The notes below the pieces were generated by a model. That model made no database searches, was not told the DNA's origin, and worked only from the letters and a program-made list of their open reading frames with translations. Made by a program: the position numbers and the translations under genes. 38,521 bases of DNA from a virus, in the IMG/VR virus record IMGVR_UViG_3300047552_000707, positions 1-38,521 of that record; one strand, written 5' to 3'. Shown here piece after piece: positions 1-38,521 of this stretch (the first letter of the stretch is position 1; each line of letters opens with the position of its first letter).

Positions 1-41
1 GTGAATTCGTTGGCGCTTGGCTACAGCGCCAACGAATTCAC
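1..41. repeat. Fold-back inverted repeat at the contig start (likely assembly artefact)
   Basis: Bases 1-17 are the exact reverse complement of 25-41, with a 7-nt loop. Only the part from base 10 onward has a counterpart at the far end of the window (from 38396). Bases 1-9 (GTGAATTCG) disagree with the native sequence upstream there (it reads GGC before the match). The native hairpin is therefore about 8 bp (10-17 with 25-32), and the outer 9 bp look like a chimeric fold-back added at the contig end. Confidence 0.85.
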
Positions 42-135
42 CGTCACGGCATCGTCTGACGGTATTAACGTCACCCATTACTACTGCCACAGTTGGTGCA
101 ACGAGGTTTTCGACCAGATGGTAAAAGGACTCGGA
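1..135. repeat. Terminal direct repeat, left copy (genome closes on itself)
   Basis: Bases 10-135 (126 bp) are identical to 38396-38521. Joining the ends keeps a reading frame open from 38327 to 294, so the repeat is an overlap produced by a circular or circularly permuted molecule rather than two biological copies. An overlap of about 126 bp is also the size expected from a de Bruijn assembler with large k. Unique genome length is then about 38,386 bp. Confidence 0.9.
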
Positions 136-294
136 GAAGGCACACCACCGGCCGCCGATTATGAAGCTGCAGGGTTGACGCAGGAACAATACTTCACCAC
201 GTTATCCCGTCTGATTGTTTCCTGCCGTGACGGAGCGGACCCTGGCATTCATGTGGACGATGTATTAGAGGCGGCAGGACTAGTGCAAATATGA
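1..294 (+). CDS. 3' part of a small virion-region protein spanning the junction
   Basis: This is the C-terminal part of a 117-residue protein whose true ATG is at 38327; the two parts join in frame through the terminal repeat. The apparent GTG start at base 1 comes from the 9 artefactual bases and should be ignored. The joined protein begins MAYTYSAVLVTP and has several Cys/Trp/His residues in its middle (HYYCHSWCNEV) but no motif I recognise. It lies directly after the large fibre protein gene and its stop overlaps the next start (ATGA at 291), so it is probably a co-translated virion component or chaperone for the spike. Function unknown. Confidence 0.8.
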   Translation: MNSLALGYSANEFTVTASSDGINVTHYYCHSWCNEVFDQMVKGLGEGTPPAADYEAAGLTQEQYFTTLSRLIVSCRDGADPGIHVDDVLEAAGLVQI

Positions 295-569
295 TTTTCA
301 AGTACCAATTGACAGAACAGCAGCACTCACGCTTTGTCAACGATCCGAACACGACCGGAGAAATAGACAACCTCGGGCGTGTACTCGGTGTGGACGTGAA
401 AGACGGACCAAATAAAGGCACAAGCTGGGTCTTCTCAGGAAGATGCGCCGGAACGGCGCGCCTGGCGGATATCGGTAGTACGCATTGGCTGTTGGTAGAA
501 CTAACAAAAAAGCCGTGGTGGCTACCTGTATTCGTTCTCGATTGGGGGTTTCGTGAGGCTCTTAAATAA
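291..569 (+). CDS. Hypothetical small protein in the spike gene cluster
   Basis: A 92-residue protein starting at the ATGA overlap with the upstream stop and ending where the next ATG begins (TAATG at 565-571). It has no signal peptide; the C-terminal third is Trp-rich and hydrophobic (KKPWWLPVFVLDWG), which could be a buried beta-strand pair or a weak membrane-associating segment. Its position between a fibre protein and two beta-helix proteins suggests a spike-associated or assembly protein. I do not recognise the family. Confidence 0.65.
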   Translation: MIFKYQLTEQQHSRFVNDPNTTGEIDNLGRVLGVDVKDGPNKGTSWVFSGRCAGTARLADIGSTHWLLVELTKKPWWLPVFVLDWGFREALK

Positions 570-943
570 TGGCTAAAGAACCGGCAGCGATTACCAGGGA
601 AATCATCACTAACCAGCTAACAACCAGCACGGCAGGGTTCCAAATGAGCAGACTCATAGGACGCGGTACATTTGCGTCAACTGCAACGTATCTCAGCCTG
701 GAAGGGCTTCTCCCGCCGTTTTCTGTGTGCATTTATCCGGGTTCTGGCTGTACCTGTACCGTAAAGTCGCACGGCTTGCCAGGCTCAGGCGAGCAACCGC
801 CAGCAAGCGGGTGGGAGCAATGGTCGCAAGGTGACGTATCAACAGCCACAACGTCAGAATTCTCGTCTCCGCTAGCCGCGCTAGAGATTAGCCGAGTCAG
901 CGGCAGTGCGACTTGTGAATATGCAGTTTGGGGCATTCAGTGA
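569..943 (+). CDS. Hypothetical beta-rich virion protein
   Basis: A 124-residue protein starting at an ATG that overlaps the previous stop by one base. The composition (Ser, Thr, Gly, many beta-branched residues, almost no Lys after the first third) and the ending SATCEYAVWGIQ look like a compact beta-sandwich of the kind used for head decoration or tail accessory proteins. Four Cys lie around residues 54-64 and 116. Its stop overlaps the GTG start of the following secreted beta-helix gene (GTGA), indicating translational coupling. Function is inferred from context only. Confidence 0.6.
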   Translation: MAKEPAAITREIITNQLTTSTAGFQMSRLIGRGTFASTATYLSLEGLLPPFSVCIYPGSGCTCTVKSHGLPGSGEQPPASGWEQWSQGDVSTATTSEFSSPLAALEISRVSGSATCEYAVWGIQ

Positions 944-3165
944 CCCGACTAGTATTGCTTCTGTTGACGTTTGCTGCGTCTAGCGCAAACGCAGCAAATG
1001 CCGTTCGGTATATCGACCCGACGTGCGGGTCAGCTGGTAACGGAACGTCTCAAGACTGCGGTTCGGGGGCTAATGCACCGCTCGCAACCTGGCCCGCTGC
1101 TAACGCATTCGCCGCCGCAACGAACTACCTGCAAAAGCGCGGCACTACAGCATCGGGCGTATGTTCAAGGTGGTCTCTTGAGTCTGGCACGCTGGCCGAT
1201 CCGATCATCTACGGTGCGTATGGTACTGGGGCTAACCCTATCGTGTCGTGTTCTGACGGCTACGTATTTTGGCCGCGCGGAAACTACATGCAGGTTATTG
1301 ATCTGCAGCTTTCATCCTCAAACCAATACTGCGTGTATTTGCAGCCTACAGGAAGTCAGCATCATGTTACCCTGCAAAACAATAAGTTCTCAGGGTGCTA
1401 TACAGGGGCTAGCATTGTCGATCTAACATACAGCAACAGCGTTGAACTTGATAACTTCACCTTTGACGGAAACGAGGTTCTCAATTCGCCCGCCGCGGTT
1501 ACGATCACTGCAGCATCAGGGAACACGCAGACAATCACGGGTTTGACGTTCACAGATAACAACATTCACGACTGCACGACGGGTGCGCCTGGCGTGCTCT
1601 CGTTCGTCGGCGCCGAGGCCTCAGTAATGAAGTTTGACGGACTGACCGTCACTGGGAATACATTTACTGACTGCAAGCTTGGAGGAACCACGGCAACAAC
1701 TCACGCAGTCAGGTTTACATGGGCCATTGCTGATAGATCATACGATGACCATAAAGACCGTATATCAAACCTGAACGTATCCAATAACACGTTTTCGAAC
1801 ACGAACGGAGCGATTTACATTGAGCATACCTACGGCTCAGGCTATGGGCCGAATATCATTTCTAGCAATACGGCGACAGACACTTACGCAAATTCAGTAA
1901 TCGCGCTGTTCTATGACAACAACATCACGGTATCAAATAACGTGATTAACAGGGTTTACCCTGTATCTGGCGATTCCTACATTGACGGCATGGGGTTCGA
2001 CATAGACTTTTATAACCACGCTGTTCTAGTGGAAAACAACACGGTGACAGATACGCCCGGGCACGCTTCAACCGCGTATTCTGGGCAATGTATTTATTGG
2101 GCTTACTCAGTGCCGCCTGGCATTATCAGAAACAATCTTTGCGTCAACAACAAAACAGCTATTCATCTTGAGGTAAACAGGGATACTCTTGGTGGTGGCG
2201 CGACTGGCGGCACTTACGACCCGATCTATCTCTACAACAACACGGTTGTTAATCCAACATTGAACGGCATCATGTTCATGTTTGATTCTAGGGCGGCAAG
2301 CAAGGTTTGGAATAACGTTGTTGTTGGGGCTGTTACTGCAGGCAGTAGAGGGTATTGCCGAAGCACCTATGGTGCTGGTGCAAGCGTTGTGCAGAACCTC
2401 GTTCAAAACGTGTTCTACGGCAACACAGCGAACTATGCTGTCGGCGCTGGTGCCGATGCTTCGCCGGATTGTTCGGGTATTACCGGAACAGCGACGAACA
2501 CAACAGAAGCGCCGTCAGACATCTACACCAATCCGTACATCAGCGCGGCAGGACTGATAACTAGTACGTTATCGTCTGCGATTGACGCAGGCACCGACAC
2601 GACATCGCTCGGCGGGCGCACATCGGACGCTCAAGGAAACCCGGTGTGGGGCACAACGGACATCGGCGCAGTTGAATACCAACCGCCGTATACCATCGGC
2701 ACAGACCGCATGGATAAGGTCGGTGCAATCATCTACGCGGGCGACCAAGAGGGCAGGTTCCGCACGTATTCAACGGCTACAGGCACGACATGCGGTATTG
2801 CTATCACGCCAGCCAACGGGACATGGGCTGACATCGGTGCTACCGATGTTCGACCGAAGTGGGGCACCGTATCTGGTATGGAGTGCGGCAACAGGAACCG
2901 CACGCGGTTTGTTTTCACGCCGGAAAGCGCGATTACTTCGCCAGTTGTGATCGTTACAGATGCGATACCAGGCCGCGATTATCTTGTACAGATCGACGGG
3001 GCAAACGCAGGCTCAGCTATTACCGGAACCGACTGCAACGCATCCAAGTGCAAGGCAGACAACAACGGAGCGGTGACATTTTCGTTTGCTGGCTCTGTGA
3101 GTTCAGCCAAGACGATTCAATTGCTAGCGCAAAAAGCGCGCGGTGGCTGGAAGCGAATCAACTAA
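940..3165 (+). CDS. Beta-helix protein with N-terminal signal peptide (candidate secreted or displayed depolymerase)
   Basis: Starting at GTG 940 (GGGG six bases upstream, stop/start overlap GTGA with the previous gene) gives 741 residues. Residues 1-18 form a clear Sec signal peptide: MTR, a run of Leu, then an ANA cleavage site. The region of about residues 130-420 shows the repeated short strands and Asn ladders of a right-handed parallel beta-helix (for example NNKFSG, DNNIHD, TGNTFTD, SNNTFSN, SNNVIN, ENNTVTD). The last 150 residues form a separate beta-rich domain with paired Cys. Phage beta-helix proteins are usually tailspike depolymerases acting on surface polysaccharide, but they normally lack signal peptides. 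This one may be exported from the infected cell or lysogen, or the hydrophobic N terminus may anchor it in the virion. A TTG 12 bases upstream could also start the same frame. Confidence 0.8.
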   Translation: MTRLVLLLLTFAASSANAANAVRYIDPTCGSAGNGTSQDCGSGANAPLATWPAANAFAAATNYLQKRGTTASGVCSRWSLESGTLADPIIYGAYGTGANPIVSCSDGYVFWPRGNYMQVIDLQLSSSNQYCVYLQPTGSQHHVTLQNNKFSGCYTGASIVDLTYSNSVELDNFTFDGNEVLNSPAAVTITAASGNTQTITGLTFTDNNIHDCTTGAPGVLSFVGAEASVMKFDGLTVTGNTFTDCKLGGTTATTHAVRFTWAIADRSYDDHKDRISNLNVSNNTFSNTNGAIYIEHTYGSGYGPNIISSNTATDTYANSVIALFYDNNITVSNNVINRVYPVSGDSYIDGMGFDIDFYNHAVLVENNTVTDTPGHASTAYSGQCIYWAYSVPPGIIRNNLCVNNKTAIHLEVNRDTLGGGATGGTYDPIYLYNNTVVNPTLNGIMFMFDSRAASKVWNNVVVGAVTAGSRGYCRSTYGAGASVVQNLVQNVFYGNTANYAVGAGADASPDCSGITGTATNTTEAPSDIYTNPYISAAGLITSTLSSAIDAGTDTTSLGGRTSDAQGNPVWGTTDIGAVEYQPPYTIGTDRMDKVGAIIYAGDQEGRFRTYSTATGTTCGIAITPANGTWADIGATDVRPKWGTVSGMECGNRNRTRFVFTPESAITSPVVIVTDAIPGRDYLVQIDGANAGSAITGTDCNASKCKADNNGAVTFSFAGSVSSAKTIQLLAQKARGGWKRIN

Positions 3166-3180
3166 GCAGAGGATAAACGA

Positions 3181-3627
3181 ATGCCAGGAACAACCAACGC
3201 CAGTGCTAACGCACTGCTCAAGCTCATATTATGGAACGAAAACTTTGCGAACGTCGGTGATGCTACCGGACTGCGCGGTAGCTCGACCGCAGGGAGCATT
3301 TACGTTGCGCTGTTCACGTCGGACCCTGGCGCTAGCGGGACGGCAATCACCAATGAAGTCAGCACAAGCGGCACGGGTTATGCCAGGGTGGCAGTTGCGC
3401 GCAATAACACGACTTGGACGATAACCAACAACGTCGCAACGCCAGCGGCTAACATCGTGTTTGCCGAACTCACTGGCGGATCGTCAACGGCAACGCATTG
3501 GGGCATAGTCACCTCGGCATCCGGTGCGGGTACGCTGTTGCTGAAGGGTACGCTATCACCGACCATTACAATATCCGCGCTCAAGACTCCTCGCATAACG
3601 ACCGCTTCCACAATTACGCTATCGTAG
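3181..3627 (+). CDS. Phage virion-associated protein of the YVALFTSDPG type
   Basis: A 148-residue protein with a good Shine-Dalgarno (GAGGAT, 8 nt spacing). The N-terminal segment NALLKLILWN, the strand YVALFTSDPG and the following GTGYARVAV are features of a small protein family common beside tail fibre and spike genes of many tailed phages, though its exact role is not established. The rest is a Thr/Ser/Ala-rich beta-sandwich. It lies between two beta-helix genes, suggesting a spike adaptor or tail accessory protein. No enzymatic motif is visible. Confidence 0.7.
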   Translation: MPGTTNASANALLKLILWNENFANVGDATGLRGSSTAGSIYVALFTSDPGASGTAITNEVSTSGTGYARVAVARNNTTWTITNNVATPAANIVFAELTGGSSTATHWGIVTSASGAGTLLLKGTLSPTITISALKTPRITTASTITLS

Positions 3628-3635
3628 GATAGCGA

Positions 3636-6473
3636 ATGGCAACGTATTACGTCTCCCCGTCCGGTAGCGACAGCAACAACGGCACATCTACCGCTACACC
3701 TTTCCTAACCATCGGGAAAGGCTACTCGATGTGCAATGCGGGCGATACGTGCTTGGTCCGTACCGGCACGTATAACGTGCGTGTCAGCATGTACAAGTCG
3801 GGTACGAGCGGCAACCCGATCACGCTAAAAGCCTATCCAGGCGAATTCCCGATTATTGACGGAACCGGCACAGCAACAGGCACCAGCCAGGCGCTTGTAA
3901 GCATGGGCGGCAACTATAACGTCATTGACGGGTTTGAGATCAGGAATTTCCAACCGGCAACCGCGTTAACGTGGGACGGCGACCTCTATCTAGTCCAGGC
4001 GTTTACATCAAACTACAACACAATCAAGAACTGCAACATACACGATTGCTGGGGTTGTGGTGTTCAGTTAATGGGTACAGGCCACGTGCTTGAGGATTCT
4101 CAGGTGCATGATGTCGCGCAATACTCAATCACATACGGGAACTCTCCCGGCGCTTCATGGCCGGGGGCTATTACGATTGGTGTTGCCTTCTCAAATACGT
4201 GGGGCGTAGCCACTAACTGTACGGTTAGGCGCGTTAAGTCATACCGGAACGGTGGGGAGGGTGTACTCCCCATGAATTCTAGTTATACGACCGTAGAAGA
4301 TTGCGAGATATACGACAACTGGTCGGTTAACCTGCATTGTACCGACTCAGATCATTGCGTAATACAACGGAATAAAATCTACGCGACTACTAACGGTGAT
4401 GCGCTATGGGGCGCAAATCTAGCCGCACGCGGTATCAACCTATCGAACGAATACACGACGCCGAACCATAATGTCAACGGCGGCACGTATAACACGATTG
4501 TCAACAACATTATTTATAACACTGGCGAGCCATTCTCTGTTTGGTCGTATTACGCTACGGAATGCTCCAATAACGTCGTCGCCTATAACACGTTTGTAGA
4601 CGGTCGAACAAACGGTAAGGGCGCGGGGCCTCAGATGTTGCGCTGGGGTTGGGCTGGCGGCGGCACGGTCACAAACAACGTATTTTCGAACAACGTCATT
4701 GATTCGACCGTTGCCGGTGTGTCGTCGCTTGCCGGGACTCCTGGGACCGGTTGGACGTTCACCCGCAATATCTGGCGTCTTAGCCCTTCTGGCTTGACGC
4801 TTGATGGCAACAGCATTGTCCAGAATCCGAACCTAACCCGAGCCGGTGCAACAGGCGCAGGGACGCTTGTAGATGAGTTCTTTCGACCGCTAGTCGGATC
4901 GTGGTGTATCGGTGCGGGTGCTGCGCTTGCGTCCGTCACAGTCGATAAACAGCAGGTTACTAGGCCAGGTAGTCCGACAGTCGGTGCGCTTGAGGGTGTA
5001 TCCGCTGGCGATTGGACAACCATACCGTCTCCGTTGACCGGAACCGATGTCGGTTCTCCGTCTCCGACCGGAAGTAAGCAATACTCCCCGTCGCTGAATC
5101 AGTACCGGATTATCAGCTATAACTCGCTGGACATATACAGCACGTCCGATCAGTTCGGTTACATCTATTTGTCTGCGTCTGACGAGTGGGAACTTGTCTA
5201 TAAAGTCGAATCCTACTCTGGTGGTGGCACATACGCTAAATTTGGATGTGTGCTGCGCACATCACTTACGGCGAACAGCGGAAGCCTAGGGTTTCTGATA
5301 AATCCGAACTACGGGACCACACAGGTTCCGTGGAGGGGTTCAGACGGCGCATCAACGCTGATATTACTCGAATACGCGACGCTTGATCGCTGGCACAAGG
5401 TAAGCAGGTCTATAGGCGGTGCTGTTGCTTTCTCTACGTCAACAGACGGTGTTACGTGGATATATCGCAGCACGTTATCAAACACGGTCGTTGGGACAAG
5501 CCCTCTTTACTTGGGGCTTGCGGTATGCGCGCAAAGCGCGTCGTTGACAGCCACCGGGATATTCTCAAACGTCTCGTTTTATAACGCAGCTGAAGCGGTT
5601 GGTACAATCACGGCAGATGCAGAGGTTCTTGGTGTAACCGAGAATGCCGAAATACAGCAGGCTGCGGGTGTAATATCAGTCGATGCTGAGCTACTTGGTT
5701 ACTCTGAGTCGCGCGACATTTCAGAGGCAACCGGCACCATACTCGCGGACTTCGATCTAGTCGGAGTCGCACTTAATGACGGGGATGAATTTATGGCAAC
5801 AGCACAAGACATTATCCGCTCTGCGCTACTGTTAAACGGTGCTGTTGCAGCGGATCAGACGCTTTCGCAAACGGACCTAGACGACGGGCTTGTTACGCTC
5901 AATAACATGATCGAATCATGGAGCCTGGACGGGACTGTTGTTTACTCGGTTACTCAATACACGACACCGACCACTGCAGGCGTTGACTCGGTTGTATTGA
6001 CAACCAGGCCGCTCAAGATACTCGCTGCGCGGATCACTGACACCGCTGGTATTGACCACGCCATAGCGGAAGTCGGGTGGGATGATTACTCGATCATTTC
6101 GAACAAAGCGGTTCAATCAGCGTTCCCGCTGGTGTTCTGGTGCGACTACGCTTTTCCTGCTCCAACGGTGAAGTTCTGGCCTGTACCGACGTATGCGTAC
6201 ACACTGACATTCATGGTTCACTTGCCGTTTTACGGCTTTGATGCTCTGGATTCAACGGTTGTGTTCCCGCCAGGCTTTGAACGTGCGCTCCGGTATAACC
6301 TCGCTGTAGAAATGGCGCAATACGGAGGAGCATTGCCGCCGAAAGTAGAGGACATTGCGCGCGAATCGCTGATGCTGTTGAAGGTTACGAACTCGCGTCA
6401 AACAACGCTTCAGAATGACTCGGTGTTCATCAATCGTGCGGGACGCACGAACATCTATAGCAACATCACATGA
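3636..6473 (+). CDS. Beta-helix tailspike fused to a P22 gp4-like head-completion domain
   Basis: A 945-residue protein with three parts. Residues 1-430: YYVSPSGSDSNNGT start followed by beta-helix turns with NNVF/NNII ladders, typical of polysaccharide-degrading spikes. Residues about 440-655: a concanavalin/laminin-G-like beta-sandwich ending in SNVSFYNA. Residues about 657-718: three roughly 21-residue linker repeats of the form GTITADAEVLG, GVISVDAELLG, GTILADFDLVG. From residue 720 (MATAQDIIRSALLLNG) to the end the sequence has the pattern of P22 gp4-type tail accessory factors (AQDII, TLNNMIESWS, FPPGFERALRYNLAVEMA), which bind the portal and close the head after packaging. In P22 gp4 is a separate small protein, so the fusion is unusual. 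ATG 5793 could give the gp4 part alone. AGGA lies upstream of the start at 3636. Confidence 0.85.
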   Translation: MATYYVSPSGSDSNNGTSTATPFLTIGKGYSMCNAGDTCLVRTGTYNVRVSMYKSGTSGNPITLKAYPGEFPIIDGTGTATGTSQALVSMGGNYNVIDGFEIRNFQPATALTWDGDLYLVQAFTSNYNTIKNCNIHDCWGCGVQLMGTGHVLEDSQVHDVAQYSITYGNSPGASWPGAITIGVAFSNTWGVATNCTVRRVKSYRNGGEGVLPMNSSYTTVEDCEIYDNWSVNLHCTDSDHCVIQRNKIYATTNGDALWGANLAARGINLSNEYTTPNHNVNGGTYNTIVNNIIYNTGEPFSVWSYYATECSNNVVAYNTFVDGRTNGKGAGPQMLRWGWAGGGTVTNNVFSNNVIDSTVAGVSSLAGTPGTGWTFTRNIWRLSPSGLTLDGNSIVQNPNLTRAGATGAGTLVDEFFRPLVGSWCIGAGAALASVTVDKQQVTRPGSPTVGALEGVSAGDWTTIPSPLTGTDVGSPSPTGSKQYSPSLNQYRIISYNSLDIYSTSDQFGYIYLSASDEWELVYKVESYSGGGTYAKFGCVLRTSLTANSGSLGFLINPNYGTTQVPWRGSDGASTLILLEYATLDRWHKVSRSIGGAVAFSTSTDGVTWIYRSTLSNTVVGTSPLYLGLAVCAQSASLTATGIFSNVSFYNAAEAVGTITADAEVLGVTENAEIQQAAGVISVDAELLGYSESRDISEATGTILADFDLVGVALNDGDEFMATAQDIIRSALLLNGAVAADQTLSQTDLDDGLVTLNNMIESWSLDGTVVYSVTQYTTPTTAGVDSVVLTTRPLKILAARITDTAGIDHAIAEVGWDDYSIISNKAVQSAFPLVFWCDYAFPAPTVKFWPVPTYAYTLTFMVHLPFYGFDALDSTVVFPPGFERALRYNLAVEMAQYGGALPPKVEDIARESLMLLKVTNSRQTTLQNDSVFINRAGRTNIYSNIT
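5781..5795 (+). promoter_or_regulatory. Possible internal ribosome binding site for a separate gp4-like protein
   Basis: GGGG at 5781-5784 lies 8 nt before the in-frame ATG at 5793, exactly where homology to gp4-type proteins begins (MATAQDIIRS). Translation from here would yield a 226-residue head-completion protein besides, or instead of, full read-through from the tailspike. The Shine-Dalgarno is moderate, so this is a candidate only. Confidence 0.5.
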
Positions 6474-6868
6474 CGATCTATAACAAATCAACGCCACCTG
6501 TTGCTGACCCGATTAGCGACAGCGGAGGAAAAGTCACTAGCCGGTGGTTTAATTGGTTTTCCGCGCGGCAGTCGTTTGATAACTCAATACAGCAAAGGTG
6601 GGTTAGGCACTTTACCGGCGCATTCACAACAGTGGATAGCACGACGTTTACGCATTCTGGGTCTGACTATAATGCGCTGTTATACCCGGCAGGCTCAAGA
6701 ATTTTGGTATTGGACGGATCAACAAATTATTACGGAATAGTTCAAAGTTGCACGTTTAGCAGCGGAACAAATTTGTTGACGTGGGTTGTAACAATGGATA
6801 AAGGGCATGCGCTTACTTCTGTGGCTGGCGTATATTATGGAATCCTAACATCGTCGGTGATTGACTAA
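6470..6868 (+). CDS. Hypothetical virion protein between gp4-like and gp10-like genes
   Basis: A 132-residue protein starting at the ATGA overlap with the preceding stop. The N terminus (MTIYNKSTPPVADPISDSGG then RWFNWF) resembles the start of small tail or fibre-assembly proteins seen in many podoviruses; the rest is beta-rich (SRILVLDGSTNYYGIV). It is flanked on both sides by tail-hub genes and overlaps the next gene by one base (TAATG), so it is probably a structural tail component. No P22 counterpart can be assigned; a gp26-like needle is unlikely because there is no long coiled coil. Confidence 0.7.
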   Translation: MTIYNKSTPPVADPISDSGGKVTSRWFNWFSARQSFDNSIQQRWVRHFTGAFTTVDSTTFTHSGSDYNALLYPAGSRILVLDGSTNYYGIVQSCTFSSGTNLLTWVVTMDKGHALTSVAGVYYGILTSSVID

Positions 6869-8358
6869 TGGCGCGCGGAACGCAGGTTAATCTATTCGGT
6901 GTCGGATACGGCAACGCTGAAAAGTCGTTAAATGTCACTGCGTCGTCTCGCGTAAATCTGTATTACGACATCCAGCCAGCGCCTGGGGATAAGTCGCAGA
7001 TTGCCGTTTTTAACACTCCGGGCTTACTAGTACAGTCTGGCTTTTGGGGCTATAACGTAAGCCCTGCATCTAGCTCGCTCTGTCAAGGACTATACGCGAC
7101 ATCGCCAGCCGGTTCAGTTTATGGTGTATACAATAATAAGCTGTATTATGCTGGAAATTCTGAATCAAACGAGCCTGTTCTTGCCGCGTTAAGCGGGATA
7201 AATTCGTATGACTTCGCATCCGATCAGGAGTCGGTTATTATTGCGTCAGGAGATAATCTATACAAGACGGACGGAACGACTACAAGTGAAATTGAGTGGG
7301 ATGTAGGCGGATTCCAATGGAATATACCGGCAACATCCGTAACATTTATGGACGGATACTATATCGCTGGGCTTAAAGGCAGCGTGAGTCTTGGCTATCC
7401 GGCTGGCGTATACATTTCCGCCCTGTATGATCGTGATACGTGGAATGTTCTGGACTATGCTGCGCCGGAATACCGGCGCGGACCAATCGTCAAGGTTTAT
7501 GCTTGCGCGGGGTTGCTGTACGTCTTCTGCTCTCGGTCTACAGAGGTTTGGCAAAACGTCGGTGATCCTAACTATCCTTTCCAGCGCATACAAGGCGCAC
7601 AGTCAGATTATGGGCTTGTTACTAAAGAAACAATCGTAAAGATCAACAACGGATTTATTGGCTTATTCTATGATTCGAACCTGTCTATGTCGTTTTACTC
7701 GGTCAACGGCTATCAGTTCAGCAACATTACTCCTCCCGACTTGCAATATGAGATAAACGACTCTGCACTGCCTGGGATAACTGGATTGTACGCGTGGACT
7801 TTTTCTCTCGGCGGGCATGACTTTTATGTCATAACCGTTGAACGCAGTGGCGGAACGAATAAAACATTTTTTTATGACATGCTAAGCGGCTCCTGGGGGG
7901 CATTAAAGTCTGGCTCAGCCTCGTACCATTATGGCAGGTTTGCGGTGCGCGGATACGGTGCAACAACATTTATAAGCGATGCGCGCTCCACAACAAAGGT
8001 TTTTACATTATCTACATCGGAATACAGCGACGACGGAACAGCAAACAAGCGCGAACTAATCGGCAACCATATTTTTATGCCGGATCGAAGCACGTTTGCC
8101 GTGCGCTCAATGTCTCTTGACATGGAACACGGTGTAGATACAAACACGTTAACCGTATACCTCTCGCTATCGCGAGACGGCGGACATACGTTCGGTGAGG
8201 AATACGCAGACACTAGCGCATCCGGTGACTACACTCGATTTTTTCAGTACAACAGACTAGGCAGGGGCCGGGATATCGTGCCGAAGATACGCACGCAAGA
8301 CGCGTGCAAGTTTGTTCTTATTGGTGCCGTGGCTGACATAGCTCCGTATGGGTGGTGA
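6868..8358 (+). CDS. Packaged-DNA stabilisation protein, P22 gp10-like tail hub
   Basis: 496 residues, close to P22 gp10 (472). The order after a gp4-like module, the predominantly beta composition, and family-like segments (NLYYDIQP, NTPGLLVQSG near the N terminus; GNHIFMPDRSTFAVRSMSLDMEHG and SLSRDGGHTFG near the C terminus) fit the gp10 family, which binds below gp4, seals the packaged head and supports spikes. Start is the ATG overlapping the previous stop; the ribosome site is weak (GGTGA), consistent with coupling. The match is by pattern and position, not alignment. Confidence 0.82.
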   Translation: MARGTQVNLFGVGYGNAEKSLNVTASSRVNLYYDIQPAPGDKSQIAVFNTPGLLVQSGFWGYNVSPASSSLCQGLYATSPAGSVYGVYNNKLYYAGNSESNEPVLAALSGINSYDFASDQESVIIASGDNLYKTDGTTTSEIEWDVGGFQWNIPATSVTFMDGYYIAGLKGSVSLGYPAGVYISALYDRDTWNVLDYAAPEYRRGPIVKVYACAGLLYVFCSRSTEVWQNVGDPNYPFQRIQGAQSDYGLVTKETIVKINNGFIGLFYDSNLSMSFYSVNGYQFSNITPPDLQYEINDSALPGITGLYAWTFSLGGHDFYVITVERSGGTNKTFFYDMLSGSWGALKSGSASYHYGRFAVRGYGATTFISDARSTTKVFTLSTSEYSDDGTANKRELIGNHIFMPDRSTFAVRSMSLDMEHGVDTNTLTVYLSLSRDGGHTFGEEYADTSASGDYTRFFQYNRLGRGRDIVPKIRTQDACKFVLIGAVADIAPYGW

Positions 8359-8359
8359 C

Positions 8360-8932
8360 ATGACTCTAAACGTAGTGCGCGCAGAGCGCGCCGACATCGT
8401 ACCGATTGACGAGTGTATCTATCACCCGCGCGGTGAAGTTATCGCGCCGACTGAACGTAACTACGTGACGCGAGCAAATAGCGAAGCGGCACGAAAGGCG
8501 CGCGAGTATTCGTTTAGGCTGAGTGATGCGATCATAGCAAGCCATCAATCCGGCGAAACTGAGTTGCCTCCCGCACCACTGCGACATTTCTTCGCAGACG
8601 GAGTATATTTGCGGGAATTATTCATGCCTGCGGGTATGGTTGGAATCGCGATGATTCACAAGCATGAGCATATCGTCCATGTGTCATACGGTGATTTCTT
8701 CATCGTGGACGGTGAGACTAAACAGCGCATGACCGGGACGCATACGTTTATATCGCCACCAGGAGCTAAGCGTAACTTTATTGTCCTGGCTGATACGTTG
8801 ATCTCTACCATACACAAGATGCGCGACCCGGAAGACCGCGACATAGAATCAGTGGAAAACACTTTCTTTTGCACAACTGAGGAAGCGTTTCAGGAATATC
8901 TAGCGTTGTGTACTGATAACGAAATGGTGTAG
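8360..8932 (+). CDS. Cupin-fold protein
   Basis: About 190 residues from ATG 8360 (GGTGG just upstream; another in-frame ATG lies at 8348 inside the previous gene). The second half has the double-stranded beta-helix pattern of cupins: IHKHEHIVHVSYGDFFIVDGE (the HxH metal motif with the following Gly turn), then TFISPPGAKRNFIV, where the usual second-motif His is replaced by Arg/Lys. This places a small, possibly metal-binding cupin among tail genes. Such genes occur in some podoviruses; a role in virion assembly or in modifying a small molecule or glycan cannot be told apart from sequence. Confidence 0.75.
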   Translation: MTLNVVRAERADIVPIDECIYHPRGEVIAPTERNYVTRANSEAARKAREYSFRLSDAIIASHQSGETELPPAPLRHFFADGVYLRELFMPAGMVGIAMIHKHEHIVHVSYGDFFIVDGETKQRMTGTHTFISPPGAKRNFIVLADTLISTIHKMRDPEDRDIESVENTFFCTTEEAFQEYLALCTDNEMV

Positions 8933-8934
8933 CG

Positions 8935-9618
8935 ATGGCAGGATTATTTACAGCGGTTGGATTATCAGCGGCGGCTGGCCTTGCCGGATCGCTCGCTAGC
9001 GGCGCAATGCAGTCAAGCTCGGCCAAGAGCGGTCAAAAGGCCGCGCAGCAAGCCTCACTATGGGGCTGGAACGAGGGTAAGCCGTATTACGATGCGTCGC
9101 AATCTCTTATGGCGCCTTATACCCAGCTTGGCAATGATGCCATGTGGCAGTTCGAAAATTGGCTAGGGAATAAGGGAAACGTCAACGCGGCGAGTAACGC
9201 ATTCTGGCAACCTCCGAATATGCGCTCGGCTGCGGATGCGGCGGGACTCGACTATAACGCGATTGTGCATCAGATCGGGCCGGAAGACCTCAAGGCGTTA
9301 ACCGGCTACACACCGCAAGAGGCGTTCGCGCCGATCACGCGCGGGCAGCTTGGTGAGTTTACCGGGCTTAACGCGGAGAAGGCGCTCAGCGGTTACAGTC
9401 CGCGCGATGTGCAGGATTTAGCCGGATTGAACCTAAAGGGCTTGTTTGGCTCGGTCGGTAGCACGGCGCTAAAAAGTCCGAAGAAACAGACCGGCCAGGC
9501 GGCACTTAAACCAGCGCAACGGTCAAATTTCGACAAGCTTCACGGGCTAGCGCAGCAGGGAAAGCTAAACGATACCCAGCAGAAAAACTACCTCCGTTTA
9601 CTCGGCAAAATGGGTTAA
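8935..9618 (+). CDS. Putative ejection (internal virion) protein, N-terminal half of a split family
   Basis: 227 residues. The N terminus (AVGLSAAAGLAGSLASGAM) is a Gly/Ala-rich amphipathic or membrane-inserting segment followed by a helical region (GQKAAQQASLWGWNEGKPYYDASQ, APYTQLGNDAMW) typical of DNA-transfer proteins that leave the capsid ahead of DNA. The middle has short LTGYTPQE / LSGYSPRD helical repeats; the end carries KLHGLAQQGKLNDTQQKNY, a motif repeated in the next protein. In many phages these parts and the downstream PSYQF...RSAAARGG region lie on a single polypeptide. Likely counterpart of P22 gp7/gp20 by position. Confidence 0.7.
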   Translation: MAGLFTAVGLSAAAGLAGSLASGAMQSSSAKSGQKAAQQASLWGWNEGKPYYDASQSLMAPYTQLGNDAMWQFENWLGNKGNVNAASNAFWQPPNMRSAADAAGLDYNAIVHQIGPEDLKALTGYTPQEAFAPITRGQLGEFTGLNAEKALSGYSPRDVQDLAGLNLKGLFGSVGSTALKSPKKQTGQAALKPAQRSNFDKLHGLAQQGKLNDTQQKNYLRLLGKMG

Positions 9619-9622
9619 TCCA

Positions 9623-11593
9623 ATGGCACTCAGCGCAAAAAAGCAGAAAAAGTTAGCCGGTCTAGCGGACAAGGTAGTTGCTGGACAGCCGCTATCGGAG
9701 AAGGAACAAAAATCGTTCTCGACCCTTTCAGGTAGCACTCCACAGTCGATCATGCCGACCGTCAACGGGCCAGCGCCAAATGTCAAGACACCGACTCCGA
9801 ACGCAGGAAGCGCAGCACAGGGCGGCATGGCGAATATGCCTGCCCTTACGAATGGTGGCACCAAGCCGAAGGTGAAGGCAGCCGGAAACGTAGTTCCGGC
9901 CGGTACGGGCGGCATTAAGCCGTCGAAGGGCAACCAAGGCGGCAGCCAGGGCGCGGGTAATGTTAAAGGCAATGCGGGACAAGGTAACGCCGGGAACGGT
10001 GGCGGGTTTGGCCCGAACAAGCAGGAATCGCTTGCTAAGCTCTCGGCGATGCAGCAATCAGGCGCACCGCTATCACCGAAACAACAGCAGCGTCTTACCT
10101 CGCTCCAGGGTGATGCGGCGGCTGCCGGTGGTAAGAAAGGCAAGAACGCACTCGGCGGGCCGAACAGTGTAGCAGGCCAAGACTTTAAGATGCCGAAGGC
10201 GCTAACGAATCCGAACGCGCCTAACGTCAAGTTTGACTATAAGCCGCAGCAAGTACAGTCGCAGGATGTGAGGTTCAACTACGCGCCGCAGCAGGTTAGC
10301 TCACAGAACGTCAGTTATGACTACACACCGGAGCAGGTAGCGGCGCAAGCGCCTGGGATGGAGCAGTTCAATCCAGGCAACTTGCAGGATATCGCGTCAT
10401 CGCTCGGGCTGGATTTCGGCGCACTGACCAAGGGGCTATCCGCTCAGGATTACCTAGCGAACCAAGACCCGTCCTATCAGTTCCAGCAAGACGAAGCACA
10501 AAAGGCTATCGAGCGCAGTGCAGCGGCGCGCGGTGGTGCCCTCGGCGGCGGGACGATGAAGGCGCTGCAGGATCGCGCCAGCCAGGTTGCGGCGCTTGAC
10601 TATCAGAACGCTTTCGCGCGTGATATGGCGAATCGCCAGCTTGGCCTGAATCAGGTTCAGAACCAGTTTGGCAATGACCTGGCGGGATGGAGCGCAAACG
10701 CGGGTTATGACGTGAGCAATCGCGGCATGGATCTCAATGCGCAGATGGCGAACCAGAACGCCGGACTGCAGGCTAGCCAGTACGGACTACAGGCAGGGCT
10801 AGCCAATGCTTCGAACGCATTGCAAGCCGGGATGGCCAATCAGTCCGCTGGACTCGATGCCGCAGGAATGAGCCTACAGGCGCGTCTAGCGAGCGCAAAC
10901 AACGCACTACAGGCCGGTATAGCCAACCAGGGCGCGGGGCTTGACGCGGCTGGAATGCGGCTTAATTCGCGGCTTGCTAACGTGAGCAACGATCTACAGG
11001 CGCGCTCGCTAGCCGGTAACAACATGCGCGCGCAGTGGGATGCGCAGATGAACAACCGGGCACAGAATCTTAGCGCGCTTAACGACACGTTTAACCGCGA
11101 TCTAGCGGCGAAGAACTTCGGCTTGCAAGGCATCCAGACTGCGGCGGGACTCAAGCAACAGGACTTTAACAACAACATGACGTCGCTCGGCTTTGCCGCC
11201 GACTTGCTCAACAGTAACCGGAACTCGGCTCAGAATTCGCAAGGATTCGGACTCGGAATGCTGCAGGGCAACCAAGCGCAGCAGACGGGGCTTGCGAATT
11301 CCTGGCTGAATAACGACTGGACTAACCGCAATTGGCAAACGTCAACGCTCGGGAGTCTGCTCAATACCGGCTATGGCGCAAGCGGCACAATGGGCAACAA
11401 CGCGATCAATCGCGCAGGTCAGGCGCAAAACGCTGCATCCGGCTACGGTAATGCGGCTATGAACGGCGCACTGGCTAGCGGCGCGGCATGGGGCAATGCA
11501 ATGCAGGGTGCCGGTAACGCGATCAGTAACGGCGTTGATTCGTACATGATGGGTAGTTACATGAACTACAAATACCCCGGCATCTTTGGGTGA
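9623..11593 (+). CDS. Putative ejection protein with Asn/Gln/Ala-rich helical repeats
   Basis: 656 residues, very poor in aromatics, rich in Asn, Gln, Ala and Gly. It opens with KLAGLADKVVAGQPLSEKEQ and later KLSAMQQSGAPLSPKQQQ, echoing the end of the preceding protein. Residues about 203-245 hold three tandem FDYxPQQVxSQ units. About residue 275-340 is the family core (DPSYQFQQDEAQKAIERSAA, then RGGALGGGTMKAL). Residues 370-480 are about 33-residue repeats built on LQAGLANxxxALQAG. These features fit an internal head protein ejected into the cell envelope with the DNA. It lies 4 nt after the previous stop and overlaps the next gene region, so the set is co-translated. Confidence 0.7.
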   Translation: MALSAKKQKKLAGLADKVVAGQPLSEKEQKSFSTLSGSTPQSIMPTVNGPAPNVKTPTPNAGSAAQGGMANMPALTNGGTKPKVKAAGNVVPAGTGGIKPSKGNQGGSQGAGNVKGNAGQGNAGNGGGFGPNKQESLAKLSAMQQSGAPLSPKQQQRLTSLQGDAAAAGGKKGKNALGGPNSVAGQDFKMPKALTNPNAPNVKFDYKPQQVQSQDVRFNYAPQQVSSQNVSYDYTPEQVAAQAPGMEQFNPGNLQDIASSLGLDFGALTKGLSAQDYLANQDPSYQFQQDEAQKAIERSAAARGGALGGGTMKALQDRASQVAALDYQNAFARDMANRQLGLNQVQNQFGNDLAGWSANAGYDVSNRGMDLNAQMANQNAGLQASQYGLQAGLANASNALQAGMANQSAGLDAAGMSLQARLASANNALQAGIANQGAGLDAAGMRLNSRLANVSNDLQARSLAGNNMRAQWDAQMNNRAQNLSALNDTFNRDLAAKNFGLQGIQTAAGLKQQDFNNNMTSLGFAADLLNSNRNSAQNSQGFGLGMLQGNQAQQTGLANSWLNNDWTNRNWQTSTLGSLLNTGYGASGTMGNNAINRAGQAQNAASGYGNAAMNGALASGAAWGNAMQGAGNAISNGVDSYMMGSYMNYKYPGIFG

Positions 11594-11597
11594 CAAA

Positions 11598-12719
11598 ATG
11601 GCACTATCCGACACGTTTTTCCGCATTGCCTCACTGGAAGAAGCCGACCGGCGCAATAAGATTCTGGAGCAGGACAGGCTAGACGACGAGGAAGAACGGA
11701 AACGCAAGGCGGCAATCCAGCAGGTTGCGGTTAAGAAGATGATGGCGGCGGACCTTGTACGGCGCGCCAAGGCATCCGGGCTGGAAGGGCCGGATCTTGA
11801 GAATAAGCTAATGGAACTGTTACCGGCCTATCAGGCTGTATACTCGAAAATCGGTGGCGACCTCGGATTTTCCTCGCCTGGTGAAATCATCGCAGCAGGC
11901 GGCACCGACCCGGCAGAGGAAGAAGCGCGAGCGGAAGCACTCAAGACACAGGCTAATCTCCGAGAGCGCAGCAAATACGGAGAAACCGCACTAGATAAGT
12001 TCGGACTCGGCGTGCTAGAGGATCAGCGCGGCAAGCTACCGCCAGGATTTAGAATCGGCAAGGACGGTGGCGCTGAGCGCATACCGGGACTCGAAACGCC
12101 GGAACAGGAACTAGAACGGCAGTTGCGTCTTAAGGATAAGGACCTGCAAGGGCAGTTTGCCATGGAGGATAAGCGGCACAAGTACCGGCTAGCCGAAGAA
12201 CAGGCTAAGCTGAGCGGCGCACCGAAGCCGCCGACGTATGAGCAGGGCCGCGCGTCATCGTTCCTTGATCGGATGCGCTCTGCATCCTCTGTTATTGAGG
12301 ACTTGGCCGGGAAGGGGTACGCGCCCGATATGGGATTCGGTATCGCGTCCAAGATGGGCGGCATAAACGAAACGCTGGGCCGCTCGCGCTATGCGTCAAT
12401 GGACCCGAACGGTCAACAGTGGGCGCAAGCGGAGGATCAATTCGTTAACGCACTGCTACGCTCGGATACCGGCGCGGCTTACAAGGATATGGAAGTCAAC
12501 GACCTAAAGGCGCAGTTCTTTCCGCGTGCCGGTGACTCGCCCGAAGTCATCGCGCAGAAGCGCACGGCACGGTCGGACCTGATGGACGGAATGCAGCCGA
12601 TGACAGGCGCACGGATGCAACCAGGCACGGGGCGCAAACCGTTGCCGCCTGGCTTTACCGAACTACCCGACGGCAGGGTACGCGGTCCAGACGGACGGAC
12701 GTATAGGTACGCACAATGA
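11598..12719 (+). CDS. Putative ejection or internal virion protein, helical
   Basis: About 373 residues from ATG 11598 (GGGTG 6 nt upstream; a TTG 12 bases earlier is in frame but overlaps the previous gene). The protein is highly charged and helical at the N terminus (EEADRRNKILEQDRLDDEEE) with probable coiled coils to about residue 210 (LERQLRLKDKDLQG). A globular part (EDQFVNALLRSDTGAAYKD, ARSDLMDGMQPM) resembles parts of podoviral internal core proteins. It ends with a short LPDGRVRGPDGRTYRY tail. Stop overlaps the next ATG (ATGA). Position corresponds to P22 gp20. Confidence 0.65.
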   Translation: MALSDTFFRIASLEEADRRNKILEQDRLDDEEERKRKAAIQQVAVKKMMAADLVRRAKASGLEGPDLENKLMELLPAYQAVYSKIGGDLGFSSPGEIIAAGGTDPAEEEARAEALKTQANLRERSKYGETALDKFGLGVLEDQRGKLPPGFRIGKDGGAERIPGLETPEQELERQLRLKDKDLQGQFAMEDKRHKYRLAEEQAKLSGAPKPPTYEQGRASSFLDRMRSASSVIEDLAGKGYAPDMGFGIASKMGGINETLGRSRYASMDPNGQQWAQAEDQFVNALLRSDTGAAYKDMEVNDLKAQFFPRAGDSPEVIAQKRTARSDLMDGMQPMTGARMQPGTGRKPLPPGFTELPDGRVRGPDGRTYRYAQ

Positions 12720-14797
12720 GCGCGATTGATCGGCTGATATGGGACCGTCTAGCAGCCTACGGGATGCCAGCGCATCACGCGGCTGGCATCCTCGGCAACT
12801 TCGTTCAGGAATCAGGGCTGCGACCGGACATCGAAAACGGTATCGGTGCGTATGGGCTGGGTCAGTGGCTTGGACCTCGGCGGAAGGCGCTAGAGGACTA
12901 CGCGAGTAAGCAGGGGCGGAACGCATCCGACCCGGAACTACAAACTGATTTCTTGATCCACGAACTCAATGGCAGCGAGTCGAAAGCCGCGCGTGCGTTG
13001 CAAGCGGCGACGACACCCGCAGAGGCTGCGACCATCTTTCGGGCCGCATACGAGCGACCCGGTAAGCATGAGGCGAACGACCCGCGCAGAATCAAAGCGG
13101 CTCAGAGTTTCTTCGAACGGTTCAGTCCGATCAGTTCAGCCAGTGCAGACGAGTTTAACCCGGCTGACTACGGCTTAGTGCCGGACGAAACGCCGACCGC
13201 TGATGACGAACGCGCAATGTTCGACAAGGTAACGGCTGAGCAGCAGTTCAACCCGGCAGAGTATGGGCTTGTGCCGGATGACGAGCCGGTACAGCAGCCA
13301 CGCGAAATGAAGGCGTTCCCAGATCCCATGACCGGGAGTATCGGGGATTTCTTCTCCGGCGCTGGATCATCGCTAGCCAGGCAAGGCCAAGGGCTGATGG
13401 AAGGCTTGCACGGCGCTGGGCGCGCTATGGGCATGGCTGATAATCCCGCGTTCGCGGATATGCCGTTGCTCTCTCCGGAAAAGCTCAAGCTACTCGGCGC
13501 GACTCTCAAGCGTGATTCGCAGATGGGAGAAGCCGGTGCCGTTGCTGGCGATCTCGCTCCGTTCCTGGCTATGTCTCCCGCGTTCGGTGTCGCGTACTCT
13601 GCGGCGGCGACTCCCGGCGACATGGGCGACCGTGCGACCGCTGCAGGCTTGTCCGCAGCCGGTGCGGGTGTCGGCTCAGGACTCGCGCGCATGATACGCG
13701 GCTTTACCCCGTCCGCTGCAGCGCAAACGCTCATGGGCGAGGGCGTTACTCCGACCGTTGGCCAGGGTATCGAGCAGGGCGTGCTAGGCCGCGCTATTCG
13801 TCGCGGCGAGGAAGCCAGTACGTCACTACCGCTTGCAGGCGCAACGACCCGTAGTGCGCGCAGTAGGGCGGCTGAACAATGGACCCGCGCGGTACTTGGC
13901 CGTGCAGAGGGGGACATCGCGCCGGGGATTTCGATCAGTGCAAACGGGTTGCAGGGTAACGAGGCAATCCTGTCGCTACGGCAGTCGTTTAACAACGCAT
14001 ATGATACCGTGTTGCAGGGGCAAGCCTTGCCGCTTGATCCTAAGCTAGGCCAGGTCATTGATAGCGTGATAGATGACCCGAAGCTATTCATCAATCCAGA
14101 AGGCCGCGCATGGGCTAAGCAGTACATCGGCTCGCAGGTTAGCGCATTATCGCCGCAAGGCGGCATCGTACCGGCAGGCCAGTTAAAGCGCGTATCGGAC
14201 GAAATAGCCAGCAAGGGCGCATCCATGCTGAAATCGCAGAGCCAGCAGGAAGTCGATATAGGCCGCGCCTTGCTAGAAGCAGAGGGCGTTATGTCGCAGC
14301 ACATTGACGACAATCTATCGCCTGAACTGCGCGGCATCATGGCTGAAATTGACACACGCTACGCTAATTTCAAACGTATCCAGCGAGCAGCAGCAACGAC
14401 CAGGGACGCAGAGGGACACTTTACCCCAGCAGACTTGCACCGCTCCGTTAAGATGCTGGACACGTCGCGAGACCGTGCGCGCTTTGCCGAAGGTGGCGCA
14501 CTGTTGCAGGACCTTTCCTCGGCAGGCAAGGCGGTTATCCCTGAAACGCTCGGTGAATCCGGTACTACTCCGCGCGCACTAGTCGCCAAGCTCGCAGCCG
14601 GTGGCGTAGAGGGCGCGGGGCTTATCTCGGACGCTGCAACCTACGGCAGTCTAGCCGCACTGATGGGGGCCGGTGCCCGTGAACCGATCCAGCGCGCACT
14701 ACTCGGAGGCTATGGCTGGCAACGTCCTGTATCCGAATGGGCTAGCGGCTGGATGCCGCAGGTAGGCTCGGGGCTTGGGTACGATTTCGCAAACTAA
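12716..14797 (+). CDS. Large ejection protein with N-terminal phage tail lysozyme domain
   Basis: 693 residues. Residues about 5-130 have the pattern of the phage tail lysozyme family: HHAAGILGNFVQESGLRP with Glu in the catalytic-type position, then GIGAYGLGQWLGPRRKALEDY, the Gly-Gln-Trp block of muramidases. This domain would cut peptidoglycan during DNA entry. Two FNPADYGLVPDE / FNPAEYGLVPDD linker repeats follow (about 148 and 182), then a long Ala/Gly-rich region with hydrophobic stretches (residues 255-330) that may enter the membrane, and helical segments to the end. It occupies the place of P22 gp16. Its stop codon shares bases with the stop of the opposing gene at 14794. Confidence 0.8.
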   Translation: MSAIDRLIWDRLAAYGMPAHHAAGILGNFVQESGLRPDIENGIGAYGLGQWLGPRRKALEDYASKQGRNASDPELQTDFLIHELNGSESKAARALQAATTPAEAATIFRAAYERPGKHEANDPRRIKAAQSFFERFSPISSASADEFNPADYGLVPDETPTADDERAMFDKVTAEQQFNPAEYGLVPDDEPVQQPREMKAFPDPMTGSIGDFFSGAGSSLARQGQGLMEGLHGAGRAMGMADNPAFADMPLLSPEKLKLLGATLKRDSQMGEAGAVAGDLAPFLAMSPAFGVAYSAAATPGDMGDRATAAGLSAAGAGVGSGLARMIRGFTPSAAAQTLMGEGVTPTVGQGIEQGVLGRAIRRGEEASTSLPLAGATTRSARSRAAEQWTRAVLGRAEGDIAPGISISANGLQGNEAILSLRQSFNNAYDTVLQGQALPLDPKLGQVIDSVIDDPKLFINPEGRAWAKQYIGSQVSALSPQGGIVPAGQLKRVSDEIASKGASMLKSQSQQEVDIGRALLEAEGVMSQHIDDNLSPELRGIMAEIDTRYANFKRIQRAAATTRDAEGHFTPADLHRSVKMLDTSRDRARFAEGGALLQDLSSAGKAVIPETLGESGTTPRALVAKLAAGGVEGAGLISDAATYGSLAALMGAGAREPIQRALLGGYGWQRPVSEWASGWMPQVGSGLGYDFAN

Positions 14798-15096
14798 TCA
14801 TCATCAAACAGGATGCCGCGTCGGAACTCTCCAAACGTGACGCGCGGCATCATGCCTGGCTCGAATTCCATCGCGTTCAGTTGATCGACACCCCGCAGGC
14901 GCGTGATAGTTCCGTTCAGGATTCTAACGTCGCCGTCCATGTTGATCGTGTTCGCGTTGATTTGCCGCTGGTTCCCGTAGCCGGTAACGCTGCCATAAGT
15001 GAACGTCGGGCGTCCGGTGTTAAGGTCGATTGTGGTTGCGCTGAATTCGCCCGCTTGCGCGGCGAACGACAGCGCGAGGATTGCTAGTGCTTTCAT
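14794..15096 (-). CDS. Small exported protein at the end of the left operon
   Basis: 100 residues with a clean signal peptide (MKALAILALSFAAQA, cleavage before GEF). The mature part is a run of short beta-strand repeats (NANTINMDGDVRILNGTITR) followed by an acidic end. A strong Shine-Dalgarno (GAGG, 8 nt) and an ATGA overlap with the upstream gene support expression. As a periplasmic product of an accessory gene at the distal end of the early-left operon it may be a lysogenic-conversion or superinfection-exclusion factor (inference). No family recognised. Confidence 0.75.
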   Translation of the reverse strand: MKALAILALSFAAQAGEFSATTIDLNTGRPTFTYGSVTGYGNQRQINANTINMDGDVRILNGTITRLRGVDQLNAMEFEPGMMPRVTFGEFRRGILFDDD

Positions 15097-15305
15097 CGTC
15101 TTTCCCTCGCTGAGTCATAGGCCAGGTCGCCCGCAACCATACACGGGTTGCATTCGTGCCATTCGTTTCCGTGCGGGCATAGTTTCGGCATGGTTGGCGG
15201 TTCAATCTCTCCAATATAGTAAGACTCACGGTCAGGATCGTCGGCAAAAAAATACTCGTCTTCGCTGTAGTCTTCATCGGGAGGATCATTCCACCAATCG
15301 TTCAT
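15093..15305 (-). CDS. Small acidic protein with Cys/His knuckle
   Basis: 70 residues. The first 35 are strongly acidic and aromatic (WWNDPPDEDYSEDEYFF); the second half contains CPHGNEWHECNPC, a C-x8-C-x2-C arrangement with His that could bind zinc. AGGTG lies 5 nt before the ATG, and both ends overlap neighbours as ATGA. The acidic, DNA-mimic-like N terminus invites comparison with small anti-host proteins, but function is unknown. Confidence 0.7.
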   Translation of the reverse strand: MNDWWNDPPDEDYSEDEYFFADDPDRESYYIGEIEPPTMPKLCPHGNEWHECNPCMVAGDLAYDSARERR

Positions 15306-15457
15306 GGTTTCACCTTTTGTTGTTGTCTCCGCGCCCTACTCCGACACGTTGACCCGCAGAATCGCGGGCCAGGGACGTTCAGCCGTGCGGTAGTGACCTT
15401 GCCGCAGACTGAACACGTAACCGGCCCGGTGGGCCGGTATTCGTGGGGCATTTTCAT
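15302..15457 (-). CDS. Small zinc-ribbon protein
   Basis: 51 residues from the ATG at 15457, chosen because it overlaps the upstream stop (ATGA) whereas the longer frame would begin at a GTG inside that gene. It contains a C-x2-C (TCSVCGKVT) and a second C-x3-C (FCGSTCRSR) about 20 residues on, followed by a basic tail (RSRARRQQQKVK), the layout of a small zinc ribbon that could bind nucleic acid. Translationally coupled on both sides. Confidence 0.65.
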   Translation of the reverse strand: MKMPHEYRPTGPVTCSVCGKVTTARLNVPGPRFCGSTCRSRARRQQQKVKP

Positions 15458-15645
15458 CGCTTTGCTGAAGGAAGATCGGACCACTCGGCATATTGCTCTG
15501 CGCCGTGCTGACCTTGCCAGCAGATTCCGGCATGATCTTGCCTTGCTGATTCCCTCTCTACTCCGAACCGCAACACTGCGCGCGTATATGCTTCGCGCTT
15601 GCTGATCGGGCCAAGGCTCGGAATGTTGTAGTAGCGTGCGTTCAT
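15454..15645 (-). CDS. Hypothetical small protein downstream of the integrase
   Basis: 63 residues with a good ribosome binding site (GGAG 7 nt before the ATG). It begins MNARYYNIPSLGPISKREAY and has one Cys and two Trp but no motif I know. It is the first of four overlapping small genes that follow the integrase on the minus strand. Confidence 0.65.
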   Translation of the reverse strand: MNARYYNIPSLGPISKREAYTRAVLRFGVERESARQDHAGICWQGQHGAEQYAEWSDLPSAKR

Positions 15646-15682
15646 GTCTCTCTCCGGTTCCAGCTTCAGGCCAATCCTTCAG

Positions 15683-15702
15683 CGTGGGTATAGTCTCCCA
15701 CG
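15683..15702. repeat. Inverted repeat between integrase and accessory genes
   Basis: CGTGGG at 15683-15688 pairs with CCCACG at 15697-15702 around an 8-nt loop. No T-run follows on either strand, so it is not a standard terminator. Because the 96-bp interval 15646-15741 lies directly beyond the integrase stop it is a place to look for attP, but no core sequence can be named without the bacterial junctions. Confidence 0.4.
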
Positions 15703-15741
15703 TCTAGCGGAACAATGCAACACTTATTTTGCGGTTGCCTG

Positions 15742-16713
15742 TCAATCAAGTTCCCGCGCGATATCCTCGGCGCTCTCCCGGTAGTAGATCATCAACGACT
15801 TGATGTCTCGATGACCGGCTATCCTGGCTAACCGTAGCACGTCAACCTTACGCGCCAGCCTAGTCAACGCTAACGCTCTCGCGTCGTGGAAGTGTAGCCC
15901 GGTAACGCCAGCGGCTTGCATAGCGCGCCGGAACGTCGAATCCCGGTTGTGTTCTATCGTGGTAAACACGCGCGCGGCTGCCAGGCCGCGCAGCTTGGCT
16001 ATCAACTCGACCGCTCGGTTGGTCAGAGGAACGTCGCGTGGATCACCATTTTTCGTTCGCGGCAAGTGCGCGACTCTGCGCGCCAGGTCAACATGCTTCC
16101 ATTCAAGCGACAGGATTTCGCCCGATCTCATAGCCGTCTCGGCTGATAGCAGGAACGCGACTGCTATCTGTTGCTTGCACGTCTCGACGGGTTCGCCCTC
16201 GTCATATCCTAGCGCGATGCAGATCCGCTCAATCTCATCATCGGTCGGTAGTCGTGTTCTCGGCCTTGGTTGTCTCGGCTTGCGCACGTCCTTTACCGGG
16301 TTGACGGAAACCAGGCGCAACTCCCGTCGTGCGTACTCGAAAACAGCCGACAGTAGCGCGAGGTAGCGGAGGGTAGACGCTGGACCGACCCCGAACGAAT
16401 CGCGCAACTGTGCTATGACTTCCGGCGTTACTGCGGCAACCGGCATGTCTGTGATAGGCTGTTGCTCAAACAGCGCAATCACTTTCGATTCCCATTGTCC
16501 TGTTATCTTTTTGCTACCGACATCGCGCATGTAGTCGGCAAACAGTGAGCGCATCGTCTTGCCGGTCGGAAGTGAGCCGGTTTCGATGCTGCGCTCAGTC
16601 TCTAGCGCCCATGCGCTAGCCTCGGACTTGAGGCGAAACGATGCAGAGCGACGAATGCCTAGCTTAAAGACCTCCGCTCGCCATTTTTCCCCCCTCTTGC
16701 GTATCGTTGCCAT
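15742..16713 (-). CDS. int: Tyrosine-family integrase
   Basis: 323 residues with the complete active site of tyrosine recombinases: Arg196 in TAMRSGEILSL, Lys221 in RTKNGDPRDVPL, His276-x-x-Arg279 in HFHDARALALTRLA, His301 in AGHRD and Tyr310 in SLMIYY. The N terminus (residues 1-60) is a short arm-binding type domain and 55-130 a SAM-like core-binding domain. It catalyses site-specific integration and, with an excisionase, excision. It lies inside the early-left operon, its start lying within the previous gene and lacking a clear ribosome site, so it is probably translated by coupling. This gene makes the phage temperate. Confidence 0.95.
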   Translation of the reverse strand: MATIRKRGEKWRAEVFKLGIRRSASFRLKSEASAWALETERSIETGSLPTGKTMRSLFADYMRDVGSKKITGQWESKVIALFEQQPITDMPVAAVTPEVIAQLRDSFGVGPASTLRYLALLSAVFEYARRELRLVSVNPVKDVRKPRQPRPRTRLPTDDEIERICIALGYDEGEPVETCKQQIAVAFLLSAETAMRSGEILSLEWKHVDLARRVAHLPRTKNGDPRDVPLTNRAVELIAKLRGLAAARVFTTIEHNRDSTFRRAMQAAGVTGLHFHDARALALTRLARKVDVLRLARIAGHRDIKSLMIYYRESAEDIARELD

Positions 16714-17137
16714 GTTGTTTAGGCGGTTCAGGTATCGGCATCCAGTGCGTTGGAGTCCAGATCAGACTGTGCGATTCTTGCTCATACCAATGATCCCCGT
16801 CCGATGATTGCGCGAATGCGATAATCTGCTTTTGTGTCGTGTCATCCCACTCATGGAAAGCAACTAGCACACAAGAACCAATAGGCGCACTCTCAATCGG
16901 TTGCCATTCCTGCATCGCTTCAATTGCCGCTTGTGCCCTTGGTATCCACCAGTGCCAGGCCGGTTTATCCTCAAACAGTTCGTCTGGGTCAAATCCGGTA
17001 GATGCAACAAGAGCCCGCGCAACGCGCTCAAGCATTGGCGTAATTTCTGGCGTGAAATTCTGCGCCTCTGCGGACTCTGGCGCAACCGTGCGGATTGCAT
17101 CGTTACCGCAAGTGGTTGTTTCTGTGTCTGTTTGCAT
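16664..17137 (-). CDS. DUF551-type phage protein
   Basis: 157 residues. The second half carries the recurrent phage motif EWQPIESAPIGSCVLVAF ending in THWMPIPEPP, diagnostic of the DUF551 family, which is widespread in early operons of proteobacterial phages but without known function. The first half is helical (ITPMLERVARALVASTGFDP) with a Trp-rich connector (KPAWHWWIPRAQAAIEAM). Strong Shine-Dalgarno (GGGAG, 9 nt). It overlaps the integrase gene by 50 bases; the residues after PEPPK are a low-complexity extension caused by that overlap. Confidence 0.85.
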   Translation of the reverse strand: MQTDTETTTCGNDAIRTVAPESAEAQNFTPEITPMLERVARALVASTGFDPDELFEDKPAWHWWIPRAQAAIEAMQEWQPIESAPIGSCVLVAFHEWDDTTQKQIIAFAQSSDGDHWYEQESHSLIWTPTHWMPIPEPPKQHGNDTQEGGKMASGGL

Positions 17138-17174
17138 GTTTACGGACTCCCCTGTATGGGCGTGTAATCTTGCG

Positions 17175-17510
17175 CTATTTCATGATTCGTGAAGCGACAT
17201 TGAGTCTATTCCGCGCTCTGCGCGTCGTCCTGGCGTGATGCTGGCGTGATGCTGGCGTGATTGTTGATCGGATTACGTCGGCGCAATCGTCAGCAATGCT
17301 GTACGCTTCTGTCATATTTTCGCAAATCGCCGCGCATTCCTCGCGGGCCTTCCTGTCCGCTTCTGCGATGTCTTCCTGCATCGCGTCGATGACAACCTTT
17401 GCGTGACGCACCCAAAATTCCCATTGCTCAGGTGTCAGATACGTATAGTCATGCTCTGCTTCGTATAAATCACGCAGCAGCCGCGCTACTCGCTCAATCG
17501 TTTCCATCAT
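17175..17510 (-). CDS. Hypothetical helical protein with a repeat-encoded C terminus
   Basis: 111 residues. The N terminus (MMETIERVARLLRDLYEA) resembles the helical segment of the next gene's protein, suggesting related folds. The C-terminal 30 residues are basic and are encoded across three 11-bp DNA repeats (17230-17262). GGAGG lies just before the two adjacent ATGs; the first overlaps the upstream stop. Unknown function, early-left operon. Confidence 0.65.
   Translation of the reverse strand: MMETIERVARLLRDLYEAEHDYTYLTPEQWEFWVRHAKVVIDAMQEDIAEADRKAREECAAICENMTEAYSIADDCADVIRSTITPASRQHHARTTRRARNRLNVASRIMK
17230..17262. repeat. Three tandem 11-bp repeats inside a gene
   Basis: Units CTGGCGTGATG, CTGGCGTGATG, CTGGCGTGATT. 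Since 11 is not a multiple of three, gain or loss of one unit would shift the reading frame of the C terminus of the 17175-17510 gene. Confidence 0.9.
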
Positions 17511-17683
17511 TCACCCCTCCGTCTTTCCGCCCATTTTACCCAATCACCAGGGAGCCATCGGCGCGAAGATCCGATCCGAACGGCTTTCGGTGCGCTCGGT
17601 GATGCAGCAACCTCGTATGCTGTAGTCCGACCTACTCGCAGGAATGCGGCTAGGTCGTTGATAGTCCATAGTTGTTCGTTCAT
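17507..17683 (-). CDS. AlpA/MerR-type HTH protein, candidate excisionase
   Basis: 58 residues from ATG 17683, which overlaps the upstream stop (ATGA) and has GGAG 9 nt before it. Sequence LWTINDLAAFLRVGRTTAYE followed by APKAVRIGSSRRWLPGDWVKW is the winged-helix pattern of AlpA/excisionase (HTH_17) proteins: helix-turn-helix, then the beta-wing with arginines and the DWVKW end. It is three genes upstream of the integrase in the same operon, so a role as Xis (directionality factor) is the most likely reading. Confidence 0.8.
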   Translation of the reverse strand: MNEQLWTINDLAAFLRVGRTTAYEVAASPSAPKAVRIGSSRRWLPGDWVKWAERRRGE

Positions 17684-18036
17684 GCTACGTGACTCCAATA
17701 TCTACCCTTCCATATGCCGAGAATAGTGCTGCGCGATACCTCAAACTTTGCCGCTACATCGTCCGCAGCCTGATAGTATTTCGGTGGTTCAAGCTGGCGG
17801 ATAAGCCTCACGTCATCATCGCAGAGGATTGCGCTCGGGTTGTCTTGGCCTATTGGTACAGGTCGGCGTAATCCTCGCAAGTCTCTACCTCTGCGCTTGC
17901 GGTTATATTCGCGTGTCTGTGCGTTCTTACAGGAATTGCACCATGAATGGAGTCGCTCAGAATCTTTCGATACACGTCGGTAATGCTCGACGGATCGGAC
18001 TCGTTTACACTTTGTGCATCGTTTAGCCCGTGACAT
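17680..18036 (-). CDS. Zinc-ribbon plus HTH DNA-binding protein
   Basis: 118 residues from ATG 18036 (AGGG 8 nt upstream). The start MSRAKRCTKCKRVRSVEHY with CNSCKN about 20 residues later forms a C-x2-C...C-x2-C ribbon, as in HNH-associated and phage regulatory proteins, but no HNH catalytic His-Asn-His is seen. The second half (ADDVAAKFEVSRSTILGIWK) is a helix-turn-helix. Likely DNA-binding regulator. Its first 62 codons overlap the 3' part of the upstream gene in another frame, which is unusually long for this operon. Confidence 0.65.
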   Translation of the reverse strand: MSRAKRCTKCKRVRSVEHYRRVSKDSERLHSWCNSCKNAQTREYNRKRRGRDLRGLRRPVPIGQDNPSAILCDDDVRLIRQLEPPKYYQAADDVAAKFEVSRSTILGIWKGRYWSHVA

Positions 18037-18350
18037 GTCATAAGCCCTAGATAAAACTGTTGCCGAAGTAGCCCTAGCGGAGTTGATACGTATTGCTTTC
18101 CGTTCCATTCCGTACCGCCGACGTCTGGGATATAAACATCCTCTTTCGTGCGCGTGACGTAGGACGGTCTGCAGTGCGCGCAGTTCGTATGCGGTCGGCG
18201 CTTATAGTCTCGCACGCTTGCCGCTGTGCGCGTCTCGATGCGTCCGCATACCAGGCACTCGCACAGCCACTTAGCGCGAGTACCTGGCGCTAGTCCGATG
18301 ACCCTACATGGTCCGTACGTTTTCCCTGTATGGTCGCGTGGCTTGCTCAT
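17850..18350 (-). CDS. Zinc-finger-like protein overlapping the next gene
   Basis: 166 residues from ATG 18350, which overlaps the upstream stop (ATGA). Residues about 15-60 (YGPCRVIGLA, KWLCECLVCGR, TNCAHCRPS) show two pairs of cysteines of a phage zinc-binding family that often begins with a Gly-x-Tyr/Phe-Gly-x-x-x-Val-Ile-Gly stretch. The C-terminal 62 residues lie in the overlap with 17680-18036 and look less constrained, so either the true protein ends earlier through a frameshift or the overlap is real. Function probably DNA or RNA binding. Confidence 0.6.
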   Translation of the reverse strand: MSKPRDHTGKTYGPCRVIGLAPGTRAKWLCECLVCGRIETRTAASVRDYKRRPHTNCAHCRPSYVTRTKEDVYIPDVGGTEWNGKQYVSTPLGLLRQQFYLGLMTCHGLNDAQSVNESDPSSITDVYRKILSDSIHGAIPVRTHRHANITASAEVETCEDYADLYQ

Positions 18351-18538
18351 TTCAATTCCAGCCTTTCCAGTGCCGTAGCAATGGCCGCTGATATTTCTTG
18401 CCAAGAGTCGCCGTTATGGCATTTCTGAAATAGCGTAACAACTGCGGTGCATTCGTCGAAACATTCGACAGTAAATGCGTGCTGCTCTAATTCATCGTCA
18501 TACGCCTCTATTTTTACCGGCTCAAGCCTGATTGTCAT
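18347..18538 (-). CDS. Hypothetical small protein
   Basis: 63 residues from ATG 18538, chosen for its Shine-Dalgarno (GGAG 8-9 nt upstream) over a GTG further out. Sequence MTIRLEPVKIEAYDDELEQH looks like a small alpha/beta protein with a C-terminal helix (EISAAIATALERLELK). Unknown function. Confidence 0.6.
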   Translation of the reverse strand: MTIRLEPVKIEAYDDELEQHAFTVECFDECTAVVTLFQKCHNGDSWQEISAAIATALERLELK

Positions 18539-18691
18539 TGCATCGTCTCCGTAAATTAGTGGGCGTTTCGGCTTTCCAAGCTCGCGTCGCCCGCACGCCG
18601 ACCTCACGATTCGCCGCTGTTGCTTGCCCGTAGGCTCACGGCTGGTGGCAGGTCACGACCGCTGCAGGGTGGCCCCCGGTGATTTACCCAG
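18539..18691. other. Intergenic interval without a convincing gene
   Basis: 153 bp separating two minus-strand genes, the largest gap in the left operon. It contains several short inverted repeats (for example CCGT...ACGG near 18630-18645) but no T-run terminator and no promoter that I can defend. It may be a transcript-processing region or an accessory site. Confidence 0.4.
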
Positions 18692-19168
18692 TCACCATGC
18701 CCTTGCATTGCAATGGTGGGGGCCATTGATCGACTCTACCTCTCTGAACAATCCAGGCGCATGACCTCGCGCAGCAGGCCCGCCGCAGTCGATACGTTCC
18801 CAAGCTGGCGCACTCCATTCATTGAAGTAGACCACGTTTTCTGTCGCGTTCGGCGGTATACGCATCGACAGGTTCAGCCGTATATCCTGCAATCCAGATG
18901 TCGTGAGCGTATACATGCTGGCGACACCGAAAAGCGGATACGTACTTTGCGGCTCATAGGTCGGCTGCATATCTCCGCTAACGTCGCGCCGATATCCTAG
19001 CGGAGTGCGGTACGGGCGAGCGTAGCGCACAGAGATAACCTGCTTATCCTGTCCGTTAGAGTCGCGCTGGACATAGCAGGCGTCAAGCGGGCCAGGCGAT
19101 ACGAATTCATCCGGTGTAATAGCGTAAGCTGATGACGCAAACGCTAGCAAGCATAATGCTGTTTTCAT
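18692..19168 (-). CDS. Exported protein in the early-left operon
   Basis: 158 residues from ATG 19168 (GGAG 7 nt upstream). Residues 1-16 (MKTALCLLAFASSAYA) are a signal peptide with AYA cleavage. The mature protein has Cys residues near both ends (DACYVQRD, IDCGGP, HHCNARAW) that could form disulphides in the periplasm, and beta strands (QDKQVISVRYARPYRTPLGY; LQDIRLNLSMRIPPNATENV). An exported early phage protein could alter the cell surface, exclude other phages or help in lysogeny; no family recognised. Confidence 0.75.
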   Translation of the reverse strand: MKTALCLLAFASSAYAITPDEFVSPGPLDACYVQRDSNGQDKQVISVRYARPYRTPLGYRRDVSGDMQPTYEPQSTYPLFGVASMYTLTTSGLQDIRLNLSMRIPPNATENVVYFNEWSAPAWERIDCGGPAARGHAPGLFREVESINGPHHCNARAW

Positions 19169-19169
19169 T

Positions 19170-19301
19170 TCAGACTCCGTAATCGTCCGAGTCGTCATCA
19201 TCGAAAGACTCGTCCATAAACGGCGCATTAAACGCTTCATAGACCAGCCAACCGAGTACAAGAAACGCGCAAGCAAGCAACGTCAGTATCGCGTAATTCA
19301 T
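19170..19301 (-). CDS. Tiny single-span membrane protein
   Basis: 43 residues. Reads MNYAILTLLACAFLVLGWLV, one transmembrane helix, followed by an acidic cytoplasmic or periplasmic tail (DESFDDDDSDDYGV). GGAG lies 8 nt before the ATG, which overlaps the upstream stop as ATGA; the stop lies one base before the next ATG. Coupling on both sides makes it a real gene despite its size. Possible superinfection-exclusion or membrane-modulating protein (inference). Confidence 0.75.
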   Translation of the reverse strand: MNYAILTLLACAFLVLGWLVYEAFNAPFMDESFDDDDSDDYGV

Positions 19302-19906
19302 GCCGCTTTCTCCATCAATCGTTGGATGATACTCTCGACCTCTGCATTGGCTTTGATAACCTCCGATTCGATTTCCTGAATCCTGTTGTCGTCACGCTCG
19401 AACTGGATCACGCACAGTTGCAGCGGTTCCGGCAATCTCGGATCAAAGCTAACGAAGTCGCAAACCTCTGCGCCAGTGCAAGACATTTGCGCAAGCATCT
19501 GCAGTTGATACTTGCCAGGAATCCTCCGCTCCGTCATGTACTCGACATGCGTAGCCGTTTGCGGGCACTTGATCTCGACCAGCTTCGTACCGATCAAGCC
19601 GTCCGGTGATGCACCGAAGCATTCTAGTTTCGGATGCAGGATAAAGCCGCACTCGTCCACAAGCTCGCCAGTCAGCGCACTGTAAGCCTGGCGCGCGGCT
19701 GGCTCATGCCATACGCCCCACTGCATAGCCTCATTCGTATAGCCTTCCTCGCGCTGGCCGGTAAGCCGCTCGCAGAGGACTTTCATGATGAGATTCTTGC
19801 GCGATGCGCCGGGACCGCTTTTCGTGGTTGCCATCAGGTCAGCAACCGACGAAGCCGTAAATTTGCCTATGCGCGCCTCAAACCATTGCTCTGTTCGCTG
19901 TTCCAT
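19298..19906 (-). CDS. YqaJ/lambda-type recombination exonuclease
   Basis: 202 residues from the ATG at 19906 (TGATG overlap with the ERF stop). Sequence shows the family order: TEQWFEARIGKFTASSVADL at the N terminus, YTNEAMQWGVWHEPAARQAY, then the metal-binding active site with Asp in FGASPDGLIG and the Glu-x-Lys in LVEIKCPQ. A C-terminal helix follows. It degrades one strand from double-strand ends to load the annealing protein, here the adjacent ERF protein. Together they form a Red-like recombination module used for circularisation and repair. Confidence 0.9.
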   Translation of the reverse strand: MEQRTEQWFEARIGKFTASSVADLMATTKSGPGASRKNLIMKVLCERLTGQREEGYTNEAMQWGVWHEPAARQAYSALTGELVDECGFILHPKLECFGASPDGLIGTKLVEIKCPQTATHVEYMTERRIPGKYQLQMLAQMSCTGAEVCDFVSFDPRLPEPLQLCVIQFERDDNRIQEIESEVIKANAEVESIIQRLMEKAA

Positions 19907-20478
19907 CACGAGGCCTGCGAATTTGCTAAGTTGCTTAGTTGCTCTTTTCGCGCCTTGAATACGCTCGCATACAGCATCCTGTCGCTTGAAGTCATCGCCT
20001 TATAGGCGGCGCTTAGTTCGTCCACACCTTCCAGCGCATTTATAGCCTCAACGGTGTGCGTATCTTGCTTCGCCTGTTGCTGTTGCGGCTGGCTGCGACC
20101 TACGCTCGCCTCTGCGTCGTCATCAATCGGAGCTAACCCAACGATGGCTTGCAGCATGTAGCGGCGGGCGTATGTCAGCGCCGATCCGTAGCCCTGCGCG
20201 TCTTGCTTCGATACCGGGACTGACCACGTATCTTCCAAGACCTCGCCCGACTTGTGCATGAGGATTGTGCGCAGCTTGACCCAACCCGGATCGCACGCTA
20301 CAGGCAACTGGACGATAGACAAGCCGTGTTTCGTCAGCGGACCTCGGCAGGCGTCCCAACATGCTCCAAGGTCTGCGTATTTGCTGCGGAAGTGCGGGTT
20401 TACCGCACCTTTAACCGCCCCTTCGATTTCCGACTGTGCCGCCGACAGTGCAGCGGCTAGGTTTGATAACTCGCTCAT
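19906..20478 (-). CDS. erf: ERF-family single-strand annealing protein
   Basis: 190 residues from ATG 20478 (GGGAG 8 nt upstream, ATGA overlap with the small gene before it). The ERF signature is plain: LAAALSAAQSEIEGAVKGA, NPHFRSKYADLGACWDACRG, LTKHGLSIVQLP, then AQGYGSALTYARRYMLQAIVGL and DDDAEAS. A Gln-rich linker separates this core from a C-terminal helical tail (QQQQAKQD onward) that may contact SSB. P22 Erf performs genome circularisation after injection, a need shared by a phage with terminally redundant packaged DNA. Confidence 0.92.
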   Translation of the reverse strand: MSELSNLAAALSAAQSEIEGAVKGAVNPHFRSKYADLGACWDACRGPLTKHGLSIVQLPVACDPGWVKLRTILMHKSGEVLEDTWSVPVSKQDAQGYGSALTYARRYMLQAIVGLAPIDDDAEASVGRSQPQQQQAKQDTHTVEAINALEGVDELSAAYKAMTSSDRMLYASVFKARKEQLSNLANSQAS

Positions 20479-20651
20479 TCCATCATCTCCCGCAGGTCTG
20501 CAAACCGCTTGATGATCCACTTCAACCCTTCGTCTGAACGGTACGCTCTAACATCGTGATACCATTCCAGTTCGCGCCGATTGTCACGGACATGATTTGA
20601 GCATGTCCGCACATCGCGTAATAGATCGCCATACCCGGTTAAAGTCTGCAT
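20475..20651 (-). CDS. Small hypothetical protein overlapping its neighbour
   Basis: 58 residues: starts MQTLTGYGDLLRDVRTCSNH and ends IIKRFADLREMME. It has an excellent Shine-Dalgarno (GGAGG, 9 nt) and its stop overlaps the erf start as ATGA. Its first 68 bases overlap the end of the 20584-20802 gene in another frame. Charged and helical; function unknown, possibly tied to recombination. Confidence 0.7.
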   Translation of the reverse strand: MQTLTGYGDLLRDVRTCSNHVRDNRRELEWYHDVRAYRSDEGLKWIIKRFADLREMME

Positions 20652-20802
20652 AGTCGAATTCCTCCGTAGTTAGCGCGTCCATACGCGCTTCGTGTTCGTA
20701 TTCCTCGGCTGTTGGCTCAGGTGCGCGAGGATCGTTCGGATGCCCGCTGTACGCTGGCCAGGTTTCGGAGTCGCCTGGCCCGTAGTTGGTATAACCGGCC
20801 AT
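20584..20802 (-). CDS. Hypothetical small acidic protein
   Basis: 72 residues, acidic and Tyr-rich (MAGYTNYGPGDSETWPAYSG; EEYEHEARMDALTTEEFDYA). GAGG lies 8 nt before the ATG, which overlaps the previous stop by one base (TAATG). The C-terminal third overlaps the next gene. Unknown function. Confidence 0.65.
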   Translation of the reverse strand: MAGYTNYGPGDSETWPAYSGHPNDPRAPEPTAEEYEHEARMDALTTEEFDYADFNRVWRSITRCADMLKSCP

Positions 20803-21002
20803 TAGAATTCCTCAGCGTCGAATACAGGCGGCAAAATAGCGGATTCTGGTGCATGTACCGATACGCACATAATCTCCATGCCTTGCGCGTCGTACATCTT
20901 GATTCGCTGATACTGCCCGTTAAGTCCTGGCGTGTCGTACTTGCCTGGCGACTCAATAGCAACGCGCACGACACCATGTATTGACATGCTTGCGTTGTTC
21001 AT
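20802..21002 (-). CDS. Hypothetical small protein
   Basis: 66 residues; MSIHGVVRVAIESPGKYDTP followed by a probable beta-hairpin (QYQRIKMYDAQGMEIMCVSV). The ATG at 21002 overlaps the upstream stop (ATGA). Early-left operon, unknown function. Confidence 0.65.
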   Translation of the reverse strand: MNNASMSIHGVVRVAIESPGKYDTPGLNGQYQRIKMYDAQGMEIMCVSVHAPESAILPPVFDAEEF

Positions 21003-21115
21003 CGCTGCGCCACCATTCCGAGCACGTCAATCACCATGATCGCGACGACCATACAGGCCGCGACAATTGCCAGCAGTGTCGGGAAAGCCCCGTATGCTTG
21101 TCTTTCATTCCACAT
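20999..21115 (-). CDS. Tiny single-span membrane protein
   Basis: 38 residues with one hydrophobic helix (FPTLLAIVAACMVVAIMVID). GGAG lies 7 nt before the ATG and the stop overlaps the next start (ATGA). It is the first gene after the terminator at 21127-21151, so its expression would depend on read-through. Confidence 0.7.
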   Translation of the reverse strand: MWNERQAYGAFPTLLAIVAACMVVAIMVIDVLGMVAQR

Positions 21116-21126
21116 TTCGTTCTCCG

Positions 21127-21151
21127 AAAAGATGCCCGCCCGTAGGCGGGC
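21127..21151 (-). terminator. Rho-independent terminator inside the early-left operon
   Basis: On the minus strand GCCCGCC pairs with GGCGGGC (7 bp, 4-nt loop, plus positions 21134-21151) and is followed by ATCTTTTC. It separates the first PL gene (21165-21335) from the recombination genes, suggesting attenuation or antitermination. Confidence 0.85.
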
Positions 21152-21164
21152 CAAGTTGGAGGTG

Positions 21165-21335
21165 TTAGATCAAGTCCGCCAGTTCGCCGCACTGCTTGCG
21201 CATCCATTCGTAATACCGGCGCTGTTCCTTCTCGGACTCTGCGAAGAATTCCGACTTAGTAACCCAGCTTTCGCGTGCCATGACGCGGCGCTGCATACGG
21301 TCCAAGTGCTTGAAATCTACTGCTTGTGCGTTCAT
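21165..21335 (-). CDS. First gene of the PL operon, small helical protein
   Basis: 56 residues (MNAQAVDFKHLDRMQRRVMA through QCGELADLI), highly charged and helical. Strong Shine-Dalgarno GGAGG 7 nt before the ATG; transcription would start about 45 bases upstream at the PL promoter. Being promoter-proximal and followed by a terminator, it stands where lambda has N, so a role in antitermination or host takeover is worth testing, although it is not clearly arginine-rich in one block like N proteins. No family recognised. Confidence 0.75.
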   Translation of the reverse strand: MNAQAVDFKHLDRMQRRVMARESWVTKSEFFAESEKEQRRYYEWMRKQCGELADLI

Positions 21336-21385
21336 GTCCTGACCTCCGGTGATGTTGTTTCGCGGTGTGTGCCGCGTTGGTTGAG

Positions 21386-21414
21386 ACTATAGCGAACGCT
21401 ATGTCAGGTGTCAA
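21386..21414 (-). promoter_or_regulatory. Early-left promoter PL
   Basis: On the minus strand TTGACA (21414-21409), a 17-bp spacer and TATAGT (21391-21386) form a near-consensus sigma-70 promoter reading leftward into the 56-residue gene and the whole left operon. Two operator copies overlap it. Confidence 0.9.
21389..21402. promoter_or_regulatory. Operator OL1
   Basis: ATAGCGAACGCTAT, perfect 6-bp arms, lies in the PL spacer and reaches 3 bases into the -10 element. It matches the ATNG-N6-CTAT pattern also found at PR, in the same place relative to the -10. Confidence 0.8.
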
Positions 21415-21427
21415 TAGTAAAAACAAT
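21414..21427. promoter_or_regulatory. Operator OL2
   Basis: Read on the minus strand ATTGTTTTTACTAT: ATTG-N6-CTAT with its last base being the first T of the PL -35. Centre-to-centre distance to OL1 is 25 bp. Confidence 0.75.
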
Positions 21428-21445
21428 AAAATTTTCGACAGGCGC

Positions 21446-21468
21446 AAAAAGGCCCGCAAGAGCGGGCC
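21446..21468 (-). terminator. Terminator ending the repressor operon
   Basis: On the minus strand GGCCCGC, a 4-nt loop, GCGGGCC and then TTTTT. It stops leftward transcription from the repressor and the 36-residue gene before it reaches PL, insulating the two same-direction units. Confidence 0.92.
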
Positions 21469-21474
21469 AGGTGA

Positions 21475-21585
21475 CTACTTAGAGTAGGATCGTAGCAGGG
21501 CCAAAATTGCATCCAGTAGGCGTCTTAGTTGTTCCTCCGTGGTTGTCTCTAGCTCCGACTTGATCTGTTCGCGTGCATCAGTCAT
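21475..21585 (-). CDS. Tiny helical protein behind the repressor
   Basis: 36 residues (MTDAREQIKSELETTTEEQL then RRLLDAILALLRSYSK), probably one long amphipathic helix pair. GAGG lies 7 nt before the ATG and a strong terminator follows 7 bp after the stop. Between it and the repressor lie a 10-C tract and a TACGTA palindrome. It may modulate the repressor, but there is no direct evidence. Confidence 0.65.
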   Translation of the reverse strand: MTDAREQIKSELETTTEEQLRRLLDAILALLRSYSK

Positions 21586-21612
21586 CGTCAAACCTCGGCA
21601 AAAGCGATTGAG

Positions 21613-21622
21613 CCCCCCCCCC
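21613..21622. repeat. Ten-C homopolymer tract
   Basis: C10 on the plus strand (G10 on the transcribed minus strand) lies in the 5' leader of the 36-residue gene, 28 bases before its start. Such tracts slip easily in replication and in sequencing. Confidence 0.9.
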
Positions 21623-21648
21623 GAGTGCGATGCTATTTTGTCACGAAA

Positions 21649-21681
21649 AGTACGTAGTTCTACCTACGTATTTATACGTAG
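21649..21681. repeat. TACGTA repeats with a perfect 18-bp inverted repeat
   Basis: CTACGTAT-TT-ATACGTAG (21664-21681) starts two bases after the repressor stop codon, and a third TACGTA copy lies at 21651-21656. The three copies are 14 and 10 bp apart. This looks like an operator cluster for an unidentified factor controlling the 36-residue gene, or a transcript-end hairpin without a T-run. Confidence 0.65.
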
Positions 21682-21682
21682 A

Positions 21683-22078
21683 CTAATCCGCAACAGACTG
21701 AACCATTTTTGCAAAGAGTTCGCGCTGTTCAGGCGTCAACAGTTCCCACGCATCTAGCAGGCGTTGTAATGCCTCGTCGCGCGCGTTCTCGCCTGGCTTT
21801 GCATCCATGGGGCCAGACCCGTCCGCTAGCCACATGGGGCGCACACGGAGGACGTGGGCAATCTCGACAATCATTGCGGTCCCGCGTTGCTTTCCAGACT
21901 CTAGTGCGCTGATTACCGGCTGAGCCGTTCCGACAGCCTTGGCTAGCTGCTCTTGCGAAATTCCGCGCAGCTTCCTTGCTTGCTTGATCCTGCTCCCGAC
22001 GTGCATAGATGGTTTCCGTTTGTTGCGTCTAGGCATGATGGCAGCCAAAGGCATCGTTTCGGCTATTGACATGAACAT
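21683..22078 (-). CDS. Short CI-like HTH repressor
   Basis: Up to 131 residues. The HTH_3 domain is clear (SRIKQARKLRGISQEQLAKA, VGTAQPVISALESGKQ), ending with the usual MWLADG segment. The C-terminal part is only about 45 residues (LTPEQRELFAKMVQSVAD) and has no S24/LexA peptidase domain with a catalytic Ser-Lys pair, so RecA-stimulated self-cleavage is not expected. Start is uncertain: ATG 22078 coincides with the predicted transcript start of a promoter on the minus strand (leaderless), while ATG 22006 (MHVGSRIKQARK, GGA 9 nt upstream) gives a 107-residue classical repressor. It should bind the ATNG-N6-CTAT operators at PL and PR. Confidence 0.88.
   Translation of the reverse strand: MFMSIAETMPLAAIMPRRNKRKPSMHVGSRIKQARKLRGISQEQLAKAVGTAQPVISALESGKQRGTAMIVEIAHVLRVRPMWLADGSGPMDAKPGENARDEALQRLLDAWELLTPEQRELFAKMVQSVAD
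22053..22066. promoter_or_regulatory. Operator OR2
   Basis: ATCGTTTCGGCTAT, of the ATNG-N6-CTAT type, with its last base being the first T of the PR -35. Same placement as OL2 at PL. Confidence 0.7.
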
Positions 22079-22093
22079 AGTTTTTACTATATG
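22066..22093 (+). promoter_or_regulatory. Early-right promoter PR
   Basis: TTGACA (22066-22071), a 16-bp spacer and TATATG (22088-22093). Predicted transcript start is about 22100, two bases before the Cro-like ATG at 22102, so the message would be essentially leaderless. Confidence 0.85.
22077..22090. promoter_or_regulatory. Operator OR1
   Basis: ATAGTTTTTACTAT, arms ATAGT/ACTAT, placed in the PR spacer and overlapping the -10 by 3 bases, as OL1 does at PL. Centre-to-centre distance to OR2 is 24 bp. Confidence 0.8.
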
Positions 22094-22114
22094 GTTCGCG
22101 CATGAACTGGAAAA
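22086..22114 (-). promoter_or_regulatory. Candidate repressor promoter interlocked with PR
   Basis: On the minus strand TTTTCC (22114-22109), 17 bp, TATAGT (22091-22086). Its -10 shares bases with the PR -10, so polymerase could use only one at a time. Predicted start about 22079 falls on the ATG at 22078. The -35 is poor, as in promoters that need activation. Confidence 0.5.
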
Positions 22115-22287
22115 ACATCACGACCGACCTTCTCGCATCTGGATTGACTCAAACCGAGATTGCTAACGCGCTCGGCGTTAGTCAGTTCTGGGTACACATG
22201 CTGGCCTCTGGTAAGCGCGTTCGGGAACCGACTTGGACGCACGGCAATGCGCTGATTGCGTTGCATCGTGAGCGTTGCAATGGCTGA
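22102..22287 (+). CDS. Cro-like HTH regulator
   Basis: 61 residues with one helix-turn-helix (GLTQTEIANALGVSQFWVHM) and little else, the size of Cro proteins. It is the first gene from PR, divergent from the repressor. No Shine-Dalgarno precedes the ATG, which lies about two bases after the predicted transcript start, so translation is probably leaderless. It would compete with the repressor for the same operators and favour lytic growth. Confidence 0.85.
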   Translation: MNWKNITTDLLASGLTQTEIANALGVSQFWVHMLASGKRVREPTWTHGNALIALHRERCNG

Positions 22288-22315
22288 TTTCATTGGGCGT
22301 TCTCTCCTCAACTCG

Positions 22316-22349
22316 GCGGCTCGCGTTTCGCGTGGGCCGCTGTTTTTTT
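22316..22349 (+). terminator. Terminator after the Cro-like gene
   Basis: GCGGC (22316-22320) pairs with GCCGC (22336-22340), an inner CGCG/CGCG stem surrounds a TTT loop, and seven T follow at 22343-22349. It lies between cro and the replication genes, in the position of lambda tR1. Confidence 0.8.
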
Positions 22350-22360
22350 AGGTATTAGCC

Positions 22361-22567
22361 GTGTCACCCGAAGACAAGGACATATGCGTCAAGTGCTATC
22401 TCAGCGCAACGCATTGGATCGGGCTGAAAGCCCTGGCTGAGTCTCGCGGCTTAAGCCAGTCCGCTTTTCTTCGTCAGATGGTTGTAACAGCCATCGAGCA
22501 TCACGCTCGCAGACAGTTTGCCGAAGAACAGCGGTCGTCAGATAGAACCGACTTCGACCCTGAATAG
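22361..22567 (+). CDS. Ribbon-helix-helix type small protein
   Basis: 68 residues from GTG 22361 (AGG 9 nt upstream). The core KCYLSATHWIGLKALAESRG then LSQSAFLRQMVVTAIEHHAR fits a strand followed by two helices as in Arc/CopG regulators. In this position lambdoid phages often carry CII or another early regulator. Probable DNA-binding protein; target unknown. Confidence 0.65.
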   Translation: MSPEDKDICVKCYLSATHWIGLKALAESRGLSQSAFLRQMVVTAIEHHARRQFAEEQRSSDRTDFDPE

Positions 22568-22577
22568 GCCCAACGCA

Positions 22578-22793
22578 ATGTCTGACATTTGTATGTGTAC
22601 GGCTAAGGCTTGCTACAGATCCGACGAATGCAGGCGTCACCCTGATAGCGGGACGGCTATTAGTGAGCGCCAGGCGTGGGGAGATTTCGACGAACAACGC
22701 TACTGGGACGCGGATACCTGCAGCGGCTTTATGCCGCTGTTTAACGGTATGCCGCACCAGGCAGGCGTTTACGGAGGGAAGGGACTGCTATGA
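22578..22793 (+). CDS. Small Cys-rich protein
   Basis: 71 residues from ATG 22578. Begins MSDICMCTAKACYRSDECRR, four closely spaced cysteines of a short zinc-binding pattern seen in many phage early proteins, followed by an aromatic-rich tail (YWDADTCSGFMPLF). Stop overlaps the next ATG (ATGA). Unknown function. Confidence 0.65.
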   Translation: MSDICMCTAKACYRSDECRRHPDSGTAISERQAWGDFDEQRYWDADTCSGFMPLFNGMPHQAGVYGGKGLL

Positions 22794-23068
22794 CCAGGCC
22801 AGCCTACGCAAACCTAGTCGATACCGAAATAGTTCACGTGGTCGGCAGTTATGAGGACGCACGCGCGCTTAATGCGGACGCTGATTGCGTCCGCTGGGTA
22901 GCCGCTACTGAGCGACACCACGCATGGGATTGGGCGGCAGGTAAGACCCTGGCGTTTCATGGAAGAACGCATAGCCAGCATCCGTGGGATGCGTTACGGG
23001 CAGGGGCTAAGCGCGTGTTCTTTGTTGACTTGGACGGCGAATTACAAGAATGGATCAGGGAGGAATGA
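22790..23068 (+). CDS. Hypothetical early-right protein
   Basis: 92 residues. The first part (TEIVHVVGSYEDARALNADA) and the last part (AKRVFFVDLDGELQEWI) look like an alpha/beta fold; HAWDWAAGKTLAFHGRTHSQ is His-rich. Overlaps both neighbours by stop/start sharing. No family recognised. Confidence 0.65.
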   Translation: MTRPAYANLVDTEIVHVVGSYEDARALNADADCVRWVAATERHHAWDWAAGKTLAFHGRTHSQHPWDALRAGAKRVFFVDLDGELQEWIREE

Positions 23069-24150
23069 TGGCTAAAGCATTCCGACCCGATGAGCTATCA
23101 GGATCACTTCCCCCCGCGCAGTCCCGTGCAAGATCGGAGCGCAAAGCATTGATAACATCCGATGCGGAAAGCCTCTTAAAAGAGGAATTCGCGCCTATCA
23201 AATGGGCGGTTCCAGGCATCATTCCCGAAGGCGTTACCCTGTTCGCCGGTAGCCCGAAGATAGGCAAAAGTTGGGCGTCTCTCTATATCTCTATCGCTGT
23301 TGCCTCTGGCGGTCATGCTTTCGGATCAATTCAGTGCGATCCAGGCGAAGCCCTGTATATCGCTCTGGAAGACAATAAGCGACGGATGCAGCGCCGTCTT
23401 AAGATCGCTCTGCGCGGGGCTAAATGCCCTGAAGGACTGCATTTCGCGTATGCAGCGCCTGCTATCGATCAAGGATTGATAGACGAACTATCAGCGTTTC
23501 TCGACGCGCATCCAGATACGCGCGTAGTGACAATCGACACCATTAAAAAGATACGGCCGGCATCCGGTAAGAACGACAAGATTTACGACACAGACTACGC
23601 GGTAGGAATGCCGTTCCTTGAGTTAGCCGCTAAGTACAGCGTTGCAATCGTTCTTGTCCATCACACGAATAAGAGCAAGTCCGAGGACGATCTCGACACG
23701 ATATCGGGTAGCAACGGGCTATCCGGTGGCGTCGATAACATCCTCATCATGCGGCGCGAGCGACGACAGAAGAACGCGACCATGTATATCACGGGGCGCG
23801 ACATCGAAGACGAAAAGACACACGAATTGATCTACGACCAGGAATTAGGTTCCTGGGTTGTTGGTGATGATGGTCCGACAGTCGGGATAAGCCCAGAGCG
23901 TCGTGTGATCTACGACACGATATCGAACGCAGGTCCGATCACAGGCCGCGCTCTTACCTCGCTGCTCTATCCAGGCATAGCTATTACCCGTGACTGCAAA
24001 GAATGGGCGCGCGTGCGCAAGCTGACGCGCGCATTGGTAGGTAGCGGGCACATTGAGACGAATTCTAACGGTGAACTGCAATTGCGTTCACACGGTTCAC
24101 ACGGTCACACACACGCCGGAACGCGCGTATTTACTGAGTTTCCCGAATGA
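23068..24150 (+). CDS. RepA-like AAA ATPase, replication initiation helicase
   Basis: 360 residues from ATG 23068 (GGGAGG upstream; a second ATG lies 3 bases earlier). Walker A is GSPKIGKSWA at residues 61-70, Walker B VVTIDT at about 153-158, and the LVHHTNK block near 197-202 matches the RepA/RSF1010-type hexameric helicases (AAA_25). A C-terminal winged-helix region (about 275-335) may bind DNA. The last codons contain the first iterons of the candidate origin, placing initiator and origin together. Likely a self-loading helicase/initiator for phage replication. Confidence 0.88.
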   Translation: MAKAFRPDELSGSLPPAQSRARSERKALITSDAESLLKEEFAPIKWAVPGIIPEGVTLFAGSPKIGKSWASLYISIAVASGGHAFGSIQCDPGEALYIALEDNKRRMQRRLKIALRGAKCPEGLHFAYAAPAIDQGLIDELSAFLDAHPDTRVVTIDTIKKIRPASGKNDKIYDTDYAVGMPFLELAAKYSVAIVLVHHTNKSKSEDDLDTISGSNGLSGGVDNILIMRRERRQKNATMYITGRDIEDEKTHELIYDQELGSWVVGDDGPTVGISPERRVIYDTISNAGPITGRALTSLLYPGIAITRDCKEWARVRKLTRALVGSGHIETNSNGELQLRSHGSHGHTHAGTRVFTEFPE

Positions 24151-24340
24151 TTGAGCGGTCACACAGGCTGTCACACGGGGTACACACCAATGCGTAACCG
24201 TGTGACCGCGTGTGACTGTGCGTGTGACCGTAAAAGTCTATATATATCAACTGTGTGACCGTGTGACTCTATTTATCACTCTATCTATATCTAACTCTCT
24301 ATCTCTTATACCCCCCCCTATATGTGTATATAGATAAGAG
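24088..24340. other. Candidate replication origin: iterons plus AT-rich region
   Basis: Ten exact TCACAC/GTGTGA hexamers occur between 24088 and 24266: five as TCACAC (24088, 24097, 24105, 24159, 24171), then five as GTGTGA (24200, 24210, 24222, 24253, 24261), so they form a dyad around about 24185. AT-rich sequence follows (TATATATC at 24240, then CTATCT-type runs), ending in a 13-bp stem (CTCTTAT/ATAAGAG plus CTATAT/ATATAG, 24303-24340) with an 8-nt ACCCCCCC bulge. Location directly behind a RepA-like gene and before an SSB-like gene supports an origin. The non-coding part is 24151-24355. Confidence 0.75.
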
Positions 24341-24355
24341 CACGGAACATGCCAG

Positions 24356-24583
24356 ATGGAAAAGTCAAGAGCATTTGAGAAGTTAAAAACAGATGACCCA
24401 GCAACAGCCACATTCTTACAGGACATTGCAGCGGTGTTCGGTAAGCCTCGCGCTGTCGCTATCAGATTCGCAGACGGCGAGCGTTATGACGGTGGCCGGT
24501 TCCTGGCTGCTCAAGACTACAGCGATTTTTTGGCGCGGCTTCCTAAGCCGCTTTATCAACGGCAGAGGCGGAGAAAACGGTGA
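24356..24583 (+). CDS. Hypothetical replication-region protein
   Basis: 75 residues; helical start (MEKSRAFEKLKTDDPATATF) and a strongly basic end (KPLYQRQRRRKR) that could bind nucleic acid. First gene after the origin; overlaps the SSB-like start (GTGA). No family recognised. Confidence 0.65.
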   Translation: MEKSRAFEKLKTDDPATATFLQDIAAVFGKPRAVAIRFADGERYDGGRFLAAQDYSDFLARLPKPLYQRQRRRKR

Positions 24584-24864
24584 TTACTAAAAAGCTGATG
24601 GTGAAGAACGGCAGTTATCAGAAAGACGGCGAGGAAAAAAACCGCTGGCTGCAGATCGGTGCCGTGCATGAGTACGAGGGCAGGGAATACATCACCCTGG
24701 ACCGGCATGTAAATTTGGCCGGTCTACCGACAAAGGAATTTGATACGCGCGTGTTCGTGAGCATGTTCGACAATGACGACAGCGCGAAGCCTGCCGCTTC
24801 TTCCAGGCCGCGCAAGCCTGCAGCGGCGGAAGCTCCGTTTGATGACGATTCGATCCCTTTCTGA
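24580..24864 (+). CDS. SSB-like single-stranded DNA-binding protein
   Basis: 94 residues from GTG 24580 (GGAG 6-7 nt upstream). The first 65 residues form a short OB-like beta barrel (KLMVKNGSYQKDGEEKNRWL, REYITLDRHVNLAGLP). A Pro/Ala-rich linker leads to the tail FDDDSIPF, nearly the acidic DDDIPF tip of bacterial SSB that docks replication and repair proteins. It lies beside the helicase and origin. The fold is inferred; the tail is the strongest evidence. Confidence 0.8.
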   Translation: MITKKLMVKNGSYQKDGEEKNRWLQIGAVHEYEGREYITLDRHVNLAGLPTKEFDTRVFVSMFDNDDSAKPAASSRPRKPAAAEAPFDDDSIPF

Positions 24865-24873
24865 GGTATCTCA

Positions 24874-25191
24874 ATGGATTTTTCAGCGTACCAACAGGAA
24901 GCAGCAAAGACCGCAATCTACACCGATCCGACCTATCCGGTCCTGGGCCTCGCGGAAGAAGCCGGGGAAGTCGCCGGAATCGTCGCTAAGGCGCTCCGCG
25001 ATAACTCGGGTATGGTGACTGCGCAGGACATTGAACGGTTGTATAAGGAACTAGGGGATGTGTTGTGGATGGTCGCAATGGTCGCGTATGAGTACGGAAT
25101 CGACCTCGGGGAAGTAGCGAATCTGAACATCAACAAACTGCGCGACCGGCAGGCTCGCGGCGTTCTCGGAGGGGCCGGTGATGACCGATAA
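24874..25191 (+). CDS. MazG-like nucleotide pyrophosphohydrolase
   Basis: 105 residues. The metal-binding ExxE...ExxD motif is complete: LAEEAGEVAG (Glu29, Glu32) and YKELGDVLWM (Glu59, Asp62). All-alpha NTP-PPase enzymes of this type hydrolyse (d)NTPs to monophosphates, cleaning the nucleotide pool or lowering alarmones during infection. GAGG lies 7 nt before the start. Neighbouring genes include a second predicted nucleotide pyrophosphohydrolase at 25946. Confidence 0.88.
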   Translation: MDFSAYQQEAAKTAIYTDPTYPVLGLAEEAGEVAGIVAKALRDNSGMVTAQDIERLYKELGDVLWMVAMVAYEYGIDLGEVANLNINKLRDRQARGVLGGAGDDR

Positions 25192-25420
25192 ACGCACGAA
25201 CGACATGCTTGGCGCGAAGTCAACTCCTTGGCATGAACTGGAACTAATGAAGGTATTCGCGGGGATGAAGGCGTATCGGCTCGCATACGAGATCGACCCG
25301 AAGCGCGGGACGCTGTTGCACGTACCAGGCGGCGTCAAGATGACAGTCGCGGAAGCAGAATCGCTCGGATGGCTTGTGCAGTTCCCGGAAATGATGCGGG
25401 AGTTCGACGAGGCAGCATAG
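25181..25420 (+). CDS. Hypothetical early protein
   Basis: 79 residues from ATG 25181, with GGAGG 8 nt upstream inside the MazG gene. Sequence KSTPWHELELMKVFAGMKAY and KMTVAEAESLGWLVQFPEMM suggests a small helical protein. Unknown function. Confidence 0.65.
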   Translation: MTDKRTNDMLGAKSTPWHELELMKVFAGMKAYRLAYEIDPKRGTLLHVPGGVKMTVAEAESLGWLVQFPEMMREFDEAA

Positions 25421-25900
25421 GTGATTGATATGGAACTATTTTTAGGCGTTGATCCTGGCGTCTCTGGCGCTTTGGCTGTTTTGGATGCAAGTTCTCGGAT
25501 ACTTCTGCTAGAAGACATTCCGACATGTATGAGGGGTAAAACAAGAACGCACAGAATAGTCGACGCGAGCGGTCTTTCTGATTTGCTTAAAGATTTTGCG
25601 CACGTAAGAACTGCAGTTGTTGAGCAGGTCGGCTCAATGCCCGGGCAAGGCGTTTCAAGCGCATTCTCGTTCGGAGAATCGTTCGGTGTTATCCGTGGCG
25701 TTCTTGGTGCACTTGCAATTCCTGTGGATATGGTACAGCCGCAGAAGTGGAAAAAGTTCTTTGGCCTTACATCTGATAAGGAACTATGCAGGGCTAGAGC
25801 TATTGATTTGTTCCCGACAGCGCCACTGCATAGGAAAAAGGACCACGGACGGGCAGAAGCGTTACTGATGGCAAAGTATGCCATTGAGCATTCGCGGTGA
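25421..25900 (+). CDS. RuvC-like Holliday junction resolvase
   Basis: Up to 159 residues from GTG 25421 (GAGG 8 nt upstream); ATG 25430 is an alternative start (AGG upstream). The RNase H-fold active site is visible: Asp11 in FLGVDPGVSG, Glu68 in AVVEQVGSMPGQG, Asp141 in HRKKDHGRAEALLMAKYA. MVQPQKWKKFFGL is the typical connecting motif. It would cut branched intermediates made by the ERF/exonuclease system or during replication before packaging. Confidence 0.9.
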   Translation: MIDMELFLGVDPGVSGALAVLDASSRILLLEDIPTCMRGKTRTHRIVDASGLSDLLKDFAHVRTAVVEQVGSMPGQGVSSAFSFGESFGVIRGVLGALAIPVDMVQPQKWKKFFGLTSDKELCRARAIDLFPTAPLHRKKDHGRAEALLMAKYAIEHSR

Positions 25901-25945
25901 GCCTGTTGAAGGCGGCGCGCTAATAGTCAGATTGGAGATAGCAGA

Positions 25946-26398
25946 GTGACTGACGAAATGTGGGATTTAGTTAGACGTCACGACCAGATTAGGTATGGAC
26001 AACAAAACATGGCTAAATCGTTGGACGATAGAGCATTAGACGATTTGATGGCGCATTTTTGTAAACGGCACGTTAAGCCGTGCGGAACGCAGCCAGGCGT
26101 TAAGCATGACGGTGGGAAGGCTATGGCTGGGCTTATGGTAAAGGATTTCGCTCGCGCTTTGTCTGCGGTCGCAGACATAACAACGTTTGGGGCGAATAAA
26201 TATAGTCCATCAGGATGGCGCTCTGTTGACTGCGCTAGAGAGAGATATTCCGACGCGCTCTATCGGCACCTCTTAAGTCACGAACTTGGCGAAGACTTCG
26301 ACAAAGAGTCTGACTTGCTGCACCTCGCTCACGCAGCTTGGAATGCCCTTGCATTATTGCAACTGCGAATAGAGGAACTTCTTAGGCAAGATGGCTGA
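25946..26398 (+). CDS. dATP/dGTP pyrophosphohydrolase-like protein (DUF5664 family)
   Basis: 150 residues from GTG 25946 (GGAG 8 nt upstream). The family pattern is strong: KHDGGKAMAGLM, ADITTFGANKYSPSGWRSVD, ERYSDALYRHLLSHELGEDF, DKESDLLHLAHAAWNALALL. This all-alpha family hydrolyses dATP/dGTP and in some phages supports aminoadenine genomes, but no PurZ-type adenylosuccinate synthetase gene is present here, so general pool control is more likely. Confidence 0.8.
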   Translation: MTDEMWDLVRRHDQIRYGQQNMAKSLDDRALDDLMAHFCKRHVKPCGTQPGVKHDGGKAMAGLMVKDFARALSAVADITTFGANKYSPSGWRSVDCARERYSDALYRHLLSHELGEDFDKESDLLHLAHAAWNALALLQLRIEELLRQDG

Positions 26399-26795
26399 CC
26401 GCCGACGAAGCCTTGATGAGCATATAACGCTCGTCGGTACGGCGATAGATCGACTCGCGGAGGAATGGGAAGACTCGCGCGAGTCGGTAGCGGACGAGCA
26501 AAAGCACGTCAGGGCTGGCGCACGGATTCAACGACTAATGGACGATGTTTACAAGGAAATAGCCAGCCTTGAAGACTATTGGCGATGGTCTACACCAGGC
26601 ACGAACAGGCGCAAGGAATACCGCGTTATGCGCCATTGGTGGGTTCCTGAGTGTATCGCAGCGTATCGGTTCCGGATGCAGGTTATAGCACGTATCAATG
26701 CGATGTTTGCGCAGAGGATACTAGCTGAACGGTACGGAGTTTCTAAGCGGACTGTAGAGGATCACTGCGAGGGACGCAGGCTGATAAAACAGTAG
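26391..26795 (+). CDS. HTH protein at the end of the early-right operon
   Basis: 134 residues. The N-terminal two thirds are helical and charged (DRLAEEWEDSRESVADEQ; RKEYRVMRHWWVPECIAAY); the C terminus holds a helix-turn-helix (RILAERYGVSKRTVEDHCEG). Its place, last in the early operon and just ahead of a promoter and the lysis genes, is that of a late-gene activator such as Q or RusA/Q-like regulators; that role is inferred only. Confidence 0.65.
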   Translation: MADRRRSLDEHITLVGTAIDRLAEEWEDSRESVADEQKHVRAGARIQRLMDDVYKEIASLEDYWRWSTPGTNRRKEYRVMRHWWVPECIAAYRFRMQVIARINAMFAQRILAERYGVSKRTVEDHCEGRRLIKQ

Positions 26796-26810
26796 CAGCG
26801 TTGATATAAT
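26781..26810 (+). promoter_or_regulatory. Candidate late promoter ahead of the lysis genes
   Basis: CTGATA (26781-26786), 18 bp, TATAAT (26805-26810). The perfect -10 and moderate -35 lie in the only gap between early and lysis genes. Confidence 0.6.
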
Positions 26811-26836
26811 ATACATCTTGTGGTATTGGTGCTGAA

Positions 26837-27043
26837 ATGAGCTACACGAACATATTTAAAGCCATAGTAACCTACAAAGGAATAGAATTCACGGTCACTT
26901 ACAAGCCCGACTTCGCTATGGGAGATTGGGCATGGGTCATCGATTGGGACCACAAACACAACGATGACCCAATAACAGATGAGTTCTGCGAAAAATGCGA
27001 ACTTTGGGCCGAAGACGGACTAGACTGGATATTAAAATCATGA
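26837..27043 (+). CDS. Small hypothetical protein, first gene after the late promoter
   Basis: 68 residues, acidic with Trp and Cys clusters (FAMGDWAWVIDWDHKHNDD; DEFCEKCELWAEDGLDW). GGTG 5 nt upstream. Stop overlaps the next ATG (ATGA). The C-x2-C with acidic surroundings could hold a metal. Function unknown; possibly a late regulator or lysis accessory. Confidence 0.65.
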   Translation: MSYTNIFKAIVTYKGIEFTVTYKPDFAMGDWAWVIDWDHKHNDDPITDEFCEKCELWAEDGLDWILKS

Positions 27044-27327
27044 ATCAGGTTATCGCGTTTCTCGTTACTCGGCTGCTCGATATCATCGTCGGTAGCGGTG
27101 TCGTTGATCGTGTTATCGCGGCTATCCGTCGGTGGGCTAATGCTGAGTTTCACGACGGCACGCCAGAACAGGACAAGAATTCAGCGAAACGCGCAGGCGT
27201 TCTCGGTGAACTGGAATCGTGGGGCAAAGACCCGCTCGACCCGTGCCCGATACTCTCCGACTCATGGCGTCGTCTTGTGCTTGAGCTAGCCATAAGGCTC
27301 GCGAAAGCTGCGGAGTCAAAGCCGTGA
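27040..27327 (+). CDS. Hypothetical protein of the lysis region
   Basis: 95 residues from ATG 27040. It begins with a hydrophobic amphipathic segment (MNQVIAFLVTRLLDIIVGSG) that may associate with the membrane, then a soluble helical part. It overlaps both neighbours and precedes a membrane protein and the endolysin, so a role in lysis or lysis timing is plausible. Confidence 0.6.
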   Translation: MNQVIAFLVTRLLDIIVGSGVVDRVIAAIRRWANAEFHDGTPEQDKNSAKRAGVLGELESWGKDPLDPCPILSDSWRRLVLELAIRLAKAAESKP

Positions 27328-27545
27328 AAGGCTGGATAACTAAAACAGCCGGTGCGCTCTTGATCCTGTACGGAATCATCGGAGCAATCGCAGGACTGCA
27401 TGATTTCGACTCGGCATTCCTGATGGTCGGAAACGGACTCGGCTATATCGGACTGCGCAGAGCAACGGACAAAGCCGTTGCGGAGATCACGGCAAATCAG
27501 GTTAACCCTGCATCGCTTGATGACATCGTGAGGCGCAATCAGTGA
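27324..27545 (+). CDS. Small membrane protein next to the endolysin (possible holin or antiholin)
   Basis: 73 residues from GTG 27324 (GTGA overlap). Two likely transmembrane helices: TAGALLILYGIIGAIAGL and SAFLMVGNGLGYIGL, followed by a charged cytoplasmic tail. Directly upstream of the endolysin, the usual place of a holin or antiholin; the LydA-like protein at 28882 is the other holin candidate. Confidence 0.65.
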   Translation: MKGWITKTAGALLILYGIIGAIAGLHDFDSAFLMVGNGLGYIGLRRATDKAVAEITANQVNPASLDDIVRRNQ

Positions 27546-27997
27546 GCCAGGTGTCAACGCGCGGGCTTGCGCTGATTCGATCATTCGAAGGTTGCAAGCT
27601 GAAAGCGTACAAGGACGCTGCAGGCATCTGGACGATAGGCTATGGAACTACGCGCATTGCAGGTAAGCCGGTTAAGCCGTCGCTCACGATCAGTCAAGCA
27701 GAGGCAGAAATTCTGCTACAGCATCAGGTAGCAGAGCATTGGAACGCAGCAGAAAAGCACATTCTGTATGCGAATGAACTATCACAGGAGCAAATCGACG
27801 CGCTAGCGTCGTTTGTCTATAACGTCGGTGTTACTGCGTTTAAGGAATCAACGCTGCTAAAACTGCTAAATCGTGGTCAAGATGAGCATGTATCGTATGA
27901 ATTCCTGCGATGGAATAAGGCGGGTGGTAAGGTGCTGCGCGGGCTGACCCGTCGCAGAGAAGCGGAGCGTCAATTATTCTTAAGTGGAACGCCATGA
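27542..27997 (+). CDS. Endolysin, T4-type lysozyme (GH24)
   Basis: 151 residues from GTG 27542 (GTGA overlap). The GH24 active site is present with T4-lysozyme spacing: Glu16 in RSFEGCKLKAY, Asp25 in YKDAAGIWT, Thr31 in TIGYGTT. The N terminus is not a strong signal peptide or SAR anchor, so export should depend on a holin. It cleaves the glycan backbone of peptidoglycan at lysis. Confidence 0.93.
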   Translation: MSQVSTRGLALIRSFEGCKLKAYKDAAGIWTIGYGTTRIAGKPVKPSLTISQAEAEILLQHQVAEHWNAAEKHILYANELSQEQIDALASFVYNVGVTAFKESTLLKLLNRGQDEHVSYEFLRWNKAGGKVLRGLTRRREAERQLFLSGTP

Positions 27998-28224
27998 AGT
28001 ATCTAGCAATCATTGTCCTGTTGTTCGGTGTCGTCGGTTATGTCAGCGCGATGGAAGTCAGCGAAGCGATGACCTATCAGGGATCGGACTTTTTTTTCGA
28101 GCGCATTGGCAAGCCACATCCGATTGATCCTCCCAAGTGCGAGCCCGTACCTATCCCAGCAGCCGTGTGGCTGTTCGCGTCCGCGCTAGCCGGTATTGGC
28201 GTCATCAGCAAGCGCAAGGCGTGA
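27994..28224 (+). CDS. Mini-protein with signal peptide and VPLPA-CTERM-like tail
   Basis: 76 residues. N-terminal signal peptide (MKYLAIIVLLFGVVGYVSA). The C terminus reads VPIPAAVWLFASALAGIGVI then SKRKA: the VP-x-PAA motif, a hydrophobic span and a basic end of VPLPA/PEP-CTERM proteins, which exosortases recognise in exopolysaccharide-producing Gram-negatives. Only about 35 residues lie between the two signals. A T8 run (28090-28097) encodes the FFF before them. It lies between endolysin and a lipoprotein in the lysis cassette. It may be a sorted surface protein, a competitor for exosortase, or a two-helix lysis protein that merely resembles CTERM tails. Confidence 0.75.
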   Translation: MKYLAIIVLLFGVVGYVSAMEVSEAMTYQGSDFFFERIGKPHPIDPPKCEPVPIPAAVWLFASALAGIGVISKRKA

Positions 28225-28427
28225 TTAGGCTCGCCGTCCTGTTGTTGCTGTCAGGTTGCGTACAAGTAGGCCCGAAGGCATTGCCAGCGCATACCGTCGT
28301 CGCGGACTGCGAAGCGTTGCCAGCTATACCGCAAGTCGTGCATATCAGCATTGAGCCGGGAAAGCCGGTGATAGCGGATGCGGGTGGTGAGGCGTTGCTA
28401 AGGGCGTATGCAGGCGCTAGGCGATGA
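28221..28427 (+). CDS. Small lipoprotein, o-spanin (Rz1)-like
   Basis: 68 residues from GTG 28221 (GTGA overlap). MIRLAVLLLLSGC is a lipoprotein signal with lipobox LLSGC. The mature part is Pro-rich (KALPAHTVVADCEALPAIPQ), as in Rz1-type outer-membrane spanins. An inner-membrane partner would be expected nearby; the proteins at 28424 or 28671 are candidates but neither is a classic Rz with a long coiled coil. Confidence 0.7.
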   Translation: MIRLAVLLLLSGCVQVGPKALPAHTVVADCEALPAIPQVVHISIEPGKPVIADAGGEALLRAYAGARR

Positions 28428-28519
28428 AGGACAACGACGCACGAACAGCGTTGTATCTCCTGGCCGCATGGCTTGTCGTGTGGCCTACGGCGCTGATGCT
28501 CATAGGGTGGCTCAGGTGA
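28424..28519 (+). CDS. Tiny single-span membrane protein
   Basis: 31 residues: KDNDARTALYLLAAWLVVWP and LMLIGWLR, one transmembrane helix. ATGA overlap upstream and GTGA overlap downstream show it is coupled in the lysis cassette. Possible lysis accessory or i-spanin fragment. Confidence 0.6.
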   Translation: MKDNDARTALYLLAAWLVVWPTALMLIGWLR

Positions 28520-28674
28520 GTATGTTCCTGTTCGTTGTACTCTCGTCTATCCGGTTCGAATGCGAGCCGTCAGGCCGCATTCTGTTCGGTATGCAGCAAC
28601 CCGGCACGGCTGTTACGTCACATGTGGACGGTGCGATGGCTGGCCTTTCATGTTCCTGGCAGGTAATACGATGA
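28516..28674 (+). CDS. Small hypothetical lysis-region protein
   Basis: 52 residues from GTG 28516 (or ATG 28522). A short hydrophobic start (SMFLFVVLSSI) and two later Cys (FECEPSG, LSCSW) may indicate an exported disulphide-bonded peptide. Coupled to both neighbours by overlapping stop/start codons. Confidence 0.5.
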   Translation: MSMFLFVVLSSIRFECEPSGRILFGMQQPGTAVTSHVDGAMAGLSCSWQVIR

Positions 28675-28895
28675 GCGATCCCAGGTTTCCGGAAGCGTGC
28701 CAAATTCTACCGATGCGAAATCACTTTCTACTCATGTGGACCGCTGTTTTTACCGCCTGGCTGGCCACTGGCGCGGTGTTCATCCTCGGTACATACAAGT
28801 CTCAGGAAATAGACTCGCAGATCATTAGTCGCATGGCTGTGATAGAGGATGGAATAAACGCGTGCAAGCGATCAATAATCGATGATGTCAGGTGA
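28671..28895 (+). CDS. Single-span membrane protein, possible i-spanin-like
   Basis: 74 residues from ATG 28671 (ATGA overlap). One transmembrane helix (FLLMWTAVFTAWLATGAVFI) preceded by a short cytoplasmic segment and followed by a helical soluble tail (IDSQIISRMAVIEDGINACK). Topology fits an inner-membrane spanin but the tail is short. Lysis cassette context supports a lysis role. Confidence 0.6.
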   Translation: MSDPRFPEACQILPMRNHFLLMWTAVFTAWLATGAVFILGTYKSQEIDSQIISRMAVIEDGINACKRSIIDDVR

Positions 28896-29199
28896 CGGGG
28901 GGAAATTCCCGCCAGACTTACCGACGACAAGTTATTTATGGGCGTTATGGCTCTCGTCATTCGGTGCGCTCTCCGCGTATCTTGTGCGGCTAAAGTCTGC
29001 GCAGGTTCCGAAATTCTCTTTCATGGCGCTTGCATCGGAAACAGTTATCGCGTCGTTTCTCGGACTGATAACGATGTACATCGGTGTATGGCAACACTTG
29101 GACGGCGAGATTATCGCTGTATCAATCGCAATCAACTCGCACTTTTCTACCCGTGCGCTGTTCCTGTTACGTAAACGATGGTTAGGCGAAGATGAGTAA
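28882..29199 (+). CDS. Putative holin, LydA-like
   Basis: 105 residues (two adjacent ATGs at 28882 and 28885). Three hydrophobic spans at about 18-37 (YLWALWLSSFGALSAYLV), 47-70 and 76-96, ending in SHFSTRALFLLRKRW, the conserved His...Thr-Arg-Ala-Leu pattern of LydA-type holins. It would permeabilise the inner membrane to release the endolysin. Overlaps the terminase small subunit start. Confidence 0.72.
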   Translation: MMSGDGGKFPPDLPTTSYLWALWLSSFGALSAYLVRLKSAQVPKFSFMALASETVIASFLGLITMYIGVWQHLDGEIIAVSIAINSHFSTRALFLLRKRWLGEDE

Positions 29200-29557
29200 C
29201 GCGAACAAGAAGCCGCGCAAGCCATACGTTAGGCGCGAGGACGTTGATTTTTCGCGAGCGTATGAACTTGCTCGGCTAGGAATGACCAATCAGCAGATCG
29301 CGGATTGTCTCGGTGTATGCGAAGAACGACTATACAAGGAGAAGCGGGAAAACACAGAAATCGCGGAACTTATAAAAAGGGGGCGAGCAGAAGGCATCGC
29401 TCAGGCTGTCAAGATGCTGGATCAGCACATTGAGGACGGCGACAAGACGTGCCTTATCTTCAAACTGAAATGCAAGGCCGGATGGAACGAACAGCAGCAC
29501 ATCCTTGAGAAGATCGCGCGGGATATCGCTGAGCTTAAGGGTGAGCCTGTCGAATGA
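29192..29557 (+). CDS. terS: Terminase small subunit
   Basis: 121 residues, with a helix-turn-helix (LARLGMTNQQIADCLGVCEE) for DNA recognition, then a helical oligomerisation core (AEGIAQAVKMLDQHIEDGDK; FKLKCKAGWNE) common to small terminases. Immediately upstream of, and overlapping, the large subunit (ATGA). It would recognise the pac region and recruit the packaging motor. Confidence 0.88.
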   Translation: MSNANKKPRKPYVRREDVDFSRAYELARLGMTNQQIADCLGVCEERLYKEKRENTEIAELIKRGRAEGIAQAVKMLDQHIEDGDKTCLIFKLKCKAGWNEQQHILEKIARDIAELKGEPVE

Positions 29558-30999
29558 GCGTATCGCTCTCCTCGCTCTACGGCGAGGTTCAGAAGCTAAA
29601 GAAGGCCAAAAGCGTTCAGCAGGCTATGGAAGTGATGCAGGCTGATGGCAAGTACAGGCTGATTGATTCGCTGTTCGTCGGTGGCGCTGACTCAGGGTAT
29701 CTCAAGCATGTAGAGTTAATGGGGAAAGGTGCCGACTACAGGTCGCGGCTATTCATCGCTGCCAACCGAGTCGGTAAAACGGTGATGGGTGCATATGAAA
29801 CGGCTTTACACCTCACGGGCGATTATCCTGCATGGTGGGATGGGGTACGGTTCGAGGGGCCAACTCTTTGCTGGGCAAGCGGAGATACGTCGAAGACGAC
29901 GCGCGAGTTCGTCCAGCTTGCGTTATTGGGTCACGAAAAGGGTACTGGTACGATTCCGCTGCAGGCGTTACTACGTACAACGGCGAAGTCAGGTACTGCG
30001 GACGCGATTGATACTATCGAGGTAAAGCACGCATCAGGCGGTGTCTCGCGTTGCGTCCTGAAATCATACGATCAGGATATAGATGCGTTCATGGGCGGCG
30101 CGGTTAACTTTATTTGGCTTGATGAAGAACCTCCGCTAAAGATATACACCGAGTCGCTAATCAGAACGATGACGACAGGCGGGCGCGTGTTAATGACGTT
30201 TACGCCGGTGCGAGGGCTGAGTGAGACTGTGCAGCATTTCATGCCGTCCGGTTCAGTACCTGATCCTATGCCGCAGGAGTGCTATGTAACACAGGCAACG
30301 TGGGACGATGCGCCGCACCTAACGGACGAAATGAAGCGCGAGCTATACAGCGCACTACCGCCGCATCAGCGTGACGCCAGGTCGAAGGGTATCCCGGCGC
30401 TTGGTGCAGGTGCGATCTATCCCGTACCTGAATCGGAGATTACATGCGCTCCGTTTGCCATTCCAGACTATTGGCCGCGTGCTTACGGGCTAGATGTAGG
30501 CTGGAACAGGACAGCGGCCATTTGGGGCGCAAAAGACCCCGATACGGGCACGATTTACCTGTATGCCGAATACTACAGGGGTGAGGCCGAGCCAAGCGTT
30601 CACGCGTCAGGAATACGTGCTCCTGGTGATTGGATCATGGGCGTTATCGACCCCGCAGCGCGGGGGCGTGGTCAGATCGACGGGCGGCAACTCTTGCAGG
30701 ATTACCTAGACCTCGGACTAGACCTAGACGTTGCGCGTAACACGGTAGAGGCTGGCATCTATCAGGTGTGGGAACTACTCAGCAGCGGACGGCTTAAGGT
30801 GTTCTCAACGTGTCTTAACTGGATCAATGAATACCGCGTTTATCGCCGTGATGAGAAAGGGCGCGTTGTGAAAGAGCGCGATCACTTAATGGACGCGACT
30901 CGCTATCTCATTATGTCAGGCATGGAGCGCGCGAAGGCCAAGCCGGTATCCGGCAAGCGTGAACAATTACCCTATAGAGGTTCGCTCGGATGGATGTAG
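29554..30999 (+). CDS. terL: Terminase large subunit
   Basis: 481 residues with both enzymatic domains. ATPase: Walker A AANRVGKT (about 69-76), Walker B FIWLDEE (186-192), coupling motif MTFTPVRG (about 214-221). Nuclease: Asp314 in YGLDVGWN, Asp366 in GVIDPAARG, Asp447 in DHLMDATRY. It pumps DNA into the prohead and cuts headfuls. Strongly conserved and in the canonical place before the portal. Confidence 0.96.
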   Translation: MSVSLSSLYGEVQKLKKAKSVQQAMEVMQADGKYRLIDSLFVGGADSGYLKHVELMGKGADYRSRLFIAANRVGKTVMGAYETALHLTGDYPAWWDGVRFEGPTLCWASGDTSKTTREFVQLALLGHEKGTGTIPLQALLRTTAKSGTADAIDTIEVKHASGGVSRCVLKSYDQDIDAFMGGAVNFIWLDEEPPLKIYTESLIRTMTTGGRVLMTFTPVRGLSETVQHFMPSGSVPDPMPQECYVTQATWDDAPHLTDEMKRELYSALPPHQRDARSKGIPALGAGAIYPVPESEITCAPFAIPDYWPRAYGLDVGWNRTAAIWGAKDPDTGTIYLYAEYYRGEAEPSVHASGIRAPGDWIMGVIDPAARGRGQIDGRQLLQDYLDLGLDLDVARNTVEAGIYQVWELLSSGRLKVFSTCLNWINEYRVYRRDEKGRVVKERDHLMDATRYLIMSGMERAKAKPVSGKREQLPYRGSLGWM

Positions 31000-33038
31000 A
31001 CCACGACAACGACACAGACGACCAAGGCGACGAAGAAATAGTCCGACGTATCCACGACTTTTTCCGGCGCTCTCTCGACGCTGATCAGGAGTCACGCTCT
31101 CAACGTCTCGATGACTTGCGCTTCTGTGCGCTTGGCGATCAGTGGCCGCAGTGGTCGAAGCGCGACCGCATGACACCTGGCCGGGAACGGCCAATGCTGG
31201 TTATCAACCGTACCAAGCAATTTGTAATGCGGGCGACTAATCAATTCTTGGAAGCCATACCGCAGATCAAGGTTCGACCCGTTGACGATGACGCCGATCC
31301 GGATGCAGCAAAGGCGCTTGAAGAAATCGTGCGCTACATCCAACAGCGCAGCAAGTCCGAGTTGTGCTATGGGATGGCTGTAGAGCCGCAAATCCGTGAG
31401 GGCATCGGCTATTGTCGCGTGATGACTGAATACGCGGGTGATGGTACGTTCGATCAGGAAATCACCATCAAGCCGATCCCTAATCCGTACTCGGTCTACT
31501 TCGATCCGACTGCGATCATGCCGGACGGTTCGGACGCAAGGGCTTGCCTAATCTGCGAGGACATGAGCAGAGAGGAATTCGAGCGGCAGTATGGGAAGGA
31601 TATCGAAACAGGATCGTTCGCGTTTATCGGCGCGGGCGATCAGCGCGGGTGGAACGAAAAGAACACGGTTCGCGTAGCTGAGTATTACGAACTCGAAACA
31701 GAAACAGCCGGTGAACTGTTGTTGCTCGCTGATGGCTCGACTATCGAAGCATCGCAGATAGCCGACCCGTCTATGCTGCAGCCGGGGATGGTTGTCGATA
31801 AGCGGCCAATCGAACAGAAGAAGTGTATGTGGTACAAGGTCGCTGGATCGACCATTCTGGACCGCCGTGAGATACCATGCAGCATGTTGCCGGTTGTGCG
31901 GTTTGCCGGTGCGCAAGTCATGCACGACGGGAAAATGTACTTCCACGGCATGGTGCGCGACCTTACGTCGTCGCAGATTCAATACAACTACCAACAGTCG
32001 GCAATGACCGAGATGGTAGGTATGCAGCCGCTTAGCCCGTGGGTTGCTCCGTTCGGTGCGACTGAGGACTTTAACGATGAATGGTCGCAAGCTAACCGCG
32101 TGCCGTTTAGCGTGCTGCGGTATAAGCCGGTATCGGTCGCAGGCACGCTTGTCGGCGCTCCTGAGCGCCAGCCGTTCGCACAGATACCCAATGGAGCATT
32201 TAACCTGCTCCAATTGGCCATTGACGACATGAAGGCCGTCACGGGGCAATGGAATGCGAGCCAGGGTAGTGCAGACGAGTCCGATCAATCAGGGCGTGCA
32301 ATCCTCGCGCAACAGCGCCAGGGCGATGTAAGCCTGGCGCATTTCTCGATACATGCGAACCAGGCTATCGAACAGTTGGGGCGCGTGATTCTGGACATGA
32401 TCCCACGGGTTTACACCCGTCCTACGCTGTTCCGTATCCTCGGTGAGGACGGCGAAGTCCAGCAGGTTGCGATTGATCCGAACCAGCCGCAGGCTAAGGC
32501 TGAGCCGAACCAGCAAATGCGCGGCGTAGAGGCGATTTATAACCCAGGCATGGGCAAGTATGACGTCGCCATTAGTACGGGTCCTAGCTTCGCCACACGG
32601 CGCGCGGAAAGCGCGGCTATGCTGATGGACCTTGCACAGAAATACCCTCCGCTGATGCAGATTGCTGGCGATTTGGTTGTGTCGTCGCTGGACAGCCCTG
32701 TTGCGGACAAGATAGCCGACCGGCTGCGACCTCCGACCGCAGAGGGTGACGATCCGCCGACACCGCGCGAGCAACAGTTAATGCAACAGGCCGAACAGGC
32801 TATGGCTATGGCTGAGCAACTTCAACAGCAGTTGCAAGCTCTCGGTAAAAAGGTGGTATTTGAAGAAGAAAAGCTAGACCTGGACCGCTATAAGGCGATG
32901 ACGGACCGCCTTGGTGTGTTGCTGAAAGCGCCAGATCCGACTAACCCGGCTGTTGTTGCAGGCGAAGCAGCCGTTCTATCGCAGCCTGTACCGCAAGAAC
33001 CGACAGAACCGCAACCAGAGGGCACTATAAATGGCTAA
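30990..33038 (+). CDS. Portal protein, P22 gp1-like
   Basis: 682 residues (P22 portal 725). Family features: RFCALGDQWPQWSKRDRMTP near residue 45, ERPMLVINRTKQFV, RVMTEYAGDGTFDQEITIKP, YFDPTAIMPDGSDARACLI, the stem/clip region GMQPLSPWVAPFG, and a C-terminal Gln-rich coiled coil (MAMAEQLQQQLQALGKK) that would form the barrel. The dodecameric ring is the DNA entry and exit channel and docking site for the gp4/gp10-like proteins. It overlaps terL by 10 bases. Confidence 0.93.
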   Translation: MDVDHDNDTDDQGDEEIVRRIHDFFRRSLDADQESRSQRLDDLRFCALGDQWPQWSKRDRMTPGRERPMLVINRTKQFVMRATNQFLEAIPQIKVRPVDDDADPDAAKALEEIVRYIQQRSKSELCYGMAVEPQIREGIGYCRVMTEYAGDGTFDQEITIKPIPNPYSVYFDPTAIMPDGSDARACLICEDMSREEFERQYGKDIETGSFAFIGAGDQRGWNEKNTVRVAEYYELETETAGELLLLADGSTIEASQIADPSMLQPGMVVDKRPIEQKKCMWYKVAGSTILDRREIPCSMLPVVRFAGAQVMHDGKMYFHGMVRDLTSSQIQYNYQQSAMTEMVGMQPLSPWVAPFGATEDFNDEWSQANRVPFSVLRYKPVSVAGTLVGAPERQPFAQIPNGAFNLLQLAIDDMKAVTGQWNASQGSADESDQSGRAILAQQRQGDVSLAHFSIHANQAIEQLGRVILDMIPRVYTRPTLFRILGEDGEVQQVAIDPNQPQAKAEPNQQMRGVEAIYNPGMGKYDVAISTGPSFATRRAESAAMLMDLAQKYPPLMQIAGDLVVSSLDSPVADKIADRLRPPTAEGDDPPTPREQQLMQQAEQAMAMAEQLQQQLQALGKKVVFEEEKLDLDRYKAMTDRLGVLLKAPDPTNPAVVAGEAAVLSQPVPQEPTEPQPEGTING

Positions 33039-33987
33039 AGAAGCCGCACCAGTAGTAGCAACCGAACCAGTTGTAAACGATGCACCTATCGTACAGGAAG
33101 GGCAGCAGCAGCCGCTTAGACCTCCCGAATATCCGAAGCCGACGACGGATCAGGAGGAAGAATTTCGGGGCGACGAGGGAGAAGAAGACGAGGACGAAGA
33201 CGACAGCGAGGACGAGTCTGAAGACGAACAACCGCGAGACGACCAGGGCCGATTCCAGCCGAAGGGACAAACCCTCCGCGACAGGCTAGCCGCAGAGGCA
33301 AGGGAGAAGCTAGCGGAGCGCCAGCGCGCCGACAGGCTTGAGGCTATGCTTGCTCAGCAGCAGGCGTTACTTGCGAAACAACTCGGCGTCGATCCGCAAG
33401 GCCAACAGCCGCAGCCGGAAGCCGAAGGACCGCCGAATCCTGATAACTACCAGGCCGGTCAGTTCGATCCGCAGTATATCGCGGACATGGCGCGCTATCA
33501 GGTGCGCGAGGAAATCATTCAGCATGAGCGCCAGCGTGCGGCATACGAGAATCACAAGCGGCAGCAAGACTATCTCATTACGGCTGAGCAGCAGTATGCG
33601 CAGGCTGTACCGGACTATCTCGACGCGAAGCAGACGCTATTGAGTGATCCGGCCATTGCTAACCATCCAGGCATCGGGCAAGCAATCGTGTCGTCGCAGC
33701 GACCCGCAGAGCTTATCTATGCGCTCGGCAAGAACCCGCAGGTTGCGGCGAATATCGCGCGCATGAATCCGGTACAAGCAGCAATGACGCTCGGAAAGAT
33801 CGAAGCAATGATTGAGGCGCAAGTTAGCCAGCCGCAGGAAAAGCCAGCCGTGAAGAATCCGCCCGCACCGATCAAGCCTATCGGTGGGCGTGCATCGGCG
33901 GGTAACTCGGACCCCGGCATGGCGAAGACATACGCGGAGTTTATCGCTATTCGTGAGGCACAGGAAAAGAAAAGGATGGGGCGATGA
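33031..33987 (+). CDS. Scaffolding protein
   Basis: 318 residues. A very acidic stretch (about 45-75, EGEEDEDEDDSEDESEDE) precedes DDQGRFQPKG, a helical region (RLAAEAREKLAERQRADRLE) and a C-terminal segment (KTYAEFIAIREAQEKKRMGR) with basic end, the part that binds coat protein in P22-type scaffolds. Position between portal and coat is diagnostic. It would guide prohead assembly and then leave. GAGGG 8 nt upstream. Confidence 0.88.
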   Translation: MAKEAAPVVATEPVVNDAPIVQEGQQQPLRPPEYPKPTTDQEEEFRGDEGEEDEDEDDSEDESEDEQPRDDQGRFQPKGQTLRDRLAAEAREKLAERQRADRLEAMLAQQQALLAKQLGVDPQGQQPQPEAEGPPNPDNYQAGQFDPQYIADMARYQVREEIIQHERQRAAYENHKRQQDYLITAEQQYAQAVPDYLDAKQTLLSDPAIANHPGIGQAIVSSQRPAELIYALGKNPQVAANIARMNPVQAAMTLGKIEAMIEAQVSQPQEKPAVKNPPAPIKPIGGRASAGNSDPGMAKTYAEFIAIREAQEKKRMGR

Positions 33988-34262
33988 ATGACGACGATGT
34001 AAACGTTCTGATTGCCGAACGTAACAGACTACAGCGTGCGCTTGATTTTATTGCGACAGTAGCCGGTGGGTTTGGCGAACTGTACCCGGTTGGCGCAACT
34101 AATGTCGTTTATGGAGACGACGGGCAAACGGTCGTTGAGTATGTAAAGCCGTGGTTATTCTTGCGCGGAGAGGGAGACACTTTTTTGGATGCGGTAGAGG
34201 CTGAAATGATCGCGCAAGAAGAAGACCGCAAACATAGCGCGCATGGCATCTTTCCATGTTGA
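33984..34262 (+). CDS. Hypothetical protein between scaffold and coat genes
   Basis: 92 residues with an N-terminal helix (DDVNVLIAERNRLQRALDFI) and a Cys near the end. Start overlaps the scaffold stop (ATGA). Unknown; perhaps an assembly factor. Confidence 0.65.
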   Translation: MNDDDVNVLIAERNRLQRALDFIATVAGGFGELYPVGATNVVYGDDGQTVVEYVKPWLFLRGEGDTFLDAVEAEMIAQEEDRKHSAHGIFPC

Positions 34263-34287
34263 CATACTAGTTATTACGTGCTAGTGT
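34259..34287 (+). promoter_or_regulatory. Candidate promoter for the coat gene
   Basis: TTGACA (34259-34264), 17 bp, TAGTGT (34282-34287). It would start a transcript near 34294 with a long structured leader before the coat GTG. Confidence 0.55.
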
Positions 34288-34471
34288 CGCACGCATAGTT
34301 AATTGCTATCGTTCGTCGCGATAAGACCGGAGCAGGGACGCTCTAGCGTATTCGGTTCGCACCCGACGTTCGTCGCGTTAAGACCGGCCCTTATGGGCAG
34401 CGTTAGCCACGTTCGCAAGTGGCATGGCAATCGGCAATAGCCGGTTTTCACTGTCTTTGCGGAGTAATGAC
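34288..34471 (+). ncRNA. Structured leader of the coat gene with 21-nt direct repeats
   Basis: Non-coding interval of about 200 bases. CGTTCGTCGCGATAAGACCGG (34310-34330) recurs at 34367-34387 with one change (A to T), 57 bp apart. Between and after them lie hairpins: ACGC-TCTA-GCGT (about 34339-34350), GCCC-TTAT-GGGC (34387-34398) and GCCAC...GTGGC (34405-34423). It may control the high output of coat protein or be a regulatory RNA. An ATAG-N7-CTAT palindrome lies at 34295-34309. Confidence 0.45.
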
Positions 34472-35740
34472 GTGGCGTCTAATACCTTGCTAACCCTTGT
34501 CGATATCACGCGCGAAGCTGCGCGGGTACTCGAAAACCAAACCCTTTTCGCCAGTGCCGTTAATCGGCAGTACGAATCCCGGTTTGCCGTTGACGGCAAG
34601 AAAGCCGGTGATACGATCAACATTCGTAAACCGCCGCGCTATATCGGTCGTCGCGGTGAGCAGGTTTCTATCGAAGCCAGTACGGAACAGTTTGTACCGC
34701 TGACCTTGCAGCCGCTGTTCGGTTGCGATATCCAGTTCTCGACTACCGACCTCACGTTGAGCATTGACGAGTTTAGCGACCGCTTCGTCAAGCCGCAGGT
34801 CGCAACCGTCGCCAACATGATCGATACGTTCCTCGCACAGACGTATTACCAGACGGTATACAACCAGGCTGGTACGGCTGGGACCGATCCAAGCTCGCAA
34901 GCAACGGCTATTAGCACGATTCTGGACGCACAGGTATTGCTGAATAACAATGCAGCGCCAGCGGACGGCAATCGGCAGTTCATTGTAGGCCCGTCGATGC
35001 AGGCCGCGCTTGTCGGTAACTTGGTTGGCTTGTTCAATCCTGGCGCGACCATTAGCCGGAACTTCAAGACCGGCGCAATGGGCGACGATATCCTCGGGTT
35101 CAACTTCGCCATGGATCAGAACGTCGCGAAGCACACTAGCGGATCGACCATTGATCCGACCGATACCGGCACGCTTAGCGCCTCTGTATCGGAAGGCGCG
35201 ACCACGCTTGCAGTTACCGGACTGACGCACGCAACCGGGACGCTCAAGAAGGGCGATTTGATCCGCATCACGGGCCGATACGGTGTCAACCCGCAGTCCC
35301 GCCAGGTATGGGGCAATGCGGCGCGTGACAGGTTCACAGTGGTTGTTACTGAGGACGTAACGCTATCCGGTGGTGCTGGGACGGTGAAGATTTCACCGAC
35401 CATTCGCGGGCCTGCTAGCTCGACCGCTACCGGACAGTTCCAGAACGTCGATAGTCTGCCGCAGTCCGGTGATGTCATCACTATTGTATCGACTGCCGCA
35501 ACCGCTGGTATCGCATCGCAGAACCTCGCATTTCACAAGGACGCTTTCGTATTCGCCAGCGTTGACTTGGAATTGCCAGGCGGCGAACAGGAAGCGTACC
35601 GCGTGAACGAGGGCGGTATCGCGTGCCGTATGTGGAAGGGCTATAACATCAACAGCAACGCAATGATTTGCCGCTTTGATGTACTAGCCGGTGCTGCAGC
35701 GGTATACCCTGAACTTGCCGTTCGCGTAGCAGGAGCATAA
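34472..35740 (+). CDS. Major capsid (coat) protein, P22 gp5-like
   Basis: 422 residues from GTG 34472, preceded by GGAG at 7 nt; the start gives ASNTLLTLVDITREAARVLE, the expected N terminus of the family. An ATG 48 bases upstream is in frame but has no ribosome site and would begin inside the leader hairpin region. Other family segments: AVNRQYESRFAVDGKKAGDT, INIRKPPRYIGRRGEQ, FGCDIQFSTTDLTLSIDEFS, NLAFHKDAFVFASVDLELPG. It builds the T=7 icosahedral head with the scaffold. Confidence 0.93.
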   Translation: MASNTLLTLVDITREAARVLENQTLFASAVNRQYESRFAVDGKKAGDTINIRKPPRYIGRRGEQVSIEASTEQFVPLTLQPLFGCDIQFSTTDLTLSIDEFSDRFVKPQVATVANMIDTFLAQTYYQTVYNQAGTAGTDPSSQATAISTILDAQVLLNNNAAPADGNRQFIVGPSMQAALVGNLVGLFNPGATISRNFKTGAMGDDILGFNFAMDQNVAKHTSGSTIDPTDTGTLSASVSEGATTLAVTGLTHATGTLKKGDLIRITGRYGVNPQSRQVWGNAARDRFTVVVTEDVTLSGGAGTVKISPTIRGPASSTATGQFQNVDSLPQSGDVITIVSTAATAGIASQNLAFHKDAFVFASVDLELPGGEQEAYRVNEGGIACRMWKGYNINSNAMICRFDVLAGAAAVYPELAVRVAGA

Positions 35741-35742
35741 TC

Positions 35743-36123
35743 ATGGCCGGTACCCCTAACTCTCAAACCGGGCTTATCCCGCAGTATGCCGCCTCTTATC
35801 AGGTGGTTGCCGTTGACTGGACCCCAAGCAGTGTTGCGACGATCACGACCGCCGCGCAAACCGTAACGGTTCCTGGCGTAAAGGCCGCCGTAACTGCCGC
35901 ACTGTCGAACACTGGACGAGCCATTCCGGCGGACGCTGTTGTCGGCATCATTCCGCCGTCTCATGTTGCCGGTGTTTCGGCTACGGTCGGCTGGGTGTCG
36001 GCGGATGACACGGTATCCGTAATCTTCGTCAATCCGACCGCTGGCAGCGTAACGCCACCGTCTGGTTCCTGGCGCTTTGTGCTTATGAGCCAAGACAATA
36101 CGCGCTATGCGTTTGACGGTTAA
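35743..36123 (+). CDS. Small beta-rich head protein (possible decoration protein)
   Basis: 126 residues, AGGAG 7 nt upstream, 2 bases after the coat stop. Almost all beta by composition (TITTAAQTVTVPGVKAAVTA, VGIIPPSHVAGVSATVGWVS, VSVIFVNPTAGSVTPPSGSW). Position behind the coat gene suggests a head decoration or head-tail accessory protein. Followed by a strong terminator, so it ends the head operon. Confidence 0.7.
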   Translation: MAGTPNSQTGLIPQYAASYQVVAVDWTPSSVATITTAAQTVTVPGVKAAVTAALSNTGRAIPADAVVGIIPPSHVAGVSATVGWVSADDTVSVIFVNPTAGSVTPPSGSWRFVLMSQDNTRYAFDG

Positions 36124-36151
36124 TCCGTTCCCTTCTCCCCTCTGACCTATC

Positions 36152-36177
36152 GGGGCGCTTCGTGCGCCCCTCTTTTT
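36152..36177 (+). terminator. Strong Rho-independent terminator behind the head genes
   Basis: GGGGCGC, a 5-nt loop TTCGT, GCGCCCC, then TCTTTTT. It separates coat and decoration genes from the spike and tail genes, allowing different expression levels. Confidence 0.95.
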
Positions 36178-36188
36178 AAGGGTGCGTC

Positions 36189-36479
36189 ATGTCACTATAC
36201 GAGCAAACCGTCGGTTCTGTTGATACCCCGCTTGGATATCAGCAAATCACGTCGTTATCCTCATCAGCAGCACTAACCATTCCCGCAGGCGCTAAGCGAG
36301 CAATCATCCAGGCCGAAACGCAGGACGTTCGTTGGCGCGACGATGGCACCGCACCGACCGCTAGCGTCGGAATGGTCATCAGCGCTGGCGATAGGCTTGC
36401 ATACACTGGCTCGCTTTCCGCGATTCGGTTTATCGAAGCAACAGCATCGGCAAAGCTAAACGTCAGTTACTACGTATAA
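36189..36479 (+). CDS. Small beta-rich virion protein
   Basis: 96 residues, AGGG 7 nt upstream. LTIPAGAKRAIIQAETQDVR then WRDDGTAPTASVGMVISAGD is a widespread small-phage-protein pattern found beside head and fibre genes; fold is probably a beta-sandwich. Likely structural, precise role unknown. Confidence 0.75.
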   Translation: MSLYEQTVGSVDTPLGYQQITSLSSSAALTIPAGAKRAIIQAETQDVRWRDDGTAPTASVGMVISAGDRLAYTGSLSAIRFIEATASAKLNVSYYV

Positions 36480-36482
36480 CCG

Positions 36483-38324
36483 ATGTTCGGATTATTCACA
36501 TATAAGGGGCTGTTTTATAACGCTGCGTCTCGGGTGTCTGATACGTTCGGACTTTCAACACTACAGGCCGATACGAATTGTGTACTAATCCAAGACCCGT
36601 CCGCGATCTGGGGCGGTTCCGATCATCTTCCGCGACGGAATTTGCTGCTTGCCACGGACACGTTGGCGACTCAGAACGTGACTGTTACGGCAGAGGCGCA
36701 CACGCTTTACCTGCAGGGCACTGGCTCGGTCACGCTCTCAGGTACGGGCAGCGGCACGCTGCAGGGCACGGGCGCGAATGATCGCGTATCGCTGGCGTTC
36801 ACTCCGACCGCAGGAACGCTCACGCTCACGGTGAGCGGTACTGTGACATTCGGGATGCTCTGCAAATCCTCGGTGACTGATCGCAGCTATCAGAAAATCA
36901 CTGATTGGGTCACGGAACAATACGCCTGGGCGGCGACGCGGAATGTGCCGTGGCTGCGGCGGAATCGGTTTCTTTCGACTGCAACGCTCAGCACACAGAC
37001 GGTGTCAAGCGTCACGGCTACGCCTTTGACGGTGAGCTTTACCGGGACCGGGACTATTACGTTCTCGACCGCTTACAGCGGTTCTCTCGTTGGCACAGGC
37101 GCTAACGATCGCGTCACTGCGACATTCACCCCGGCTGCAGGCAATCTCGTCTGTACGGTCACGGGCAGCGTCACCCTGGCGCAGTGCGAAGTTGGCAGCA
37201 CGGCGACGACCTATCAAGAAGTCGGCGCATCGTGGGCGGCAACCTACACATCCCTCGCAATCGCCGCAGGCTACCCGATCAGCCTCTACAGCGACCGCGC
37301 CGGGACGACGGCGACGTATGGGCCGGATGATCCGGTTGGCGTGTTGCTGGATCAGAGTGAGGGGTTGGTTGGTGCTCCGGCCGTCCAACGCAACATATTA
37401 AGTTACTCTCAGGGCTTTACCACAAGCCCCTGGACTATAAATGGTGCTACTCCTACTGCAACAACTGCAACGGCTGCCCCGGATGGAACATTAACGGCGT
37501 TTGAGTTAAACGAAGGAACTGGTGTTAGTGCCTACCACACAGTCAACCACGGGAACGACCTATCTTTGCTGACGATAGGCACCACATATAAACTAAGCGT
37601 GTATGTTAAGTATGTAGACAGGCAGTATTTCGGGGTAAGTATCTTTGCAAAACCTGATGCCTATTCAACAGCAGTATTCGATATTCTGAATGGTACATAC
37701 TCAACATCAAAGAGCGAGGGCACTGGTTGGACGTTTACTGAAACCCCAACAATCTCCTCAGTTGGAGATAGTTGGTATCGTGTTTCAATGTCCATAACAA
37801 TCGGAAGCGCTGGTTCTGGAACCTACAGGTATGTCAATCTCTATTTGGCAGACGCATCGACCTTGAGCACTAATGATTACGGGTTAAGAAAATATACCGG
37901 AACAAGTAAAAAGGCATACATTTGGGGCGCACAGATAACACTATCAACAACAACCGACCAGTCATACCAAAAAACTACATCATCTTGGTTGGACGCAAAT
38001 ATCCCCGGCTACCACGCCACCGCACCGGGCGACGCGCAACGTCCTGTCTTGCGGCTAGATGGCAATGGGAAGTTCTATCTGTACCGTGACGCAACGGACG
38101 ATGCGCTAGCGATTACGTGGCCGGAAAACTACACGACGATTGCGGCGCAGTACGTCGCAGATCAGACAACCACGACCGAGACCACCGGGATCACGCTAAA
38201 CGGCGCGACGAGCTATAACACCCCGCAGCATCCGACCGGCGACTATGGGCGGATCATCTTCAAGACACCAACTCCGAACGCGGCCAAGGTGCAAAAGTAT
38301 CTCGACAATAAGGCGGGAAGATAG
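36483..38324 (+). CDS. Modular fibre/spike protein with three related domains
   Basis: 613 residues. After a 50-residue N-terminal segment (MFGLFTYKGLFYNAASRVSD; likely virion attachment), three modules begin RRNLLLATDTLATQ (51), RRNRFLSTATLSTQ (159) and QRNILSYSQGFTTSPW (about 301), and end DRSYQKITDW, ATTYQEVGAS and DQSYQKTTSS. Modules 1 and 2 are about 90-residue close relatives; module 3 is a longer carbohydrate-binding-like beta-sandwich (TYKLSVYVKYVDRQYFGVSI, GDSWYRVSMSITIG). DNA for module 3 (about 37385-37985) is visibly richer in A+T than its flanks, suggesting exchange. The last 100 residues (PVLRLDGNGKFYLYRDATDD) resemble phage receptor-binding fibre ends. Probable receptor-binding or head-fibre protein. 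Confidence 0.75.
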   Translation: MFGLFTYKGLFYNAASRVSDTFGLSTLQADTNCVLIQDPSAIWGGSDHLPRRNLLLATDTLATQNVTVTAEAHTLYLQGTGSVTLSGTGSGTLQGTGANDRVSLAFTPTAGTLTLTVSGTVTFGMLCKSSVTDRSYQKITDWVTEQYAWAATRNVPWLRRNRFLSTATLSTQTVSSVTATPLTVSFTGTGTITFSTAYSGSLVGTGANDRVTATFTPAAGNLVCTVTGSVTLAQCEVGSTATTYQEVGASWAATYTSLAIAAGYPISLYSDRAGTTATYGPDDPVGVLLDQSEGLVGAPAVQRNILSYSQGFTTSPWTINGATPTATTATAAPDGTLTAFELNEGTGVSAYHTVNHGNDLSLLTIGTTYKLSVYVKYVDRQYFGVSIFAKPDAYSTAVFDILNGTYSTSKSEGTGWTFTETPTISSVGDSWYRVSMSITIGSAGSGTYRYVNLYLADASTLSTNDYGLRKYTGTSKKAYIWGAQITLSTTTDQSYQKTTSSWLDANIPGYHATAPGDAQRPVLRLDGNGKFYLYRDATDDALAITWPENYTTIAAQYVADQTTTTETTGITLNGATSYNTPQHPTGDYGRIIFKTPTPNAAKVQKYLDNKAGR

Positions 38325-38326
38325 TC

Positions 38327-38521
38327 ATGGCATACACCTATTCTGCGGTTCTCGTGACGCCTGCCGACCAACTTGAAGACGCCAACAAAGTCGGCTTGGC
38401 GCTTGGCTACAGCGCCAACGAATTCACCGTCACGGCATCGTCTGACGGTATTAACGTCACCCATTACTACTGCCACAGTTGGTGCAACGAGGTTTTCGAC
38501 CAGATGGTAAAAGGACTCGGA
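38327..38521 (+). CDS. 5' part of the junction-spanning small protein
   Basis: The ATG at 38327 follows GGGAAG and begins MAYTYSAVLVTPADQLEDAN; 65 codons run to the end of the window and continue at base 136 through the terminal repeat to the stop at 294, for 117 residues in total. Lies two bases after the fibre protein stop, so it is co-translated with it. Confidence 0.85.
   Translation, partial: MAYTYSAVLVTPADQLEDANKVGLALGYSANEFTVTASSDGINVTHYYCHSWCNEVFDQMVKGLG
38396..38521. repeat. Terminal direct repeat, right copy
   Basis: Identical to 10-135. The base before it (C at 38395) differs from the corresponding base 9 (G), marking where the non-native start of the contig begins. Confidence 0.9.

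Follow-up and report, generated by a model that had tools for sequence, protein, structure and literature searches.

The locus and its genomic setting

The gene examined here encodes a mini-protein with a CTERM tail and lies in the lysis cassette of a virus whose record of 38,521 bases, taken whole, is called the window. The window encodes a P22-like portal and a large terminase, together with an integrase-like and a repressor-like open reading frame, both called by eye, and no tRNA genes were found in it. A 126-nt direct repeat stands once at each end (10-135 and 38396-38521), which fits a genome that is complete and either circular or terminally redundant, and the window appears to be complete. 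The first 41 bases contain an inverted repeat (GTGAATTCGTTGGCG...CGCCAACGAATTCAC), the first 9 bases of which differ from the other genome end and are perhaps an assembly fold-back. A large protein encoded at 3636-6473 has a right-handed beta-helix (PF13229, E=2.7e-16) with a sub-threshold chondroitinase-B match, and may serve as a tail spike directed at polysaccharide of the host. The features of the cassette and its surroundings are as follows.

27542-27997, + strand: endolysin, T4-type lysozyme (PF00959, E=1.4e-43; phrog_7, E=1e-58), with a 4-nt overlap with the CTERM gene
27994-28224, + strand: CTERM mini-protein gene, 76 aa (ATG-start open reading frame; relatives; TIGR03370, 22.3 bits)
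27994-28050, + strand: N-terminal signal peptide, residues 1-19, predicted cut between VSA and MEVS (hydropathy and AxA-like site, by inspection)
28051-28143, + strand: mature middle, residues 20-50 (alignment; dN/dS 0.17)
28147-28221, + strand: CTERM tail, residues 52-76, with VPIPAA motif, transmembrane helix and basic end (profile scores, alignment, hydropathy, model)
28221-28427, + strand: Rz1-like lipoprotein, lipobox LSGC (alignment; weak Rz1/spanin scores, E=0.11-0.12)
28671-28895, + strand: short protein; a single hydrophobic helix, and a single Cys close to the end (sequence inspection only)
28882-29199, + strand: holin, superfamily III (PF16083, E=1.9e-7; phrog_785, E=7.4e-12)
29554-30999, + strand: large terminase (phrog_2, E=3.3e-30), which served as a query for relatives

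The ATG of the mini-protein gene overlaps the endolysin stop codon (ATGA), and the GTG start of the lipoprotein overlaps the mini-protein stop codon (GTGA). An earlier, sequence-only reading had described the gene as coupled to the endolysin and the lipoprotein; both overlaps are present, but the coupling is not strict, as an insertion lies upstream of the gene in one relative (L007) and downstream of it in two others (L012 and L035), with the gene kept. Its position suggests late co-expression with the lysis genes. The product of 28671-28895 gave no convincing family match in profile searches of PHROGs, Pfam and NCBIfam, and is a possible inner-membrane spanin.

Architecture of the mini-protein

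The product of 27994-28224 consists of a signal, MKYLAIIVLLFGVVGYVSA, a middle, MEVSEAMTYQGSDFFFERIGKPHPIDPPKCE, a proline, and a tail, VPIPAAVWLFASALAGIGVISKRKA. The signal peptide, short middle and C-terminal tail proposed at first reading are confirmed, the middle being 31 residues long. As in VPLPA-CTERM substrates, an N-terminal signal peptide is recognised by hydropathy and an AxA site on inspection; the predicted Sec-type signal ends in GYVSA before MEVS, and the AxA-type site of the relatives is VSA, VKA or AGA. In the alignment, the signal sequence varies freely among orthologues with its AxA-type end retained. The tail unites a VPxPA motif, a transmembrane helix and a basic cluster at the extreme C-terminus, all of which mark members of the family.

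Cys49, in the last part of the middle and shortly before the VPIPAA motif, is invariant in the alignment. The adjacent lipoprotein has a Cys too, in its mature part, and a disulphide between the two, or a lipid link, is possible from the sequences. The AlphaFold model (mean pLDDT 59) contains two helices only, one of them at residues 4-26 with low confidence, and as a prediction it informs on topology only.

The tail as a sorting signal

In the scheme of Haft et al. 2006 (PMC1569441), cellular substrates of this type use the Sec route and remain tethered through a C-terminal helix, and EpsH is believed to cleave the motif where it meets the membrane. The mini-protein has every part of this plan, with a body of about 31 residues. 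On the VPLPA-CTERM model TIGR03370, the window copy scores 22.3 bits (E=1e-4), below the cut-off of 25.35, and three of the four orthologues scanned pass it (L012, 30.4; L007, 26.7; L005, 25.9; L032, 25.0 bits). The mini-protein would join the VPLPA-CTERM family solely via the scores of its orthologues. The window tail also aligns with that of the flocculation protein PepA (E=3.5e-5). A profile built from seven cellular tails, which came from genomes found with an orthologue tail as query and are the closest available rather than a random set, gives the window copy 34.7 bits. None of 20,000 shuffles of the window copy's own hydrophobic stretch reaches this value, the maximum being 18.9 bits.

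These scores bear on the simplest objection, that the tail is an ordinary transmembrane helix resembling a CTERM signal by chance. In favour of this objection, the window copy falls just below the TIGR03370 cut-off, but the shuffles, the orthologues that pass and the co-occurrence with XrtD described below speak against a resemblance of this kind, which is largely refuted and which we hold to be very improbable.

Conservation adds a second line of evidence. Over eight orthologues, 17 of the 21 residues in the tail core never change, although the codons of nearly all of them differ synonymously, whereas the signal varies freely; selection on the protein therefore maintains the tail. By region, dN/dS is 0.34 for the signal, 0.17 for the middle and 0.19 for the tail, and thus the middle is selected as well. 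Tail and middle are not told apart by this ratio, and the case for conservation is therefore built on the core codons that are invariant at the protein level. Taken by curated and home-made profiles, the reading of the tail as a CTERM-type sorting signal is supported. The VPLPA/PEP-CTERM-like tail proposed earlier is upheld in several respects: the CTERM models do score it, with orthologues reaching 30.4 bits, so that a tail foreign to these models is excluded; it is kept in all relatives found, none of which loses the VPxPAA motif; and it resembles the substrates of genomes with XrtD.

The same figures weigh on the idea of a decoy, in which the tail would bind the exosortase and be slowly released, so that the mini-protein blocks surface protein sorting late in infection. 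A tiny body with a full signal at a late-type locus would suit a decoy, as would the tail, which varies far less than the signal does and, in L007, also less than the middle. However, the purifying selection on the middle suggests that the released part matters, and a decoy of this kind seems to us quite unlikely.

Relatives of the cassette

IMG/VR was scanned with the mini-protein, the tail pattern, the terminase, the endolysin and the lipoprotein as queries, and relatives were found on about a dozen contigs from two metagenomes. The gene and its tail are kept in every one of these contigs that has this lysis cassette and covers the complete locus. On one contig (G001; L150, L151), the same cassette is joined to another structural module, which is siphovirus-like and includes a tape-measure-like protein of 2,254 aa; the cassette thus passes from one type of phage to another. 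The lipoprotein has more distant relatives (L259-L261) that occur without the CTERM gene, which is therefore an accessory and not an obligate partner of the lipoprotein.

Among isolate phages (50,697 records), no useful match was found for the window mini-protein, for the proteins of L017, L029, L121 and L030, or for a generic tail. The generic tail query did match cellular CTERM proteins on plasmids, and the search was therefore able to see such tails. As a route to the host through prophages, the terminase was aligned with 84,980 genomes; the relatives have at most 63% identity, and a convincing CTERM tail is present in 0 of 80 loci.

CTERM tails on other viral contigs

Two tail patterns matched 26 and 34 stretches in IMG/VR, the reading frames of which were then checked. 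This gave 44 distinct proteins with a CTERM tail near the stop codon, while two further matches were not tails. The bodies of the 44 proteins form at least 16 non-homologous groups, four of them mini-proteins of 72-113 aa; some IMG/VR contigs may include host flanks, which makes it uncertain how many of the groups are truly phage-borne. The phenomenon is wider than the window phage, with unrelated phages carrying CTERM tails on different proteins.

One mini-protein group (L015, L017, L019, L021) lies 3' of an exonuclease and a pyrophosphohydrolase-like gene on a podophage contig of 40.6 kb that also has head and tail genes. Its member at L019:3952-4236, like the same gene in the other three, encodes a CTERM protein of 94-102 aa at the end of the podophage DNA-metabolism operon; the L017 protein scores 27.8 bits on TIGR03370, and no evident signal peptide was seen in the proteins of these four contigs. 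Two adjacent CTERM proteins are encoded on each of L020 and L023, and a single one on the related L030 (3635-4354), near an RNA ligase gene, the full-length proteins of these three having about 237 and 245 aa. On soil contigs (L121, L123, L125, L127, L135 and relatives), tandem secreted proteins stand near integrase or tail-fibre genes, and several of them end in TPLPAAVWLFG-type tails. A 64-aa cellular CTERM open frame (G284), considered as a precedent, was rejected for having no clear start or signal.

Such a distribution helps to weigh a role in lysis, which the sequence-only reading had raised as a recruited lysis helix. The mini-protein would then be a two-helix or tail-anchored envelope protein, spanin-like or antiholin-like, working with the endolysin, holin and lipoprotein, and its helix, though taken from a host CTERM protein, would have ceased to be recognised by an exosortase. 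Its gene overlaps the endolysin stop and the start of the Rz1-like lipoprotein, and the invariant Cys49 with the Cys of the mature lipoprotein would agree with such a partnership. Yet the motif and tail letters are under purifying selection, with PxPAAxW conserved beyond the needs of a helix, and the lipoprotein stands without a CTERM gene in L259-L261 and apart from it in two relatives with an insertion, L012 and L035. A lysis helix alone is insufficient as an explanation, because endolysin, holin and Rz1-like lipoprotein are all present in the cassette and the lipoprotein occurs elsewhere without the CTERM gene. The CTERM mini-proteins of unrelated phages, moreover, lie away from recognised lysis genes. 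A lysis accessory is disfavoured on these grounds, and we regard it as unlikely.

Link to the exosortase XrtD

Among these phage records, 35 were scanned for an exosortase and none encodes one. When 398 genomes belonging to a single phylum were searched with an orthologue tail, six gave matches, at the C-termini of proteins of about 200-420 aa. The exosortase family PF09721 is present in all six, which count as about five independent genomes given that G446 and G448 look near-identical, versus 8 of 38 controls (Fisher p=4e-4). XrtD (TIGR04152), the exosortase specific to VPLPA tails, exceeds its cut-off in 6/6 versus 2/38, the 30 controls without PF09721 being scored as negative. Only the same six, among 26 genomes tested, have TIGR03370 tails above the cut-off. 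The tail type is thus linked to XrtD in cellular genomes, and the phage's own host may bear the enzyme as well.

Comparison with known systems

The closest likeness is to VPLPA-CTERM and PEP-CTERM proteins (TIGR03370, TIGR02595; XrtD TIGR04152; PMC1569441), with which the mini-protein shares a signal peptide, PxP motif, hydrophobic helix and basic extreme C-terminus, and no helix between. It differs in being phage-encoded within a lysis-gene operon, whereas the cellular proteins are mostly single-gene units, in its body of some 31 residues, and in having no exosortase in the same (phage) genome. That normal substrates are long, as first stated, holds for most, but a cellular model of 58 positions exists, the EPS-associated small membrane protein EppA (NF046088). 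EppA is likewise very small with a CTERM-like tail, and the tails align (E=0.025); the mini-protein nevertheless reaches 15 bits against a cut-off of 90 and falls outside that family. MYXO-CTERM proteins of the myxosortase system (PMC11980579) also have a tripartite tail and an invariant Cys near the motif, but there the motif is of GCGC type with its own protease, while the mini-protein has VPIPAA with the Cys shortly before it.

With Rz/Rz1 spanins, the common ground is the adjoining Rz1-like lipoprotein in a lysis cassette. A two-component Rz has an N-terminal anchor, a periplasmic coiled coil and an Rz1 partner, whereas the helix of the mini-protein is C-terminal, its 31-residue middle is too short for a coiled coil, and the lipoprotein also occurs without it. 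No Rz match was found for the mini-protein in PHROGs, Pfam or NCBIfam. In the open-licence literature on PEP-CTERM or exosortase and phage, no description of phage-encoded CTERM proteins was found by title or abstract, and phages are not mentioned by Haft et al. 2006 (PMC1569441). The sorting signal is already known; its use by a phage appears to be new.

Proposed role

The earlier reading, by which the phage may use, saturate or block the host exosortase, is supported in part. We consider it fairly probable that the mini-protein is a phage-encoded substrate, or competitor, of a host exosortase, produced late in company with the lysis genes. The tail, its purifying selection, its likeness to substrates of XrtD genomes, its retention in lysis cassettes and its recurrence in unrelated phages carry this reading. 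Against it stand the score of the window copy under the curated cut-off, the 35 phage records devoid of an exosortase, the 50,697 isolate phage records with no match, the reduction of the six tail-bearing genomes to about five independent ones, and a lysis-cassette position that fits a lysis role too. The function of CTERM proteins is largely inferred in cells as well, and exosortases are still poorly understood experimentally.

As a substrate, the mini-protein would be made together with the lysis genes, exported by Sec, and presumably cut by signal peptidase between A19 and M20. The C-terminal helix would hold it in the inner membrane, so placed that VPIPAA lies on the periplasmic side and SKRKA on the cytoplasmic one. 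The host exosortase, probably XrtD-like, would recognise the tail and remove the helix, and the peptide of about 31 residues would be passed to a surface anchor, or the exosortase would be occupied by the mini-protein. Late in infection, a resulting change in the surface or EPS layer may help progeny to leave or to avoid re-adsorbing to debris. Processing by the host enzyme is the likeliest outcome, and through it the peptide may reach the surface or the enzyme may be tied up.

Extended to the other phages, the proposal would be that unrelated groups separately acquired exosortase signals and use the host exosortase for surface placement of phage peptides or for late jamming, a broader claim for which we see slightly less than an even chance.

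Implications

If phages feed proteins into the exosortase pathway, the EPS and surface-protein layer would be a contested target. Assays of exosortases would then gain, in the mini-protein, a natural substrate of very small size, and its tail would hint at the host type, namely bearers of XrtD, for uncultured phages. With the 16 protein groups, the idea can be put to the test through co-occurrence as well as in laboratory hosts.
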